From contig JAFVXW010000011.1 in the NCBI GenBank assembly GCA_017500935.1, positions 186,001 through 250,000 on the forward strand: a stretch of 64,000 nucleotides of DNA, written 5' to 3'. Positions 1 to 64,000 of this stretch are shown here, in pieces. This DNA comes from Lachnospiraceae bacterium. GTDB taxonomy: Bacteria > Bacillota > Clostridia > Lachnospirales > Lachnospiraceae. Within the stretch, counting starts at the first letter, position 1. The number at the start of each line of letters is the position of its first letter. A program made the position numbers and the translations under genes. Below the pieces are notes generated by a model, which saw only the letters and a program-made list of their open reading frames with translations, did no database searches and was not told the origin of the DNA.

Positions 1-205
1 TATGTATGGTCTGAAAATCGGCAGAATTGATGATGAACTCTGTCTCCGACTGGATAAAAAAATAAATCCACCTTCTTCTACCATGTTTGATTTATTCTTT
101 TCATGGCAGGAACAGGCTGCCAAACTGGAACGGGGAGAGATCAGCCAGGAAGAATACGATGACTGGCGTTACAAATATCCGTCATCAGAATTTATCAAAA
201 GATAA
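1..205 (+). CDS. XRE-family regulator, C-terminal part (element B)
   Basis: The left edge cuts this gene; about 65 C-terminal codons remain. The residues closely match the C-terminal half of the XRE regulator at 16734-17264: both have a YGL-x-I segment, an ID-x-(E/D)-(L/I)-CLR stretch, an EQAAKL motif and GEISQEEYD followed by WRY. The helix-turn-helix is outside the window. The gene stops 177 bases before an att core, much like its paralogue, which stops 288 bases before the guaA core. I infer that it is the repressor of a second integrative element whose end abuts element A. The ATG at position 2 is internal, not the true start. Confidence 0.8.
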   Translation, partial: MYGLKIGRIDDELCLRLDKKINPPSSTMFDLFFSWQEQAAKLERGEISQEEYDDWRYKYPSSEFIKR

Positions 206-219
206 TCAGAAAAAAAGAA

Positions 220-259
220 AAACCTTACTGATCTCCGTTTTTGAAAATCAGTAAGGTTT
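220..259 (+). terminator. Rho-independent terminator after the partial XRE gene
   Basis: A 12-bp stem (AAACCTTACTGA pairing with TCAGTAAGGTTT) with a short loop is followed by TTATT. It begins 15 bases after the stop codon of the partial regulator. Confidence 0.8.
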
Positions 260-304
260 TATTATGCTTGAAAAAGTAAATTTACCCTAAAAATAACGCT
301 GCTT

Positions 305-326
305 TGTTGCCAAATCGTTGCCACTT
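305..326. repeat. Arm-type integrase sites of element B (11-bp direct repeat)
   Basis: TGTTGCCAAAT is followed directly by CGTTGCCACTT, two 11-bp near-repeats that begin 77 bp before the att core at 382. Element A has TGTTATCAAAT twice in tandem, beginning 78 bp before its own core at 17552. The matching unit length and distance suggest integrase arm-binding sites that have diverged between the two elements. Confidence 0.5.
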
Positions 327-348
327 CCTAAACAAATTTGTTTGGAAG
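324..348. promoter_or_regulatory. Palindrome resembling the XRE operator
   Basis: CTTCC and GGAAG flank the perfect 14-bp palindrome AAACAAATTTGTTT (330-343). It resembles the operator-like palindromes between xis and the XRE gene of element A (16574-16698). It lies between the arm sites and the core of element B. Regulator binding here is inferred. Confidence 0.35.
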
Positions 349-381
349 CCGCATAAACACTGGCTTTTCAGACGAAATTTT

Positions 382-393
382 TTATTCCCACTC
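382..393. other. att core, element A/element B junction
   Basis: TTATTCCCACTC is identical to the guaA 3' end at 17552-17563. Read on the minus strand it restores V-E-W-E-stop, the usual GuaA ending. The bases to its left (CCGCATAA...CTGGCTTTTC) also resemble the bases left of the guaA copy (CCGCATAA...CTGGGTTTTTC), as expected if each is the end of a related element. Confidence 0.75.
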
Positions 394-420
394 GACAAAG
401 TCTAACTTGTTTTGTTTAGG

Positions 421-638
421 AATTATTATCTGTCGTATTTTCTATTCTTTTGATTATTTGAGAAATCCATATTATATTACCTATACGAGTTAATGTTATC
501 ATTTTGTTATCGCGGATGATAACACCTACTCTGTAACTGTGGATAATAATTATATGTTCTTTCGCAAATTATAAGCCATTTTGCTTATGAAAACATTTCT
601 TTTTATATGTACTCTAAAAAAGTTTCTCTCCTCTTCTT
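421..638. other. Non-coding left end of element A
   Basis: This AT-rich stretch lies between the att core and the herA-like stop codon. Apart from the TGTTATC repeat cluster at 494-524 I see no gene, promoter or strong terminator in it. Confidence 0.6.
494..524. repeat. Arm-type site cluster at the left end of element A
   Basis: TGTTATC occurs at 494 and 505, 11 bp apart. An inverted copy, TGATAACA, follows at 517-524 and pairs perfectly with TGTTATCA at 494-501. The right end of element A has the same heptamer in the same 11-bp register at 17474 and 17485. Integrase arm binding is inferred from this symmetry. Confidence 0.5.
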
Positions 639-2246
639 TTACAGCATCGGAGTATCATTATCTTGTTTTCGATTGCATTTTGTTATATGTAAAAAAATAT
701 TTTGCATAAGATTAATACTCGTCAAAATAGACTCACCTTGATTTAGTTTTTTCACCTGTTTAACAGAATATTCATCCAAATGATTTTTAATTGCTCTGAT
801 TTCATCATTATGTGTCAATCGATGTATCAACATAGTTCCAATTTGTCCTAACAGTACAGGAGACACATCTTGCGGATTTTGAGATGTTAAAAAAAGGAAA
901 ATCCCTTTTTTTCTTCCCTCTCTAGCCACAAGCGTTAACCCCTTGTGAAATTCTTCTTCTGAATATTGTGATTTCGTATATCTATGAACCTCGTCTATAA
1001 AGAAAACAAATGGAATAATATTACTTTGTGAAAGTACATAATTACATATGAGATCAATAATCATGCCTCCAATTCCCTCAGAAGCTCCAAGAGTCGAAGC
1101 ATTTACATACAAACAAACGTCTGGTGTGTGTATAAACGAATTAATCTCATCTAAGAGATTCATTAATTGTAGATTATGATTAAAAAAATTCAAAAAATTT
1201 GTATTTCCCAACTGATATGTTACTTTTTGGACAAGATAACTATTTGTATTTGCTCTAAAAGAATCATATTCATAAATATCTCCTCTTCTAGATTCTGATA
1301 TTGATTCCGCAGCTATCTGCTCTGGTAAAAGTGATATATCGAAATCTGTATCTGTTTTACTCACTGAGGCTAATTGTTGTTGTAATTGTGCAATGTTTTG
1401 TCCTGCTTTCACCAAGCAAGAAGTTTGTCCTCTTTTCTGCTGATAACGCAGAGAATGGATTGCCTCGGCCAATACTGCACTTTGAGTATTGCTATTCGTT
1501 TCAAAAAGCATAGACCACTGTTGCATCGAAAGTTTTCCCGGCGAAATGGTTGTATCAATTCCCAAATTCAACTTTTTCACTTTTTGTTCAGGAAACGAAT
1601 CCTTATATTCACCTGTCGGATCAATAATTAAAGTTTTTTTATTTGCAATAATAACTTTATCCAATATAGATAAAGCCGATGTGGACTTTCCACTATTAGT
1701 TGCCCCGACCACGAACAAATGATGATCAAACAATGTGCTTGGTTTCAACGATACCTCTTCCTCATTCATATCAAGATATGTTGCAAATGATTGCATCTTT
1801 TCCTCTAATGAATTTGCTGTTTCAATTGATTCTAAATATTTCTGAAGAACCACCCTATTAGCTAAATAAACTTTTTCAGAAACACCAACCGTCATAAATT
1901 CTGGTAGCCTAAATTTTTTATCGTGATGTGTCATAACCCCGATAATATCTATATTTATTTCCGGAAATACTGCCTCTGGTTTTCCATAGTTTATAGAATC
2001 ATGCAACTTATCAGAAGATGCAACTTTTGTCTGAAACACTTCTCCAAGAAAAATTCCACGAACAGAATCGACAACTACTAAGTAGTTAATAGTATTAGGA
2101 ACCAATGATTCTTTGTAAATTTTCCTATGTGACAATAAAGATAAGTTTTCCACCTGTGCAATACTATTATCTCTATACACTTGTGAAATTCTTCCAATAT
2201 AAAAATTATTTTTATCCATTTTGTCATACAAGGAATCAATCGTCAT
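639..2246 (-). CDS. HerA-type ATPase of a SIR2-HerA defence pair
   Basis: A 535-residue DUF87/HerA-FtsK family motor. An N-terminal HAS-barrel-like region (about 15-120) precedes the P-loop GATNSGKS (181-188). Walker B is FFIDE near 415-419, and an LTSQNP motif typical of HerA sensors lies near 452. The start overlaps the SIR2 gene by 11 bases and has a good AGGAG site, so the two are translationally coupled. SIR2-HerA operons are a reported antiphage family in which the SIR2 subunit depletes NAD and HerA forms a hexameric partner. The role here is inferred from the pairing and from its place in mobile-element cargo. The gene is complete, and no separate promoter is visible. Confidence 0.85.
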   Translation of the reverse strand: MTIDSLYDKMDKNNFYIGRISQVYRDNSIAQVENLSLLSHRKIYKESLVPNTINYLVVVDSVRGIFLGEVFQTKVASSDKLHDSINYGKPEAVFPEINIDIIGVMTHHDKKFRLPEFMTVGVSEKVYLANRVVLQKYLESIETANSLEEKMQSFATYLDMNEEEVSLKPSTLFDHHLFVVGATNSGKSTSALSILDKVIIANKKTLIIDPTGEYKDSFPEQKVKKLNLGIDTTISPGKLSMQQWSMLFETNSNTQSAVLAEAIHSLRYQQKRGQTSCLVKAGQNIAQLQQQLASVSKTDTDFDISLLPEQIAAESISESRRGDIYEYDSFRANTNSYLVQKVTYQLGNTNFLNFFNHNLQLMNLLDEINSFIHTPDVCLYVNASTLGASEGIGGMIIDLICNYVLSQSNIIPFVFFIDEVHRYTKSQYSEEEFHKGLTLVAREGRKKGIFLFLTSQNPQDVSPVLLGQIGTMLIHRLTHNDEIRAIKNHLDEYSVKQVKKLNQGESILTSINLMQNIFLHITKCNRKQDNDTPML

Positions 2247-3441
2247 AATATTCTCCTAAGTAGTCTGTTAAATCTGTATTCATTGTTGCTTTTAAAAAAG
2301 CAACTTTATAATTATGTTGCACCAAATCTTCTATTTTTTTCCAATTCGCGTTGTTCTGAGTAATATTAAAATCAGTAATTAACGTTGCAAAGCTCTTATT
2401 ATGTAATATTGCTTGTATTATCATTTGTGAAATATGATTATCTGCAAAACTGAATCCTGTAGTAATCAATAATGTATTAGGTCTTTTCAATAATTCTTGG
2501 AACTTTGTAAATAGTTCAAAATATGGTTCTTGATAACTCTGCATATATTTATGAGAACTCGGAAAAATCATAATCGGTTCTGTAACCTCACCTTTTTCTT
2601 TTCTAAAAATCCCTTTTTCACTACGTTCCCAAGTTAATGACCCATGCAATTTAAGCAAATTGATGATATTTTTCTTATATTCCATTTCCCTCGTCTTTAT
2701 ATTTTCTATATCTTTTACAAGATTCCACTCAAACATATCGCTATCGAAATGTGGCCTATGGGTAAACGTAAATCCATCTATCACTGTGTATTCTATACTG
2801 TCAGCAGCATCTTCAATTAACGTGTCATAGTTCGTGGTTACCAGTGTTAGTTTACTTGGTGTTCTAACGAGATGAGCTACCGTATTTATAAAAGCTGAAT
2901 GCTTCAAACAAGTATTGTCATACTCATAACTTGTATTTGACACAATCAATTCAAAAATTTTGTTTTTTGACAAGATATATTTATCATAATCACTATCTGA
3001 TACATACTTTTCAAACGAAAGCATATCAGATAAAAAATCTTCTAAGTTAAATAATGGATTTAATTTGGTTCCTACATCATTTTCTTCAACCTCAACCGAA
3101 ATAGGATATTTACATAAATCAGATAACTCTTGAAGTGAATAATACTTAGAATCTGTTTTGAGCTCGGTATTTATCAAGTCTGCCAACATTGCAACAGTCT
3201 TTCCAAAACGGTTATCTATTACATTATTAGTACATAAAACAGAGGCTCCCGCACCGACAAGAACAATTATATTACTATAGTTTTGATGCACAAAATTAGC
3301 TGTTTCCTTTTGTATATAGTGTTTAAACAAAACCGCATCTATACTTTTACCGTCCTCATCTAAAAGTTCTGCTCCGTTTTTCAAATATTTTCCTTCTTCA
3401 TATGCATATTTAATATTTGACGAAATAAAATATTCTGTCAT
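2236..3441 (-). CDS. SIR2-domain NADase-like protein, partner of HerA
   Basis: A 401-residue SIR2_2-type protein. The NAD-binding signature GAGAS is at 63-67, TNYD at 203-206 and LHGS at 265-268, in the usual order for stand-alone defence SIR2 proteins. There is no signal peptide or membrane segment. It is the first gene of a two-gene operon with the HerA ATPase. The start has a strong AAGGAGG site, and a TATAAT-like -10 lies upstream on the minus strand (3504-3509). In this family the enzyme hydrolyses NAD+ on infection and stops growth; that activity is known for the family and inferred here. Catalytic residues cannot be confirmed by eye. Confidence 0.85.
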   Translation of the reverse strand: MTEYFISSNIKYAYEEGKYLKNGAELLDEDGKSIDAVLFKHYIQKETANFVHQNYSNIIVLVGAGASVLCTNNVIDNRFGKTVAMLADLINTELKTDSKYYSLQELSDLCKYPISVEVEENDVGTKLNPLFNLEDFLSDMLSFEKYVSDSDYDKYILSKNKIFELIVSNTSYEYDNTCLKHSAFINTVAHLVRTPSKLTLVTTNYDTLIEDAADSIEYTVIDGFTFTHRPHFDSDMFEWNLVKDIENIKTREMEYKKNIINLLKLHGSLTWERSEKGIFRKEKGEVTEPIMIFPSSHKYMQSYQEPYFELFTKFQELLKRPNTLLITTGFSFADNHISQMIIQAILHNKSFATLITDFNITQNNANWKKIEDLVQHNYKVAFLKATMNTDLTDYLGEYYDD

Positions 3442-3503
3442 TTGAGCTACTGACCTCCTTATTTTCTACGCATGAATAAATACTCGTGTACTATCGGTTA
3501 AAA

Positions 3504-3509
3504 ATTATA
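3504..3509 (-). promoter_or_regulatory. -10 box candidate for the SIR2-HerA operon
   Basis: TATAAT on the minus strand lies about 60 bases upstream of the SIR2 start. The matching -35 (TTAATC, 16-bp spacer) is weak, so this is tentative. Confidence 0.35.
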
Positions 3510-3619
3510 TTTTGCCAAACAAATCGATTAAGCCTTTTATTACGATATCAATATAAATACCTATCACTCATCTACACATCAAACCTATCGAATTCGATTT
3601 GGTTTAGAAATTAAAGTAC

Positions 3620-4627
3620 CTATTCTTCAATCAATGGCATATTTACCAATTCCTGCAATTTCTTCTGCAATACCGCTTTATCCGGCAACTGTAGTTGATA
3701 TTCTGCCACCATCATAGGCGATAAGGTTCTGCTCATTGCATATTCCACCACTTCATCATCCTTTGAAGCACAAAGTATCATTCCAACACTTGGATTTTCG
3801 TTTTCTTTTTTCTTCTGACGATCCAATGCTTCCAGATAGAAGTCCATTTTAGAAATATATTCCGGCTTAAATTTGCCAATTTTCAATTCAAAAGCAACCA
3901 GACACTGTAACCCTCTGTGGAAAAAAAGTAAATCTATACGGAAATCTTCTCCTCCGACCTGCACTCGGAATTCTTCGTCAATGAAAGTAAAATCCTTGCC
4001 AACTTCCAGAATAAACTCCTTCATATTCTGAATGAGCCCCTTGCGTAAATCGGCTTCCTTAAAATTCTTTGGCAAATCTAAAAATTCTATTACATATGAA
4101 TCCAAGAACGGATTTTCTTTCAATCCTCTTATCGGCTCCGGCATAAGTTTTTCTGTAGAGAGCATATATCTTTCATAATATCCGCTATTGATTTGTCTGT
4201 CTAATTCTCTGGCGGAATATGATTCTTTTATGCATAGGGTTATATAGAAATGTCTCTCTTTCTGTGTTTTTGCTTTTGACATAATTGCCAAATGATTACT
4301 CCAACTAATTTGTGTCAACAGTGTTGTCACAAATTCATCGTCAGAATATGTTTCATAAAACTGCTTCATTCTATAAAGACCACGCCTGTTAAATCCTTTA
4401 ATACCCGGAAAAGCATCCTGAATCTCTTTAACCATAGAATCGATATAAGCATCTCCAAACACTGCCTTTTCTGACTCATGGCTTAAATATTCGCCCACTT
4501 TCCAATACATTCGAATAAGTTCTTCATTTACTTTTTTTAATGCATTGTTTCTTGAGTCTTCTATAATTCTTATAAGATTCCCTGCGGAACTTATTTCATT
4601 TTTCATCCATTTCATCCTTTCCGTCAT
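3620..4627 (-). CDS. DUF1016 (YhcG-type) PDDEXK nuclease-domain protein
   Basis: A 335-residue protein. The N-terminal DUF1016 helical region (about 15-150) contains the usual MYWKVGEYL and GFNRRGLYRMKQFY segments. A C-terminal PDDEXK-like domain has D232 (FRIDLLF) and E247-x-K249 (FELKIG). Members are often found near restriction systems and in mobile elements; their cellular role is not settled. Three in-frame ATGs (4627, 4615, 4606) are possible starts; the last is best placed after AAGGA. It is transcribed toward SIR2-HerA, but a 178-bp gap separates them. A 20-bp sequence inside the gene recurs in the palindrome upstream (see findings). Confidence 0.85.
   Translation of the reverse strand: MTERMKWMKNEISSAGNLIRIIEDSRNNALKKVNEELIRMYWKVGEYLSHESEKAVFGDAYIDSMVKEIQDAFPGIKGFNRRGLYRMKQFYETYSDDEFVTTLLTQISWSNHLAIMSKAKTQKERHFYITLCIKESYSARELDRQINSGYYERYMLSTEKLMPEPIRGLKENPFLDSYVIEFLDLPKNFKEADLRKGLIQNMKEFILEVGKDFTFIDEEFRVQVGGEDFRIDLLFFHRGLQCLVAFELKIGKFKPEYISKMDFYLEALDRQKKKENENPSVGMILCASKDDEVVEYAMSRTLSPMMVAEYQLQLPDKAVLQKKLQELVNMPLIEE
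4309..4331. repeat. Internal copy of the DUF1016 upstream palindrome
   Basis: The minus strand reads CAACACTGTTGACACAAATT in codons for T-L-L-T-Q-I. The same 20 bases occur on the plus strand at 4664-4683, inside and just beyond the upstream palindrome. The match is exact. Confidence 0.6.
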
Positions 4628-4657
4628 ACATTACCATATATCTTTACCACATAAATC

Positions 4658-4678
4658 TGTGTCAACACTGTTGACACA
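4658..4678. promoter_or_regulatory. Perfect 10-bp inverted repeat upstream of the DUF1016 gene
   Basis: TGTGTCAACA, one spacer base, then TGTTGACACA. The centre is about 40 bases upstream of the start region, where an operator would be expected. The binding protein is unknown. Confidence 0.55.
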
Positions 4679-4721
4679 AATTTTGTATATAACAACTGCT
4701 ATGCAACTGGGGATCAAATTC

Positions 4722-4877
4722 TCAATCTTCCAGGATCTGCCTCATACCGGCTGCCTTTGCGGCTACTTGCATAGCAAAGTTATCGGGGCGCGTAGTGAGT
4801 ATTGCGCACTTACCTGACTCTAAAACTCTGTGTATTGTTTCGCTGATTACCCGACGGCAAAATTCTTTATTTCTTTA
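4722..4877 (-). pseudogene. C-terminal fragment of an unrecognised gene
   Basis: About 50 codons are open on the minus strand from an upstream in-frame stop (TAA near 4877) to TGA at 4722-4724. They read as plausible protein (E-F-C-R-R-V-I-S-E ... C-A-I-L-T-T-R-P-D-N-F-A-M-Q-V-A-A-K-A-A-G-M). There is no start codon with a ribosome binding site. The local composition is richer in GC than the flanking cargo. I do not recognise the family. It is probably a relic left by recombination. Confidence 0.4.
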
Positions 4878-5367
4878 GGTTAGTAATGTTGCCACGGCGC
4901 CGATCTCGCCCTCTTTAAATGAAAAAGAGATGGCAAAAGAAAGTATATTGCCGCTATTTACAAATGCAATTGAATTTCCAACCATGAATTATTCAAACGC
5001 TGTCTATCCCGCCATGTGCATTTTACGGATCTCAGCGGCCGCGATTCCGTTTTTGGGCGGCCGCTTTACGAAAACCAACGGTCACATACCACAGTCTTCA
5101 ATCTGAGTCAATGACAAGGGCTAAAGCCGTCATAAATGCCCCATTGACACAGCTTCAGCCTGTAGTAGAGGGTAATCAAGCAGAACAAAGAGATGTTCTG
5201 CTGACGCTACCTCTTATGGCCGTTTACCTTCGGAATGTGACCGTTATACTCCGTAAAACAGGCTGTTGAGCTTCGCAATATGCAGCCATGTACTTACTAT
5301 TTTAATTACAAGCAATATTCTACTGAACAAAACAATAACTTTCTATCTTCACATACACAATAGGGCA
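4878..5367. other. Degenerate intergenic region with two hairpins
   Basis: No convincing gene. It contains an inverted repeat AGCGGCCGC/GCGGCCGCT (5034-5042 and 5057-5065) and another, AGCAGAACA/TGTTCTGCT (5179-5187 and 5194-5202). On the plus strand about 50 codons are open from an ATG near 5111 to a TGA near 5268, and on the minus strand short open stretches end in stops. Together with 4722-4877 this looks like scrambled remains of older element genes. Confidence 0.4.
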
Positions 5368-6246
5368 CTATCGATGAACTTTTATATCATGATTCTGCTT
5401 AGGTCCATCCAACAATTTCCCCTCATACGAAAATTCCCCCATATGATGTCCATCAGCATCACAAACTTCAACAGCTCCATGTTCGATATCAATTGATAAA
5501 TGTATCTTTGATTCACTTCCCAGGCTATAAATCTCTCTTATTGCAGAATTATTAATCCTCGTCAACCCTGCATTAAATTGATATCCATTTCTATAAGCAA
5601 CCTCTCTCCCTAATGATTTAAAATTTGAAATAGTGCCTTCTCCATTCTCTATAAAAGCAACTCGTATTTCCGAATATTCTTTGCACAGTTCAGCATTCGG
5701 CAGTGGATTAATTTTTGTAGGTTTTATTACACTTTCTTGTTTTATTACTTCCCCTTCGCTGAATAGTTCTCCCAAATATGAATTTAATTCCCTATAAACG
5801 TGTTTTACAAAATGCAACTTTTCTTTTATCACTATAGCCCAATTATGATTTTGTCGTCCCAAGAAAAAAAGTATTTCTTGATTACCATCACTCATCAATT
5901 TCCAAATATTATTTGTGTATTTTTTTATATCATCCCGTTTTACAGTCTTAAAAGAATCTGGGATTTGCAATTCCTCTATATCTTCCAAGTAAATAACATC
6001 ATCGAGACCATCCAAAGATTTCCATATTTTACTGATTATATCATTCTTCACCTCGCTGCTTTCTCGATATTCTCCCATCGGATCTTTTGCCATCATATAC
6101 AATAATTGTAAAAATTGATCCGTCAACAAGTAATTAATATCCAAGTATTTATGTATAAAATCTACCACTTCCCTTAAATATAAAAATTCATGTTCTTCAT
6201 CCTTCTTATCAAACCAAATTAATTGGGGATCCAAGACGATTCTCAT
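5368..6246 (-). CDS. Unrecognised 292-residue protein coupled to an AAA ATPase
   Basis: I do not recognise the family. The N-terminal half is rich in acidic and aromatic residues (DPQLIWFDKKDEEHEFLYLREV). A middle segment reads FFLGRQNHNWAIVIKEKLHFVKHVYRELN, and the C-terminal third is predicted beta-rich (IHLSIDIEHGAVEVCDADG). There is no signal peptide or membrane segment. The start overlaps the ATPase stop (ATGA) with AAGGAG ahead, so the two are translationally coupled and probably form a complex. By analogy with two-gene ATPase/effector defence systems it may be the effector; that is inference only. Confidence 0.75.
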   Translation of the reverse strand: MRIVLDPQLIWFDKKDEEHEFLYLREVVDFIHKYLDINYLLTDQFLQLLYMMAKDPMGEYRESSEVKNDIISKIWKSLDGLDDVIYLEDIEELQIPDSFKTVKRDDIKKYTNNIWKLMSDGNQEILFFLGRQNHNWAIVIKEKLHFVKHVYRELNSYLGELFSEGEVIKQESVIKPTKINPLPNAELCKEYSEIRVAFIENGEGTISNFKSLGREVAYRNGYQFNAGLTRINNSAIREIYSLGSESKIHLSIDIEHGAVEVCDADGHHMGEFSYEGKLLDGPKQNHDIKVHR

Positions 6247-7718
6247 TGTATACTCCTTAACATATTTTCAAGTCCAGTATTCACTATATCTTTAGATTCT
6301 GCTGTATATTGCGTAAAAAAATTCTTATATATGTTTTTAGTTCCTTTAAATTTATCAATTTCAATTTGTGGATAAATTACTGCTCCTTCCGTAGTGTTCT
6401 CAACAAAATAAATCTTCACAAGTGTATTTAACTCCTCATAATTTTCCATTACTCTATGAATAATTCTATTTATAATATGGTCACTATGGGTCTCAACAAT
6501 TAAATTTCTTTCACTTTTTACAAGTTCAAGCAGATAATCAGCCATATCTAATTCCATTTTAGGATGTAAATGTATTTCAGGTTGTTCAATTATTAACGTT
6601 TCTTCCTTATTCATATAAATCCCTTGTGTAATAATTGGTAAAACCTGACTAACACCAAAACCAATATCAGAAATATTATGTTCATCTAAAGCAATTGAAA
6701 TAGCTCCATTTTTTCCAGATACAGATAATTTACCCATTTCAAAATATGTCAACCAATACTGAATCACCTCGAAATAAGAGTTTTCATGGACTTTTGGGAA
6801 ATTTTCAATAAAAGAAAAATCATTGGCAAATTTTTTATCTTTTATTTTAGCCAATAATGTTGGTGTATTTTCCCCACTAACTCCAACTGAATTCACATTT
6901 CCCTTTATCAAATATGTTCTTTCTGGTGTATGACGTAATGGAGCAATAAAATTGACTCCCTCATACTGAGCAAACGTAATTCGCACAATTGTTAAAATAT
7001 TAGGTATAATACTTTTAACTGAGTTGGGCATATTATAAGCAAATACACTCGTTATAACTAATCCATTAAAAGAACAGGTACATGAGTATTCTGACCAAGA
7101 ATTCGCTGCTTTGGAAAATCCCGGAACATTCTCCCAAGATAAAGAATGTGAATCACCTTTATCTTTGTTCTCATATTTGATATAACTATCACATTCTGGG
7201 ATTTGTTCTCCATCCGTTGTAAATGCAGACACAGAGATCGAATATTCTTTGATATAATTATCTGTAATATACTGACTAAATTCATTGTCATTTTCTTGCT
7301 TACATGTAACAATTTTTAACCGAAGAATAAATTTTTCTATTTCCCCACCAACAGAAGAATATACTCTTCTCAGTTCATTAAAAGCCTTTGCGTCTTGTCG
7401 TTTTATAAATTTTCCTAATTTCTTTATTGTATGATTATGCACTTCAAAGTCATGCTCAACAATAAATAAATCACGTTTTCCGTTGCTATCTGAGAAAACC
7501 ACATCGTCAAAAGTACCATTATCTACTAATTGTCCCGCTAACACAATAGCTGGATCTGGTGACTTACTTTCTACAGTTTGCTTCATCATTAAAATACTTT
7601 TCAATATAGAACTTTTCCCACTACTATTCGTTCCACAAAGAATCGTAAGTGGTGCCAAATCAATCTCTCTATTTTCACTAAAGCACTTATAATTATTTAA
7701 TGCAATTTTTCTAATCAT
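6243..7718 (-). CDS. RecF/OLD-like AAA ATPase (DUF3696-type)
   Basis: 491 residues from the ATG at 7718, which follows AAAGGAG at good spacing; an upstream in-frame ATG at 7784 has no such site. The N-terminus, RKIALNNYKCF, is typical of RecF/SMC-like ATPases. Walker A is GTNSSGKS (29-36), an ABC-like signature region reads GFGVSQVLP, Walker B is IIEQPEIHLHP (about 376-386), and the switch histidine lies in ETHSDH (about 409-414). The middle contains a long insertion between the two ATPase halves. The C-terminus resembles DUF3696. It sits between a phosphoesterase gene and an unknown gene in one operon, in mobile-element cargo. A defence role is plausible but unproven. Confidence 0.8.
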   Translation of the reverse strand: MIRKIALNNYKCFSENREIDLAPLTILCGTNSSGKSSILKSILMMKQTVESKSPDPAIVLAGQLVDNGTFDDVVFSDSNGKRDLFIVEHDFEVHNHTIKKLGKFIKRQDAKAFNELRRVYSSVGGEIEKFILRLKIVTCKQENDNEFSQYITDNYIKEYSISVSAFTTDGEQIPECDSYIKYENKDKGDSHSLSWENVPGFSKAANSWSEYSCTCSFNGLVITSVFAYNMPNSVKSIIPNILTIVRITFAQYEGVNFIAPLRHTPERTYLIKGNVNSVGVSGENTPTLLAKIKDKKFANDFSFIENFPKVHENSYFEVIQYWLTYFEMGKLSVSGKNGAISIALDEHNISDIGFGVSQVLPIITQGIYMNKEETLIIEQPEIHLHPKMELDMADYLLELVKSERNLIVETHSDHIINRIIHRVMENYEELNTLVKIYFVENTTEGAVIYPQIEIDKFKGTKNIYKNFFTQYTAESKDIVNTGLENMLRSIQ

Positions 7719-7788
7719 TTTTTCTCCTTTCCCAGACCATTCTATTTTCACAAGCAAGTAGCGATTGTGAATTTCAACGATCATCCAT

Positions 7789-8697
7789 TTATGCTTGTCT
7801 CTTCTTAGATATCCTGTCGATATTCCAACTTGATATTACCGGTTCTATTGAAACGCCATTCCAACGCCGCTCCATAATCCCCACATCTTCAGGCAATATA
7901 TTTTGGAAAGTGCTATCCATACTGGATATCTTCACTTCTTGTCCATCTATTTCCACAATACAATAAAGTGGTCTCTCATATAAAATAACATCTTTCAAAT
8001 AAGGATACTTATTATGTATTTCTTCTGTGTACGAAAACATTGGTTTCATACCATGCCATATATATGACATTGAATTTACTGTAAAATACGTAATACTGTC
8101 CACTGTTTTGATATCATCGCCATGATCATGTCCATTCATACACAGGAGTACCTTCTTAGTTTTCAATATTTCGCGTATAGCCCCTCTGTTGCTTACTCCA
8201 CGTTTTGGATACTCATTTACCAGACTATGATGGGAAAATATCACATAATTCATATCATCTCGTATCTCCCTCTTCAACCATTCAAATTCAGTCTGAGGAA
8301 TAATCGGATATGTATCTATCGTTTTATTATATAATCCTTTTTGATAGATTATCTCTACGTTTTCATGATTCATATAACATGAATTTAAAACTATGAACTT
8401 GGTTTTCTCAATTACAAAGGAATAAAACAGATCATTTCTTTTCCAAAAGTCTTTTAATTCTTCCATCCTGTAATGTTCGCAGTCGTGATTACCGACACAA
8501 GGATAAAATGGAACCGATAGATTACAAAAACTCTCTGCAATATGCATATTTTCCTTAATCGGACAACATAAATCGCCAAGTGATATTACAAAATTCAGCT
8601 TTTCTCTCTGTATCACGTCAAGTAATTTCTGTATTCTCTTGTCTGCATCAAATATATGATCATAATGTAAATCTGAGAAGACTAAAAAACGTATCAT
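7789..8697 (-). CDS. Calcineurin-like metallophosphoesterase
   Basis: 302 residues with the full set of metallophosphoesterase motifs in order: FSDLHYDH (about 7-14), GDLCC (about 41-45), GNHDCEH (about 69-75), FSHHS (about 153-157) and NGHDHGD (about 185-191). These supply two metal sites. There is no signal peptide, so it is cytoplasmic. The start has GAGGG seven bases before ATG. It is the first gene of a three-gene operon with the ATPase and the 292-residue protein; the gap to the ATPase start is 70 bp. The substrate cannot be told from sequence; cyclic nucleotides, phosphodiesters and nucleic acids are all possible. Confidence 0.85.
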   Translation of the reverse strand: MIRFLVFSDLHYDHIFDADKRIQKLLDVIQREKLNFVISLGDLCCPIKENMHIAESFCNLSVPFYPCVGNHDCEHYRMEELKDFWKRNDLFYSFVIEKTKFIVLNSCYMNHENVEIIYQKGLYNKTIDTYPIIPQTEFEWLKREIRDDMNYVIFSHHSLVNEYPKRGVSNRGAIREILKTKKVLLCMNGHDHGDDIKTVDSITYFTVNSMSYIWHGMKPMFSYTEEIHNKYPYLKDVILYERPLYCIVEIDGQEVKISSMDSTFQNILPEDVGIMERRWNGVSIEPVISSWNIDRISKKRQA

Positions 8698-8822
8698 CTG
8701 TATTCCCTCATAACATTTCCTTTAACCAAGGATTTTCAAGATATATTTTTATATTACTCATAAAATCTCCTTGTCTGCAAATTCTAATCTTTCTCTACAA
8801 CTTGCACCTTGTCACGATACAA

Positions 8823-9320
8823 TTATTTAGAAATTCGCATATGACATCTTCCCCAAGATTCGTCCTTAAATGTAAACGCATTTGTCACAAGACTGTCTTG
8901 AACAAATCCAACCTTAGAATAACACCTTTTCGCACTATCATTCGTATCAAAAACATTTAATTGCACTGATGATACTCCTGCAATATCAAATGCAAATCTT
9001 AACATTAAATTAATCATCTGAGTGCCATATCCTTTTCCTCTTAATTCATCGTTTACGATTACAAATTTTAGGAAACCAGAATTATTAGATACATTTACCG
9101 ATAAAACAAAGAACCCAACCTGTTCTCCATCCTCTTTTGTTGCAATATAGGCACAACCGCCCCAATCTTGAGCATCTTTATCTAATATCTCTTGCAATTT
9201 TTTAGAGGTCATTGGATAGGGAATTAAGTTTGCACACCATAAAGCATGAGTTCTTTCATTATTTACCCATTTTTGTAAATATTCATAATCTGTTAAAGGA
9301 ATATATGGTCTTAATCGCAT
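8823..9320 (-). CDS. GNAT family N-acetyltransferase
   Basis: A 165-residue GNAT protein. The N-terminus MRLRPYIPLTDYEYLQKWVN is typical of RimJ/RimL-like members. The acetyl-CoA loop is ELRGKGYGTQMINLML (about 93-108), and the C-terminal motif NVFDTNDSAKRCYSKVGF follows. AAGGGG precedes the ATG. It is followed by two further GNAT reading units on the same strand. Small-molecule or antibiotic acetylation is possible; the substrate is unknown. Confidence 0.85.
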   Translation of the reverse strand: MRLRPYIPLTDYEYLQKWVNNERTHALWCANLIPYPMTSKKLQEILDKDAQDWGGCAYIATKEDGEQVGFFVLSVNVSNNSGFLKFVIVNDELRGKGYGTQMINLMLRFAFDIAGVSSVQLNVFDTNDSAKRCYSKVGFVQDSLVTNAFTFKDESWGRCHMRISK

Positions 9321-9365
9321 ACTAATGCCCCTTATAAGCTGAAAGTTTCATGTCTTTAATTCAAA

Positions 9366-9893
9366 TTAAAAGTTATAAATTTCTCCTTCATATTCCATCG
9401 AACGCATCTTATTGCTACCATCAAGTTTTTGGAACTGACCATATTTAGTAAAGCGAAGACCGCATTTCTCCATAACATGACCAGAAGCTTTGTTCTGTTC
9501 CACATGGCTAGATGAAAACTTGACCACATCAAAGTGTTCATTAGCAAACTTCATCATTGCTTTAGTTGCTTCAGTAGCAAAACCATTCCCCCAACAGTCA
9601 TAGCGCAAATTATAGCCAAAACCCCAGAAGTCTCTTCTATCACTATCAGGACCAATACTTCCACTTCCAATAAGCAAACCATCTTCTTTTCGCACAAAAC
9701 CAAAATGGTATTCTTCATCTGGTTTCTGAAGCATAGTAAGCCACGCTACAACTGCTTCCAATGATGTGTATGTATTATAAACCATATGTTTTGCAACTCG
9801 TTCATCACTTACCCACTGATATACCGCTTCCGCATCGTCGATTTTAAGAGGTCGCAATATTAGTCTCTCTGTTTCAATGATATAATCATGCAT
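9366..9893 (-). CDS. RimJ/RimL-like GNAT N-acetyltransferase
   Basis: 175 residues. ETERLILRPLKIDDAEAVYQWVSDERV at the N-terminus and WGNGFATEATKAMMKFA (acetyl-CoA loop) are standard for this subfamily. HVEQNKASGHVMEKCGLRF matches its C-terminal motif. GGAGG lies seven bases before the ATG. These proteins acetylate ribosomal-protein N-termini or small molecules such as antibiotics; the sequence does not decide. It is one of three neighbouring GNAT genes in the element cargo. Confidence 0.85.
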   Translation of the reverse strand: MHDYIIETERLILRPLKIDDAEAVYQWVSDERVAKHMVYNTYTSLEAVVAWLTMLQKPDEEYHFGFVRKEDGLLIGSGSIGPDSDRRDFWGFGYNLRYDCWGNGFATEATKAMMKFANEHFDVVKFSSSHVEQNKASGHVMEKCGLRFTKYGQFQKLDGSNKMRSMEYEGEIYNF

Positions 9894-9957
9894 TTCCCTA
9901 CCTCCAGCAACTTCTAGTTTTTCTAACTGTTCTACATATTGGAATTTTTGGATATTG

Positions 9958-10895
9958 TTATCTTATCGTTTTATGCCAGAAACCAATGCTGTCTTCTGTA
10001 ATAAATCCTGCCGCATTATAGAACTTTCTTCTCCAATCATAAGAATTCACATAACATTTTTCAATACACTTTTCCTTACATTTGAGCATAACCCCATGCA
10101 TCATTGCTATTCCTATACCTTTGTGCCTGTATTTTTCTCTGGTACTGACAGGCTCTATAAATGCTGTTTTTGATTGTTCATCCACATAAACAAAGCAATA
10201 AGAGCAAACATCGTTTCTCTCATTGGAATTTTCATCAATAACAATACACTCAAAACTGTCTGGATACATTGACGAGTTTTTCCTCAAAATGTAGGGGTTC
10301 ATACCATTTCTGTAATCGGGAGCCTCAAGGTCTGGGTGAAAACCCAAATTACAGGCACTCCACTTATTCTCTTCGTCACCATATTCATCACCGTAGAGAA
10401 GTTTGAAACCTTCGGGCAAATCTACCGAAATGTTAATCTTCATGGGATATACATAGTTATCATAATCCTCCTCAGTCTGTCTTTCATAACCTGAAAGCAT
10501 AAGAATATCCTGTCTGTAAGTAAGGCTGTCATTTGCAATAACCCAAAAATCCACAGAGCCGTCCTCTTCCTTTTAAACAGGGGTAGGCAGTTTTGCTCAG
10601 CGTAGGCAAGAACGGTGCTAAAAAGGTGCTCAAATCCATTTTTAATACTCATATAAATTGCATCGCCGTCGGGAAGAATACAGGCAACGATTTCTTCGTT
10701 TTCTTCCCACAAAAAGATATATTCCACGGACTTTTTTCTACCGCCATCAACCTCTTGTGCTCCCATTCTGTAAATCAAGTCGTGGAGTCTTTCTGGTAGC
10801 CATGAAGTCATATTTCTATTCACCATATATTGATTTCTTAAGTATGCCTCAAGCCTTTGCAAATCCTTTTGCGGTTGGAATTTTCTTATTTTCAT
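9958..10895 (-). pseudogene. Two-domain GNAT acetyltransferase with a frameshift
   Basis: Two frames together give one protein of about 312 residues. The first runs from ATG 10895 (AAGGGG ahead; an upstream ATG at 10910 is less likely) and encodes the N-terminal domain. The second encodes the C-terminal GNAT domain with the acetyl-CoA loop REKYRHKGIGIAMMHGVM. The frames join at an A4 run on the minus strand (10571-10574, TTTT on the plus strand). One more A would give L-F-K-K-E-E-D-G-S-V-D-F-W and restore one reading frame. This is a real frameshift or a sequencing error in a homopolymer. If real, the gene is inactive. Confidence 0.75.
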
Positions 10896-11065
10896 AAAGC
10901 ACCCCTTCATTACTGTATATTTATCTGTTCGCTAATTTCAATTTTTTATTCCCCTCAATTCTATCACACTCACCATACCAATTCCACGAAATCGATCGAC
11001 TTTATACTAACCGTATACATTTTCTCCTCATTTTTAAGCCTAACATACAAAACATAAGTCCTGCT

Positions 11066-11117
11066 CATTTTCGACTCCACGAAGCCAGTATTTATAAGGC
11101 TTCCAGAGTCGAAAATG
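11066..11117. terminator. Long nested hairpin downstream of the relaxase gene
   Basis: The outer stem is 12 bp (CATTTTCGACTC at 11066-11077 with GAGTCGAAAATG at 11106-11117). The inner stem is 6 bp (GAAGCC/GGCTTC). It lies 19 bases after the relaxase stop. There is no clean T-run on the minus strand, so it may be a terminator or a structured DNA site such as a single-strand replication origin. Confidence 0.5.
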
Positions 11118-11135
11118 TTCACACTTTATGCTTTC

Positions 11136-12647
11136 TTATCTCTCCTCTCGCTTATTATCTTTTGCAGCCTTCCTGACTGATACGTCCTTCTGTTTCTGCT
11201 CCTGTTCCAGCCTCCTGGCAGCCAATTCCTTTAATACACTAATCTTTTCCTGCTGAGTAACAGGGTTCGGATTGCTGATTTCCACACCGTCCCACTGAGC
11301 CTGTTTACGGCGTATATCATCCAAAGCAGTTTTGGCATGTTTATATACAGTTTCTGCACTCTTGACACTGTCATATCCATGCATCTGTGGAATGTATTCC
11401 ATTTCTTTTCTGGTGGAATCAATCTGGTTCTGTAGACCGGCGATTCGTTTTTCGAGTTCTTTTCGTTCTTTACGGTGGAAAATATCCTTCGATGTCACAT
11501 CAAGCGCCTTCTCCAGTACAGCCTTCTGCTTCTGCAGGGCATAGATTTTACGATTACATCTGCTCAATTCCCGATGAATCGGTTCAATCTTCCGAAATGC
11601 CAGTTCTTCTTTTCTGGAATCTGGGCGAGGTCCTTTGCGCACAGCTGAATCTGATATCTCCACAGGCTTGACAGTTGATTCCACGGATTCTGTCTGTTCA
11701 GGTGCGTCTTTACTCATCAGTAGTTTCAGAAATTCTTTTAATACCTCAATCGCAAACAGCAGGAGTGTGGCGAACAGTTTAGGATTTTCTCCCTGAAGCT
11801 TGACAGATTCCGCAATCTTTTCTGTTATCTCCTCCTTTTTAAAGGCAGTGACTTCCTCATGAGTTCCACCTGCGATAAGTACTTGATCCACAGTCTGATT
11901 CCACTCTTTTCTCAATGCATTATCTGCACGGATTTCTTTTTCTTTCGGATTATTCTTTCCGATCTTCTTTGTAGGAAGATAAGGCCCAGATGGATCAAAT
12001 ACCTTCAATCGTTCTGCATCTTCCTTCACCATCCTGTTGATGATGCCGGTATACATTTCTTTCACATCATTTATAAACTGTTTTTCCTTGAAGCGGTCAT
12101 CCCTGGGACCAAACCATTTGATTTCATAGATTTCTCCTTTGGCAATCACATGGCATCCCGGACGCACGTTTCCCTGTTCATCCAGGATCTCCTTTTTCGT
12201 TCTCACATGTCTGCCTTCCTCATTATAAAACATATTACGGGAAGCATATTTAACTTCAGTCGTTTCCAGAACCTCTCTTTCCGAAAAAATCAGATGAATG
12301 TGATAATTGGTCTTTGACTTGTTATGATGCAAAGCAGAGGAACACTGCATTCCATACTTTTGTCGGAATTGTTCCGTAAATAGTTTCAATAATTCATTCG
12401 GATCTTCCTGCTGCAAGCTTTCCGGTAAAGCGATTACCAGCTCTCTGCCTTCAATACATGATCCTTTCTTCTGATTGCTGCGCCAGAAATCATACTGGGA
12501 CTGTTCCGACAAATGCTCCCAGAATTCCGGTTCAGCAGTATCATAAGTCGCATACAAATATTCCTGACGCTCCGGATTGCTGATATAATCAATCCTGCCC
12601 TGAACGCTGGTCAGCTTGGTAACCCTGACATAGGAACGTCTTGGCAT
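11136..12647 (-). CDS. MobA/MobL-type relaxase
   Basis: A 503-residue mobilization relaxase. The N-terminus has R-S-Y-V-R-V-T-K-L and GRIDYISNPERQEYL, and the HUH metal motif is N114-Y-H116-I-H118 (region HHNKSKTNYHIHLIF). Y30 or Y32 could be the nicking tyrosine. The C-terminal part (about 340-500) is charged and probably coiled-coil. It nicks oriT and stays bound to the 5' end during transfer. The start has AAAGGAG 14 bases upstream, a slightly long spacing. The nested-hairpin oriT candidate lies just upstream. The nearest type would be MOBQ-like or MOBP-like; I cannot settle which. Confidence 0.9.
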   Translation of the reverse strand: MPRRSYVRVTKLTSVQGRIDYISNPERQEYLYATYDTAEPEFWEHLSEQSQYDFWRSNQKKGSCIEGRELVIALPESLQQEDPNELLKLFTEQFRQKYGMQCSSALHHNKSKTNYHIHLIFSEREVLETTEVKYASRNMFYNEEGRHVRTKKEILDEQGNVRPGCHVIAKGEIYEIKWFGPRDDRFKEKQFINDVKEMYTGIINRMVKEDAERLKVFDPSGPYLPTKKIGKNNPKEKEIRADNALRKEWNQTVDQVLIAGGTHEEVTAFKKEEITEKIAESVKLQGENPKLFATLLLFAIEVLKEFLKLLMSKDAPEQTESVESTVKPVEISDSAVRKGPRPDSRKEELAFRKIEPIHRELSRCNRKIYALQKQKAVLEKALDVTSKDIFHRKERKELEKRIAGLQNQIDSTRKEMEYIPQMHGYDSVKSAETVYKHAKTALDDIRRKQAQWDGVEISNPNPVTQQEKISVLKELAARRLEQEQKQKDVSVRKAAKDNKREER

Positions 12648-12680
12648 ATTTTCGTATTTTTCTCCTTTATCTCGTGCAAC

Positions 12681-12764
12681 GAGCCCCCGGAGGGCGAAAT
12701 ACCTTTGTCATAAATCTTCAGATTTGTGCAAAGGGAGTATTTCGCTCTCAAACGCCGAGGGCTC
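12681..12764. other. Candidate oriT: nested inverted repeats
   Basis: Four concentric arms: GAGCCC (12681) with GGGCTC (12759), GCGAAATAC (12694) with GTATTTCGC (12737), CTTTG (12703) with CAAAG (12729), and AAATCT (12712) with AGATTT (12720). The structure lies between the relaxase and the primase/helicase genes. Position and structure suit an origin of transfer; no nick site can be assigned by eye. Confidence 0.55.
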
Positions 12765-12814
12765 TGGTCTCATATCGTTATGGGCGTTCCATAAATAATA
12801 AAATAATCTCTTTT

Positions 12815-12940
12815 TACGCGTATAAGCGTATATCCGTCATATTCGACTCTTGAAAATCTCTTGATTCCAGTACCTTTATACACATATACGCGTATTTTCG
12901 GACTTATTCTTTGTGTATACTTAATTGTCATCCGTGCGTA
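12815..12940. repeat. Iteron-like GCGTAT repeats
   Basis: GCGTAT occurs in TACGCGTATAAGCGTATA (12815-12832, two copies), in ATATACGCGTATTTT (about 12884-12898) and in GTGCGTATTTT (about 12933). Some are within ACGCGT palindromes. They lie directly downstream of the D5-type helicase gene. A replication origin for the excised element is possible. Confidence 0.4.
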
Positions 12941-14211
12941 TTTTTACAAACACTCCCACTGAGACTTTTAGCGCTCATAGGTTTTTCGGTATTGTCGTCA
13001 CACCATTTACAGTAAGCTGCATACAATGATTTTGATGTTGCCATCGTTCCTTTTTCCAGGCGAATATAACCTTCGGATTCCATAAAAGAAATAATATTGT
13101 TTCCATCTTCCATGGCTTCTCTCAAATTTCGTTCTGTTTTCGCACTGATTGTAAATTTATAATTGTTTTGTATAAGTCGCTCAAGCCCCTCCAAACACCA
13201 GTGAAAGATACCTTCTGTCTCAAGTCTTAATTTTTCTATAAGGAAAGGATCGTCCACCCGGTCTTTTGGTCTGTCTTTTGTTGTCAGTATCAACTGTCTT
13301 CGATAAAATCCATAGGACCTGTCATGAAGTGCACTCAGACTTCCATTCCCTAAGCCGAGGAATCTGACATAGAGCGTTCCCTGTACACTCTGTTGAGATT
13401 TACGTTCTATATCAATTTTATCTTCAAGAGTAACAATGGATTTGATATAATTCGTTTCTTCAAGTGCCTTCATCTTCATCTCATCATCTACCATGAGAAG
13501 CCGATGCTCCAGATCAGCTCTGGCAAAGCGATTTGTTTCTACCTTTTGAATACTGCTCATATTCATGTTGGTGCCAAGAATGCTCCTCATGACCAGGCTC
13601 ACTCTGGATTTACCTTCTCCACCTTTGCCAAGAATCAGCATCAGCTTCTGTGCCTTATTAGATGGGATCAGGCAATAACCCATATACTCCTGCAATGTGG
13701 GAATATCCTCTTCATCCAACAGATCTTTCAAAAAGGAAAGCCACGTTATCGGTTCACCCTTCTCCTGTATAAACTCAACCGGCAGTCTGTTCAGACAAAA
13801 TTCTTTTTCCTCTGTAAAACTTCCATCCAGAAAATAAGTACCATTCTTTACATGAATCCGATCCATCTGAATCGGCAGTTCTTCCGAATGAGCCTCCAGT
13901 CGGAGTACTTCCACCAACTGTTTTACTTTTTTTGAAATACCTTTTGTCAGAACCAGTTTTATCATCTGATAGATTTCTTTTTCTATCTCCTGATCTGAAA
14001 TCATCCCATCAAGCCCAAAGAAATTTCCATTGATACATTTCAAGGGTTTTCTCTGGAGAAAGCATTCACAAAACAGAATTTCATTGATCTGACCATCATC
14101 GAACCATTTCTCTGAATCTATGATTTTCTCAGGCTGAGATTCCATCACAGACACTGCTTCTTCCATCTGCTTGAGCGTCCCTTCTTCTATATTCATCCAA
14201 TCTTCCCGCAA
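12928..14211 (-). CDS. D5/P4-type superfamily 3 helicase
   Basis: 427 residues. Walker A is GKGGEGKS (195-202) and the Walker B region is RLLMVDDEM (about 238-246). RFLGLGNGSLSALHDRSYGFYRRQ matches the phage/plasmid primase-helicase (D5_N to SF3) family. It probably unwinds element DNA for replication after excision. The start is uncertain: TTG at 14211 or ATG at 14196. Both overlap the upstream primase gene, which suggests coupling. The C-terminus ends soon after KSLSGSV, earlier than many relatives, so a short tail may have been lost. Confidence 0.8.
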   Translation of the reverse strand: MREDWMNIEEGTLKQMEEAVSVMESQPEKIIDSEKWFDDGQINEILFCECFLQRKPLKCINGNFFGLDGMISDQEIEKEIYQMIKLVLTKGISKKVKQLVEVLRLEAHSEELPIQMDRIHVKNGTYFLDGSFTEEKEFCLNRLPVEFIQEKGEPITWLSFLKDLLDEEDIPTLQEYMGYCLIPSNKAQKLMLILGKGGEGKSRVSLVMRSILGTNMNMSSIQKVETNRFARADLEHRLLMVDDEMKMKALEETNYIKSIVTLEDKIDIERKSQQSVQGTLYVRFLGLGNGSLSALHDRSYGFYRRQLILTTKDRPKDRVDDPFLIEKLRLETEGIFHWCLEGLERLIQNNYKFTISAKTERNLREAMEDGNNIISFMESEGYIRLEKGTMATSKSLYAAYCKWCDDNTEKPMSAKSLSGSVCKNTHG

Positions 14212-14896
14212 TATTTTTCACCTCCCTCCCTTTCTCTGACATGAAACGAATTTGTTCCTCAAGGCTCCCGTTCAAAAGAATTTCAAGATAATTATCGATG
14301 ATCGGGATTTGACTGCTGGCATTGCAAAACTCGGTATTCCATTCTTCATCCATTTTTACCGGCGCATATTTCTTTTTAAGTTCCTCCAGGTACCGAAGAT
14401 AATCTGATAAAACTCGGATACAATATTGAACCCAATCATGAAATGTTTTTGCTGTCTGATATGGATTTCGTTCCACTCTCTTATGTGAAACCCTTTTCGA
14501 ACTTTTCTGTTTCTTTTCAATCGTAACCTCAAAATCTTCAGCCAGCTTTCTGGCTGCTTCGTAAGGTCTGATGCCAAACAATTTTTCCACAAAATGAATC
14601 ACATCACCTTTTTCTCCGCAGGCAAAACAATAATATCCCTTATCAATCTTCATACTCGGATGCCTGTCATTATGAAAAGGACAACATGCCATTCCGTTAC
14701 GATTCACTCTGATTCCATATTGCTCAGCTGCCTGTCTGGCACTGACTTTTTCCTTCACAGACTCAAAAATATTCATATATCCCTTGAAATCCGTGCTTTG
14801 ATTAACTATACTATTTACAGTACATTTTGAAATCGACTGCTCCGTATCTGTTGCCGCAGATATTACCGGAGTGGTCATTTCTTTTTTATCCTCCAT
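14129..14896 (-). CDS. CHC2 zinc-finger primase-like protein
   Basis: 255 residues. The DnaG-type CHC2 zinc finger is C72-x2-H75 ... C90-x2-C93 (CCPFHNDRHPSM ... YYCFACGEKGD), followed by VEKLFGIRPYEAARKLAEDF. There is no TOPRIM domain, so it probably works with the downstream SF3 helicase, whose gene it overlaps by about 80 bases. The ATG follows AAAGGAG inside the end of the mobC-like gene. The C-terminal half is helical and not recognised. Confidence 0.85.
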   Translation of the reverse strand: MEDKKEMTTPVISAATDTEQSISKCTVNSIVNQSTDFKGYMNIFESVKEKVSARQAAEQYGIRVNRNGMACCPFHNDRHPSMKIDKGYYCFACGEKGDVIHFVEKLFGIRPYEAARKLAEDFEVTIEKKQKSSKRVSHKRVERNPYQTAKTFHDWVQYCIRVLSDYLRYLEELKKKYAPVKMDEEWNTEFCNASSQIPIIDNYLEILLNGSLEEQIRFMSEKGREVKNIAGRLDEYRRRDAQADGRSSVCDGISA

Positions 14897-15221
14897 TCGT
14901 ATCTTCTCCTTTCAAACCGCCCAGGATAATGGAAATCAGTTCGATAATGTTTAAAAGTTCCTCATCCACTTTTTCACCTGCTTCAATCCTTTTTAGCTCC
15001 GTATGAACGGCAGTAAGTTCTGTTTTCAAAGCCTTATAAACTCTCGGATTTCCTTGCACCACCACATCCTGATTTAAGCAGCGGCGATAACAGTATTCCT
15101 GCTTAGGAAGTCCTGACAGCGCAACAGCCTTGTTAATGAGTTCATTTTCCTCAGGTGATACTCGAAACCCAACTGTAATATTTCTCCAACGGTTTTTGTT
15201 ATCTCTGTTTTTAGCTGACAT
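14886..15221 (-). CDS. MobC-like relaxosome accessory protein
   Basis: 111 residues from ATG 15221, which is preceded by AAGGAG at nine bases; a TTG at 15227 is the alternative. RNITVGFRVSPEENELINKAVALSGL is a ribbon-helix-helix-like segment, followed by KQEYCYRRCL, common in Firmicute mobilization proteins. It probably binds oriT and recruits the relaxase. The gene overlaps the integrase end by 11 bases and the primase start by 11 bases, so integrase, MobC and primase are read as one unit. Confidence 0.8.
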   Translation of the reverse strand: MSAKNRDNKNRWRNITVGFRVSPEENELINKAVALSGLPKQEYCYRRCLNQDVVVQGNPRVYKALKTELTAVHTELKRIEAGEKVDEELLNIIELISIILGGLKGEDTNGG

Positions 15222-16302
15222 TTTCAAAATCTCCTTTCCCTAAATCATCCAGTTTTTCTGCCATTTCTGTCTGTTTGGACGGAAACAGATGTGCATATTG
15301 ATAAGTGATATCGATACTTTCATGTCCTACTCGATCCGCAATTGCCACTGCTGAAAATCCCATATCGATCAGCAGACTGATGTGACTATGGCGAAGATCA
15401 TGAATCCGTATACGCTTTACCCCTGCCGCTTTAGCCCCTCTGTCCATTTCGTGATGAAGAAAGCTTTTGGTTATTGTGAAAATACGATCTTTCTTCTTCA
15501 ATCCATAAAGCATTCCCAGATATTCTTTCATCTCCTCGCACAAAAACTTTGGCATTTTAATGGTACGATTACTTTTCTTTGTCTTGGGAGAAGTAATCAC
15601 ATCCTGTCCTTTCAGACGCTGATAAGATTTACTGATTTTGACCGTTCCCTTAGCAAAATCAAAGTCTGCAGGAGTCAAAGCCAACAGTTCTCCTTCTCGA
15701 ATTCCGCACCAATAAAGCATTTCAAAGGCATAAAAGGAAACCGGCTTGTCCATTATTTCAAAAGAAAACTTCTTATATTCTTCCCTTGTCCAAAACAGCA
15801 TTTCCTTATGATCCTCACTTCCCATATTTCCTGCTTTAGCTGCAGGATTAGACCTTAAATCGTAATAACGTACTGCATGATTGAAAATAGCTGACAACTG
15901 ATTGTGTACAGTTTTCAGATATGTCGGCGAATAAGGCTTCCTTTTGTCATCGCGATATGCAAGCATTTCATTCTGCCAGGCAATAATTTCTTTCGTACCT
16001 ATTTCACCAATTTTCATATTTCCAAAATACGGAAGTATCTTGGTTGAAATAATATGCTCCTTTGTCAGCCACGTATTTTCTTTCAGCCGGTTCTTTACAT
16101 CATTGATATAAAGCTCCGTAAAAGCTGCAAAACTCATGTCAAGGTCTGAGGCATTCTGTAATTGGAATTTTCTTTCCCATTCCTGAGCTTCTCTTTTTGT
16201 AGCAAACCCTCTCTTACATTTCTGTTTACGCTCTCCCTTCCAGTTCACATACCTTGCCATAACATACCAGGTTCCATTGTTTTCGTTCTTAAATACCGGC
16301 AT
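15211..16302 (-). CDS. int: Tyrosine recombinase/integrase of element A
   Basis: A 363-residue phage/Tn916-type integrase. The N-terminal AP2-like arm-binding domain (GTWYVMARYVNWKGERKQKCKR, about 10-31) is followed by a SAM-like core-binding domain (about 60-160). Catalytic residues: R202 (WCGIREGEL), K225 or K240, H301-x2-R304 (HDLRHSH), H327 (GHES) and Y336 (TYQYAHL). It catalyses site-specific recombination between attP and the guaA 3' end. The excisionase gene ends one base upstream, and MobC overlaps the end. The AP2-like domain fits the TGTTATC arm repeats at both element ends. Confidence 0.95.
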   Translation of the reverse strand: MPVFKNENNGTWYVMARYVNWKGERKQKCKRGFATKREAQEWERKFQLQNASDLDMSFAAFTELYINDVKNRLKENTWLTKEHIISTKILPYFGNMKIGEIGTKEIIAWQNEMLAYRDDKRKPYSPTYLKTVHNQLSAIFNHAVRYYDLRSNPAAKAGNMGSEDHKEMLFWTREEYKKFSFEIMDKPVSFYAFEMLYWCGIREGELLALTPADFDFAKGTVKISKSYQRLKGQDVITSPKTKKSNRTIKMPKFLCEEMKEYLGMLYGLKKKDRIFTITKSFLHHEMDRGAKAAGVKRIRIHDLRHSHISLLIDMGFSAVAIADRVGHESIDITYQYAHLFPSKQTEMAEKLDDLGKGDFENVS

Positions 16303-16491
16303 TTACTCTTCCCCCCTTTCTGCCCCATAGAATCTTTCATAAAAATACTGGCGGTTCACACGCCCAGCGATTGTGATAAAACCTTTGGCTTTTAACTCTT
16401 CATTTAATTGCTTAATGATCTTGTAAGCATAAGGTTTCGACACACTCAGTTCCTGTGCCACATCGTCGGCACGAATAAATTTGTTTTCCAT
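16303..16491 (-). CDS. Excisionase-like winged HTH protein
   Basis: A 62-residue protein with FIRADDVAQELSVSKPYAYKIIKQLNEELK, typical of MerR-like excisionase/DNA-binding proteins encoded next to Tn916-type integrases. A strong AGGAGG precedes the ATG. It lies directly upstream of int and shares its promoter (16602-16630). The expected role is to direct the integrase toward excision. Confidence 0.85.
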   Translation of the reverse strand: MENKFIRADDVAQELSVSKPYAYKIIKQLNEELKAKGFITIAGRVNRQYFYERFYGAERGEE

Positions 16492-16573
16492 CTTTTCCCT
16501 CCTTTCTCACAAATTTTTGTTGCCGTTCTATCCGACAACAAATCCATACTTATCAGCATGGCATTAAACTTCT

Positions 16574-16699
16574 TTAAACATATTTGTTTAATAGCATTCT
16601 CATTATACTAAGCATATTTGCTTGCGTCAAGTGGCTTGCGAAAAAATATTAAACTTTTTTGTTTGGTATTTTCATTGACTGCACTAAGCATTTCTGCTA
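16574..16699. promoter_or_regulatory. Four operator-like palindromes between xis and the XRE gene
   Basis: Related sites: TTAAACATATTTGTTTAA (16574-16591), AAGCATATTTGCTT (16610-16623), AAACTTTTTTGTTT (16651-16664) and AAGCATTTCTGCTA (16686-16699). The pattern is AA(A/G)C, six bases, G(T/C)TT. The second lies exactly in the spacer of the int/xis promoter and the fourth in the spacer of the XRE promoter. XRE binding is the natural reading. Confidence 0.65.
16602..16630 (-). promoter_or_regulatory. Promoter of the xis-int operon
   Basis: On the minus strand TTGACG (16630-16625), a 17-bp spacer, then a perfect TATAAT (16607-16602). The spacer holds the palindrome 16610-16623. Confidence 0.75.
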
Positions 16700-16703
16700 T
16701 ACT
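16675..16703 (+). promoter_or_regulatory. Promoter of the XRE regulator gene
   Basis: TTGACT (16675-16680), a 17-bp spacer, then TATACT (16698-16703). An operator-like site fills the spacer, which suggests autoregulation. Confidence 0.75.
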
Positions 16704-16733
16704 GATTTCACTATATATAAGGAGCGATTGACT

Positions 16734-17264
16734 ATGGCTATCGGAGAAAGAATACATTTTTTCAGACTTATGCGTGGAATGACCCAAAAGTATCTCGGTA
16801 CAGCAGTTGGTTTTCCGGAGAGAAGCGCAGATGTGCGCCTGGCACAATACGAAACCGGTACTCGCACACCTAAAGCAGACCTTACAAGAGCATTGGCTCA
16901 AGTGCTTGACGTTTCACCGTATGCCCTCGATGTACCAGACATTGACACTTATACTGGTCTTATGCACACCTTATTTACCCTTGAGGATTTATATGGCCTT
17001 ACGATAAGCGACATTGATGGAGATATTTGTCTGAGAGTCAACAGAAAGAAAGGCAAAGACGCCTATCGATTACTTGATTTACTTCGTCCATGGAAAGAAC
17101 AGGCTGCTAAACTGTCTGCCGGAGAGATCAGTCAGGAGGAATACGATAAATGGCGTTATCACTACCCTGAATTTGATACCTCACATATTCGAGTAAAAGT
17201 TCCCTCTCAGGAACTCAGTGACTTCATCGTAAAAGCTTTAAAAGATCATCCAGATGACAAATAA
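16734..17264 (+). CDS. XRE-family repressor-like regulator (element A)
   Basis: 176 residues from ATG 16734, which has AAGGAG at good spacing; an upstream in-frame ATG at 16659 lies before the promoter and is rejected. The N-terminal XRE helix-turn-helix spans about 5-65 (ERIHFFRLMRGMTQKYLGTAVG ... LAQYETGTRTP). The C-terminal part contains EQAAKLSAGEISQEEYDKWRYHY, shared with the partial gene at 1-205. It is divergent from xis-int across a region with four palindromes, the layout of a lysogeny-type switch. Repression of xis-int is inferred. Confidence 0.85.
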   Translation: MAIGERIHFFRLMRGMTQKYLGTAVGFPERSADVRLAQYETGTRTPKADLTRALAQVLDVSPYALDVPDIDTYTGLMHTLFTLEDLYGLTISDIDGDICLRVNRKKGKDAYRLLDLLRPWKEQAAKLSAGEISQEEYDKWRYHYPEFDTSHIRVKVPSQELSDFIVKALKDHPDDK

Positions 17265-17340
17265 AGGATTTGATACTCTCAATCCTGTTGTTCCTATTTA
17301 CCTTGATTAAAAACATAACAAGCTGCATAAAAACACAAAA

Positions 17341-17380
17341 AAGCCCTTAGCTATGAGTTATTACCCACAGCTAAGGGCTT
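17341..17380 (+). terminator. Terminator after the XRE gene
   Basis: Perfect 12-bp stem AAGCCCTTAGCT/AGCTAAGGGCTT with a 16-base loop, followed by CTTAAT. A short A-run precedes it, so it may also work on the other strand. Confidence 0.7.
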
Positions 17381-17473
17381 CTTAATACGGATTTATTCGG
17401 TTCGGCAACCACCTATGATTATTCTCTTACTCCGAAACCATCGGATACCGAGAATAATGGTGCTTACCCACAA

Positions 17474-17495
17474 TGTTATCAAATTGTTATCAAAT
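17474..17495. repeat. Arm-type sites at the right end of element A
   Basis: TGTTATCAAAT twice in perfect tandem (17474-17484 and 17485-17495), beginning 78 bp before the att core. It has the same heptamer and 11-bp register as the cluster at 494-524. Confidence 0.55.
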
Positions 17496-17551
17496 CACGA
17501 TTCAAAATCCTTCAAACCCGCATAATTACTGGGTTTTTCGGCTTTTTCAAA

Positions 17552-17563
17552 TTATTCCCACTC
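17552..17563. other. att core at the guaA 3' end
   Basis: TTATTCCCACTC, the last four guaA codons (I/V-E-W-E region) with the stop, identical to 382-393. The 3' end of guaA is a well-known integration target for tyrosine integrases. Confidence 0.8.
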
Positions 17564-18553
17564 AATAGTGCCGATCGGCTTGGGAGTCAGATCCAGCAGC
17601 ACTCTGTTGATGCCTTCTACTTCATGAGTAATTCTGTAGGTGATGTGGTGCAGGATGGAGTAAGGAATTTCTTCGATGGTAGCGCTCATAGCGTCAGTGG
17701 TGTTGACAGCGCGGATGATCGCAGGCCAGCCTTCGTAACGGCTTTCGTCCTTAACGCCAACGCTCTTGATGTCCGGAACAGCGATGAAATACTGCCATAC
17801 CTTCTCGCTTAAGCCGTTCTTGTCGAACTCTTCGCGCAGGATCGCATCTGCTTCACGCAGTGCTTCCAGACGGTCGCGGGTGATAGCGCCCAGACAGCGT
17901 ACGCCAAGGCCGGGGCCGGGGAAGGGCTGACGGTAAACCATGGAGTGAGGAAGACCTAAAGCTTCGCCTACTACACGTACTTCGTCCTTGAATAACAGTT
18001 TGATGGGCTCAACCAGCTCAAAGTTAAGATCTTCAGGGAGACCGCCTACATTGTGGTGGGACTTAACTGCCTTCTTGCCTTCAGCTGCCTTGAAAGATTC
18101 CAGAATATCGGGATAAATGGTTCCCTGCGCAAGGAAAGTGATATCTTCCAGTTTTCTTGCTTCTTCTGCAAAAACGGTAATGAACTCTGCGCCGATGATC
18201 TTACGTTTGCGCTCGGGCTCGGAAACACCTGCCAGCAGACCCAGGAAATGATCGGTAGCGTCAACATAGATCAGGTTAGCATCAAGACCGTCCTTGAACA
18301 TCTTGATTACGCTCTCAGATTCATTCTTACGCATCAGACCATGGTTAACGTGTACACATACCAGCTGTTTGCCGATTGCCTTGATCAGAAGGGCTGCAAC
18401 TACAGAACTGTCTACGCCGCCGGATAATGCCAGAAGCACTTTCTTGTCGCCTACCTGTTTGCGCACAGCAGCAACCTGTTCGTCGATGAACTTATTAGCC
18501 AGTTCAAACGTTGTAATACGTTCCATCGTATCGGGTCTCTTATTAGAATCCAT
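17552..18553 (-). CDS. guaA: GMP synthase, ATP-PPase and dimerization domains only
   Basis: 333 residues. The PP-loop SGGVDSS (about 45-51), GTIYPDILES, KSHHNVGGLP and PFPGPGLGVR are the classic GuaA synthetase motifs; the end is TIEWE. It converts XMP to GMP using ATP and ammonia. The usual N-terminal glutamine amidotransferase domain (about 190 residues) is absent. The start has AGGAGG and its own promoter, so the gene is not simply cut. Ammonia must come from free ammonium or from a separate amidotransferase subunit encoded elsewhere. Integration at the 3' end keeps the reading frame intact. Confidence 0.9.
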   Translation of the reverse strand: MDSNKRPDTMERITTFELANKFIDEQVAAVRKQVGDKKVLLALSGGVDSSVVAALLIKAIGKQLVCVHVNHGLMRKNESESVIKMFKDGLDANLIYVDATDHFLGLLAGVSEPERKRKIIGAEFITVFAEEARKLEDITFLAQGTIYPDILESFKAAEGKKAVKSHHNVGGLPEDLNFELVEPIKLLFKDEVRVVGEALGLPHSMVYRQPFPGPGLGVRCLGAITRDRLEALREADAILREEFDKNGLSEKVWQYFIAVPDIKSVGVKDESRYEGWPAIIRAVNTTDAMSATIEEIPYSILHHITYRITHEVEGINRVLLDLTPKPIGTIEWE

Positions 18554-18621
18554 TTTCGATTCCTCCTCGCATAAAATATAAACATTAACGGGTTATAAAA
18601 CTCAATCCTTTAACAGAAAAT

Positions 18622-18650
18622 ATTATAAACAATCCTTTTTTAGAAATCAA
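18622..18650 (-). promoter_or_regulatory. guaA promoter
   Basis: Minus strand TTGATT (18650-18645), 17-bp spacer, TATAAT (18627-18622). The predicted leader is about 60 bases, too short for a purine riboswitch. Confidence 0.65.
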
Positions 18651-18740
18651 TTATTTTCTTGTATACAGAAAAGTTTTCTCAATTTTTCACAAAAGAATAC
18701 CCGTAAAAATAATTTTTTACCGACAATTTACTCTCATATA

Positions 18741-18769
18741 TCGACACAGCGACAAGAAGCATTTATAAT
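18741..18769 (+). promoter_or_regulatory. Promoter of the two-component operon
   Basis: TCGACA (18741-18746), 17-bp spacer, TATAAT (18764-18769), about 30 bases before the response-regulator start. Confidence 0.65.
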
Positions 18770-18797
18770 TGAAATAATAAATGCAGGTAGGTAGCTT

Positions 18798-20342
18798 ATG
18801 TATCAGGTTGTTATTGCAGAAGATGAATTTTTTGTACGTCTTGGAATCAAGAGCAGTGTTGCGTGGGAAGAGAATGATATGCAGGTAGTCTGCGATGTCG
18901 GCAACGGCGCAGACGCCTGGGAATTTATCCGTCAGAATCCGCCCGACATTCTGCTCACCGATCTTCGTATGCCTCAGATGGACGGGGAACAGCTGATCGA
19001 GAACATTGCCCGCGAGGGGCTGAATACTTACATCATCGTCATCACCTGTCTGGAAGAATTCCGCATGGTCCAGAAGATGATGTCTTTTGGCGTGCGCGAT
19101 TATCTGTTAAAAGCGACCATGACCGAAGCAGAGATCAGCGCCAGTGTTTTAAAGGCAAAACAGGAACTTGATAAAAAGCAGACCGCTGTCCCCAGCCGCC
19201 CCACGCAAAAACAGCAGTTATCTTCCCTGCTGCATTCTTTTCTGACAGCTCCCGGTCAGTATGATGAAGTCAGAGAGCTGCTTCTTTCCCGCGGCATTCC
19301 GGAATCACTTTTTAAGCATACCACTGCCGTGTTAGGCATTATCGATGACACCAATGATGCCCTGTACAATTCCGAGCAGGCCGTAAACGGCAATATTCTC
19401 CAGAACCTGCTTGAGATTCTGGAGCATGATCTGTCCTCAGAACACTGTATTACGCTGGCTCTGGATTCCCAGCGTTTTCTGATGCTGCTTTTCTCCCGTT
19501 CTGCCCGTGCAGAAATCCACGAGAAGCTTCATTGTGTGCGCAAAGAGAGCGCCGATTACCTGAATCTGCGTTTTTCCATGCTGACAGCTCCCGATATTTA
19601 TATAGAAGATCTTCCCGGAATCTATGACAGACTTTCTGCCCTGTCCCAGAAACACTACCTGCATGGCAGCAACAGCCTGATCAGCACAGCAGATTCTTAC
19701 AGTCCTGACATTGCGCATATCTGCGGTCCTTTAAATGAATACCGTGACTGGTTCGGCGAAGCCTGCGGTCCCAGCGCTGCGGTACGTTTCCAGATCTGTC
19801 TGGACAACATCGCAGAGCGTTCCGTGATCTCCCAGGAGGAAATGCTGTATTCACTGTTAAATCTCACGCATCTGATCGGCAGTTATTTTGATTCCCCTCT
19901 GGAAAGACTCAGACGCCAGTGTGAAACCACCATTTTAAACCGTCCCTATTTAAATGATGCGGTTGCTTCTCTGGATCTGTTTTTAAATGCCTGCCGTCAG
20001 CACCAGCAGATCGTGCAGGTCAGCAGCCGTCCGGAGATCCGAGCGATCCTTACCTATATCCATGAAAACCTGTCAGATCCGGATCTGACTTTAAATGCGG
20101 TTGCCAGACATGTGGGACTGAGCGAAACCTATCTTTCCTCCCTGTTCCACGCAGAGGTCAGACAGTCCTTCCGCAAATATCTGACCCATGTCAGAATTGA
20201 AACCGCCAAGCATCTTCTGGAAGATACCAATGAAAAAATCAGCAATATCGCCCTGATGACCGGTTTTTCCGACGAAGGATACTTTTCCAGAGTCTTTAAA
20301 AAAGTAACCGATATTTCCCCCAAAGACTGGAGAAATCTATGA
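18798..20342 (+). CDS. YesN-type response regulator (REC + AraC HTH)
   Basis: 514 residues. The receiver domain (1-120) has acidic residues E8/D9, phospho-acceptor D55 (ILLTDLRMP) and K107 (YLLKA). A middle linker region of about 280 residues follows, then two C-terminal AraC helix-turn-helix motifs (about 415-514; LNAVARHVGLSETYLSSLFH and ISNIALMTGFSDEGYFSRVFKK). It is cytoplasmic and DNA-binding. The stop overlaps the histidine kinase start by four bases. Such pairs usually switch on neighbouring sugar ABC transporters and glycosidases; the LplABC-type importer at 47.7-51.4 kb is the likely target. Confidence 0.9.
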   Translation: MYQVVIAEDEFFVRLGIKSSVAWEENDMQVVCDVGNGADAWEFIRQNPPDILLTDLRMPQMDGEQLIENIAREGLNTYIIVITCLEEFRMVQKMMSFGVRDYLLKATMTEAEISASVLKAKQELDKKQTAVPSRPTQKQQLSSLLHSFLTAPGQYDEVRELLLSRGIPESLFKHTTAVLGIIDDTNDALYNSEQAVNGNILQNLLEILEHDLSSEHCITLALDSQRFLMLLFSRSARAEIHEKLHCVRKESADYLNLRFSMLTAPDIYIEDLPGIYDRLSALSQKHYLHGSNSLISTADSYSPDIAHICGPLNEYRDWFGEACGPSAAVRFQICLDNIAERSVISQEEMLYSLLNLTHLIGSYFDSPLERLRRQCETTILNRPYLNDAVASLDLFLNACRQHQQIVQVSSRPEIRAILTYIHENLSDPDLTLNAVARHVGLSETYLSSLFHAEVRQSFRKYLTHVRIETAKHLLEDTNEKISNIALMTGFSDEGYFSRVFKKVTDISPKDWRNL

Positions 20343-22105
20343 AACACCAGAAAAGCGGCTGCAAAAGCCTGTTAAAAACCTTCAACAAATCCATCTTTCT
20401 GGCTCACCTGTGCGTATTAGCCCTGTCTTTGCTGTTAAGCTTTACCGTGCTGCTTTCCGTATCCAGGAAACAGTATATCCGCCAGAGTCAGGCAAGCATG
20501 GATCTTTTGGTTTTACAGTTGGAAAGCCTTTCCGAAAACCTGATCACGATCCGCAACAACCTGTTGGTTGATAACGCCTTCTGCGAATATCTTTCCACCC
20601 CGCGCAAACAGACCGTTGCCGATACCAAGCTGCAGAACGAAATCAACAACCAACTTTCCTCGCTGATCCTTTCCAACCACTACATCGATTCCTTTGCAGT
20701 TTACCAGGGGGAATCCACTGTTTTAAATATTTCCTCCGATAACCGTATCATCAGTCCGCAGTCCCGCACCTCCATGGTTCTGCAGCAGATGCCGGTCTAT
20801 CAGAGCGTTTCCAAATCCCGTCTGACCTGGGGCGGCATCCGCAAATACACAGACCTTCTGCCCTCTTATTATGATGCCTACTACGCCGAGGGCGGATCCA
20901 GAAAAATCATCCCGCTTCTTCTTTCCCTTGGCAATCTTTCACCCGACCGCCAGCATTCCGTTCTTGCTGCCAATATTCCGTTATCCTATCTGGAAATGGT
21001 TTTTGACCAGAATGTTCCTGCCGGCTGTTTTGCTTCCCTTTATGACGGTTCAGGAGATCTGCTCTACACAAATGCTAAATCCAACAAGCACCACAGACTG
21101 GATTCCGTGATCGAAAGTCCTTTAAATTACAGTAACTGGCAGGTAAAGATCACCATTCCTTTTTCTGTCTTTTTCCATAATGTCAGTATGCTGCTTGTCA
21201 CTGCATTCTGCATCTTTTTAGGATCCAGTCTTTTGGTATCTGCCATCAGCACCTACATCGGCCGCAAGCTGCTCAATCCTTTTCAGGATATCATTGCGCA
21301 GATGGATGAAATCCGCAGTGAAAATCTGGAGCAGCGCATCTCTGCCCAGCAGTACACGGAGTTAAACAACCTGACAGACCACTTCAACAATCTGATGGAC
21401 CGTGTCCAGCATCTGATCAAGGTTACCCAGAATTATGCCGAAGAAAAACGTGTTCTGGAGGTGCAGGCGCTGCAGTCCCAGATCAATCCGCATTTTGTCT
21501 ATAATTCCCTTACCACGATCCGCTGGATGGCTTCCATGGCCAGATCCGAAAATGTCTGCCAGGCACTGCTTTCTTTAAGCAACACCCTGCGCCCGATCTT
21601 TTCTGATTCCAGCACCTTCTGGTCCTTAAATGCCGAACAGAATTTCCTTGAAAACTACTGTTCCATCATGGGATACCGCATCGGATATAAGACCCGGCTC
21701 ATCTTTGAAATCCCGGATTCTTTTGCCGAAATCATGGTACCGCGCTTCATCCTGCAGCCTATCGTGGAAAATTCGCTGATACACGGTCTTTCCACCGTTT
21801 ACGATGATTCCTCCCGCGAGATCCGGATCACGGCGGCACAAAACGGTCCTTTCCTGGAACTGCACATTACCGACAACGGCATCGGCGTTCCCGAAGAAAA
21901 ACGGCTCCGGATGAATAGCGATTTTGAAAAAAGCATTCCGCTGCACACCACCACCAACCTTGGCAAACACAGCATCGGTCTTTACAACGTTAACCGCCGT
22001 CTGCAGCTGCAGTACGGGGAAGGCTCCGGCCTTCGTTTTCTGGAAACCCAAAGCGGCACCTGTGTGCGGATGCGGCTGCTCTTACCGGACAAAAATAATG
22101 TTTAA
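20339..22105 (+). CDS. YesM-type sensor histidine kinase
   Basis: 588 residues. Transmembrane helices lie at about 19-41 and 283-306, with an extracellular sensor region (dCache-like) between them. A HAMP domain (about 306-360) is followed by the HisKA_7TM-type phosphoacceptor H385 in LQSQINPHFVYNSL, then an ATPase domain with N-box IVENSLIHG and G-box DNGIGVPEE. It senses an extracellular sugar or a binding-protein complex and phosphorylates the regulator encoded just upstream. Start and regulator stop overlap (ATGA), so expression is coupled. Confidence 0.9.
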   Translation: MKHQKSGCKSLLKTFNKSIFLAHLCVLALSLLLSFTVLLSVSRKQYIRQSQASMDLLVLQLESLSENLITIRNNLLVDNAFCEYLSTPRKQTVADTKLQNEINNQLSSLILSNHYIDSFAVYQGESTVLNISSDNRIISPQSRTSMVLQQMPVYQSVSKSRLTWGGIRKYTDLLPSYYDAYYAEGGSRKIIPLLLSLGNLSPDRQHSVLAANIPLSYLEMVFDQNVPAGCFASLYDGSGDLLYTNAKSNKHHRLDSVIESPLNYSNWQVKITIPFSVFFHNVSMLLVTAFCIFLGSSLLVSAISTYIGRKLLNPFQDIIAQMDEIRSENLEQRISAQQYTELNNLTDHFNNLMDRVQHLIKVTQNYAEEKRVLEVQALQSQINPHFVYNSLTTIRWMASMARSENVCQALLSLSNTLRPIFSDSSTFWSLNAEQNFLENYCSIMGYRIGYKTRLIFEIPDSFAEIMVPRFILQPIVENSLIHGLSTVYDDSSREIRITAAQNGPFLELHITDNGIGVPEEKRLRMNSDFEKSIPLHTTTNLGKHSIGLYNVNRRLQLQYGEGSGLRFLETQSGTCVRMRLLLPDKNNV

Positions 22106-22182
22106 TTGAACATTCTCCTCCTTTCTTCCGTTCCATTATTGTGTTACACTAAACACAGTACATCCCGGAAAGGAGAATCCGT

Positions 22183-22941
22183 ATGACCAGCAGCCAAAGA
22201 CGAGAAAAAATCCTCAATTGCCTCCACCGCCAGAAATCTGTCTCTGTTAATGTTCTGATCGAGATGTTCGGCGTTTCGGGCATGACCATCCGGAGAGACT
22301 TAAACTATCTGGTGGAACACGGTCTTGTCACCCGCGCCTACGGAAAAGTATCTCTGGCAGAGGCTTATTCCTATGAATCCACCTTCGACACCCGCGAAGT
22401 GAAAAATCTGTATGAAAAACAGCAGATCGCTGCACGGGCGCTTTCCTTATTAAAAGAGTGCGATACCGTGTTTATAGACGGCTCCACCACCTGCAGTGAA
22501 CTGGCCCGGCTGATCCCGCAAAACAGCAGTATCACCGTGTATACCAACAGCATTGCTTCTTTTATGATCCTGCGTCACCTCCCCAGCATCCGCCTTTTTT
22601 TCATCGGCGGTTTTCTGGCACCTGACCGCAATACCGTTGACGGTACGGAATCGCTTTCCATTGCCAGAGACATTTTCGTGGATGCCGCCTTTATTTCCTG
22701 CAGCGGTTTTTCCCGGGAGGAGATCGTCAACAGCGGAAGCTCCGGTTCCCACTTAAAATCCATCATGTTAAAAAATGCCCACAGACGCTACCTGCTTGCC
22801 GACCACACCAAACAGGATATCAAAGGGCTGTATCATTTGAGTACCTGGCAGGATATCGACACCCTGATCACAGACCGGCCGCTTTCCAAAGACTTTGCGG
22901 CATTTCTGCAGTCTGCCGGTGTATCCATCCTGACTGCATGA
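22183..22941 (+). CDS. DeoR-family transcriptional repressor
   Basis: 252 residues. The N-terminal winged HTH (about 3-57; VSVNVLIEMFGVSGMTIRRDLNYLVEHGLV) is followed by a DeoRC sensor fold (IDGSTTCSELARLIP, FFIGGFLAPDRNTVDG, YLLADHTKQD). These proteins bind sugar phosphates and repress sugar catabolic operons. AAAGGAG lies ahead of the ATG. It stands between the two-component genes and the catabolic operon beginning at 23146, which is its probable target. Confidence 0.9.
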   Translation: MTSSQRREKILNCLHRQKSVSVNVLIEMFGVSGMTIRRDLNYLVEHGLVTRAYGKVSLAEAYSYESTFDTREVKNLYEKQQIAARALSLLKECDTVFIDGSTTCSELARLIPQNSSITVYTNSIASFMILRHLPSIRLFFIGGFLAPDRNTVDGTESLSIARDIFVDAAFISCSGFSREEIVNSGSSGSHLKSIMLKNAHRRYLLADHTKQDIKGLYHLSTWQDIDTLITDRPLSKDFAAFLQSAGVSILTA

Positions 22942-22960
22942 TCCCATAAGACACTTACAG

Positions 22961-23018
22961 CATCCTGCCTGCATTGACCGCTTCTGCGGTTTTGCTTTAC
23001 CGGCAGGATGTTTTTTTC
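22961..23018 (+). terminator. Terminator after the DeoR gene
   Basis: Stem CATCCTGCC/GGCAGGATG with a larger loop that holds a second small hairpin (ACCGCTTCTGCGGT), followed by seven Ts. Confidence 0.75.
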
Positions 23019-23052
23019 TTTCTGTACTCTGTTCAAATAAACACCTGCTGCA

Positions 23053-23082
23053 TTGACGGTGTGCACTTATGTCAATACTATA
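23053..23082 (+). promoter_or_regulatory. Candidate promoter of the catabolic operon
   Basis: TTGACG at 23053-23058 with an AT-rich ACTATAAAAT about 18-20 bases further. The spacing is not ideal. TTGAC and GTCAA also form a short inverted repeat that could be an operator. Confidence 0.35.
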
Positions 23083-23145
23083 AAATCAAGAACATTTGGC
23101 ACCTGTAATCTTATTTTTCCCACAATAATATAGGAGGTTTTCAGC

Positions 23146-24435
23146 ATGAAAAACCGCAACGATTACACACTTGTTACCGATCCTGCAAAGATCATTGAAC
23201 TGGTAAATAAAGAATTTGAACGCACCGGCGGCATCTTCCGTCTGGCTCCCGCATGGGTAGGAAGACCCGGCATCATCAAGCCCGGCAGACGCTTAAAACT
23301 GCTCAATGACTATCTGCGCAACGATATCGCAGTCAATGAGCGCTGGTTTTCTTCCGTTACCTATTCCGACAACGGCGTTTACAATCCCATCTGTCCGCCC
23401 GACCACGGTTTGAGTTACATGCTCATCGACAATTACCGCATTCTGTTCCGTGAGGCCATCGAACTTTGCGGCGATCTGATCCTGGGCGAAGGCAGAAAGT
23501 GGGACATTCTGCCCAAGTTTTTTGACAACTGGGAAAGAATCCCCAACCATATCCACCCCTGTGACAATCACATCGAAGAAGGCAAGGTCGGCAAGCCCGA
23601 ATCCTACCACTTCCCCGTGGAACTGAACATGGACAGAAATGCCCAGGCTTACACCGCAGTGGGCGTGGACCCTTCCTTAAGCGATGCGCAGGTTAAAAAT
23701 TATCTGATGCAGTATTTTAAGGGCGACAACCGCCTCACAGACATCAGCAATATCGTTAATCTCATTCCCGGCACCGGCTACTATATGCCTCCCTGCACGC
23801 TTCATGCGCCCGGCTCTTTGCTGACCTATGAGCTGCAGTGTGCAAGTGACGTATCCTGTATCCCGGAATCCCGCGTAAACGATATGCCCATGCCCTCCGA
23901 CATGATCGACAGAGATCTTCCCGTTAAAATAGAAACAGACGGTTTCGAGGCAGTCTGCGATTACATTCTTTCCATGCTCCGCTGTCCCGATTCCGGCAAC
24001 GGTGCCGCATTCCGCAGCGAATACTTCCGTCCTCCTGTTAAGATTCGCTGCGAAGAGGGCGGTACGCAGGAATATGTTATCTACAGAACCGGCCGCGCAA
24101 GCGAAGAAAAAAATCCCGACCTTTACAGCGCAAAGAAAACCGTTGTCAGCTCCGAACTGACCCTGAATGAAAACGGTGCTTTCGGCACCATCGTCCTTGG
24201 CGGCTACGGCAGCTTCACCGTTCCCGGCAAAGAAAGCGTTATCGTGGAAAACGTTGCTCTTTATGAAAATATCGACCAGATCGGCATGGATGAAGTGTTT
24301 GTTTCCGCATCTGCTGCAAAGAATCTGAAAGTTACCTGTATCAGCGACAGCCAGCTTCGTTTCTACCAGCACTTTGCTTCCGACACCAATCCCGAATCCC
24401 AGAGTCTGGATGTGCCTGAATTTATCACTTTTTAG
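23146..24435 (+). CDS. Cupin-fold sugar isomerase-like protein (mannose-6-phosphate isomerase type)
   Basis: 429 residues. Metal-binding-like motifs read NHIHPCDNH (about 145-153) and ESYHFP, followed by GTGYYMPPCTLHAPGS. These resemble the H-x-H ... E ... H arrangement of class I phosphomannose isomerase/cupin enzymes. The C-terminal part (about 330-429) is a second beta-rich domain. AGGAGG precedes the ATG. It is the first gene of a six-gene operon of dehydrogenases, epimerase, kinase and SIS isomerase, so aldose-ketose isomerization is a sensible guess. Exact substrate unknown; it is long for the family. Confidence 0.65.
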   Translation: MKNRNDYTLVTDPAKIIELVNKEFERTGGIFRLAPAWVGRPGIIKPGRRLKLLNDYLRNDIAVNERWFSSVTYSDNGVYNPICPPDHGLSYMLIDNYRILFREAIELCGDLILGEGRKWDILPKFFDNWERIPNHIHPCDNHIEEGKVGKPESYHFPVELNMDRNAQAYTAVGVDPSLSDAQVKNYLMQYFKGDNRLTDISNIVNLIPGTGYYMPPCTLHAPGSLLTYELQCASDVSCIPESRVNDMPMPSDMIDRDLPVKIETDGFEAVCDYILSMLRCPDSGNGAAFRSEYFRPPVKIRCEEGGTQEYVIYRTGRASEEKNPDLYSAKKTVVSSELTLNENGAFGTIVLGGYGSFTVPGKESVIVENVALYENIDQIGMDEVFVSASAAKNLKVTCISDSQLRFYQHFASDTNPESQSLDVPEFITF

Positions 24436-24447
24436 GAGAATACCCTC

Positions 24448-25458
24448 ATGAAAGCTTTTGTATTATACGGCCCCAATGATTATCGTCTGGAAGAGTACCC
24501 CACTCCCTGCGCCAAAGATGACTGGGCGGTGGTAAAGGTTTCCTACGCAGGTATCTGCGGCTCCGACATGCCCCGTTTTTTCCAGACCGGTTCCTATCAC
24601 TCCCCTATGGTTTTAGGACATGAATTTTCCGGCGTGATCTGCGAAGCTGCTCCCAACGGCAAGCTTCCTGTGGGAACCCCCGTTGCGATCATGCCCATCA
24701 TCCCCTGCGGAACCTGTGACGGCTGCATCACTTACAACGAGCCCTTCCAGTGTGAACGCTACCAGTTTATCGGCTCCCGCAACGACGGCGGTTTTGCCCA
24801 GTACTGTCTGGTAAAGGAAAGCAATCTCTTTGTACTGCATGATGAAAGCGAACTGATGCAGGGTGCTTTTATCGAGCTGTTATCCGTAGGTCTGCATGCG
24901 GTGCGCCGCAGCGGCATCACCGATACGCCCGGCTCCAAAAAAGCGGCTGTTTTCGGTGCAGGCCCCATCGGCTTAAGCATCGCTTACTGGCTGCAGTTTT
25001 TCGGTCATGATGTAACCGTTGTGGATATCCGTTCCTACAGTCTGGATATCGCCAAAGCCATCGGCATCGAAAAGACCGTTTTCTTTGATGATCTGAATGA
25101 AAAAGGCTTTGCCTACACCTTTGAAGCCTCCGGCGCCGGTGCTGCCGTGAAAAAAGCAGTGGAGATCATGGCTCCCAAAGGCACTTTCACCGTAGTGGGC
25201 AGAAACAGCAAAGATACCGTGATCCCCACCGCCACCTTTGAATGGCTGATGCGCCGCGAAATGACCTTAAAGGGCTGCTGGGGCTACAATCTTTCAGGTG
25301 AAGACGAAGTGATGCAGAAGGGCATTGCCGCCTTTAAGGCAAAGAAACTGGTAAGCCACCTGTTAAAACCCGAAGAAATGTCCGATATGCTGGACAATAT
25401 GTGGAATCACACCTGTGATTTCTGCAAAGTACTGATTGATTTTACGGAGGAATCCTGA
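24448..25458 (+). CDS. Zinc-dependent dehydrogenase, galactitol-1-phosphate 5-dehydrogenase-like
   Basis: A 336-residue medium-chain dehydrogenase. Catalytic zinc ligands: C37 (GICGSD) and H58-E59 (GHEF). Structural-zinc cysteines are in PCGTCDGC and a later C. The Rossmann motif is GAGPIGLSIAYWLQ with D after the second strand (VDIRS), which suggests NAD rather than NADP. It oxidises a polyol or polyol phosphate to a ketose. The stop overlaps the next start (TGATG). Two such enzymes in one operon suggest successive or alternative polyol oxidation steps. Confidence 0.8.
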   Translation: MKAFVLYGPNDYRLEEYPTPCAKDDWAVVKVSYAGICGSDMPRFFQTGSYHSPMVLGHEFSGVICEAAPNGKLPVGTPVAIMPIIPCGTCDGCITYNEPFQCERYQFIGSRNDGGFAQYCLVKESNLFVLHDESELMQGAFIELLSVGLHAVRRSGITDTPGSKKAAVFGAGPIGLSIAYWLQFFGHDVTVVDIRSYSLDIAKAIGIEKTVFFDDLNEKGFAYTFEASGAGAAVKKAVEIMAPKGTFTVVGRNSKDTVIPTATFEWLMRREMTLKGCWGYNLSGEDEVMQKGIAAFKAKKLVSHLLKPEEMSDMLDNMWNHTCDFCKVLIDFTEES

Positions 25459-26519
25459 TGAATAATACTATGCTTGCGGCTGTTGTATACGGCCAGGGAG
25501 ATCTGCGCATCGAAAACGCACCCATTCCCAAATGTGCCCCCGGTTCCATTCTGATCAAAGTGGAAGCATGTGCAATCTGCGGCACTGATATGCGTATCTA
25601 CAAAAAAGGCGACTACCGTGCCCAGTATCCCGTGATCACCGGTCATGAGATCGCCGGTACTGTTGTGGAAGTTGCAGAAGGCGTTGAATCCGTAAAAGTC
25701 GGCGACCGTGTCTGTGTAGCACCCGGCCATGGCTGCGGTTACTGCAAGATGTGTCTGTCCGGCCAGCCCAATGTCTGCCAGACTCCCCATCCCTCCCTTG
25801 GTTATAAGTTAAACGGCGGTTTTGCGGAATACATGGCTGTTCCCGAGCACATTTTCCGCCTTGGCTTTGTAAATCCCATTCCCGAAAACCTTACCTTTGA
25901 ACAGGCTTCCATGTCCGAGATCATCGCGTGCTGCATCAATGCACAGTTAAATGCTCCCGTCAAGCCCGATGACACCGTTTTGATCTTCGGTGCAGGCCCT
26001 GCGGGCATCATCCACGCACATCTGGCACGCCTTGCCGGTGCAAAGAAAGTCATCATCACCCAGAGAAGCCCCATGCGTCTGAACATGATCGCAGAACGCT
26101 TCCCCGGACTTGCGGATGTTCTGATCAGCTCTCTTGAGACTGACTTAAAGACCGCAGTGATGGAAGCAACCGACGGCCTGGGTGCCGATGCAGTATTTGT
26201 ATGCGCTCCTTCCGCAGATGCACAGCAGCAGGCTCTTGAGCTGGTTGCAAACCGCGGCCGCGTAAACTTCTTCGGCGGACTGCCCAAGGATAACTGCCAT
26301 GTGACCCTGGATTCCAACGCACTTCATTACAAGGAATTCTTCATCTCCGGCGCATCCTCATCCCTGCCCGAGACCAACCGCCAGGCGCTCAAGCTTCTTT
26401 CCGAGCGCAAGATCGATCCCGATCTTTTGATCACCAAGGTGCTTCCCCTTTCCGAAGCCCATAAAGGCTATGAGCTGATGGAAAGCCGCGAATGCATCAA
26501 AGTTGTTTTAAAACCCTGA
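25458..26519 (+). CDS. Zinc-dependent sorbitol/threonine dehydrogenase-like enzyme
   Basis: 353 residues. Catalytic zinc is bound by C39 (AICGTD) and GHEIAGTV; the structural cysteine set is GHGCGYCKMCLSGQPNVC; the nucleotide fold is GAGPAGIIHAHLARLAGAKKV. TQRSP follows the second strand instead of an acidic residue, so NADP use is possible. GGAGG lies just ahead of the ATG. It is about 25 percent identical in outline to the preceding dehydrogenase, so they are not recent duplicates. Substrate unknown. Confidence 0.8.
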   Translation: MNNTMLAAVVYGQGDLRIENAPIPKCAPGSILIKVEACAICGTDMRIYKKGDYRAQYPVITGHEIAGTVVEVAEGVESVKVGDRVCVAPGHGCGYCKMCLSGQPNVCQTPHPSLGYKLNGGFAEYMAVPEHIFRLGFVNPIPENLTFEQASMSEIIACCINAQLNAPVKPDDTVLIFGAGPAGIIHAHLARLAGAKKVIITQRSPMRLNMIAERFPGLADVLISSLETDLKTAVMEATDGLGADAVFVCAPSADAQQQALELVANRGRVNFFGGLPKDNCHVTLDSNALHYKEFFISGASSSLPETNRQALKLLSERKIDPDLLITKVLPLSEAHKGYELMESRECIKVVLKP

Positions 26520-26586
26520 CTTTTAACCCAGTGCAGCCGACCGGTCCCGGTCAGCTGCACGTCATCACAAACTGAGGTCTCAGAAT

Positions 26587-27489
26587 ATGGATAAGATCAA
26601 ACTTGGATTTAACTGTAACTGCTTTACCAACCGCTATGACGAGCCCGAAGAATGGACCGCCATCTGCCGCGATCTGGGCATTCACCATGTCATGTTCAAC
26701 ATCGACTTAATCGACCCCTACTGGCCCTGGGAAGTTCAGAAAAAGCTTCTGGACCGCACCCTGGAAGCCTGTGCGAAAAATGACATCAAGATCAACGCCT
26801 CCTTCGGCGGCCAGCACGGTCATCAGCACTATCTTGGCCACTTTGATCCCGATGTGCGCAAAGAAGCTGAAAACTTCTTCCGCCGCGCAATCCGCCAGAG
26901 TGCTTATCTGGGCGCCAAAAGCTTTGGTACCTGCTTTGCGATCCAGACTGTGCGCACCCATTCCGATCCCGCTTTAAGAAAAGAGATCATGGACAGTGCC
27001 GTAGACTCCTATCACAGACTGGCTGAATATGCCGCAGAAGTAGGACTTCCCGCTCTCGCATACGAAATGACCAGTATCGAGCGTGAAACCTGCGCCACCT
27101 TCGCAGAAAATGATGAAGTGCTGGCCCGCTGCTCCGACATGGCAGTTCCCATGCGCATCTGTCTGGATATGGGTCACAGAAACCGCGAAGGTCTTCCCGA
27201 AGAAGCTGACCATCTGGCATGGATCCGCCGCTACGGCAAAGACTGTGACGTGATCGACTGCCAGCAGTCTGCCCTTGAAAGCAGCGGTCACTGGCCTTTC
27301 ACCGAAGAAAACAACAAAAAAGGCATCATCGACGGTGCTGAAGTTGTGCAGGCCATCAAAGACTCCGGCAACACCGATGTGCTGCTTGCCTTTGAACTGC
27401 GCTGTGCCGCCTTCTATCCTCAGGAAAAATCCTTCTTAAAGAATCTGGAAGCTTCCGTTTCCTACTGGAGAAACTACGTAAAACTTTAA
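26587..27489 (+). CDS. Sugar phosphate isomerase/epimerase family TIM-barrel protein
   Basis: A 300-residue xylose-isomerase-like TIM barrel (D-tagatose 3-epimerase/IolE superfamily). Probable metal ligands are E in ALAYEMTSIERE, D-x2-H in CLDMGHR, and E in LLAFELR. It probably epimerises a ketose at C3. AGGT lies upstream of the ATG. Its place between the dehydrogenases and the FGGY kinase suggests it reshapes the ketose before phosphorylation. Confidence 0.8.
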   Translation: MDKIKLGFNCNCFTNRYDEPEEWTAICRDLGIHHVMFNIDLIDPYWPWEVQKKLLDRTLEACAKNDIKINASFGGQHGHQHYLGHFDPDVRKEAENFFRRAIRQSAYLGAKSFGTCFAIQTVRTHSDPALRKEIMDSAVDSYHRLAEYAAEVGLPALAYEMTSIERETCATFAENDEVLARCSDMAVPMRICLDMGHRNREGLPEEADHLAWIRRYGKDCDVIDCQQSALESSGHWPFTEENNKKGIIDGAEVVQAIKDSGNTDVLLAFELRCAAFYPQEKSFLKNLEASVSYWRNYVKL

Positions 27490-27551
27490 TCTGAAGATGC
27501 CTGTCTTTGCCGGATGCACAGACAGGCATCCATCCTTACCGGAGGATTTCT

Positions 27552-29030
27552 ATGTATTATCTTGGACTTGATATCGGCACCAGCGGATGCAAAGCCGCTG
27601 TCTTTGATCTAAACGGCGAATGTCTGCATGTTGCCTACAGAAGTTATTCCGTCATGCAGCCGGTACACGGTGCCATGGAACTGGATGTTGCCTATGTCTG
27701 GAACAGCTGCTTAAGCTGTCTGGAAGAATGCGGCAGCAAGTTCGGCAGCCGGATCGCTGCCATCAGCGTTGCCTCCCAGGGTGAAGCCATCTTCCCCATC
27801 GACCGTGAAGGCAATGCACTGTCCTGTGCAATGACCACTTTCGATACCCGCAGCACCAGTCAGGCCGCATACTTAAAAGAACGCCTCGGCAATCTCCCTG
27901 CAGATGTCCTGCTGCGCCCTGCCGACAATATGTACTCAGCTGCCAAGATCCTGTATCAGAAGGAAAACGGCGCACAAAATGCCGATTTTGAGAAAAAAAT
28001 CTGGAAATACATGTGCTTTTCCGACTATGCATGCTGGATGCTCTGCGGTATTGCCGGCATTGACTATTCCATGGCCAGCAGAACACTTTTGTTTAATGTA
28101 AAAGATAAAACCTGGAATCAGCAGGCCCTGGATATCTGCGGCATCAGCAGCGACCTTCTTTCTGCTCCCGTTCCCAGCGGAACCGCACTGGCTCCCATAC
28201 ACGCAAAGCTTGCTGCACAGCTCAACTTCTCTCCCGATACCCTGATCGTTTCCGGCGGTCATGACCAGCAGTGCTGCTCCTTCGGTGTCGGCGCTGTGGC
28301 AGACGGCGTGATCATGGATACACTGGGCACGACAGAAAGCTTACTTGCAGTCAGCCCCGACTGCGCTTATGATGAAAGACTTTTAAATACCGGCATTCCC
28401 TGTGACGGCTTTTTGTTCACCGGCAGCTACGCATATCTGGGCTTTTTATCCACCAGCGGTCAGGTCACTGACTGGTATAAACGAACCCTGCTGAAAAATC
28501 AGCTGACCTTTGCGCAGCTCTCCGAAGGCCCCAAAGCTCCCACCGGACTGCTTGCGATCCCGCATTTTGCAGGCTCCGGCACACCGGTTCTGGATGCCAA
28601 AAACCGCGGTCTGATCTACGGTCTGACAGCAGCCACCGATACCAACACCCTCTTTAAGGGTCTGCTGGAAGGAACTGCCTATGAAGTCCGCTTAAACATC
28701 GATAAGCTTAAGGAATACGATTTTGCCATCCGTGAAATCCGCGTTACCGGCGGCGGTGCTTCCTCTGCCCAGTGGGTTCAGGCAAAAGCCGATGTCACCG
28801 GTCTGTGCCAGACAGTCATGAAAGCCAGCGAAAGCGGATGCCTTGGCGCGGCAATGCTGGCTGCCCGAGGTGCAGGACACATCCGTGACGGTGAGTATCC
28901 CTGGGTTAAGATCGACCATGTGACAGAACCAGATCCCGAAAACCACAAACGTTACGAAGCACTGTACCAGCAATATAAACTTTTACACCAGATCATTGGA
29001 GAACACAGACATGAACTCTACTTACCGTAA
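27552..29030 (+). CDS. FGGY-family carbohydrate kinase
   Basis: 492 residues from ATG 27552, which follows GGAGG; an upstream in-frame start lacks a good site. DIGTSGCKAAVFD (phosphate 1), SGGHDQQCCSFGVGA and VTGGGASSAQWVQAKADVTG (adenosine motif) place it in the xylulokinase/gluconokinase family. It phosphorylates a ketose or related sugar with ATP. The end overlaps the SIS gene start by 20 bases. In the operon it probably follows the dehydrogenase/epimerase steps and feeds the hexuloisomerase. Confidence 0.85.
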   Translation: MYYLGLDIGTSGCKAAVFDLNGECLHVAYRSYSVMQPVHGAMELDVAYVWNSCLSCLEECGSKFGSRIAAISVASQGEAIFPIDREGNALSCAMTTFDTRSTSQAAYLKERLGNLPADVLLRPADNMYSAAKILYQKENGAQNADFEKKIWKYMCFSDYACWMLCGIAGIDYSMASRTLLFNVKDKTWNQQALDICGISSDLLSAPVPSGTALAPIHAKLAAQLNFSPDTLIVSGGHDQQCCSFGVGAVADGVIMDTLGTTESLLAVSPDCAYDERLLNTGIPCDGFLFTGSYAYLGFLSTSGQVTDWYKRTLLKNQLTFAQLSEGPKAPTGLLAIPHFAGSGTPVLDAKNRGLIYGLTAATDTNTLFKGLLEGTAYEVRLNIDKLKEYDFAIREIRVTGGGASSAQWVQAKADVTGLCQTVMKASESGCLGAAMLAARGAGHIRDGEYPWVKIDHVTEPDPENHKRYEALYQQYKLLHQIIGEHRHELYLP

Positions 29031-29574
29031 TTGTTCGGAACTGATTCTTTCAGAAATCACACAGAGCCTGACTTCCATCAGCGAAGAACAGGTTATGACC
29101 CTCGTATCAGAAATCGAAAAGGCAGAAAAAGTCTTTGTCGTTGGCGTGGGCAGAGTCCTTCTGGCGCTGCAGACCTTTGTCAAACGCTTAAATCATCTGG
29201 GGATTCCCGCCTACTATGTAGGACAGCTTGACGAACCTGCCATTACCGAGAAAGACCTTCTGATCGTCGGAAGCGGTTCCGGCGAATCCGTGGTTCCGGT
29301 TGCCATCACCAAAGTAGCCGAAAAGTATCATCCCCGCATTGTGCACATCGGCTCCAACATGCACAGCACCGTAACTTCCATGAGTGTGGCACAGGTACGT
29401 ATCCCCTGCCGCACCAAACTGGGACTGGAAGATGAGATTTCCTCCTCCCAGCCCATGAGCTCCCTTTTTGAGCAAAGCCTGATGCTTCTTCTGGATACCG
29501 TAAGCCTGATGCTTGTCCGCAAAAACGACATTCATCTGCCGGATCTCTGGAAACAGCATGCCAATCTGGAATGA
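29011..29574 (+). CDS. SIS-domain 6-phospho-3-hexuloisomerase-like protein
   Basis: 187 residues from ATG 29011 with TTGGAG nine bases before. FVVGVGRVLLALQTFVKRLNHLG and LLIVGSGSGES are the SIS phosphosugar-binding motifs, arranged as in HxlB. Length matches HxlB (about 180-190). It interconverts arabino-3-hexulose 6-phosphate and fructose 6-phosphate in known members. No hexulose-6-phosphate synthase gene is nearby, so formaldehyde fixation is unlikely and a sugar route is more likely. Confidence 0.8.
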   Translation: MNSTYRNCSELILSEITQSLTSISEEQVMTLVSEIEKAEKVFVVGVGRVLLALQTFVKRLNHLGIPAYYVGQLDEPAITEKDLLIVGSGSGESVVPVAITKVAEKYHPRIVHIGSNMHSTVTSMSVAQVRIPCRTKLGLEDEISSSQPMSSLFEQSLMLLLDTVSLMLVRKNDIHLPDLWKQHANLE

Positions 29575-29624
29575 AAAATCTGTAACCTGGCAAGCGCGAT
29601 TTTTTATAAAGGAAAAGAAATGTT

Positions 29625-30484
29625 ATGAACCTACGCCAGAATGTAAATGCGATTCTGCATTATGAGAAATTCGACCATTTTCCTGTTCTTTCCATGGGCT
29701 ATTGGAAGGAAACACTGGAAAAATGGGCTTCCGAAGGTCATATCAGAATGGAGGATGCGCAGGAATACATGAACTGCATCTGGAAACCCATGCCCGATGA
29801 AGATGCTCCTGCAGTCAAAGCAATCCGGGAACGGCTGGAATTTGACTATAACTGGGATAATTATTTTCGTCCCAAGGCATTTCTCTTTCCCGAATTTGAG
29901 CGGGAACTTCTGGAAGTCAAACCGGACGGAAGCAGGATCATCCGCGATCCCATGGGACTGATCGTCATGGAAAAACCGGGACTGATCTCCATCCCTGCTG
30001 AAATCGGGACCACCTTAACCGGCCGGGAGGCATGGGAAGAACATTATCTGCCAAAGTTTCAGTGAAAAAAAGAACGTATTTTTGAAACCCATATCTTGTC
30101 CCCCATTACAGACGGATCACTTCCCTGTTACAGGAATACGGCATTGATATTGTAACGGTGGACTGTGACGATGATATCACCCATCTTGTCAAATACTGGC
30201 TGGAGGGCGGCGTCAATACCATGTTCCCCCTGGAAGTGGGAGCCTGGGGCCAAAGCTTTGCCCCCCTGCGCGAAACATACGGAAAGGCACTAAGAGGTAT
30301 CGGCGGCATGAACAAAAATGTCTTCTCCAAAGACTACAAAGCCGTTGAGAAAGAAATTGAGCGTTTAAAACCAATCATACACATGGGCGGCTACATTCCC
30401 TGCCCTGACCATCTGATCGCACCGGATGCAAAGTTTGAGAATGTACAGTATTACTGCGATAAGATGCAGAATATCAGATTATAA
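29625..30484 (+). pseudogene. URO-D-fold protein gene, broken
   Basis: Two pieces of one gene. 29625-30065 encodes 146 N-terminal residues (LRQNVNAILHYEKFDHFPVL ... ERELLEVKPDGSRIIRDPMGL) and ends at TGA where relatives often have Trp. After about 15 more readable codons, an internal deletion joins to the C-terminal part (about 30110-30484; LLQEYGIDIVTVDCDDDI ... VFSKDYKAVEKEIERL). Relatives are about 340-400 residues; about 80-120 are missing. They belong to the uroporphyrinogen decarboxylase/cobalamin methyltransferase-like family found in many Clostridial sugar loci, with unknown function. It follows the catabolic operon after a 50-bp gap. Confidence 0.8.
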
Positions 30485-30497
30485 TCAATCAAAAAGT

Positions 30498-30528
30498 CGG
30501 GAGGAACCATCCAATGCGATTCCTCCCG
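30498..30528. terminator. Terminator between convergent genes
   Basis: CGGGAGGAA and TTCCTCCCG form a 9-bp stem followed by six Ts on the plus strand. An A-run precedes it, so it could work for both strands. Confidence 0.75.
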
Positions 30529-30551
30529 TTTTTTGTTTACATGTTTAACTG

Positions 30552-31793
30552 TCAGCGCAATGCTTCTTCCATAGCGATCCGATTCCACACGATCAGATTT
30601 TCCAGACTGTTTCCGGCGGTACTGATGTCCTTTAACGTAATCTCGCAGGGACAGCCGTTCTTTCTGCACACGTCGATATAGGTCCGGATTTCCCTGCGAA
30701 CCACCTCCGGTTCTGACGCTGCATAGGGTAAATATGCCGGATTTGCCTTGGCGGAAAGCACATATTTTTTGCCGATGGCCTCCGCTGCCACATGGATATC
30801 TGCCCATGGTGTGATGGAAATCTTGCGCAGCCTGGGAATACGGCTCACAATATCGATCTTGGTATCCAGCGGTTCACAGCATCCGTAATACACCAGCCCA
30901 AACGGTTCCATTGCCTTGATGGCATAGTCGATCTCAAATTCATCGTGCATGGCCGGAGATACGGTGGACAGAATCTGCGCCAGTGCTCTGCCCCATACAT
31001 TATTTGCTTTCACATGCTCATGATCAATGCCGCTGGCTGCCAGTTCCCGGGAAGCCGCTGCCGTACAGTGGCAGTACGCCGGATCGGGATCCAAAAGGCC
31101 GAGTGCTTCATACTGTTTTATGGTGCTGATAAAGCCTTGGGTCAGCTTTTCCATCAGCGCATGCATCATCTCCGGCTCATCCACTAGCGCATACAAAAGA
31201 TTATCTGCATTCATCATGGTGGAAATGGTGTCCCATGCCTTGTGACCCAAACCGTAGCCTGTGGCCTCTCCCACCAGCTTGACCGGACAAATATCACCGA
31301 TGGCTTCACTGATCTTAAAAAAGTTTTTCAGGGAAGCATCCCTGTCATATGTGATCACGGGCTCTGTGATCGCCTCCACGTCTTCCATTGTCTGAAACTG
31401 ATTTTCATATTTGTGGGATACAATGCTTCCGCCATTCTGCAAAGACAGCGTCTCCTCTTTGACTTCCACCCCGATACCGGTGGTATGAATGATCTTCTCC
31501 ACAGGAAAATAAGACTTCACCAGCATATCCGCCGGGAAGTACCTGTATTGAAATAGGATACGCCTGAGATACTCTTCCGCCCTGCGAAAATCAGGATCCA
31601 CGCACTGCAGTGTCAGAAATCCATCCTGATTCAGCTCATGCCAGGGCAGTTCATTGATAAATACAATGGGTCTTTGCGGACAAAGATCATTGGTATCCGC
31701 ATGCAGCTCCCAGATTTTTTTCTCCTGTGCCGCAGCCGCGATCTGTGCATATTGATTTGCCAGTTCTCTTATGATTTTGATATCCTGATTCAT
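30552..31793 (-). CDS. URO-D-fold family protein
   Basis: 413 residues. IVFINELPWHELN (about 43-55), PVKLVGEATGYGLGHKAWDTISTMM and YYGCCEPLDTKIDIVSRIPRLRKISI match the uroporphyrinogen decarboxylase-like/MtaA-CmuA fold common in gut Firmicute sugar loci. True UroD has Arg and Asp residues early in the sequence that I do not find, so heme synthesis is unlikely. A methyltransferase-like or sugar-related role is possible. Last gene of the minus-strand glycosidase run. A hairpin (31827-31864) separates it from the GHL6-like gene. Confidence 0.7.
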   Translation of the reverse strand: MNQDIKIIRELANQYAQIAAAAQEKKIWELHADTNDLCPQRPIVFINELPWHELNQDGFLTLQCVDPDFRRAEEYLRRILFQYRYFPADMLVKSYFPVEKIIHTTGIGVEVKEETLSLQNGGSIVSHKYENQFQTMEDVEAITEPVITYDRDASLKNFFKISEAIGDICPVKLVGEATGYGLGHKAWDTISTMMNADNLLYALVDEPEMMHALMEKLTQGFISTIKQYEALGLLDPDPAYCHCTAAASRELAASGIDHEHVKANNVWGRALAQILSTVSPAMHDEFEIDYAIKAMEPFGLVYYGCCEPLDTKIDIVSRIPRLRKISITPWADIHVAAEAIGKKYVLSAKANPAYLPYAASEPEVVRREIRTYIDVCRKNGCPCEITLKDISTAGNSLENLIVWNRIAMEEALR

Positions 31794-31826
31794 ACGTTTT
31801 CTCCTGATATATTCTGTATTTATTGC

Positions 31827-31864
31827 AGAAAATCCAGACAGTCCGCAAACTGCCTGGATTTTCT
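31827..31864. terminator. Hairpin between the GHL6-like and URO-D-like genes
   Basis: AGAAAATCCAG and CTGGATTTTCT, with inner CAG/CTG pairing, form a stable stem. The T-run (GTTTTT) lies on the plus side, so it ends plus-strand transcription; on the minus strand it may act as a partial terminator or processing site. Confidence 0.5.
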
Positions 31865-31886
31865 GTTTTTATGAACAAGGGGGTAA

Positions 31887-33986
31887 TCAGCAAAATTCAA
31901 TTTCCGCCATTGTGAAAGTGTCCAGATAGGGGATTACAAATTCAACATACCCCTCTTTTTCCTTCCAGTCAAGCAGGTTTTCTTCCGGCAGATGTCTGAC
32001 TGCTTTTACGCATTTACCGTCTGTGCGCACTTTCACACAAATATTGTAAAGAGGAATGTTGGGCAGTACCTTCTGGAAGGTAACCAGATTCAGGCGCAGC
32101 ATATCTCCATCCTCAAACAGGGTCATATCCACTACCGGATGAGCATCACTTTCAAAAGAAAGAGGCTCTTTACAGATATATTTGATCAGATCCGCAAAAT
32201 GGGTGCGCAGATGAGGTTCCGACTCCAGTGCTGCCGTGCAGTAATAGGCTTTGCCCTTTCCGAAAGCATGCTCCGTGATGGCAGCATCACCGTTCCATAC
32301 GCCGGGAGGATTGCTGTGAATGGATGCAAACACACTTAAGTCATGGGAATTGGTATAAGGAAGCACAATATCTGCCAGTGCTTTTGTGTCGTCGTGCATC
32401 CTGATCTGCATCTGATCTGCATGGATCGCCAGCGGATATTTGGGGTTCACACCGTTTAAAATGCCCGATACAGGCTCTTTTGCAGCGGGGCCGATATAAG
32501 TAAAGTCGGATTCTGTTTTGCCTCCAAAATCGACGCCAAACACGTCAGAGAGCAGGAAATTGTCATGGCGTACGCCGTCTTTGGTCACCAGAGATGTATT
32601 CTTGCTGGCGTAAAGGATGCCGCCCTCTGCCACGTACCTGCGCATTGCTTCGATCTCATCATAATCCATGACCAGGATCTCCGGCAGAATGATCACTTTA
32701 AACTGAGACAATTCTTCCAGCTGTGCATAGCTGATGATACCAAAAGGAATATGATGTCTGGACAGCGCATCGCAGGCACCCAGGGATGCCGTCAGATGAG
32801 GCATGGAGCCTTCCAGATCGGAACCGATCACGCCGGCTTTGGCATACTCGCTGACAGGAGTGCCGTTCTGGGCCAGATCCATCTTGGAATTGGTACAAAA
32901 ATAGATCGCTACATCCTGACGCATCTTCCCGCCCCGGTATTTATCAAAAACGGAAGCCTCCTCAAAAAGCTGCGCCATCACATCATAAACAGGCGTATTG
33001 ATGGTTCCCACAGGGTCAATGGCATCAATGAACACGAAGGCACCGCCGTTTGCCATGGAAACGCAAAGTTTGGACTTTAACAGATCCCTGGATTTTAAGG
33101 AGGTGTGATCCTGCAGACTCAAATTGGAAGAAGTTTCATAGCCAAACATGGGGTTGGGCGTGATGTTGTACAAAAACTTGTTTACAAACATCGCCTGCAT
33201 TTCATCGCCGTAAAAATCTGCCTGCATGAAATCCACTTCATTGCGCAGTTCGGAAGAAATACCAAAACGCCAGTTATTGATCACAGGTCCCACCTGATGT
33301 TCCACACTGACACCGGGTGCAAATTCCCGCACCGCGTCAGTACAGAATTTGGCAATGTCGATGATCCACTCTTCCCGTTTGGTCTGGAACTGCGCCCATA
33401 CGGGATCTTCCCAATCCACAACTTCAGGCATCACTTCCCGTCCGGTTTCCTTGGTATATCTTTCCCGGCAGGAATCGCAGTAACATACGCAGGGCCAGAA
33501 GGTCATGTCAAAACGTACGTCATCAATCTCATAGCTGCAGATTTCTTTGATCTGTTCTCTTAAGAAGGCTCTGTATGCTGCATTGTTGGGGCAGGCATGT
33601 TTGTATCTGCCGGTGATGTGGGAGGGATTTCCGTCAGAGAGCTTCATGCTCCATTCGGGATGCTTTTCCACTGCCCAGTTATTGAACAGAATACTGTAGT
33701 AAGCCACAACCTTGATGCCTTTTTCCCTGCACAGAGTGCTGACATCCTTGAACATGTCGCGGCCTTTGAAGCCTTTGTGGAATTCACCGCTCTTTGTGGG
33801 ATAATTGCACAGACCCACATGAGACTGGGTATAGATAACAGCAGACTGGGCACCTACTTTTTCAAGCATTTCCACATACTGCTCTGCACGAAACTGGGAA
33901 AGAAAGCTTTCATCCAGGTCGGTGATATGCATATCAATTACATTTCTTCTATAGGCATGGTTGTACCAGCCATCTCTGTTTTTCAT
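31887..33986 (-). CDS. GHL6-like glycoside hydrolase with beta-galactosidase trimerization-type domain
   Basis: 699 residues. The N-terminal TIM barrel (about 15-370) contains DDVRFDMTFWPCVCYCDSCRERY and VEHQVGPV; acidic residues D159 and a later glutamate could be catalytic. A Rossmann-like domain follows (about 400-590; IPFGIISYAQLEELSQFKVIILPEILVMD ... GGILYAS), typical of GH42-type trimerization domains, and then a beta domain. No signal peptide, so it is cytoplasmic and would act on imported oligosaccharides. AAGGAG precedes the ATG. The family (hypothetical glycosyl hydrolase 6 or a GH29/GH42 relative) has no settled substrate. Confidence 0.65.
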   Translation of the reverse strand: MKNRDGWYNHAYRRNVIDMHITDLDESFLSQFRAEQYVEMLEKVGAQSAVIYTQSHVGLCNYPTKSGEFHKGFKGRDMFKDVSTLCREKGIKVVAYYSILFNNWAVEKHPEWSMKLSDGNPSHITGRYKHACPNNAAYRAFLREQIKEICSYEIDDVRFDMTFWPCVCYCDSCRERYTKETGREVMPEVVDWEDPVWAQFQTKREEWIIDIAKFCTDAVREFAPGVSVEHQVGPVINNWRFGISSELRNEVDFMQADFYGDEMQAMFVNKFLYNITPNPMFGYETSSNLSLQDHTSLKSRDLLKSKLCVSMANGGAFVFIDAIDPVGTINTPVYDVMAQLFEEASVFDKYRGGKMRQDVAIYFCTNSKMDLAQNGTPVSEYAKAGVIGSDLEGSMPHLTASLGACDALSRHHIPFGIISYAQLEELSQFKVIILPEILVMDYDEIEAMRRYVAEGGILYASKNTSLVTKDGVRHDNFLLSDVFGVDFGGKTESDFTYIGPAAKEPVSGILNGVNPKYPLAIHADQMQIRMHDDTKALADIVLPYTNSHDLSVFASIHSNPPGVWNGDAAITEHAFGKGKAYYCTAALESEPHLRTHFADLIKYICKEPLSFESDAHPVVDMTLFEDGDMLRLNLVTFQKVLPNIPLYNICVKVRTDGKCVKAVRHLPEENLLDWKEKEGYVEFVIPYLDTFTMAEIEFC

Positions 33987-34043
33987 ATCTGATCTCCTTA
34001 CGCTGCTGTCTGAAACACTTCGTTTGGCGACTGGTGTATCTGT

Positions 34044-36089
34044 TTACGGATACATCTGCAGAAGCAGTGCGCCGATGTAAGATGCGAAACCGTGGTTCAA
34101 ACTTGCCAGCATATGTTTATGCTCCCAGAGCGTGCCTGTGATATCAGCCATATGACCGAAGAAATCCTTGATTTCTTCTTCCAGCACATCATGCAGGCCC
34201 CATTCGTTCAAAAGTTCCATACGCATATACATACCCATCAGGGAATTGAGCTTGGGGAAGCCCCATTTCTGCACGCTGGGTTTTAATTCTTCCAAAAGAA
34301 TCCGGTAAAGTTCCGGATAACTCTCACTGTCTGCCACGCCGAAGCGGAATGCATAATGCTGGCAGACTTCGGAAATATCCTCGCACAGGATCAGTTCGTT
34401 CTTCTCGTTTCTGACAGAATGATCCCGGAAGAACTGTCCGTCAAAGGACATTTCTCTGATGGTCTGGCGGATGCTTTCTGCTTTTTTAAGCAGCTTTTCG
34501 TCCTGATACCACTTGCCGATCACTTCCAGCATCTCGCTGTAGAGCATATTGCTGGGGTAATTGACATCCTGCCCCCAGTCGTTTGCCTTGGACCATTCAA
34601 GAAAATTGTTGGGTGTTCTTTCCAGCAGACCATATTCATTTTCATACCCTTCAAAATGTGCCAGCAAATCATAGGCTGTTTGATAGAAGCTGTCCACAGA
34701 AACTGCTTTGTTGCGATCTTTGTACTGATCCAGCTCCAGAATAAACCACATCGCCCATTGAGGCATATAAGAACCGCTGATCAAATCTGTCGGATACATG
34801 GAAGGCAGCATTCCCCTGGGTATGGTTTCACAAGTCTGTATCAGGTAATTTTCTACAAAATCATCCTCTACCCACGTCTCCCCGGTAAACGCGTACTCTG
34901 CCTGCGCAGTAAAGTAGCTGTCACAAAGCCATCCGGCTCTTTCTCTGGAGGGGCAATCCATGTAAATGCCCAGAGAATTACATTTGTAAGTTTCCACCGC
35001 GGCATCATAAATTTTCTGCAGCACTTCGTCCTCTGTGTTGGGTCTGGGAATCTCCGGCATGGAATTTCTGCACTTGATCACTTCTGCGCTGTCTAAATCG
35101 ATGGCGCCTTCCAGCACATAGATCGCCCATAACTGGAATCCGCTGATGACGAAGTTGGTAAAATCGACTTTACCGGACATTGCCACACTGAAAGTATTTA
35201 CGATCTCCCAGTGTTTATAGCGAAACTGCCCGTCCACCAGCTTTTCATCAAAGACAAATAAAAGCTTGGTGCCTTCTGCCGCTGTTCCCGTGATATGGAA
35301 CAGACCTGCCGTGTTCTTTTTGTTCTTAAACATGGCAAACTGCCCTTTTGCAAGCTTCATGGGCACAGTCTGCGGTTTATCGGAAATGGTATATCCTAAC
35401 TTTGACACGGTCAGCCAGGGTGTTTCCGTGATCTCATCCAGCACAAAACCGTTGCGCTGCTCATCAATGCGGTCAATGGCCCCCTGCAGGCTGTCCATCT
35501 GCCAGTCATTTTCGATCCAGCTGTAAGTATCCACACAAATGGCTTTCTCAATGGTCTCCGGCTCCAGATCGGGCATGGGCGCACGTCTCTTCAGATAGAT
35601 CACATCCAGATCCCGGATCTCAATCTCACAGGCCGTATCCGGCAGATGCAGATTCCAGCATTCCGCAAACTGACGCTGGAAAGAATATCTGGTAGTCTTT
35701 TGCAGACGGGAGTTGACTCTGTAACCTGCAAAATCATAACCGGTGGCCGCCAGCACCGTGCCGTCGGCACTCACGATTTCCGCCTGTATAAAACCGGGCT
35801 GTTTGACACATTCAAAATTGTAGCAGTTATAGCTTGCTGCCTCAATCTCCAACCGATTACTGCCCGCTTCTGCCGCCAGCGCGATCTCATCCACTCTGGC
35901 ATAACCCTTTGCGGTAGGGGCAGGTCCGTAATGGATCAGCCTGCCGTTTAACAGCACTTTGTAAAAGCTTGCGCCGGTGAGTTTTAAGAGCAGATTGTCT
36001 GCCCCCGTAAACTCTGTAACAAACCGGGCCTGAATATTCATTTCATATGCAAGGTCTTTTAACCAGACCGGTTTTGCTTTCAGAAACAT
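34044..36089 (-). CDS. GH78-like alpha-L-rhamnosidase
   Basis: 681 residues from ATG 36089, preceded by AAAGGAG; an in-frame ATG at 36176 lies inside the 52-bp repeat array and is rejected. N-terminal beta domains bind and position the substrate. The (alpha/alpha)6 barrel (about 360-640) contains MDCPSRERAGWLCDSYFTAQ, the acidic signature of GH78, and GTLWEHKHMLASLNHGF, which holds a probable catalytic Glu. No signal peptide, so it is intracellular. It would release rhamnose or a related deoxy sugar. It is shorter than many GH78 enzymes. The long array of repeats forms its upstream region. Confidence 0.8.
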   Translation of the reverse strand: MFLKAKPVWLKDLAYEMNIQARFVTEFTGADNLLLKLTGASFYKVLLNGRLIHYGPAPTAKGYARVDEIALAAEAGSNRLEIEAASYNCYNFECVKQPGFIQAEIVSADGTVLAATGYDFAGYRVNSRLQKTTRYSFQRQFAECWNLHLPDTACEIEIRDLDVIYLKRRAPMPDLEPETIEKAICVDTYSWIENDWQMDSLQGAIDRIDEQRNGFVLDEITETPWLTVSKLGYTISDKPQTVPMKLAKGQFAMFKNKKNTAGLFHITGTAAEGTKLLFVFDEKLVDGQFRYKHWEIVNTFSVAMSGKVDFTNFVISGFQLWAIYVLEGAIDLDSAEVIKCRNSMPEIPRPNTEDEVLQKIYDAAVETYKCNSLGIYMDCPSRERAGWLCDSYFTAQAEYAFTGETWVEDDFVENYLIQTCETIPRGMLPSMYPTDLISGSYMPQWAMWFILELDQYKDRNKAVSVDSFYQTAYDLLAHFEGYENEYGLLERTPNNFLEWSKANDWGQDVNYPSNMLYSEMLEVIGKWYQDEKLLKKAESIRQTIREMSFDGQFFRDHSVRNEKNELILCEDISEVCQHYAFRFGVADSESYPELYRILLEELKPSVQKWGFPKLNSLMGMYMRMELLNEWGLHDVLEEEIKDFFGHMADITGTLWEHKHMLASLNHGFASYIGALLLQMYP

Positions 36090-36121
36090 ATGCGCACCGC
36101 TCCTTTCCGAATTGTGTATTT

Positions 36122-36545
36122 CATGCAAATTTAGGTTTTTGGCAAATTTACATGCTTTCTCAAATTGCCAATTCATGCAAATTCCAGTATTTTACTTTCT
36201 TGCATGCTCTTAAATACTGGCGATTCATGAAAATTTTAAATTTTCTCATTTTTGCATGCTTCTATCAATTACCATTTCATGAAAATTTAAGTTTTTTGTT
36301 TTTTGAATGCTTTCTTCCGAACAGCACTGTATGCAAATTTGCCGTTTTCCTGATTTTGCATGATTTATCATTTTGATACTGCATTCAAATTTGCTTTTTT
36401 CTTATATTTGCATGCAATCTCATTTGCAAGCTACATGCAAATTCCGTTTTTCCACAATTTTGCATGCTCTCCCAATAACCGCAAGCATGCAAATCTCAAT
36501 TTTTCTTATATTTGCCTGCCGGAAACCAAATCCCCGGCAGGCAAA
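36122..36545. repeat. 52-bp tandem array of hairpin units
   Basis: Left-arm sequences (consensus CATGCAAAT) begin at 36122, 36174, 36226, 36278, 36330, 36382, 36434 and 36486, exactly 52 bp apart, with a ninth partial copy at 36538. A right arm (consensus TTTGCATGC) sits 24-33 bases into nearly every unit. The rest of each unit has diverged. The period is not a multiple of three, so it is non-coding. It fills the gap between the rhamnosidase start and the stop of the upstream barrel gene. At the last boundary TTTGCCTGCCGG and CCGGCAGGCAAA form a perfect 12-bp stem. Confidence 0.9.
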
Positions 36546-36583
36546 TTCACATTTTTACAAATCAGGATCAGCAAAGCCGCCCA

Positions 36584-38395
36584 TCATTCCTGCGCAGCAG
36601 CGTAGATCGCATCAATATCCTCGCAGTATTTGGTCCATACATTGACACGTTTCTGCCAGTCTTCTTCTGTCATCACAACGGTTCTCTTACCGAAGTCTTC
36701 GGTCATTTTGTCGATCAGAGGAGAACCGAAGGTGATGGATTCTTCCATGAAGTTGAGCAGTTCTTCGTGGCTGCCGATACCGCCGCCGTCAGAGTCAATG
36801 AGAACGCCGGGGATAGCGGTGGAGAACAGGTCTGCACGCCATCTCATACAGGAAGACAGGTTGCGCAGTTCTGCCTGCAGGTCATGCAATCTTGCCTGGT
36901 CGGTACATTCTGCAAAGTAAGGGTTGCCGGAGGAGCAGTTGATCAGCGCGTCGGGTTTTATGGATTTTACGGTGTTGTAGATCAGGGACTGCATGCGCTT
37001 TAACAGTTCCACACCGTATACTTCGGTCTCGAAAATGTAGCACTCAGGATTTCTGGGACGGGTATCTGCATAATCGATCTTGAAGCCGTCACAGTTGAAG
37101 CATCCTTCATCGGGAGAAAGCAGGGTATAGATTGCCTTCTGCAGATATTCTGCATAAGCAGGAGAAGTAGGGTCAGCATGCTGCACAGCGTCTGCATGTC
37201 TTGCGCACTGTTCCCACTGAAGACCTTCTGCATCCCACATCTTGAACCATAACAGAACCTTGCGGCCTTTTGCGTGCTGTTCTTCCACGAATCCGCGCAT
37301 ATCAGGCCATTTTTCCTCGTCAACGATCAGATCGCCGTAGTTTTTCTGCCACTTGTCATCAATAACGATAACCTTCACGGGAAGGTTTCTTTCTTCGATC
37401 TTGTCAACACAACCCTGATACAGTTCCTGGGTAGCCAGCTGTTTTGCCTTCTTCCATGCCAGCCATTCGATGTGTTTTAAGTGTGCAACGGACGCATCCT
37501 TAAGAGCTTCTTTGTCTTCAAAGTATTCCTGTCTTGCCTTGCAGTTCTGTTCGCCCCAGCCGCAGAAGAAAGGTCCGCGCCACCAGCGGGGAACATCGGT
37601 ATATTTAGCGGTATGAAGAGGCGCGCGCTTGCAGCCGTTGTACTTAAAGTTCCATTCGGTATATGCCTTCATGGCATCCAGTTCATCGGAACCGAAAGTG
37701 ATCAGCAGATTTGCAGTTTCCCAGCTGCCGCCTTCGCCTACTTTACGGGGACGGGGATAAGGAACCACAAAGCTGCAGCGGTTTTCAAACAGTTTGTACT
37801 GGAATTCGTCGAAATTGTATTCGCCGGGTGCCGGACAAAGGCTTACTGCGATAGAGCCTGCAGCTTTTTCGGATACGAAGGGGAAACCAAACATGGGAGG
37901 AGCCAGCAGAGTGGAAGTAATGGTGCTGCTCTCAATGATCTCGCGGTACATTCTCTTCTTGGAGCAATGCAGTGCCAGAGGCAGGGTGTAACCGGATGCT
38001 TCATATTCGGTATCATAGCAGTAAACAACCTTGCCTACAGACTGGAAACCTTCCAGACCGGTGCAGGCATTTTCCAGATCGGGTGCACCGAAATTATAAA
38101 CATTTTTGCGGGGTTCGCTTACCTTAGCCTTAAAGCTGATGCCATCTTCTGCAACATCGAGAGTGTAGAGCTTCTTGGCCCAGCGGGTGCTGGCAGTTTC
38201 AAACTGGATCACGGTGTGACCGTCTTTTTCGCAAACCACTTCTGCTTCCTTCAGGATTCTGCGGTCTTTATCCTCTTCACCCACGTAGATGGTGAGGGGG
38301 AACTTAAACCATGTAAGCCCGTTGTAAGTTACGTGCAGAACATTGTCGATCACTTCCGCTTTGTAAGCAGGGAAATTAAAGGTGATAGGATTCAT
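36584..38395 (-). CDS. GH31/GH36-like TIM-barrel glycosidase, paralogue 1
   Basis: 603 residues, similar along its whole length to the protein at 43494-45302. An N-terminal beta-supersandwich (about 1-250) is followed by WWRGPFFCGWGEQ, VIVIDDKWQKNYGDL, VLLWFKMWDAEGL, CDGFKIDYADTRPR (probable nucleophile Asp) and IDSDGGGIGSHEE. The layout fits clan GH-D or GH31 retaining alpha-glycosidases (alpha-galactosidase or alpha-glucosidase type). No signal peptide. The exact family and substrate are undecided. The next gene downstream is separated by the 52-bp array. Confidence 0.7.
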   Translation of the reverse strand: MNPITFNFPAYKAEVIDNVLHVTYNGLTWFKFPLTIYVGEEDKDRRILKEAEVVCEKDGHTVIQFETASTRWAKKLYTLDVAEDGISFKAKVSEPRKNVYNFGAPDLENACTGLEGFQSVGKVVYCYDTEYEASGYTLPLALHCSKKRMYREIIESSTITSTLLAPPMFGFPFVSEKAAGSIAVSLCPAPGEYNFDEFQYKLFENRCSFVVPYPRPRKVGEGGSWETANLLITFGSDELDAMKAYTEWNFKYNGCKRAPLHTAKYTDVPRWWRGPFFCGWGEQNCKARQEYFEDKEALKDASVAHLKHIEWLAWKKAKQLATQELYQGCVDKIEERNLPVKVIVIDDKWQKNYGDLIVDEEKWPDMRGFVEEQHAKGRKVLLWFKMWDAEGLQWEQCARHADAVQHADPTSPAYAEYLQKAIYTLLSPDEGCFNCDGFKIDYADTRPRNPECYIFETEVYGVELLKRMQSLIYNTVKSIKPDALINCSSGNPYFAECTDQARLHDLQAELRNLSSCMRWRADLFSTAIPGVLIDSDGGGIGSHEELLNFMEESITFGSPLIDKMTEDFGKRTVVMTEEDWQKRVNVWTKYCEDIDAIYAAAQE

Positions 38396-38450
38396 AGGAA
38401 TTCTCCTTTCATATCTGATCCGGTCCGTGTCACGGTCTGCCGGAATTTTT

Positions 38451-40529
38451 TCATATAACAGCTGCTGCAGAATCCGCAGGTATCACCAAACTGTCTGCAA
38501 AAGCAGTCAGTTCGCTGTCGTCTACCAGACGGTACTGTGTAAGTCTGCTGCCGTCATCCAGAATGGGGATCACTCTGACCGGTTCATCTGTGTAGTTGCA
38601 GATGATCATGCCTTTTTTGCCGTCTGCCGTCTCAAACACGGAATAATATGCCATATTTTCGCCGGACTCCAGCATTACTTTGCCGCCTTCCTTATCTTTG
38701 AAGGTGCCGTCCCAGAAATATTCACGCAGCTGGGTTCTCAAGGCGTCCATCTTATTGCCGTAAGCAATGGTGGCTGCCGCATCGGAGGGCATTCCTTTGA
38801 ACATATAAGGCTCGTAGCTCATGATATAGCGGTTTAACAGACTCTGATTTACCATTGCCCTGTCATTGAAGCCGTGAAGAGATGTCATGATGCTGCGATG
38901 GGGGCGCTGACGCCGCATGTTGGGTTTATGATCTCTGCCCCAGCTTCTGAAATAGGTAAAATCATAATACTGGTACTGGAAATCATAAAGTTCTTCGCCG
39001 GCAAAGAGGAATTCTCTGTCACCGACAATCTCGCGGAAGCCGTTGATCAGTGTTTCATCCCAGGCAAAAATACTTTCTCCGTAACGGTGTCCGTGACTGG
39101 TATCAAAACAGCACATGCTGGGTCCGTGGGAACAACCCTCGTCAAAAAGAATACCGTCCGCTCCCAGATCCACACATTTTTGGAATTCCCGGTTACAGAT
39201 CTCCCGGTATTCGGCAGAACCGAAACACATGGGGATCAGACGTCTGGTACTTACATCGGTCATCTGGGATAAACTCTGGTAATTGTATCCCCTGGTCACA
39301 TAATAGTTGCCATAAGGATCTTTTGCCGCGTATTTGCGGTATATCTGTTCAAAATCTGCTCTGGACTGGTCCGCCCAGGTAAACTTTGCAAACAGGATCA
39401 CCTTGACGCCCATTTCCCGGATCTGGCGGATGGCTTCTTTCAGTTCTTCAAAAGTACCCAGTCGGGGATCGGGATCATGGCAGGGATTGTTTCTGTCCTG
39501 TCCGCCATGGTTCCAGCCAACCAGCTGAATCGCCCTGATGCCGTATTTTTTACACTCCTCTCCCACTTTGGGCAGGTCTGTAAAACGCATGCGGAGCTCA
39601 TCTTCCGGGGAATTGATGTGAAGCTGCAGCCAGGAATGAGGCTCGCAGACCCATCCGGGAATCTTGCGGGCGGTATTTTCCCATTCATCGGCCCATTTCT
39701 GATAGCATTCGATGCCGCCGGCCCAGTCATTGGTGCAGGCATCCAGTGCAAAAGGCAGAAGTTCGAAATCCATGCCCGGGGCAACAAAGGGAAGATGTCC
39801 TACGCTGAAACGGATGTAAACATCCTTGCCGCCAAAGCTGTCCTCTTCAAAAACCCTGAAGTCGTTGGTATTGCTCCAGCCGGGCAGACACTCTGCAAAC
39901 CAGGCACAGGCTTCCATCCTGCGCTGTGTGGCGCAGATCACAAGACTGCTGCCCTTTTCATCGCATACCAGACTCATGGGATTCAACGGCGGATTGCTCT
40001 GGTCACTGAGACTGAAGGTGGGCTGATCCATGGACCAGGAACCGTTGCGGTTGGGGAAAGTGGGATACATCTCCGCCTCTCTCACATTGCACTGGGCACC
40101 GTACATGAATTTGTATCGTTTTGCCCCTTCCGGTCTGTGCAGATCCCCGATGCAGGGATAATACACATTCTCTACCACAAGATCGTCTCTGTTTTGAATC
40201 TGCATAAAAAAAACAGCCTGTTCTTTTTCAATGCAGCATTTTGTTGTGATTTTAATATTATGGGTGCCGCCGAACCTGCTCTTTACCTGATTCCAGGTAA
40301 AAGCCACATGATTTTCATCAGCTTCCCATTCAGGAGCGTCCTGTTCATTGCCCCAGGCCTGATTGTTGCGTTTTCCCTCCAGCGGGATCATCAGACGCCA
40401 GGACAGGCCCAAGTGAGGTCTTTTTATAATATTCCAATCTGAAACTTTAGAATATAAGCCCACCAGAGAACCGGTGCCGGAATCAAATTCCAAAGTCAGA
40501 TTTTGGGTTTCCAGTTTCAGAAGTCCCAT
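38451..40529 (-). CDS. DUF6259-like glycosidase-fold protein
   Basis: 692 residues from ATG 40529 with GGAGG ahead; an upstream in-frame start at 40586 lacks a site. An N-terminal beta domain (LKLETQNLTLEFDSGTGSL) leads to a TIM barrel containing IRAIQLVGWNHGGQDRNNPC, VKVILFAKFTWADQS, DGILFDEGCSHGPSMC and FAGEELYDFQYQYYDFTYF. Asp in LFDEG and Glu in AGEE are catalytic candidates. The C-terminus is an all-beta domain. No signal peptide. I place it in the DUF6259/unclassified glycosidase group. Fourth gene of the glycosidase run. Confidence 0.65.
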   Translation of the reverse strand: MGLLKLETQNLTLEFDSGTGSLVGLYSKVSDWNIIKRPHLGLSWRLMIPLEGKRNNQAWGNEQDAPEWEADENHVAFTWNQVKSRFGGTHNIKITTKCCIEKEQAVFFMQIQNRDDLVVENVYYPCIGDLHRPEGAKRYKFMYGAQCNVREAEMYPTFPNRNGSWSMDQPTFSLSDQSNPPLNPMSLVCDEKGSSLVICATQRRMEACAWFAECLPGWSNTNDFRVFEEDSFGGKDVYIRFSVGHLPFVAPGMDFELLPFALDACTNDWAGGIECYQKWADEWENTARKIPGWVCEPHSWLQLHINSPEDELRMRFTDLPKVGEECKKYGIRAIQLVGWNHGGQDRNNPCHDPDPRLGTFEELKEAIRQIREMGVKVILFAKFTWADQSRADFEQIYRKYAAKDPYGNYYVTRGYNYQSLSQMTDVSTRRLIPMCFGSAEYREICNREFQKCVDLGADGILFDEGCSHGPSMCCFDTSHGHRYGESIFAWDETLINGFREIVGDREFLFAGEELYDFQYQYYDFTYFRSWGRDHKPNMRRQRPHRSIMTSLHGFNDRAMVNQSLLNRYIMSYEPYMFKGMPSDAAATIAYGNKMDALRTQLREYFWDGTFKDKEGGKVMLESGENMAYYSVFETADGKKGMIICNYTDEPVRVIPILDDGSRLTQYRLVDDSELTAFADSLVIPADSAAAVI

Positions 40530-40595
40530 AACGTACTCCTCCCACAACTGCATTTTCCGGCAGGCCCGGATACAGACCTGCCGCAAACATCATTC

Positions 40596-43448
40596 TTATT
40601 TGTAAATCTTTACCTGTGCGATGCAGTAAGGATCAACCGCAAATGCAACCGTATTTCCGTCAGCCGCAGCTTCTGCCAGAGTATTGCCGTCAAGATCAGT
40701 CATGACCGCTTTGGAAACTTCAAAAGGAACACGTACCGTCACTTTATCCTCTTTGCCCATGGTTTCATACATACGGATGGTCAGCGCATCATCTGCAGAT
40801 ACAAAGATACTGCTGATCACGGTTCCTGCTGCTTCAAATCCGAGCAGACTGCCTTCTGCCGCCAGCTTGCCGTCATGATATCCGGTAGGCACACCGATCA
40901 TAGGTCTTGTCAGACGTTCTGCATCGTATTTGAGCTGTACAGGATTGCCGTCAGTCAGTTTCACAAACACTTTGATGGCATGAATACCGCGCTCCGGATA
41001 AGGATCGGGATCATAGGAGGTATTGATGAGGCTGACAGACAGTGTATTATCCACAAAACGCATACCATACTTACAGTCAGTCATAAGTGCCAGTGTAGTC
41101 TGGTCGGTTACCGCACAGATACCGGTCAGCGCAGGAATATCAATATAATCTGCCTTGGTAACAGCTGTACCGGCCGGAACGTCTCTCTGTACGCAGTCGG
41201 AACCGTTCTTTAAGGGAACGCGGAAGGTCAGCAGCGGAATGTTGGCCTGCGCCTGACGGATCTCGTGCCAGTCTACCTTCAGATCATAGGAAAGAGCATC
41301 TGCATCTTTATCCAGTGCAATGGTCATGGTCACATCGGAATGCATTACTTTCTGTTTGAAAGTCACGCTGTCACGCACTTTTCCGCGGCTGTACGCCACC
41401 TCATAGGTATCGGTTACAGGAACGGTCTTCAGATGACGTCCGATCTGCCATGCGGTACCGGGCATTTCCTGGGTCTCCACCAGATACAGACCTGCGGGTG
41501 CTGCCAGCATTTCTTCTCCGGTTTTCTTATCGGTCAAAGAAAGGACCATACCGCTTCCGGTATCAAATTTTGCACAGAGCCTGCTGTTCTCGAGAGTAAC
41601 AAGGCCCTTGGGTAAATTGTCATAATTGCCTCTGTCATCTTCCGGACGAACCTTATAATCTGTGGTTTCTTTTTCATAAAGTGCACAGGTGGTATAGCCG
41701 AAAGGTTCCACACTCATCTTTACCATCACGCGGAAATAGTTGTGGCCCCAGTACCAGAAGGGTCTGTCTTTGCCGCAGATTATCTGGAATTCCAGAGGAT
41801 TTCCATTCTGGTCGATCATCTCCAGCTGATTCATCTTGCCGGTATAATCCCAGACGGTCAGTTCCACCACTTCGTCTCTCTTGACTGCAGTAGGATTGAA
41901 CACTGTGTAAATACGGCATTTTCCCGCGCCTCTTTCAGGGTTTGGCACGCCTGCATAATTCTTGATGGCATATCCCACGCCCGCACTTTCGGAAGTGGTA
42001 TCTGCGATATCATCATCATAAGGATACATGGTGGTATCCACATTGCGGGAAATGGTTTCGTAGGCTTTTGCCTGCTGGGTCTGTGCAGTTGCGATGGCAT
42101 CTGCAAATTTGCCCATGGCATACTCTCTGGTTTCCTGTACACCGGAACCGGTGAGAATATCATGGAAATGATTAAACAGCACACCTTCCCATGCTTTGCT
42201 GTAATGTTTGCCCAGGAAGTCTGTTCCAAGGGTAAAATGAGACAGTGCGCTCATTTTTTCGGAATCCAGAAGTCCTGCTTCCGCACGTCTGTTGCCCAGT
42301 TTCACGCGGCTCTGAGTGGTGAAACATCCGTCGAAGATAAAGTTTAATTCGCTGTCCAGTACAGGAAGTGTATCTCTGACAGACTCTGCCTTCTCGAAGA
42401 ATTCATGCAAAGTACCGAATTTAATGACAGGGAATACCGGCCATTTCTGCATTTCCAGAATGTTCTCAATATCTCTTCTGGAAGGGCCGCCGCCATGATT
42501 ACCCACGCCATATACGATCAGCGCAGTTTTCAGACCGTTGAACATCTTTTCACATTCAATGGCGAAAGGTGCGCATTCTGTATGTACGCGGCTGTTATAC
42601 CAGTAAAATTCCTTGTACACCAGGATTTCTTTACCGGAAGGAGCCTTGTAGCGGTACAGATGTAAACCGGGCGCATACACACCGCGGCAGTGATAGTAGT
42701 AAGGCACATTACCGAAGTTGTTGATTTCCGGTACAAAACGGCTGTGTCCGAAGGTATCCGGCGAAAAGTCCACTTTGATATTTTCAACGCCCCATACATC
42801 TCTTAAATAGTCTCTGGTGATACTGATATGGCGGATCAGAGATTCGGTGTCAGGCATATTTTTGTCGGTTTCCACCCATGCATTGGCGGTCACTTCCCAA
42901 CGGCCTTCCGCGATTCTTGCCTTAATCTCTTCCATCATGGCAGGATCGTACTCTTCCACGATCTTATAAGTGGATGCCTGTGACTGGGAATAGGTAAATT
43001 CCGGATACTCCTGCATCAGATTCAGCATGGTACGGAAGGAGGAAAGGGTGATCGCCACGGTTTCCTGCCAGCCCCACTGCCAGTTCATATCAATATGGGC
43101 ATGAGATGCAAAAAGCACTTCGTATGTCTTTGCATCACTCTCCATGGGCAGAAGGATCTCTTCTGCTTTGCGGCAGACAGCTTTGCTTAAAACGCCGTCT
43201 TCTTCCATGCTGTTTTCCAGAAGTTCCAGGGAAGCGGTTACTTCCTTCTCATATTTTCCTTCCAGGCGGTCGGAAAGCTTCATTGCAAATAACAATTCAG
43301 CCAGGATACGCTCAATATGTTTGGGTACCTTGGTGATATTCATGTTATCTTCCACCATAAGAAGGTTCATATCGTGGAAGTTTCTTGACACTTCGCGATT
43401 GCCGCCCACCTGTTTTTTTAATTTTTCATAACGTCCGTATAAGTTCAT
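40596..43448 (-). CDS. GH38 alpha-mannosidase
   Basis: 950 residues. Zinc ligands lie in SHAHIDMNW (H118, D120), the nucleophile is D231 in FSPDTFGHS, and a further metal-binding segment is LFNHFHDILTGSGVQ (about 425). The C-terminal half is the beta-rich GH38 domain set. Bacterial GH38 enzymes are usually 850-1050 residues, so it is complete. No signal peptide, so it acts on imported mannosides, for example fragments of N-glycans. It is the third gene of the run. AAGGGG precedes the ATG. Confidence 0.9.
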   Translation of the reverse strand: MNLYGRYEKLKKQVGGNREVSRNFHDMNLLMVEDNMNITKVPKHIERILAELLFAMKLSDRLEGKYEKEVTASLELLENSMEEDGVLSKAVCRKAEEILLPMESDAKTYEVLFASHAHIDMNWQWGWQETVAITLSSFRTMLNLMQEYPEFTYSQSQASTYKIVEEYDPAMMEEIKARIAEGRWEVTANAWVETDKNMPDTESLIRHISITRDYLRDVWGVENIKVDFSPDTFGHSRFVPEINNFGNVPYYYHCRGVYAPGLHLYRYKAPSGKEILVYKEFYWYNSRVHTECAPFAIECEKMFNGLKTALIVYGVGNHGGGPSRRDIENILEMQKWPVFPVIKFGTLHEFFEKAESVRDTLPVLDSELNFIFDGCFTTQSRVKLGNRRAEAGLLDSEKMSALSHFTLGTDFLGKHYSKAWEGVLFNHFHDILTGSGVQETREYAMGKFADAIATAQTQQAKAYETISRNVDTTMYPYDDDIADTTSESAGVGYAIKNYAGVPNPERGAGKCRIYTVFNPTAVKRDEVVELTVWDYTGKMNQLEMIDQNGNPLEFQIICGKDRPFWYWGHNYFRVMVKMSVEPFGYTTCALYEKETTDYKVRPEDDRGNYDNLPKGLVTLENSRLCAKFDTGSGMVLSLTDKKTGEEMLAAPAGLYLVETQEMPGTAWQIGRHLKTVPVTDTYEVAYSRGKVRDSVTFKQKVMHSDVTMTIALDKDADALSYDLKVDWHEIRQAQANIPLLTFRVPLKNGSDCVQRDVPAGTAVTKADYIDIPALTGICAVTDQTTLALMTDCKYGMRFVDNTLSVSLINTSYDPDPYPERGIHAIKVFVKLTDGNPVQLKYDAERLTRPMIGVPTGYHDGKLAAEGSLLGFEAAGTVISSIFVSADDALTIRMYETMGKEDKVTVRVPFEVSKAVMTDLDGNTLAEAAADGNTVAFAVDPYCIAQVKIYK

Positions 43449-43493
43449 AGAAAGCCCCTTTCGTTTAAGGAAGTTTATCGAATCAGTCTGAAC

Positions 43494-45302
43494 TCAGTTA
43501 TTTTCGGCGTAGATTGCATCCTGTTCGGCCGCATATGCTTTCCAGGTCTGACGTCTTACATCCCAGTCTTCCTTGGTAAACTTGACTTCTCTTTCACCGC
43601 TGTCTTCCGTGATGGTGTACATAACGGGAATACCAAGTTTCACAGAGTTTTCCATAAAACGGGCCATTTCTGCATGGCTGCCGGATCCGCCGCTGTCGGT
43701 GTCTTTTAATACCCCGGGCATTGCTGCGTCAAACAGCTCAGCACGCCATTTCATGCAGTAGTAAGTGTTGCGCAGTTCGCCTGCCAGGTCATGCAGTCTT
43801 ACCTGATCGACAACTTCTGCAAAATAAGGATGTGCGGAAGAACAGTTGATCAGCGCGTCGGGCTTTACAGCCTTGGCTGCATCATGGATCAGGGTGAGCA
43901 TCCGCTTTAACAGTTCCACGCCGAATGCGTTATTGTCATATGTCTCAATGCGGGGATCTTTGGGTCTGCAGTCAGTGTAATCGATCTTAAAGCCGTCACA
44001 GTTAAAACAGCCTTCATCTGCGGAAAGCAGCTTATACATAGCCTTCTGCACACGCTCTGCATAAGCGGGAGCGGTGGGATCCGCATACTGAACCGCGTCG
44101 GTAATTCTCGCACATTCATGCCAGGTAAGTCCCTCTGCATCCCAGGTCTTAAACCACAGCATTACTCTGCGGCCTTTTTTGTGTTCTGCTTCTACAAATC
44201 CGCGCAGATCAGGCCATCTTTCGGTATCCACTTCCAGATCACCGTAGTTTTTCTGCCACTTATCGTCAATGATGATCGCAGAAACAGGAAGATCCAGTTC
44301 ATCCAACATGCGGGATGCATTTGTATAAACTTCCTGTGTTGCCAGAGTTTTGGCATCGATCCATGCAAGGCGATCCAGAGCCTTGATATGGGCGGGACTT
44401 GCATTTTTGATCTCTTCTTTATCAGAAAAATATTTCTTTCTTGCGATGGCGTTCTGCTCACCCCAACCGCAGAAGAAAGGACCTCTCCACCAACGGGGAA
44501 TGGCTGCAGGGCCGCCTTCATAAGCAGGATTTTTCTTACAGCCGTTGTGGTTGTAATGCCACTGCGCATGGGATGCCAGGGAACCAATTTCGTCCTCGCC
44601 AAAAGTGACTACCAGCGCAGGGCTTTCCCAGCTGTCATTGGAACCCACAAAACGGGGTTTGGGATAAGGCAGGATAAAGCTGCATCTGTTTTCCAGCATC
44701 TGATAGCGGAAAATATCGAAGTGATATTCGCCGGGTGCGGGTGCGATACCGATGGCTACAGAGCCTTTGGCATATTCGGTCACGAAAGGAAATGCAAACA
44801 TGGGAGGAGACAGGTAGGTGGAGGAAATGGTTCCGTTTTCTCTTGTCTCACGATACATGCGAAGTTTGGATGCATGGGTTGCAAAGGGAAGATAGTAGCC
44901 GGATGCCTCATACATGGACTTGGGGCAAAACTCCACTTCACCGATCGTCTGCTGGGGAATCATGTCCGCACCGGTGTATCCCATATCGCCGGCGTCCATT
45001 CCTGCCACACTGATGGCAGGCTGGCTTACCTTTACTTTCAGGCTGATGCCGTCAGGAAGCAAAGAAAGGGTGTAAAGCTTTTCGCCCCAGCATCTGCTGG
45101 TTGCGGTAACAGTCAGAGTGGTTTCCTCTGCATTCTGTGTCACGATGGCAGGACCGCTTAAAATACGGCGCTCTTTGTCGTTTTCACCAACTCTGATGTA
45201 AATGGGAAGCTGAAACCAGTTCAGTCCGTTATAGGTAATGCTGATCACATTGTCAGCAACAACTGCGCTGTAAGCAGGATAATTGCAAGTGATAGGCTGC
45301 AT
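43494..45302 (-). CDS. GH31/GH36-like TIM-barrel glycosidase, paralogue 2
   Basis: 602 residues. It shares the motifs of 36584-38395: NYPAYSAVVADNVISITYNGLNWF, WWRGPFFCGWGEQ, IIIDDKWQKNYGDLEVD, MLWFKTWDAEGL, CDGFKIDYTDCRPK and KDTDSGGSGSH. By eye about half of the residues agree. The probable nucleophile is Asp in FKIDY. An intact duplicate with different surface loops suggests two related linkages or sugars in the same glycan. Second gene of the run, cytoplasmic. Confidence 0.7.
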   Translation of the reverse strand: MQPITCNYPAYSAVVADNVISITYNGLNWFQLPIYIRVGENDKERRILSGPAIVTQNAEETTLTVTATSRCWGEKLYTLSLLPDGISLKVKVSQPAISVAGMDAGDMGYTGADMIPQQTIGEVEFCPKSMYEASGYYLPFATHASKLRMYRETRENGTISSTYLSPPMFAFPFVTEYAKGSVAIGIAPAPGEYHFDIFRYQMLENRCSFILPYPKPRFVGSNDSWESPALVVTFGEDEIGSLASHAQWHYNHNGCKKNPAYEGGPAAIPRWWRGPFFCGWGEQNAIARKKYFSDKEEIKNASPAHIKALDRLAWIDAKTLATQEVYTNASRMLDELDLPVSAIIIDDKWQKNYGDLEVDTERWPDLRGFVEAEHKKGRRVMLWFKTWDAEGLTWHECARITDAVQYADPTAPAYAERVQKAMYKLLSADEGCFNCDGFKIDYTDCRPKDPRIETYDNNAFGVELLKRMLTLIHDAAKAVKPDALINCSSAHPYFAEVVDQVRLHDLAGELRNTYYCMKWRAELFDAAMPGVLKDTDSGGSGSHAEMARFMENSVKLGIPVMYTITEDSGEREVKFTKEDWDVRRQTWKAYAAEQDAIYAENN

Positions 45303-45368
45303 ATCATACCTCCTGTTGATTTTTGTACGGGTCTGCGCTCCGGGAACGCAGACCCTGTGAAATGTTTG

Positions 45369-47429
45369 TTATTTTACCATATAATCCGGGATCGGGGGTG
45401 CGTCATAGGAGAAAGGCACGGAAATCTCAATGCTGGGATCAAAATGACTTTCCACAAAACGGATGAAAGGAGGAATGACTGCACCGTAGCTTAACAGGTG
45501 ACCTTCCACGCTGCGGTCTGCAATGTTTTCACCGTACAGATCCAGATATTCCTGTGCGTAGGCGTAAGCGGATGTCAGTGCTGCGTTAATGGCTGCACGC
45601 TGCTCTGCGGTGGGTTCTTTTCCTTCTTTATAATCATAAATCTGCTTGATCTCTTCCAGTTTCACCTGAGTGTGAAGATGAACCCAGCTTGCCTTGCAGC
45701 GGTTGATCATCAGGCGGATAAATGCAATGGCTTCTTTGCTCTTTGCAGTATCCAGCATTGCGGTAAATGCTTCTTCCAGCCAGCGGTATTCCGCGATAGC
45801 ATGCTCCATTTTTTCGGTGTCCCATCCGATAGGAGGCTCATATCCATTTTCTTTTACCCAAACTTCCAGACTGCAGAAACCAACGTTGAACAGATAATCT
45901 CTGTTGAAGCTGTCCAGAATCGCCATTCTGTCACAGGCTTCCACAAACAGATCTGCGTTGCCGATGCCGATTGTTTCTGCGTATTCCTGATAATATGCCT
46001 TGGTGGTAACAGGAGTCACGGAAGTCTTTGCACCGTAAGCGATCGCCACTTTGTTTTCGGACAGACGCCAATGGTTGATGCAAAGTCCGTATGCATTATC
46101 TACGCAGGGCATCTGGGTCATCTTTTCCAAGCCGTCAGTGGACATCTGCTGTAAGTACATATTGCCGTCAAATTCTGCCCAGGAATAAACCATGGTATTT
46201 CCCCAGTCAAATTCACCAAAGCCGATCTTTTCCACATTGTTGGCAACTGCCAGTGCACCGTGAGCGGGAAGGATACTTCTGGTCACATCAGCAGGCACTT
46301 TCTTGCGCATGATGGGCCATAAAATCTTTAAGGTATCTGCGCAGGTCAGATACAGACCGGCACGGAGTGCGGGTTTCTTTTCCAGACCTGCCAGCCAGGT
46401 ATCTCTGCAGTCAATCGCACGCAGGATTCTGTCAAGGGAGATTGCACCGCCGCCCAGCTGCTTGAAGGAGAAGGTGGTTCCTTTGCCTTCCACTTCGCCG
46501 TTTTCATCCAGAATATCGTCACCAAACAATGCCGCCATATTTCTGTCAACGGTGTCCATGGACAGATCCCAGATACGGTTGTCTGCACCGCCTTCAAAGG
46601 ATAACAGCTCCAGAGTGTCGATCAGAGGATAGGTCTTGCATACTTCATGCAGCATTCTGCCCATTTTTTCCATATCGTCAAATACCGGTTCTACGGAAAG
46701 GGTAAGCTCCATACCGCATTCCTTCACGCAGTCCATCACCTGATTGAGCCAGTATTTTGCATATTCACCGCGGGCTGCTTCGTTAAAATAAACTTCTTCC
46801 ATTTCGGGAATGGAAAGAACGGTCTTGTTGTTCACACGGCTGCGGGTCAGTGGATCTGCATCTGCCAGAGGATAATCCAGACCATAGTATAAATGTCCTG
46901 CCAGGCTTTCCGGATTGTCAGGTTCCGTTTCATGCCACTGTCCGGGATAGCTGTGGAAAGTGATGGCATTGTACTGCATACGGGCCAGATTTCTGAAATA
47001 TTCTTTGGCATCCTTTAAGGTATAGATGGAAACATCCATGGGGAAGTTGATATGCTGTCTGATACCGCGGAGCTTGAATTTGGGATCAAACTCTTTTTTC
47101 ACGTTAAAAAGAGCATTCATATCAAAGGAAGCGGGCAGGGAATAGCCGGTTGCTTCAAATAAAACACCTGCTTCTGTCAGTGCTGCATACACGCCGCAAA
47201 GAACAGAGGAGGCATTGCCGCCTGCGATCTTTAAGTTTGCACCATCACCGCAGAGGGTATAGCAATGGGGCTTTAAGGTATCGTCTGTGCACAGACAGAT
47301 GTTTGCATCTGCTTCGTTTTCATTGCAGGTTACCACTGCGGCGGTATACAGGTTCAGAAACATTTTCAGTTCCTGTGCTGCATATTCTGTGGTACGGCAT
47401 CCTTTTGCAAAATTAAGATTGATCTTCAT
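45369..47429 (-). CDS. Glycosidase-like protein with GH67/GH20-type N-terminal domain
   Basis: 686 residues. The N-terminal part (about 1-125; TEYAAQELKMFLNLYT ... LKIAGGNASSVLCGVYAALTEAGVLFEATGYSLP) is the alpha/beta domain seen at the start of GH67 alpha-glucuronidases and GH20 hexosaminidases. A TIM-barrel-like region follows with MELTLSVEPVFDDMEKMGR and a helical C-terminal domain (about 520-650). Catalytic residues cannot be assigned. No signal peptide. First gene of the glycosidase run, with GGAAAGGAG before the ATG. Confidence 0.6.
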   Translation of the reverse strand: MKINLNFAKGCRTTEYAAQELKMFLNLYTAAVVTCNENEADANICLCTDDTLKPHCYTLCGDGANLKIAGGNASSVLCGVYAALTEAGVLFEATGYSLPASFDMNALFNVKKEFDPKFKLRGIRQHINFPMDVSIYTLKDAKEYFRNLARMQYNAITFHSYPGQWHETEPDNPESLAGHLYYGLDYPLADADPLTRSRVNNKTVLSIPEMEEVYFNEAARGEYAKYWLNQVMDCVKECGMELTLSVEPVFDDMEKMGRMLHEVCKTYPLIDTLELLSFEGGADNRIWDLSMDTVDRNMAALFGDDILDENGEVEGKGTTFSFKQLGGGAISLDRILRAIDCRDTWLAGLEKKPALRAGLYLTCADTLKILWPIMRKKVPADVTRSILPAHGALAVANNVEKIGFGEFDWGNTMVYSWAEFDGNMYLQQMSTDGLEKMTQMPCVDNAYGLCINHWRLSENKVAIAYGAKTSVTPVTTKAYYQEYAETIGIGNADLFVEACDRMAILDSFNRDYLFNVGFCSLEVWVKENGYEPPIGWDTEKMEHAIAEYRWLEEAFTAMLDTAKSKEAIAFIRLMINRCKASWVHLHTQVKLEEIKQIYDYKEGKEPTAEQRAAINAALTSAYAYAQEYLDLYGENIADRSVEGHLLSYGAVIPPFIRFVESHFDPSIEISVPFSYDAPPIPDYMVK

Positions 47430-47512
47430 TTCGGACTCCTTTCCGTTTTTGAGTTAAAAACGCTTTTCGGATCGCTGTATGTTCCAATTCTGCAATCCCG
47501 CGTCATATATCG

Positions 47513-47536
47513 TAACTGCATCTTCCTCTGCAGTTA
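47513..47536. promoter_or_regulatory. Inverted repeat upstream of the glycosidase run
   Basis: TAACTGCA, eight bases, TGCAGTTA. It lies about 85-105 bases before the first glycosidase start and could be an operator or an attenuator stem. Confidence 0.35.
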
Positions 47537-47566
47537 TATTCCATGTAAAAACTATGATCTGTTCTA

Positions 47567-47572
47567 AGTATA
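47567..47572 (-). promoter_or_regulatory. -10 candidate of the glycosidase run
   Basis: TATACT on the minus strand. AACAC and GTGTT form a small palindrome just upstream. No good -35 is visible, so it may need an activator such as the YesN-type regulator. Confidence 0.35.
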
Positions 47573-47612
47573 ACACACTCTCGTGTTGGGTAAAATGACT
47601 AATTTTAAAAGA

Positions 47613-47659
47613 GAAAAGCCGCCCGGCTTTGTGAAATAATCCAAAACCGAGCGGCTTTC
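47613..47659 (-). terminator. Terminator after the binding-protein gene
   Basis: GAAAAGCCGC and GCGGCTTTC form the outer stem of a GC-rich hairpin downstream of the solute-binding protein stop. It separates the importer operon from the glycosidase run. Confidence 0.7.
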
Positions 47660-47711
47660 TTATGTGCTCAAAGAGTTAAATTACGCACACACTTTTTAAG
47701 TTTAACTAATA

Positions 47712-49487
47712 TTAGTTATATAAGGTATTGTAGATTTCGTCTGCACGGCCGGACCAGTAAGCTTCAACTTCTTCTACACCCAGTTCGATACATTCTGCAA
47801 TGATCTCATCCTGAATCTTCTTGAATTCTGCATCGTCCTTAGCCAGTACACATTCATGTGCTCTTGCAACGAATGCTTCAGCGATACGGCTTTCCATACG
47901 AGCGATGTCGTCGGGACCGTTGCCGCCGATGATATTGTATACGTCAGTGATGTTGCGCAGGTCATATGCCTTGCCTGCTTCGATCTGGTTACGGGAAGTT
48001 TCGATAGGTAAGTTTACACCATAGAACTCAGAATAGTCTTTTTCCATGGGAGTCATAGCGTCCATCAGCACCTGATCGGAGAACCACAGGTTCATAGGAT
48101 ATCCGTCAGAGTGGGTAGCTCTCATGGAAATACCGTAGAACATGTTGTTCAGATATCTGGTCTGCAGCTTAGCGGTAGCATCACCGGTCTTGTTGATTTC
48201 GATCATTTCAGGCTTGATGGTAGGAACGCCATCTACGTAATCCCACTGACGGCCTTCCACGCCGTTACCGCACATTCTTGCGCCTTCTTCACTGTTGAGG
48301 TATTCAAATACCTTCATCATCTGTTCCTGATAAGGAGAATCCTTAACAGCACCGATGTAGCAGCCCCAACCGTAATCGGAGTACTTGTTATCCCAGTAGC
48401 TTACGCCTTCAACGGGAACAGAAATGTAACCTGCGATGGAGTTGGGATCTTCCACCAGAGAGTTTGCTTCCAGATCGCCGCCGTATGCAGGGGAGAAAGG
48501 ACCTGCCAGCTGACCGTTGGTAGCTTTCGCTTCCATATCGTCACGGGTCTGGGTCAGAGCGTCGGGATCCATGATACCCATCTGGTTAGCCATGTATGCC
48601 CATTCGATTGCAAACCAAACACCGGATCTTTCCACATCAGTGATCAGGTTGCAGAATTTACCGTTGATGGTATCCCAACCCATAGTAGGGCTGAAATGAG
48701 TGGTTCCGTTAATGTTACCCATAGTTGCCCAGGTAGCGATATCGGGAGCCTGATGGAAGGAGAAGCCGTATACCTTATCGCCGTTTTCGGTTTCGGGATG
48801 TGCTTCCACCATCTGTTTAAGAACGTTCAGATAAGATTCTCTGTCAGTGATTTCAGGGCAGCCAAGTTCTTTGTACCAATCCCATCTTACAGTGTAACCG
48901 TAGTTCTGGGTTCTGCCGTTTAATTCGGGACCTACTGCGGTGGTCCATACATGCAGATCGCCGGTATCACCGGAGTTGAAAGCACGCAGAGCGTTTACTC
49001 TTACATCGTTGGAGAATACGTTGGGAAGCTGATCCTTGTAGTCTTCCAGATTGGTAACCATGCCTGCTTTGATCATGGTATCAACGTAGCTTGAGCCAAG
49101 CTTGAACATATCGAAGTTCAGATCGCCGGATGCCAGCATCATATCGATCTGTTCGTTAGCGCCGTTAACCATTACCAGTTCTGCGCCAGCATATTCACGC
49201 AGTGCTGCATTCAGGTCGTTGAATACTTCGGTAGGCCAGTTGCTGTCAAAGTTGCCGCCTTCATAGATAAAACGGATCTGAACGATTTCTTCTTCCTCTT
49301 CCGCTTCTTCCACCTTTTCTTCAGCGGGCTCTTCTGCCTTTTCTTCTGCAGGAGCTTCTGCCTTCTCTTCGGTCTTGGTCTCAGCAGCAGGCTGCTGTGT
49401 TTCTTCTGCTTTCTCGCTGCCGCAGCCAATCAGAGTGGATGCCAGCAGACCAGTCACCAGAATCATGCTGATCAATTTCTTTTTCAT
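47712..49487 (-). CDS. Sugar ABC transporter solute-binding lipoprotein (LplA-type)
   Basis: 591 residues. The lipoprotein signal is MKKKLISMILVTGLLAST, with lipobox LIGC at C22. A long Glu/Ala/Pro/Lys linker (about 27-68) holds the domain off the membrane. The mature part is a large family 1 binding protein (WPTEVFNDLNAALREYAGAEL ... GFSFHQAPDIATWATM ... GWGCYIGAVKDSPYQEQMMKVFEYL). It captures an oligosaccharide for the two permeases encoded upstream. No ATPase gene is present; such systems share a common MsmX-type ATPase. Likely control by the YesM/YesN pair. Confidence 0.9.
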   Translation of the reverse strand: MKKKLISMILVTGLLASTLIGCGSEKAEETQQPAAETKTEEKAEAPAEEKAEEPAEEKVEEAEEEEEIVQIRFIYEGGNFDSNWPTEVFNDLNAALREYAGAELVMVNGANEQIDMMLASGDLNFDMFKLGSSYVDTMIKAGMVTNLEDYKDQLPNVFSNDVRVNALRAFNSGDTGDLHVWTTAVGPELNGRTQNYGYTVRWDWYKELGCPEITDRESYLNVLKQMVEAHPETENGDKVYGFSFHQAPDIATWATMGNINGTTHFSPTMGWDTINGKFCNLITDVERSGVWFAIEWAYMANQMGIMDPDALTQTRDDMEAKATNGQLAGPFSPAYGGDLEANSLVEDPNSIAGYISVPVEGVSYWDNKYSDYGWGCYIGAVKDSPYQEQMMKVFEYLNSEEGARMCGNGVEGRQWDYVDGVPTIKPEMIEINKTGDATAKLQTRYLNNMFYGISMRATHSDGYPMNLWFSDQVLMDAMTPMEKDYSEFYGVNLPIETSRNQIEAGKAYDLRNITDVYNIIGGNGPDDIARMESRIAEAFVARAHECVLAKDDAEFKKIQDEIIAECIELGVEEVEAYWSGRADEIYNTLYN

Positions 49488-49565
49488 AATTTTTCCCCTT
49501 TCTTAAAAAGAATTGATATTTCATCTCTCTCTCAAGAGTTGAATACAAAGTGAATCAAAAATAAA

Positions 49566-50462
49566 TTAACCTTTTACCGCACCGATCATAATACCTTCGG
49601 TGAAATATCTTTGCAGGAACGGATAGACACAAAAGATCGGGATTGTCACGATCATGGTCAGGGTCAGACGTACCGAATCCGGTGTCATTGCCATCCGTTC
49701 GCTCAGATCCATCAGACCCTGCTGCTTGGACAGCGTCGCAAGTTCGCTGGCTTCTGTCAGTTTTTTCTGCAGCAGATACTGCAGGGTATCGTACTGCGGT
49801 GCATTCATATTGTAAATCTTGCTGTCATACCAGCTGTTCCACTGTCCCACTGCAGAAAACAGTGCTACTGTGGCAAGGATCGGTGTGGACAGCGGAAGGA
49901 TGATCTTGGAAAAGATCTTTAACTCGCCGGCACCGTCCAGCATGGCAGATTCTCTCAAGGATGCCGGAATACCGTTTTCCACATAGGTCTTGATCAGGAT
50001 CATGTTATAGGTTCCCAGCAGGCCGGGAATGATGTATACCCAGAAATTGTTGAGCAGTCCGTAAGCTCTGAATGTTAAGAATACCGGGATCATACCCGCA
50101 TTCAGATACATGGTCACGATCACCATTCTGTAGAAAAACTTACGGGCGGGCATTCTCTCCAGGGTAAACAGATACGCCATGTATGCGGTAAACAGCAGGG
50201 AGGTGAAGGTTCCCAGCACCGTACGGACAACTGATACGATGGTTGCCTGCAGGATACCGTCCTGTTTCATGATCTCCATGTAGTTAAACATTGTAACCTG
50301 CTTGGGCAAAAGTGTCAGGGTTCTAACCGGAATGTTGGGATTGCTGATACTGCCGATAAAGATGTACCAGAAAGGATAGATACATACAAAACTCATAAGC
50401 AGCAGCACTATTACATTGATCACATCACCGATAGTTGTGCGTTGTTTCTTCATGATAAGCAT
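49566..50462 (-). CDS. Sugar ABC transporter permease (LplC/YtcP-type)
   Basis: 298 residues with about six membrane helices. The inner-membrane EAA loop reads ESAMLDGAGELKIFSKIILPLSTPILATVAL, the ATPase contact. The end, EGIMIGAVKG, is typical of YtcP/LplC permeases. The gene follows permease 1 after 18 bases and the binding-protein gene follows after a 78-base gap, the standard order for LplB-LplC-LplA systems. Confidence 0.9.
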   Translation of the reverse strand: MLIMKKQRTTIGDVINVIVLLLMSFVCIYPFWYIFIGSISNPNIPVRTLTLLPKQVTMFNYMEIMKQDGILQATIVSVVRTVLGTFTSLLFTAYMAYLFTLERMPARKFFYRMVIVTMYLNAGMIPVFLTFRAYGLLNNFWVYIIPGLLGTYNMILIKTYVENGIPASLRESAMLDGAGELKIFSKIILPLSTPILATVALFSAVGQWNSWYDSKIYNMNAPQYDTLQYLLQKKLTEASELATLSKQQGLMDLSERMAMTPDSVRLTLTMIVTIPIFCVYPFLQRYFTEGIMIGAVKG

Positions 50463-50480
50463 TTTCTCCTTTCCGATAAT

Positions 50481-51410
50481 TTAGAAGATACTTTCATCTC
50501 TGACTCTCTTGGACAGATTGTTGACAATAAGCAGCAGCATGATGGAGATCAGGGATTTTGACATACCGATAACAGTACCGTAGGAGTAATCGGATTTTAA
50601 CAGGGTTGCACGGTATACATACAGGTCGATGGTTTCGATGTTATTCTTTACAACGGTATTATAGAAGTTCAGATACTGGTCAAGTCCGCTGTTTACGAAG
50701 CTGGATACCTGCAGCAGCATCAATACGATAAAGGTAGGCATCAGGGAGGGAATGGTTATGTAACGGATCCGCTGCATACGGGATGCGCCGTCGATCTCGG
50801 CTGCCTCAAACTGTTCTCTGTCGATACCGGCGATCGCTGCCAGGTAAACGATAGAACTCCATCCCAGACCTTTCCAAAGCCCCAAAGCAGTCTGGAACCA
50901 ATATACTGCATCCTGATCTGCGATCAGACTGAAAGGTTCCTTGATCCATCCAAAATCCATCAGCACTGCAGAAACCTTACCGTCAAAGGAGAAAAACTGG
51001 AAAGCCAGCGCATACACGATAACCCAGCTTACAAAGTGGGGGAAAGTGGTCAGCGTCTGGATCAGACGTTTCAATTTGCTGCTCCGTACTTCGTTCAGCG
51101 CAATTGCCAGAACCATGGAAAGCGGTGCTGTCAGATACCCCAGCAGTGCAAAGACCGCGGTATTTTTCATAACACGGAGCATGTTTTTGGAATCTTCCAT
51201 TAAGATCTTAAAATTGTCCAGTCCAACAAAAGGTGTCTTGCTTAACGGAATACCGGGTTTGTAATTCATAAAGCCGATGATCCATCCTGCAAGGGGCACA
51301 TAGGAAAACATAATAACAAATACGATACCGGGCAGCAGGTAAAGCAGAAGCTTATAGTTTTTCTTGATTGGTTTTACATTCGGGTTTTTCTCTTTTTTTG
51401 CGACAGCCAT
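50481..51410 (-). CDS. Sugar ABC transporter permease (LplB/YteP-type)
   Basis: 309 residues with about six membrane helices; the first is LLLYLLPGIVFVIMFSYVPL. The EAA loop reads EAAEIDGASRMQRIRYITIPSLMPTFIVLM. N-terminal Lys-rich tail in the cytoplasm. First gene of the importer operon, with GGGGGAAGT ahead of the ATG. Together with the second permease and lipoprotein it imports a sugar polymer fragment. Confidence 0.9.
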   Translation of the reverse strand: MAVAKKEKNPNVKPIKKNYKLLLYLLPGIVFVIMFSYVPLAGWIIGFMNYKPGIPLSKTPFVGLDNFKILMEDSKNMLRVMKNTAVFALLGYLTAPLSMVLAIALNEVRSSKLKRLIQTLTTFPHFVSWVIVYALAFQFFSFDGKVSAVLMDFGWIKEPFSLIADQDAVYWFQTALGLWKGLGWSSIVYLAAIAGIDREQFEAAEIDGASRMQRIRYITIPSLMPTFIVLMLLQVSSFVNSGLDQYLNFYNTVVKNNIETIDLYVYRATLLKSDYSYGTVIGMSKSLISIMLLLIVNNLSKRVRDESIF

Positions 51411-51789
51411 CTTACTTCCCCCTTCTTTTTCTGCTGTTTCGTCTATAAACCAAATTAACGATAATAGAATAAGTTTAATACTTTAAACAAACACAGCCAA
51501 CACATTACATGTTCATTTGAACGCATGTCTGATTATGTAATCATCGACAATAACAGTATAGCATTCTATATCCGCCGACTGAATGTACTTACTTCCTGCC
51601 TGTCTGCGTTTTTTTAGTATGTTTGGTTTCTGTTTTTTTATTATTTTTGTACTTTTTTATGGTAAATGGGATTTTTTTATGATAATTATTTATTATAGAT
51701 GAGTTGTTTTTTGATTTTGCGCGTTTGACTGTATGTTTGATCCGACCTTTAATCAAGGTGAAATTGTTAAAAAGAAAGCGATAACAAGC
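51411..51789. other. Non-coding region upstream of the importer operon
   Basis: AT-rich. It includes the palindrome 51507-51528. No gene is visible in the first half; the second half (51600-51789) has T-rich and A-rich stretches without a good reading frame. Confidence 0.5.
51507..51528. promoter_or_regulatory. Palindromic operator candidate upstream of the importer
   Basis: ACATGTTCA, TT, TGAACGCATGT: nearly perfect dyad symmetry. Outer ATTACAT (51504) and ATGTAAT (51534) extend it. About 100 bases upstream of the first permease start, a suitable place for an activator such as the AraC-type regulator. Confidence 0.45.
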
Positions 51790-51980
51790 AAGATGAAAGT
51801 TTTGGGGTCTGATGCTTGTTGTTGATGCATAGGTGATGGAATTTCCAACAAGCACACAAGCCTTTTTCCGCTCTGATGCTTGTCAACAACGTATAGAGGC
51901 GGAATTTCCAACAAGCACGCAAGCCTTTTTCCACTCTGATGCTTGTCAATGACATGCGGCGGGGAGTGGTTGGCATCATA
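51790..51980. repeat. 63/64-bp tandem repeat array
   Basis: TCTGATGCTTGT begins at 51808, 51872 and 51935 (spacing 64 and 63). Between them GGAATTTCCAACAAGCAC and AAGCCTTTTTCC recur. A degenerate copy lies left of 51808 and a truncated copy right of 51935. In the first unit GCTTGTTG (51814) pairs with CAACAAGC (51846). It lies between the divergent importer operon and the GH43 gene. Confidence 0.8.
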
Positions 51981-52004
51981 CAAACCGGAAAAGATACATA
52001 GACA

Positions 52005-52049
52005 TCAAAAAAGCAACCGCCCCGACCAAGGATTAGGTTGCTTTTTTGA
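52005..52049 (+). terminator. Strong hairpin after the 63-bp array
   Basis: Perfect 14-bp stem, TCAAAAAAGCAACC with GGTTGCTTTTTTGA, and a 17-base loop. T-rich and A-rich flanks allow use on either strand. Confidence 0.75.
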
Positions 52050-52188
52050 TTTCACAATTTAACCAGGGCGAACCGTTTGCTCACGGCAGCACCTCTTTAT
52101 ATGATTCTTGTAAGTTCATTCCACTATTTTGTCAATCATTTTATGTTATGTCGTATTATTTCTGTTTCAAAACCGGAAAGGAGTTCTC

Positions 52189-53082
52189 ATGATCATCACA
52201 AACATCACCGGGATCGGCGACCCGCAGATTCTGCTTTATGAAGATACTTATTATTGCTATGCCACAAGCTGGCATGACGGTTTCGCAGTCTGGAGCAGCA
52301 AAGATCTGATCCATTGGAGTAAGCCAAAGCTTGCCCTGGATGCTTCTGTCCATTGGGGTAACGGATGCTTTTGGGCACCGGAGGTAGTTTTCCACAATGG
52401 CAGCTTTATCATGCACTATTCTGCCCGCTGGGGCAAACCCGACACGCTGCGGATGGGTGTGGCTGTCAGCAGCCATCCGGAAGGTCCCTTTGCCGATGTT
52501 ACCGGGCAGCCCATGTTTGATCCGGGCCATTCTGTCATTGACGGTTCCATACTGCGCTGGCAGGGCAGAAACTACTTATATTATTCCAAAGACTGCAGCA
52601 CCAATCTCGTTGATGGTCATCCAACCAGTCAGGTCTATGTTGTGGAACTGGACGAAACGCTCACCCGCCCCATTGGCGAACACAAGCTGATGACTACTCC
52701 CGAATTTGCATGGGAACGCCTGAGTGCGCCCAAACATCCGCTCTGGAACGAAGGCCCCAATGTGATCGAGTGGAACGGCAAGCTGATCATGAACTATTCT
52801 GCCAACCATTACGCTTCCAACGACTATGCGATCTGCATTGCGCAAAGCGAACATCCGGAAGGGCCCTGGATAAAGCATGACTGTGCCAATCCGGTGCTTT
52901 CCTGCCGCGAGGATCTTTTCGGTGCGGGACACAATGCTTTCTTCTATGATAAGGAAGGCGTTTTAAGAACCGCCTTCCATGTGCAGACTGATCCGGCACA
53001 TCCAAGCGGTGACAGACGGGTGTGTATCGGAACGGTTGTATTTAAGGAAGCGGACGGAGTTGTGTATCAGGAAATCATATAA
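52189..53082 (+). CDS. GH43-type arabinosidase/xylosidase
   Basis: 297 residues from ATG 52189, which follows AAAGGAG; an upstream in-frame ATG at 52129 is less likely. The five-blade propeller motifs are visible: GIGDPQILLYEDTYYCYAT (catalytic base Asp), CFWAPEVVFHNGSFIMHYSA, and SVIDGSILRWQGRNYLYYSKD, which includes the pKa-modulating Asp. WNEGPNVIEWNGKLIMNYSA holds the probable acid Glu. No signal peptide, so intracellular. Monocistronic, ended by the terminator at 53101. Confidence 0.85.
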   Translation: MIITNITGIGDPQILLYEDTYYCYATSWHDGFAVWSSKDLIHWSKPKLALDASVHWGNGCFWAPEVVFHNGSFIMHYSARWGKPDTLRMGVAVSSHPEGPFADVTGQPMFDPGHSVIDGSILRWQGRNYLYYSKDCSTNLVDGHPTSQVYVVELDETLTRPIGEHKLMTTPEFAWERLSAPKHPLWNEGPNVIEWNGKLIMNYSANHYASNDYAICIAQSEHPEGPWIKHDCANPVLSCREDLFGAGHNAFFYDKEGVLRTAFHVQTDPAHPSGDRRVCIGTVVFKEADGVVYQEII

Positions 53083-53100
53083 CGTACAAATTTCAAAAAG

Positions 53101-53130
53101 AACTGTCGGCACTTCATCGTACCGACAGTT
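53101..53130 (+). terminator. Terminator after GH43
   Basis: AACTGTCGG and CCGACAGTT, 12-base loop, then TTTTTC. AAAAAG precedes it. Confidence 0.8.
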
Positions 53131-53152
53131 TTTTTCTGATTCCGCTTATTAT

Positions 53153-53850
53153 TTATTTCTCCAACGGTTCAGCGCAGACACAGCCTATTGCCATGTTCTT
53201 CTGAACAGGGCATGCCCATCTGACTGCATTTTTGAGAATCTTCTGAATATTTTCGTTATAATAAATAGGATAGGTTTCATGTCCGGGCTGGAAATAAAAG
53301 ACTTTTCCGTTTCCTTTCACCCAGGTACAGCCGCTTCTGAAGACTTCGCCGCTCTTAAACCAGCCGATAAAAACAGTTTCCATCGGTTCGGGAATGAAGA
53401 AGGGTTCCCCGTACATTTCTTCTTTTTCCAGCACTTCTTCGGTCAGATCAGAATTTTGATCATGTTCAGACCCTGAACCGGTACGGGATTTCCCATAAGC
53501 CAGATTGTCAGATCGATCATATGCACGCCCAGGTCGATCAGAGGGCCGCCGCCGGACTGTGCCTTGGTGGTAAACCAGCCGCCTTTTCCCGGAATACCGC
53601 GTCTTCTCTGCCATCCGCATCTGCAGCAGTAAATTTCTCCCATTCTGCCGTCATTGATAAATTCTTTCAGATATTTTGCAGTCACACGGTGACGGTTATT
53701 TCTGATGACCATCAGATGTTTGCCGGAAGCTTCTGCTGCTGCTTTCATTTTCTCTGCTTCCTCAACAGACACGGCATCGGGTTTTTCACATAACACATGC
53801 AGTCCCTTATTCAGCGCATCCACCGCGATCACGGAATGCAGATAGTTGGG
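53153..53850 (-). pseudogene. Fused remnants of a Gfo/Idh/MocA oxidoreductase and a ThuA-like protein
   Basis: The right part (about 53443-53850) reads APNYLHSVIAVDALNKGLHVLCEKP ... GGGPLIDLGVHMIDLTIWLMG, the middle of a Gfo/Idh/MocA oxidoreductase without its NAD-binding start. After a frame change near 53470 it becomes the C-terminal part of a ThuA-like protein (GEPFFIPEPMETVFIGWF ... VFYFQPGHETYPIYYNENIQKIL). Both families are typical of sugar loci. Two intact neighbours were probably joined by deletions. The right end stops at GGCGCC, where an AraC remnant begins on the other strand. Confidence 0.8.
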
Positions 53851-54158
53851 CGCCGTTTATCTCAGAAAACTACAATACCATCACGGAAAAGGATGCAGCG
53901 GATCACTGTAACTTAAGCTATCATCATTTTTCTTTTGCTATTAAACAGCTGATGGGCAAAAATTTCAGCGAGTATCTGACTTCCATCAAAATCAAGGAAG
54001 CAGAAAAAATGCTGCTGACAACAGATCATTCCATCACCGATATTGCCTATGAAACCGGTTTTTCCAATGTCAGTCACTTTATTTCCCGGTTTCGGCAGTA
54101 TAAGGGGATCACGCCGGCAAAATTTCGGAAGCATGTGATCATTGATAACATGCGCTGA
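53851..54158 (+). pseudogene. C-terminal remnant of an AraC-type regulator
   Basis: From about 53851 the frame reads ENYNTITEKDAADHCNLSYHHFSFAIKQ and then MGKNFSEYLTSIKIKEAEKMLL ... SITDIAYETGFSNVSHFISRFRQYKG, both helix-turn-helix motifs of an AraC DNA-binding domain. The ATG at 53952 is internal. The N-terminal ligand-binding part is missing: it was lost at the GGCGCC junction shared with the oxidoreductase remnant. It probably once controlled the neighbouring URO-D-like gene. Confidence 0.75.
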
Positions 54159-54315
54159 AAGCTGGCCGCATCTCCTCTATCAACCGTATCATTTCCAAAA
54201 AAAGTCCAAACAGGCATGAAAGAAATACATTCATCCAGTCTCCAGAGAATGCTATACTGATACCATCCAATCGCATTGTTTATATTCAACTTATTCCATA
54301 AAAAGGAGATGCCTT

Positions 54316-55350
54316 ATGTGGTTTTGCGAAATAATCAAAAATCTGAAAATTGACGACGCCATGATCAATTTTCTGCCCTCCTGGTGGTACAGAAATTACG
54401 GCATCGCCTATGGGCCGGATATGTATTTTAACCCGGATTACCGTGTAGAAGCATATCAGAAGATGAAAGCGCATTTTTATGAACGTTTTGGAAAAGCCAT
54501 GGGGATGGAACAGACTGCGCCCGGTCCCCTCGTCATCGCGCCGGATTTTGACAATACCTATTTTCAGTCCATGATGGGCTTTGAAGTAAGATTTCCTGCG
54601 GATCAGTATCCGGTAGCCGAGGGCTGTCTGACACAGGATCAACGCCTCTCCCTGCAGGTGCCGGATGATTTATGGCAGGTATATCCTTTTACCGAAGTTG
54701 CTTCCCAGACAGCATACCTGAATGAAAAGTTTAAACAGAATCGCCCCCTGTTATTCAGCACCAGAGGTGTCCTCAACGAAGCTGTACAGATCTGTTCCAC
54801 TGAGTTTTACTGTGATCTGCTGGATGAGGACATGGACGAAGAAACCGACCGGGTAATGCGTTTTATCTGCGATGTCTTAAAACAGCAGCTTTTACATAAT
54901 CACACACAGGACCCTTCCTTTATGCACACAATGATGAACTGCACCTGCGGCATTGCCGGTGCACCGGTCTATAAACAGCGTGTATTTTCTTACGATTGGG
55001 AGATTTATCGCTTCTGTCTGGAGCATGGCATTCCTGTGGCACTCCATCACTGCGGCAAATTTGACGATTTTCTGGATATTTACGGTCAGATGACACAGCT
55101 GCGCAGCATCGATATCGGACACGAAAGCGCGATCCGACCTGCGCTGGAGCGTTTTCCCAACGCACATATCCGCTATATCATCAGTACCAACCTGCTCAAT
55201 TTTGGTTCTGTGGAACAGATCCGGCAAAAAGCTGCAGATATCCTGCTCCAATGTAAAGGACATGAACACCGCTTTTCCGTTCAGGTACCGGATATTGAAT
55301 ACGGTATGCCGGACGAGAATCTGTTTGCGCTGATCGAGGCACTGAAATAA
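54316..55350 (+). CDS. URO-D-fold family protein
   Basis: 344 residues. INFLPSWWYRNYGIAYGPDMYFNPDYRVEAYQKM and GIPVALHHCGKFDDFLDIYGQMTQLRSIDIGHES match the URO-D/MtaA-like fold; HHCGKFDDF is the usual metal-binding region (H-x-C type) in the methyltransferase branch. AAAAGGAG precedes the ATG. It is more distant from the protein at 30552-31793. No corrinoid protein gene is near. Role unknown. The GH51 remnant follows directly. Confidence 0.7.
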   Translation: MWFCEIIKNLKIDDAMINFLPSWWYRNYGIAYGPDMYFNPDYRVEAYQKMKAHFYERFGKAMGMEQTAPGPLVIAPDFDNTYFQSMMGFEVRFPADQYPVAEGCLTQDQRLSLQVPDDLWQVYPFTEVASQTAYLNEKFKQNRPLLFSTRGVLNEAVQICSTEFYCDLLDEDMDEETDRVMRFICDVLKQQLLHNHTQDPSFMHTMMNCTCGIAGAPVYKQRVFSYDWEIYRFCLEHGIPVALHHCGKFDDFLDIYGQMTQLRSIDIGHESAIRPALERFPNAHIRYIISTNLLNFGSVEQIRQKAADILLQCKGHEHRFSVQVPDIEYGMPDENLFALIEALK

Positions 55351-56186
55351 TTGAGCAAAGGAAAAGATCTCTATAAAAATATCAAACTTACAAAAGCGCG
55401 GAAACCGGCCTTAAAGACATTGTTGGGAGCCTGTCTGGAGGACGTAAACCACGAACTTTACGGCGGCATCTATTCCCAGATGATATTTGGTGAAGCCTTT
55501 GAAGAACCGGAAGCAGACGCAGCCGGTGTATCCGGTATGTGGCTGCCCTTTGGAGACGGCACACATAAGCTTGTAAACGGCGGCTTTTTAGGCAGCCACA
55601 GTCAGGTTTTAACAGATGCCGGCGTGTATAACCGCGGTCTACCTATTACAAAGACCTCACCACACTGGCTCCTCATCAGCGGATGTTAAAATACGGACTT
55701 TCACAGGGTCTGACAGGAAAAGTGTGGCTTGATTTTCACTGGTCCTCCGACCACGATGATGCACCTGTACCCAGCCCTGAGATCACCTGGTCTATGATGA
55801 AACATCTGGATCATATCGCCCCCGGACACAATGGCAAGCTTTGTGTATTTGAACTGAATGCAGACCGCCACACCTGGGAATGCGGCATGTGCAATGCCTA
55901 TTCCATTCTCGAAGGCATCAATCACAGCGAAATTCTTCCTTTTATGTGCAGCGCCAACTGCCTGCAGGTCGATAAGCACAATGACGACGGATGGGATCAG
56001 GGTCTTGTATTCTTAAATAACAGAAACGTCTGGTATCAGGCTCCTGCCTGTGTAAACCTTCTGATCAGCAAAATGATGCTGGACAAATGTTTTGATACGG
56101 ACGAAACACAGATCGATCTAAAATTCAATTATGCGGCAGCGGAGACGGAAATCTCTGCATTACAATTCCCGGAAATACAATCATGA
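55351..56186 (+). pseudogene. GH51-like alpha-L-arabinofuranosidase, internally deleted
   Basis: The first part (55351-about 55640, TTG start) reads LGACLEDVNHELYGGIYSQMIFGEAFEEP, the usual GH51 N-terminal segment. It then runs, after a frame change near 55640-55655, into YYKDLTTLAPHQRMLKYGLSQG and KVWLDFHWSSDHDDAPVPSPEITWSMMKHL ... LCVFELNADRHTWECGMCNAYSILEGINHSEILPFMCSANCLQVD (ending 56186). Real relatives are about 500-650 residues or longer; a large central part including much of the barrel is absent. Not functional. Confidence 0.75.
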
Positions 56187-56208
56187 TCTTTATGGTCGAA
56201 TATTAAAG

Positions 56209-56250
56209 AAGAGCACCTGATACTAATTCCCCGGTATCAGGTGCTCTTTG
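56209..56250. terminator. Terminator between the sugar locus and the telA-like operon
   Basis: AGAGCACCTGATAC with GTATCAGGTGCTCT, a perfect 14-bp stem with a loop of about 10 bases. It separates convergent genes and suits both strands. Confidence 0.8.
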
Positions 56251-56265
56251 GCTTTGTATTCTTTT

Positions 56266-57441
56266 TTATTTTGTGCTCATCTCAAGCAGCTTCTGACGCA
56301 TTTCATCCTCGATCTGACGAAGCTGCATTTCCGCATCGGCACGTCTGGTACGTCCTTCCTGCTGAATGGTCATCACTTCATCCAGAGTGGCGATCAGGGT
56401 CTGATTGGTCTGCTTTAAGGTTTCGATATCCACGATACCGCGTTCGGATTCGCGTGCTGTTTCAATGGTGGCAAGTTTTAAGGCTTCTGCATTCTTTTTC
56501 AGCAGTTCGTTGGTCATGTCTGTCACTTCACGCTGTGCCTGTGCTGCCTGCGCGGAATGATCCACACCGATGGCAAGAACCATCTGGCTTTTCCACAGCG
56601 GAATGGTATTTACCAGTGTGGACTGGATCTTTTCGGACATAACTGTATCATTATTCTGGATCAGGCGGATCTGGGGTGCCATCTGCATGGCAACGGTTCT
56701 GGTCAGATCCAGATCATGAAGTTTTTTCTCAAAACGGTTGCAGAGTTCTGCCATGTCGCGCGCTTTCTGAGTATCCTCAGCCAGTCCGGTCATGTTGGCG
56801 CGTTCCAAAAGCATGGGCAGTTCCTGCTGGCGCACCTGATTGAGTTTCTGGCGGCCGGCCAGAATGTACATGGAAAGCTCTTTATAATAAGTCAGATTCA
56901 TCTCATACATCTGATCCAGCATCGCCGCATCTTTTAAGAGCTGATGCTGATGACCTTCCAGCACTTCGCAGATTGCGTTGACATTATTTTCAGCTTTGGC
57001 ATATTTGGCCTTCATGGAAGCCAGCTTATTGCCGCCTTTTTTAAAAAGTCCTAAAAATCCTCTTTCTTCCTCATCCTCGTCGATACTTCTTAATTCTGTC
57101 ACAACAGAAGAAAGTGCGGTACCGATCTCGCCCAGGTCTCTGGTACGTACATTATTGAGTGCTGTCTGGGAAAAATCAGCGATTTTTTTCTGGGAACCAG
57201 CTCCGTACTGCAGCACCATCTGGGAATTGGTGATGTCGATCTGTGCAGAAAACGCATCTACCTGACGCAGTTCTTCCGGGGTAAGGATCGCACGGATCTG
57301 TTCTTCCTGTGTCATGACAGGCTGTTCCTGTACCACTTCCACGATCTGATTCTGCACCGGTGCCGCAGGTGCTTCCTGTGCAAAGGGGTCCAGTGTAAGA
57401 GTGGGGCCGTTTTTTATCATCTGTTCCATGTTCTGATTCAT
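56266..57441 (-). CDS. TelA/KlaA family protein (toxic anion resistance)
   Basis: 391 residues. The N-terminus is low-complexity (Gln/Pro/Val). The rest is helical and matches the TelA family (RGFLGLFKKGGNKL ... MYEMNLTYYKELSMYILAGRQKL ... TIPLWKSQMVLAIGVDHSAQAAQAQREVTDMTNELLKKNAE). The family is linked to tellurite resistance in some hosts but is widespread in Firmicutes with unknown housekeeping function. It follows the XpaC-like gene after ten bases; the two are usually neighbours. Cytoplasmic. Confidence 0.9.
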   Translation of the reverse strand: MNQNMEQMIKNGPTLTLDPFAQEAPAAPVQNQIVEVVQEQPVMTQEEQIRAILTPEELRQVDAFSAQIDITNSQMVLQYGAGSQKKIADFSQTALNNVRTRDLGEIGTALSSVVTELRSIDEDEEERGFLGLFKKGGNKLASMKAKYAKAENNVNAICEVLEGHQHQLLKDAAMLDQMYEMNLTYYKELSMYILAGRQKLNQVRQQELPMLLERANMTGLAEDTQKARDMAELCNRFEKKLHDLDLTRTVAMQMAPQIRLIQNNDTVMSEKIQSTLVNTIPLWKSQMVLAIGVDHSAQAAQAQREVTDMTNELLKKNAEALKLATIETARESERGIVDIETLKQTNQTLIATLDEVMTIQQEGRTRRADAEMQLRQIEDEMRQKLLEMSTK

Positions 57442-57450
57442 CGTTTCTCC

Positions 57451-58830
57451 TTATCCTTTCATTTCAAAATCATTTGCCGCATAGCCGTCCTGCGCAAGTA
57501 AAGTTTTCAGCACTTTTGCATCGGCTGTGGTTTCCATAGCAGCATCCAGATACAGATCATCCAGAAGCTTTATAAAAGCCTGATTTATCGTATCCATTGT
57601 CTCTTCAATTTCTGCTTTGGCTTTCTGTATATTGTCTCCCTGTACGCCTGCTTTGTCAAACTCCGCATAGGACTCCACCAGTTTAACGGTTGTGGGCAGG
57701 TAGTATTCCATAAATTTGCGCAGCTGGGGCGCCTTTTGCGGCTGCTGCCGGACAACATTGAAAATTCTGGTCAGCAGATAATCCAGCTCATAAAGCTTGT
57801 TGGAGATCACCTCGCCGGGAATATCAATATTTAACTGACGCAGTCTGCCCATATAAGCCTGTCCGTCACGCACGATCTGTGCTTCGCTTCCATTTTCGGC
57901 CGCAGCAGCATCCGCTGTTGCATCGGTATGCATCGCTTCTGCAGCATCCGCCGACTGATCTGTGTTTTCCTTTCCGCTGTTCTTCCCACCGCCGTTTTCT
58001 TCCAGAAGCTTTCTGTTCTCATATTGTTTCTGTGTCAGCTTATACTGCTGCCAGGTCTCATCGTCCAGAATCAGGCAGCTTTCCTGACTGTCCATATGCC
58101 CCTGCGGAAAAATCCCAAGCTTCAGCATCTTGCGCACATCCGCACGTACTTTCCGGATACTCCTGCCGGTATTGCGGGCAATATCTTCCAGTTCCAAAAA
58201 CTTTTGTCTGCTGCCGAGCTGTGCATAGCGTTTTGCACGGTTTAAACGTCCAAGGATCTTACATCCCTTTCCGATAAAGCTGCCGCTTAACGCACATAAA
58301 AGGCCTGCTCCGACAATCTGTGTTGTGATCATAACGGTTGGTTTGATCAGCCATATCAAAAGATATGCCAATAACAGCATTCCAAATACACCCGTTCCAA
58401 TCCCGCCAAACACCGTCCAGAGAATACCTCCCACCTTGCCGGAGGTATTGACCTGCACACCGGTATTTTCCTTTGTCTTTAACGCGGTCTGTTCAGAAGT
58501 CTGCTTCGGCTGCCCGGAAGTATGCTTTTGCGCTTCGCCGGAAACCGGCGTTTTTGTCTTCTGGGAAGAATACATGGTTCTGCTGTTTCCGTGCTGTTTA
58601 TATGTATAGCGATAGCGTTCGGAATAAGACTGACCGGTCTCTGCTTTGTTTCCCGGACTGTTTACTGTCTGGGAAAAACTGTCCACCTGTCTGCGCACTT
58701 CATCCACTGCGCTGTTAACAGAATCCGTCACCACACGGTGCAGCTGTGCAAAATCCTTAGATTCTATTGCATCCTTTAATGCGCCTGAAATCCGCTCCCC
58801 AATATCAGAGTAATCCTGCCTGTCATTCAT
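57451..58830 (-). CDS. XpaC-like 5-bromo-4-chloroindolyl phosphate hydrolysis family protein
   Basis: 459 residues. Two membrane helices (about 133-153 and 165-190; ILWTVFGGIGTGVFGMLLLAYLLIWLI). Before them is a Thr/Gln/Lys-rich linker, after them RKVRADVRKMLKLGIFPQGHMDSQESCLILDDETW and then a helical domain (LNIDIPGEVISNKLYELDYLLTRIFNVV ... YYLPTTVKLVESYAEFDKAG). These match XpaC, the usual TelA partner. N-terminal helix-rich region with DAIESKDFAQLHRVVTDSVNSAV. Function unknown. The start overlaps DUF1934 by eight bases. Confidence 0.85.
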   Translation of the reverse strand: MNDRQDYSDIGERISGALKDAIESKDFAQLHRVVTDSVNSAVDEVRRQVDSFSQTVNSPGNKAETGQSYSERYRYTYKQHGNSRTMYSSQKTKTPVSGEAQKHTSGQPKQTSEQTALKTKENTGVQVNTSGKVGGILWTVFGGIGTGVFGMLLLAYLLIWLIKPTVMITTQIVGAGLLCALSGSFIGKGCKILGRLNRAKRYAQLGSRQKFLELEDIARNTGRSIRKVRADVRKMLKLGIFPQGHMDSQESCLILDDETWQQYKLTQKQYENRKLLEENGGGKNSGKENTDQSADAAEAMHTDATADAAAAENGSEAQIVRDGQAYMGRLRQLNIDIPGEVISNKLYELDYLLTRIFNVVRQQPQKAPQLRKFMEYYLPTTVKLVESYAEFDKAGVQGDNIQKAKAEIEETMDTINQAFIKLLDDLYLDAAMETTADAKVLKTLLAQDGYAANDFEMKG

Positions 58831-59272
58831 GTACTTCCTCCGGTCTTTGGCCTACCGATTTTGCACAAACAGCAATCCGGCAGTCTGCCACAAACTGATA
58901 ATCTGCTTCCAGTGTATACTCAATGTTTAACAAAAGCTCGTCTCCGGTTTCTGAAACCTGTACGCTGTGGGTATCCACACCGAGCATGATCACACCAAAA
59001 GGCGTTCTGTAACTGGTCAGATTCTTTTTTCCTTCCTCAAAATCCAGCTGCACATTGATCAGCCCGCGCTTTGTAAGGGTCATTTCGTTATCATTAAAGC
59101 GCATGATATTTTTGGCAGGTTCCTGAAATCCTTCCATATACTCATCAAACAAAAGGAAACGGCTGCCGTTTTTCTCATAATACTGCCCGCGCTGCACGGT
59201 TTCAATTTCGTCATCCGAATCATCATCCATAAACTGCAGGCCGCGGATGGAGATCATCACATCTTTCGTCAT
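58823..59272 (-). CDS. DUF1934 (YwiB-like) beta-barrel protein
   Basis: 149 residues, lipocalin-like, DUF1934. KDVMISIRGLQFMD starts the barrel; GVIMLGVDTHSVQVSETGDELLLNIEYTLE ends it. In many Firmicutes it sits near murI and argS; the function is unknown. Upstream, murI ends four bases away. Starts with ATG. Confidence 0.85.
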   Translation of the reverse strand: MTKDVMISIRGLQFMDDDSDDEIETVQRGQYYEKNGSRFLLFDEYMEGFQEPAKNIMRFNDNEMTLTKRGLINVQLDFEEGKKNLTSYRTPFGVIMLGVDTHSVQVSETGDELLLNIEYTLEADYQFVADCRIAVCAKSVGQRPEEVHE

Positions 59273-59276
59273 ACTG

Positions 59277-60116
59277 TTAAAATTCCTCTATATTAATGAT
59301 CTTGGTCGATAAAATGCCATACTTGATGATGGAATTGGCAAACTGCATGAATCTGTCCGCGCCGTCACTGACAAAAAACTGATACTTGTTAGTGCCAAGC
59401 TGGGGCGGAATCGGATTAAACAGCCCCTTTTCCATCAAAAGTTCCTTTAATTCCCGCGCTGTCTCATAGGCGGGGTTTACCAGTGTCACATGTTCTCCCA
59501 TGATCCTGCCCACCGTGGAACGGATCAGCGGGTAATGGGTGCAGCCCAGGATCAGGGTATCAATGCCGATATCGATCAGCTCGCTCAGATAACGCATGGC
59601 GATCTCATCCGTCACCGGGTCCTGCCAGAGCCCTTCTTCCACCAGCGGCACAAACAAAGGACAGGCTTTGCTTGTTACCTCCGCATTGGGCTTGATCTGT
59701 TTGATATATGTACTGTATATATTACTTCCCACCGTACCGGCGGTTCCGATCACGCCGACACGTCCGTTGCGGGTTGCCTCCGCAGCCACTTTGGCTCCGG
59801 GACGCACCACACCGATGATGGGAATATCAATTTCTTTTTCAATTTCATCCAAAGCAAACGCACTGGCAGTGTTGCAGGCCACCACGATGGCCTTTACCTG
59901 CTTTGTCTGCAAAAAACGCACAATCTGCCTGGAATAACGGGTGACAGTCTCTTTGGACTTGTTTCCGTAAGGCACACGTGCGGTATCGCCGAAATATACG
60001 ATTTTTTCATTGGGTATCTGGCGCATGATCTCACGGACCACTGTCAGACCACCGACACCGGAATCAAAAACACCGATTGGTGCCTCGCGCAACGCGTTAA
60101 TTTCCTCTGTCTTCAT
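59277..60116 (-). CDS. murI: Glutamate racemase
   Basis: 279 residues from ATG 60116 (GGAG ahead). FDSGVGG (first substrate loop), AIVVACNTASA (catalytic Cys) and LILGCTHYPL (second catalytic Cys) are all present. It makes D-glutamate for peptidoglycan. Length is normal. The start overlaps the small upstream gene by 20 bases. A 60155 start is less likely. Confidence 0.95.
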   Translation of the reverse strand: MKTEEINALREAPIGVFDSGVGGLTVVREIMRQIPNEKIVYFGDTARVPYGNKSKETVTRYSRQIVRFLQTKQVKAIVVACNTASAFALDEIEKEIDIPIIGVVRPGAKVAAEATRNGRVGVIGTAGTVGSNIYSTYIKQIKPNAEVTSKACPLFVPLVEEGLWQDPVTDEIAMRYLSELIDIGIDTLILGCTHYPLIRSTVGRIMGEHVTLVNPAYETARELKELLMEKGLFNPIPPQLGTNKYQFFVSDGADRFMQFANSIIKYGILSTKIINIEEF

Positions 60117-60357
60117 AGGTTTTCTTTTCTCCAAACCATTCATCCAGTTTTTCAATCAGGGCAAAACGGATTTTTACCTCTCCTGCCCCTGCCGCGCTGA
60201 TGCGGGCATAATCAGCAGCCGGATCTTTTTTTAAACTTCTGTCGTAAGCATCCGTCACTGTGTAAATGTCTTCTGTCAGCGCATACTGGGGATATAAGTT
60301 CCCCCAGAACAATAATAATACCACAAAACAGACATATGTGCGAAAATTATTTTTCAT
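60097..60357 (-). CDS. Small membrane-anchored or exported protein of unknown function
   Basis: 86 residues from ATG 60357, which follows GGAGGGAA. The N-terminal hydrophobic segment (MKNNFRTYVCFVVLLLFWGNLYPQYA) is a signal peptide or anchor; the remaining 60 residues are soluble (EDIYTVTDAYDRSLKKDPAADYARISAAGAGEVKIRFALIEKLDEWFG). I do not recognise a family. Likely in one operon with murI. A longer start at 60438 is possible but has no site. Confidence 0.65.
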   Translation of the reverse strand: MKNNFRTYVCFVVLLLFWGNLYPQYALTEDIYTVTDAYDRSLKKDPAADYARISAAGAGEVKIRFALIEKLDEWFGEKKTYEDRGN

Positions 60358-60472
60358 CAATGCTTCCCTCCACAGCTTTCCTGATAAGTACAGGGCGGGA
60401 AAGGGGTTCTTTCCTGCCCTGTCTGAAAGCATTGACATTTTTTCACGGTTTATTCATACAAGCTGCCGTGTA

Positions 60473-61153
60473 TTACTTTCTTCTGCGTGCTGCAATGGAA
60501 CGCATAATGGATTTTTCCTGATTGTCGATATGGGAAATGATCGCTTCCGCTCCCACTTTGCTGTCACGTCTGCTGATCGCGTCAAAAATAATATTGTGCT
60601 CCTCGATCAGACGGTCATAATGCTCGTCATCCTTGACATATTCCAGTCTGTAACGGTACATCTGCTGGGAAAGATTGGAAAGCATCTGCATCAGTCTGTC
60701 ATTGCGGGATGCGATCAGGATAATATCATGGAACGCAACGTCCGCCTGCGCGATCTTGTTGGCATCCTTGGTCTTGATCGCCTTTGCAAAAAGATCGCGG
60801 GCATCCATCAGATCTGCCAGTTCATCCTGTGTGATGCGCTCACATGCCAGTTCCACGGTAAGTGCATCCAGCGCACGGCGCACTTCCAGTACATCTTTTA
60901 AATGTTTTTCGGTAATCTGCGCCACTTCTGCGCCGCGGCGGGGAATCATGGTCACAAGACCTTCCAGCTCCAGCTTACGGATTGCTTCACGGATGGGAGT
61001 ACGGGAAACACCCAGTTTATCTGCCAGATGGATTTCCATCAAACGCTCGCCGGGTTTTAATTCACCAGTTAAAATGCTCTGTCTGAGTGTGTTAAATACA
61101 ACATCACGAAGCGGTAAATAATCGTTATCACCGTCTTTTGCAAATTCGTTCAT
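60473..61153 (-). CDS. GntR-family (FadR subfamily) regulator
   Basis: 226 residues. N-terminal wHTH (about 15-80; LRQSILTGELKPGERLMEIHLADKLGVSRTPIREAIRKLELEGLV) and C-terminal FCD domain with the usual His/Asp metal ligands (FHDIILIASRNDRLMQML ... EEHNIIFDAI). Usually binds organic acids. The start overlaps the ispE stop (ATGA). Possible autoregulation through the palindromes upstream of ispE. Confidence 0.9.
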   Translation of the reverse strand: MNEFAKDGDNDYLPLRDVVFNTLRQSILTGELKPGERLMEIHLADKLGVSRTPIREAIRKLELEGLVTMIPRRGAEVAQITEKHLKDVLEVRRALDALTVELACERITQDELADLMDARDLFAKAIKTKDANKIAQADVAFHDIILIASRNDRLMQMLSNLSQQMYRYRLEYVKDDEHYDRLIEEHNIIFDAISRRDSKVGAEAIISHIDNQEKSIMRSIAARRRK

Positions 61154-62043
61154 TCTTCTGTCCCCTCTTTTACACAGGTTTCATGGGTAAAGCCGGTAAA
61201 AAATACCTGTTTGGTAAATCCGGCGCCGCACATGGCATCATATGCTGCCTTTGCTGTTTCTTCTTTATCAAAAATACCGAACACGGTGGGGCCGCTGCCG
61301 CTCATCAGTGCATTGACTGCACCCTGTTCTTTTAAAAATGTCTTCATCTCTTCAATGATCGGATAAGCTTTGACTGTCACTGTCTCCAGAACATTGCCCA
61401 TCCGGTCTGTGATCCCATACAGATCCTGACTGCGGATCGCCTCCACCATACCGTCAATATCGGGATGATACTGCAGGGTATTGGCATGAAGATTTTCATA
61501 CACAAACTTGGTAGATACATTGATATCGGGCTTGGCAATGACCAGCCAGGCATCCGGCACATCGGGAAGCTTTGTCAGAATCTCACCGATGCCTTCCGAC
61601 AGCGCGGTTCCTCCCATCAGACAATAGGGTACATCCGCCCCGATCTTTACTCCAACCTGCTGCATCTGCTCCATGGTAAGTCCAAGTTCAAACAGTTCAT
61701 TCATGCCAAAAATGGCTGCTGCCGCATCTGTGCTGCCGCCCGCCATTCCTGCCGCAATGGGAATATTCTTCTCAAGCTTTACCGAAACACCGCCGTTTAT
61801 GCCAAAGGTCTCCTTCATCCGTTTGGCAGCTTTATAGATCAGATTGCTCTCATCTGCCGGAAGCTCTTCTTTGTCTGTTGTCACCCGGATCTCATCACTA
61901 TCCAGTCTGCACATGGTAAGCACATCGTAAATGCCCACCGTCTGCATTACCATCTTCACTTCATGGTAGCCATCCGGGCGTCTTCTGAGTACGTCCAGTC
62001 CAAGATTGATCTTGGCCATGGCTTTGTAGCGCAGCTGTACCAT
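61150..62043 (-). CDS. ispE: 4-diphosphocytidyl-2-C-methyl-D-erythritol kinase
   Basis: 297 residues from ATG 62043, with AGAGGTG five bases before; a GTG at 62052 is the alternative. GHMP kinase motifs: AKINLGLDVLRRRPDGYHEV, PIAAGMAGGSTDAAAA (ATP-binding loop) and LMSGSGPTVFGIF. It phosphorylates CDP-methylerythritol in the MEP isoprenoid pathway. Complete. First gene of an operon with gntR. Confidence 0.95.
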   Translation of the reverse strand: MVQLRYKAMAKINLGLDVLRRRPDGYHEVKMVMQTVGIYDVLTMCRLDSDEIRVTTDKEELPADESNLIYKAAKRMKETFGINGGVSVKLEKNIPIAAGMAGGSTDAAAAIFGMNELFELGLTMEQMQQVGVKIGADVPYCLMGGTALSEGIGEILTKLPDVPDAWLVIAKPDINVSTKFVYENLHANTLQYHPDIDGMVEAIRSQDLYGITDRMGNVLETVTVKAYPIIEEMKTFLKEQGAVNALMSGSGPTVFGIFDKEETAKAAYDAMCGAGFTKQVFFTGFTHETCVKEGTEE

Positions 62044-62076
62044 TTGCGTCACCTCTGTTTGTACTTTCTGTGTATT

Positions 62077-62127
62077 TTGTATACATAGATTGTATCTATT
62101 TTAATACAATTTACACCTGTTTGTCAA
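62077..62127 (-). promoter_or_regulatory. ispE-gntR promoter with operator-like palindromes
   Basis: Minus strand TTGACA (62127-62122), 18-bp spacer, TAAAAT (62103-62098). ATTGTAT (62089-62095) and ATACAAT (62104-62110) form a dyad over the -10; another GTATAC palindrome lies at 62079-62084. GntR-type autorepression would fit. Confidence 0.6.
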
Positions 62128-62208
62128 CCCGGATATGCAGATATATTATGCTGTGAGGGGCTGTAAAATGCAGGAAATATGCGGATTTTTTCTGTTTCCA
62201 AAAGATTA

Positions 62209-62242
62209 ACAGCCGCAGATATTCCATCACATCTGCGGCTGT
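62209..62242. terminator. Hairpin between the toxin gene and the ispE promoter
   Basis: ACAGCCGCAGAT with ATCTGCGGCTGT, a 12-bp perfect stem with a 10-base loop, downstream of the toxin stop. The T-run is weak (TAATCTTTT). Confidence 0.6.
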
Positions 62243-62257
62243 CCAACTCATCATCTA

Positions 62258-62572
62258 TTATTTCAGCTTCTTCGGGTAATTCTCCAACCCATGAAAAATC
62301 CCAAGTATGTAGACAACATGATTTACCACTTCAAACACAATCAAATAATTCATATCCGATACCAATGCTTCCCTATACTCCCTTTTGGCAAGAAACGGAT
62401 TATTACTGATTGGAAACTGATACGGATTTTCTTCCAGACGTTTATAAAGCTTGTCAATCCCATTGATCAAATGAGAAGCTGCATCCGGATTCTTTTTTTC
62501 AAAAATCAGATATCCTACCAAACCGTCCAGCAGGGTATCTGCATGTTCTGTAATTTCAAGCCTATAAGCTAT
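62258..62572 (-). CDS. RelE/ParE-type toxin
   Basis: The reliable core is 87 residues from TTG 62521 (GYLIFEKKNPDAASHLINGIDKLYKRL ... YREALVSDMNYLIVFEVVNHVVYILGIFHGLENY), a RelE/ParE fold. The frame stays open to an ATA codon at 62572-62570 and would add A-Y-R-L-E-I-T-E-H-A-D-T-L-L-D, the normal N-terminal strand and helix of this family. No ATG or GTG begins it; ATA is the only start-like codon after GGGAG. It overlaps the antitoxin end. Either a rare start or a start mutation. Confidence 0.75.
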   Translation of the reverse strand: MAYRLEITEHADTLLDGLVGYLIFEKKNPDAASHLINGIDKLYKRLEENPYQFPISNNPFLAKREYREALVSDMNYLIVFEVVNHVVYILGIFHGLENYPKKLK

Positions 62573-62822
62573 ACTTCTCCCTCATAGTCTGTAACGCAGC
62601 TTTCGCATCCCTGGTATTCCCTGATTCTACCTGCTGTGCAGAAATTTCAAGATCTGTATACATTTTTTCTCTGCGCATCGTTTTTTCGTATGCTTCCATA
62701 CTCATAATGACCAGATCTCCATATCCGTTTTTTGTTACATAAATAGGTTCATTGGTGCTGTGGCACATTTCAGATATTTCGGATGTATTTTTTAAATCTT
62801 TAATCGGTATAATAGTCGGCAT
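62562..62822 (-). CDS. Phd/YefM-type antitoxin
   Basis: 86 residues from ATG 62822 (AAGGTGGTGACTAT ahead). PTIIPIKDLKNTSEISEMC and NEPIYVTKNGYGDLVIMSMEAYEKT are the standard Phd/YefM dimer and DNA-binding regions. The C-terminal tail would wrap the toxin. The 3' end overlaps the toxin frame by 11 bases. Confidence 0.9.
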   Translation of the reverse strand: MPTIIPIKDLKNTSEISEMCHSTNEPIYVTKNGYGDLVIMSMEAYEKTMRREKMYTDLEISAQQVESGNTRDAKAALQTMREKYSL

Positions 62823-62850
62823 ATAGTCACCACCTTTCTTGCATGGCCAT

Positions 62851-62879
62851 ATTATACCATTATTATGCCACATTCACAA
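62851..62879 (-). promoter_or_regulatory. Promoter of the toxin-antitoxin operon
   Basis: Minus strand TTGTGA (62879-62874), 17-bp spacer, TATAAT (62856-62851), about 30 bases before the antitoxin ATG. Confidence 0.7.
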
Positions 62880-63036
62880 TCATTCATTTCGGATAAGTTC
62901 AGGAAGATTCAGGCAATTTTCAAGATTCCGCATTTTCACAATATAAACATATTTATTTCATATAATAAATTCCGGCACATTCTCTGTGCCTGTGTTACAT
63001 AACAATAACACCCTGCAAAATCTTAAAAAGAAAGGT

Positions 63037-63327
63037 ATGTATCATGAAAAAAACTGTGTGATTCTCGCTATTGCCCTCTCAGCTTCCTGTCTGCTGAGCG
63101 CATGTTCTTCCCAGGCCCCTGCCTCTGCCGGCACTGACGCGGCAGAACTGGTCATGGATATTGCCACGACCCAGTATTTTACCGACGAAGCCGTAAACGA
63201 TAAGGATATTGAAAAAATCCTGCTTGTCGGCAAAGAAGACACCTCTGTTGACAAAAACGCTGACGGATATACCGGTGCAACAGAACGTAATCCTCTGGAT
63301 GAAGTTGTTACATATGTGACCAAATAA
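63037..63327 (+). pseudogene. Small lipoprotein gene with an A-tract frameshift
   Basis: AAAGG precedes two starts. The ATG at 63044 followed by A7 reads M-K-K-T-V-stop. The ATG at 63037 reads MYHEKNCVILAIALSASCLLSACSS, an export signal with lipobox LSAC but an odd acidic start. One more A in the run would give M-K-K-N-C-V-I-L-A, a normal lipoprotein signal. The rest (AAELVMDIATTQYFTDEAVNDKDIEKILLVG) resembles the start of a nitroreductase-like lipoprotein and then ends after about 30 more residues, so the gene is also truncated. If translated from 63037 it could still make a small lipoprotein. Confidence 0.55.
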
Positions 63328-63354
63328 AAACACACATCTCCGTGTGTGCCCATC

Positions 63355-63396
63355 TAAAAAAAGTGTGCGTCCCCCAAACGACGCACACTTTTTTTC
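63355..63396. terminator. Bidirectional terminator
   Basis: AAAAAAAGTGTGCGTC and GACGCACACTTTTTTT form a long perfect stem with A- and T-runs on both sides, between convergent genes. Confidence 0.85.
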
Positions 63397-63413
63397 CTGC
63401 AATTTCTCTGTTT

Positions 63414-64000
63414 TCACGCACCCTTCACGATCAGCAGCTTATCCCCGACCCTGATTTCATCCCCGGTCAGCCCATTCATCTCTTTCAGGCTCTGCACCGG
63501 CACATAATAGCGTTTGCCGATATTCCAGAGAGTATCTGCAGGCTGTACAAAATAAACCACCATCCCCGGCAGCGCGTTGATCCGCACATGATCCAGTTCC
63601 TTTACCTGAATATCTGTCACGACCGGCTCCTCAAACTGGCGGCAGACAAAGCTTTTCAAAGACAGCTGCGCTTTAACTTCCACCTCTTTTGTATCCACCG
63701 CTGCTGCCTGCAGCTGCTCCAGCACAGGGTCGATCCGCCAGATACCGTCCGCTTTCTGCGCCTGCGGAATTTCCAGCGTATAGGAAAACGGAATACTTTC
63801 TCTTTTGCCTCCAAAAGGCATATCCGGATTTTTACTGCTGTAAAGCATTCTCACCTCTACACTGCCCCTGACCAGAATCCCTTCGGCAGTCACCTCGGTA
63901 TGATCTACGATCACATCCCCGGCAATCATGCAGATTTTATGGAGTTCTGCCTCCTGTCCGGTAAGCTGTATCCGTCCGTTCACCCTGCATTTTCCTGTAT
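63414..64000 (-). CDS. SPOCS/DUF3794 and LysM protein (SipL-like), 3' part
   Basis: About 195 C-terminal residues; the frame stays open to the right edge, so the start lies outside. The SPOCS (DUF3794) fold is visible (GQEAELHKICMIAGDVIVDHTEVTAEGILVRGSVEVRMLY), followed by a linker and a C-terminal LysM domain (about the last 45 residues; VYFVQPADTLWNIGKRYYVPVQSLKEMNGL). SipL-like proteins assemble with spore-coat morphogenesis factors. Many Clostridia have such a gene close to ispE. Confidence 0.8.
   Translation of the reverse strand, partial: TGKCRVNGRIQLTGQEAELHKICMIAGDVIVDHTEVTAEGILVRGSVEVRMLYSSKNPDMPFGGKRESIPFSYTLEIPQAQKADGIWRIDPVLEQLQAAAVDTKEVEVKAQLSLKSFVCRQFEEPVVTDIQVKELDHVRINALPGMVVYFVQPADTLWNIGKRYYVPVQSLKEMNGLTGDEIRVGDKLLIVKGA

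What the first reader, a model, noticed from the sequence alone, without database searches (positions are those of the whole stretch)
36122..36545. Exact 52-bp tandem array of hairpin-forming units between two glycosidase genes
Eight units begin with variants of CATGCAAAT at exactly 52-bp steps (36122 to 36486) and a ninth left arm falls at 36538. Seven of eight right arms (TTTGCATGC) lie at the same offset of +29. The bases between are highly diverged, yet the period is unbroken, which implies selection on arm position or on length. 52 bp is about five helical turns, so arms would lie on one DNA face. At the last boundary the right arm of unit 8 changed to TTTGCCTG and the left arm of unit 9 to CAGGCAAA: a compensatory change that keeps pairing and extends to a 12-bp stem. 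This suggests pairing of the right arm of one unit with the left arm of the next. The array would form a multi-hairpin leader of the GH78 message or a protein-binding array. I know no described repeat with this form.
Basis: seen in the sequence. Interest (0 to 1): 0.85.

Follow-up and report, generated by a model that had tools for sequence, protein, structure and literature searches.

The report
Nuclease-linked arrays of phased inverted repeats
The repeat array is one of many scattered through this gut bacterium's genome, and such arrays accompany a family of DNA-cutting-enzyme-like genes, usually each with its own repeat sequence spaced by whole turns of the DNA helix, which looks like a new kind of self-spreading repeat system.

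Summary
The array is real: nine left arms at exact 52-bp steps, seven of eight right arms at one offset (+24/+25, not +29). It is not a local leader. The same arms form at least 17 intergenic arrays in this genome, units 52-53 or 61-63 bp apart, i.e. whole helical turns. A congener has the same design with arm CATGTAAAT and period 63. In both genomes one array lies directly beside a solitary gene for a PD-(D/E)XK-like nuclease; of 13 genomes of the genus only these two have the gene, and only these two have the arrays beyond single stray hits. Among 77 relatives of the gene scanned, 34 are flanked by arrays of at least four units (1 of 171 control stretches), mostly with different arms, with periods near 53, 63, 74, 84 or 105 bp: 10.5 bp times 5, 6, 7, 8 or 10. 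Arms are kept while the DNA between drifts. I read this as an undescribed DNA element: a site-specific nuclease with its own dispersed, helically phased binding arrays, spreading REPIN-like. Coupling, phasing and dispersal are shown; binding, cutting and nuclease-driven spread are inferred. The RNA-leader reading is not supported.

The parts
36122..36154 (.). unit 1 (arms 36122-36130 and 36146-36154)
36174..36206 (.). unit 2
36226..36258 (.). unit 3
36278..36309 (.). unit 4, right arm one base early (+23), two mismatches
36330..36362 (.). unit 5
36382..36414 (.). unit 6
36434..36466 (.). unit 7 (matches the two-arm pattern with 0 mismatches)
36486..36518 (.). unit 8 (right arm ATTTGCCTG)
36538..36546 (.). 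ninth left arm (CAGGCAAAT), no right arm
36510..36546 (-). 13-bp perfect hairpin made of the unit 8 right arm and the ninth left arm; possibly the terminator of the upstream GH31-like gene
   Evidence: I4; z -6.5
34044..36089 (-). GH78-type alpha-L-rhamnosidase-like gene downstream of the array; probably not part of the system
   Evidence: (PF17389, for the longer frame 34044-36176), start and Shine-Dalgarno
36584..38395 (-). GH31-like gene upstream of the array; probably not part of the system
   Evidence: PF01055

Best explanation
The array is a non-autonomous copy of a two-part DNA element: (1) a solitary protein of about 263 aa with an N-terminal helical hairpin bearing a small beta sheet and a C-terminal PD-(D/E)XK, I-Bth0305I-like endonuclease domain, and (2) arrays of inverted-repeat units that are its private binding sites. 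Proposed working: a dimer grips the two arms of a unit (arm to arm 24 bp here); neighbouring units are set at whole helical turns so that dimers line up on one face of the DNA and assemble cooperatively; nicking or cutting there is repaired in ways that lengthen the array and seed it at other intergenic places. Arms are kept because the enzyme needs them; the DNA between drifts. Shown: gene-array coupling, differing arms, helical quantisation, dispersal, shared absence in the genus. Inferred: binding, dimerisation, cutting, nuclease-driven spread.
Confidence: 0.57

Rival explanations
1. Host-serving nucleoprotein arrays: the protein has been recruited as an architectural or regulatory DNA-binding protein, and the arrays are phased operators that fold DNA, insulate or terminate between genes, and autoregulate the nuclease gene.
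For: Helical phasing, arm conservation against drifting interiors, all 54 arrays examined in three genomes outside called genes (17 of 17 and 11 of 11; 26 of 26), convergent bias in G000 (8 of 17 against 37 of 233 gaps, Fisher p 0.0016), arrays mostly on the 5' side of the nuclease gene (29 up, 8 down; the upstream stretch scanned was longer, 899 against 700).
Against: The 20 flanking genes searched share no function; patchy presence (2 of 13 in the genus); G005 elements are not biased to convergent gaps (3 conv, 9 co, 9 div of 21 placed, 5 unplaced) nor clearly G187 (2 conv, 7 co of 9 placed); catalytic residues invariant.
Confidence: 0.23
2. A defence system: the nuclease cuts incoming DNA and the arrays store, mark or titrate it.
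For: The nuclease domain is shared with the candidate defence family PDC-S68 (E 1e-24 to 1e-29 for three proteins); patchy distribution.
Against: Only the C-terminal domain is shared; arrays are dispersed far from the gene; the 8 viral-contig hits match the nuclease domain only. Partner genes were not searched systematically.
Confidence: 0.09
3. RNA hairpin leader or terminator array.
For: The minus-strand transcript folds better than shuffles (z -6.2); the last boundary is a strong hairpin and 3 of 7 units folded alone have z -3.7 to -4.3; between-unit excess in G000 (9 of 1000).
Against: Inverted repeats fold by construction; the other 4 of 7 units have z -1.5 to +0.8; no covariation within units in two genomes nor between units in G187; position relative to genes varies; spacing by whole DNA turns has no meaning for RNA.
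Confidence: 0.05
4. Neutral decaying minisatellite with no protein partner.
For: Tandem homogenisation inside arrays in G187.
Against: In G000 arms stay at .78-.80 identity while interiors of the same units are at .37-.42; spacing changes by about 10 bp; gene coupling in 34 of 77 loci.
Confidence: 0.03

Closest known systems
REP/REPIN sequences with RAYT (TnpA-REP)
   Same: Intergenic palindromic repeats in many copies per genome, tied to a gene whose enzyme is thought to spread them (starts of abstracts, abstract).
   Different: Enzyme is PD-(D/E)XK/I-Bth0305I-like, not the single-strand HUH class (class recalled; title); units form arrays at whole helical turns, not 20-40 bp GTAG/CGTC-tagged palindromes.
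Homing endonuclease I-Bth0305I (EDxHD family)
   Different: Not seen in an intron or intein; the proposed target is a multi-unit array in many places of the host genome.
Centromere-type arrays such as sopC of plasmid F (recalled, no call)
   Same: Tandem units of about 43 bp with an inverted repeat each, bound by a partner protein encoded nearby.
   Different: There the partner is a ParB-type protein with an ATPase; here a nuclease, on chromosomes, with many arrays.
Neisserial intergenic mosaic elements (dRS3; recalled, search listing only)
   Same: Intergenic arrays of short inverted repeats with variable sequence between.
   Different: No cognate nuclease beside them and no helical period known to me.
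PDC-S68 candidate defence family (PADLOC)
   Same: Homologous C-terminal nuclease domain.
   Different: Profile of about 1200 positions; similar plasmid hits are annotated as AAA ATPase or RecD-like helicase; no arrays known to me.

Membership tests
REPIN/RAYT | dispersed intergenic palindromic repeats in many copies | tested here: met
REPIN/RAYT | associated Y1/HUH transposase | tested here: not met
   associated protein is PD-(D/E)XK-like by model and structural matches and PADLOC profiles; no Pfam match for P0001
REPIN/RAYT | GTAG or CGTC tag at the foot of the palindrome | tested here: not met
   the arms printed for 19 systems and 32 systems carry no shared tag by eye
EDxHD homing endonuclease | catalytic domain fold of I-Bth0305I | tested here: inconclusive
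EDxHD homing endonuclease | conserved EDxHD active-site residues | tested here: inconclusive
   E161, D192, E207, H208 invariant in 52 of 52; no residue-level superposition made
EDxHD homing endonuclease | gene inserted in its own target (intron, intein or allele) | tested here: inconclusive
   arrays on both sides of 5 of 77 genes; no empty allele found (one search gave diverged relatives only)
CRISPR array | direct repeats with unique spacers beside Cas genes | tested here: not met
   units are inverted repeats with homogenised or drifting interiors; the adjacent gene P0001 has no Cas match in Pfam or NCBIfam; other neighbours were not searched for Cas
PDC-S68 defence family | full-length protein of about 1200 residues | tested here: not met
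   only about residues 132-261 match, at the C-terminal end of the profiles
Structured RNA family of Rfam | match at gathering score | tested here: not met
   0 matches in the window

The most novel reading that the evidence does not exclude
A new class of prokaryotic selfish or domesticated DNA element: a solitary endonuclease builds, phases and disperses its own private inverted-repeat arrays, setting units at 5 to 10 whole helical turns; each paralogue evolves its own arm sequence, so one genome can carry several independent nuclease-array systems.
Probability: 0.5. Interest if true: 0.93.

Novelty: categorically new. Interest (0 to 1): 0.87.

Why it matters
It offers a testable link between a nuclease and the birth, length control and spread of bacterial repeats, and a natural series of protein-DNA specificity pairs. 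It may also explain repeat families otherwise filed as minisatellites.

Tried and rejected
RNA leader: folded the whole array and 7 units alone plus the last hairpin and tested arm covariation: not supported. Rfam: 0 matches in the window. tRNA: none in the window. Regulon: 20 flank genes unrelated. A rare ATT start codon of the nuclease: suggested in G000/G005 only; in the family ATG is the commonest in-frame codon 3-12 bases after the Shine-Dalgarno (41 counts). General convergent bias: in G000, not in G005. Phage or plasmid origin: 3 phage records, one covering 97% of the protein at 33% identity; 8 plasmid records, at most 44% covered; IMG/VR 8 loci, nuclease domain only. Dispersal of the P0005 motif: not above control. 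Empty site of the nuclease gene: neighbour too diverged in congeners. The hydrogenase neighbour gave only 39-40% relatives. Glutamine synthetase comparison: 12 loci read (own, G005, 10 other congeners); L218 had only 201 bases of 3' sequence, and for L219 the script took a frame on the wrong strand, so its 3' side was not judged; judged by eye on 520 printed bases. G002 gave only a fragment. Literature: searches over open-access PMC listed no description of such arrays; subscription journals and preprints were not covered. Papers: PMC3943268 passages seen, PMC8049555 abstract and outline, others search listings with starts of abstracts.

Full report
CHECK. The array is as described: nine left arms at exact 52-bp steps from 36122 to 36538 and seven of eight right arms at one offset. 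The offset is +24 (or +25 for TTTGCATGC), not +29. Tandem Repeats Finder sees it as two pieces of period 52. It lies between a GH31-like gene (36584-38395, minus) and a GH78-like gene whose start is at 36089.

A GENOME-WIDE FAMILY. The two-arm pattern with up to 2 mismatches hits the own genome (G000) 55 and 57 times on the two strands, control 0 and 0. From 24 stretches fetched around hits plus the window I define 17 arrays with 81 units; all 17 lie outside called genes, and neighbouring units are 52-53 or 61-63 bp apart, apart from one 41, one 10 (overlapping detection) and larger gaps where a unit is missed. The 20 flanking proteins searched are unrelated housekeeping, redox, peptidase, transport or sugar genes.

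THE CONGENER AND THE NUCLEASE. Of 13 genomes of the genus, only G000 and G005 have more than one hit of the CATGYAAAT pattern (52/45 and 13/9); G012 and G006 have one each. G005 uses CATGTAAAT at period 63. In both, an array ends just before a gene for a protein of about 263 aa. That protein is found in 2 of 13 genus genomes, the same two; three of the 13 are under 90% complete. There are 2 copies in G000 and 3 in G005, and by eye each of the five has an array with different arms beside it: CATGCAAAT, CATGTAAAT, ACATGTAC, GGGCRTA, GGGGTATAT.

THE FAMILY. In the bacterial family of the window 59 of 150 genomes match at E<=0.001 (43 of 125 of good quality), some only to the nuclease domain in long proteins. 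Of 77 loci scanned (3 of 80 left out), 34 have at least 4 two-arm units at one fixed arm distance on at least one side (29 upstream, 8 downstream); 0 of 592 shuffles reached 3. Fourteen more loci reach exactly 3 units, 8 of these at regular spacing by eye. The same scan on 171 stretches of the same loci far from the gene gave 1 with a score of 4 or more, a 36-bp repeat in L108. Arms mostly differ from locus to locus; L117 and L146 share GCAGGCG. Five genes have 3 or more units on both sides.

HELICAL PHASING. Modal periods of the 37 arrays are 52-53, 61-65, 73-75, 84-85, 105 and one outlier 312; the fit to 10.5 bp has R 0.88 (best 10.8, R 0.91; on 66 distinct spacings best 10.6, R 0.85), against 0.53 for the 99.9% quantile of a null maximised over periods. 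Outlier and odd gaps (116, 117, 133) were included.

DISPERSAL ELSEWHERE. In the genome of L108 (G187) its motif gives 103 and 131 hits, control 1 and 1, none in two other genomes; the ten stretches fetched hold 11 arrays with 84 units, every spacing 53 or 106-107. In the genome of L147 (G186) 34 and 36 hits, control 1 and 3, on several contigs; three other genomes have 0-2 per strand. In G005 the motif of its L068 paralogue gives 99 hits per strand, 0 in 11 of the other 12 genus genomes and 2 in G002. These form a four-unit element, mostly 71-52-71, mirror-symmetric in arm type; 26 loci were fetched, 22 near-complete copies oriented; the 16 closest have mean pairwise identity 0.70 and similarity runs some tens of bases into both flanks. 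For the second G000 paralogue dispersal is not shown; for the GGGCRTA paralogue it was not tested.

SAME SPOT, DIFFERENT SYSTEM. Downstream of glutamine synthetase III, G000 has a CATGCAAA-type array and G005 a GGGGTAT element; by eye 9 other congeners (one with 201 bases only) show neither, and one was not judged. This fits arrays that come and go with the resident nuclease; G003 has an unrelated long inverted repeat there.

WHAT IS CONSERVED. Between arrays of a genome the arms are .86 (G187) and .78 (G000) identical, interiors .37 in both. Within arrays interiors are .84 in G187 (homogenised) but .42 in G000, where arms are still .80. Dyads are A/T-rich in both. Compensatory arm changes are not above shuffles within units; between neighbours they are above in G000 (9 of 1000) and not in G187 (934 of 1000).

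POSITION. All 54 arrays placed in three genomes are outside called genes. G000: 8 convergent, 7 co-directional, 2 divergent, against 37/160/36 background gaps (convergent excess p 0.0016). G187: 2/7/0 of 9 placed. G005: 3/9/9 of 21 placed.

MECHANISM. Most likely a nuclease-driven repeat element that works like REPIN/RAYT but with another enzyme and architecture. Shown: coupling, differing arms, whole-turn spacing, dispersal, shared absence. Inferred: dimer binding, cooperative assembly, cutting, repair-linked growth and spread. The fixed G005 element argues for copying of whole elements; the array-specific interiors of G187 argue for local growth and homogenisation, so both may occur.

NOVELTY. 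My searches listed no description in open-access text; this does not cover subscription journals. No known family that I tested fits (membership table).

Noticed in passing
L025:6798-6816, L059:1378-1393, L066:2286-2299 (-), L068:1467-1482: In these nuclease genes an ATT codon follows the Shine-Dalgarno where the conserved N-terminus begins. L025 has no ATG/GTG/TTG until residue 58; the others have an ATG 6-12 codons on (in L066 with its own Shine-Dalgarno). A rare start codon is only a suggestion, and not general in the family.
   Followed up: partly
L068:880-1038: A 33-bp tandem repeat (4.8 copies) beside the G005 nuclease gene resembles the left end sequence of the dispersed four-unit element.
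   Followed up: no
L030:5535-5739 and 6386-6590: An array lies between two copies of a tRNA-Leu(cag)-tRNA-Leu(aag) pair, i.e. inside a duplicated segment.
   Followed up: partly
L025:6530-6760 and L212 (3' of glutamine synthetase): Sub-arrays with shifted arms (CAGTCAAA / TTTGAATG) sit next to the main type, as if arm specificity were drifting inside one genome.
   Followed up: no
G000:C84:96366-96467: Two ACATGTAC-type units 63 bp apart (1 and 2 mismatches), a possible remote array of the second paralogue.
   Followed up: no
G005 contigs C4, C20 (start), C42, C98, C143, C147: Contigs end within about 20-330 bases of GGGGTAT elements, as expected if the repeat breaks the assembly.
   Followed up: no
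L217:1036-1095 and 1197-1256: A 60-bp, 98% inverted repeat beside glutamine synthetase III in congener G003, unlike the arrays described.
   Followed up: no
window 49305-49370: 24-bp tandem repeat inside the ORF 47712-49487 (-).
   Followed up: no
window 31887-45302: Run of glycoside hydrolase-like genes (GHL6/GH42M-, GH78-, GH31-, GH38-like, DUF6259) on the minus strand.
   Followed up: partly
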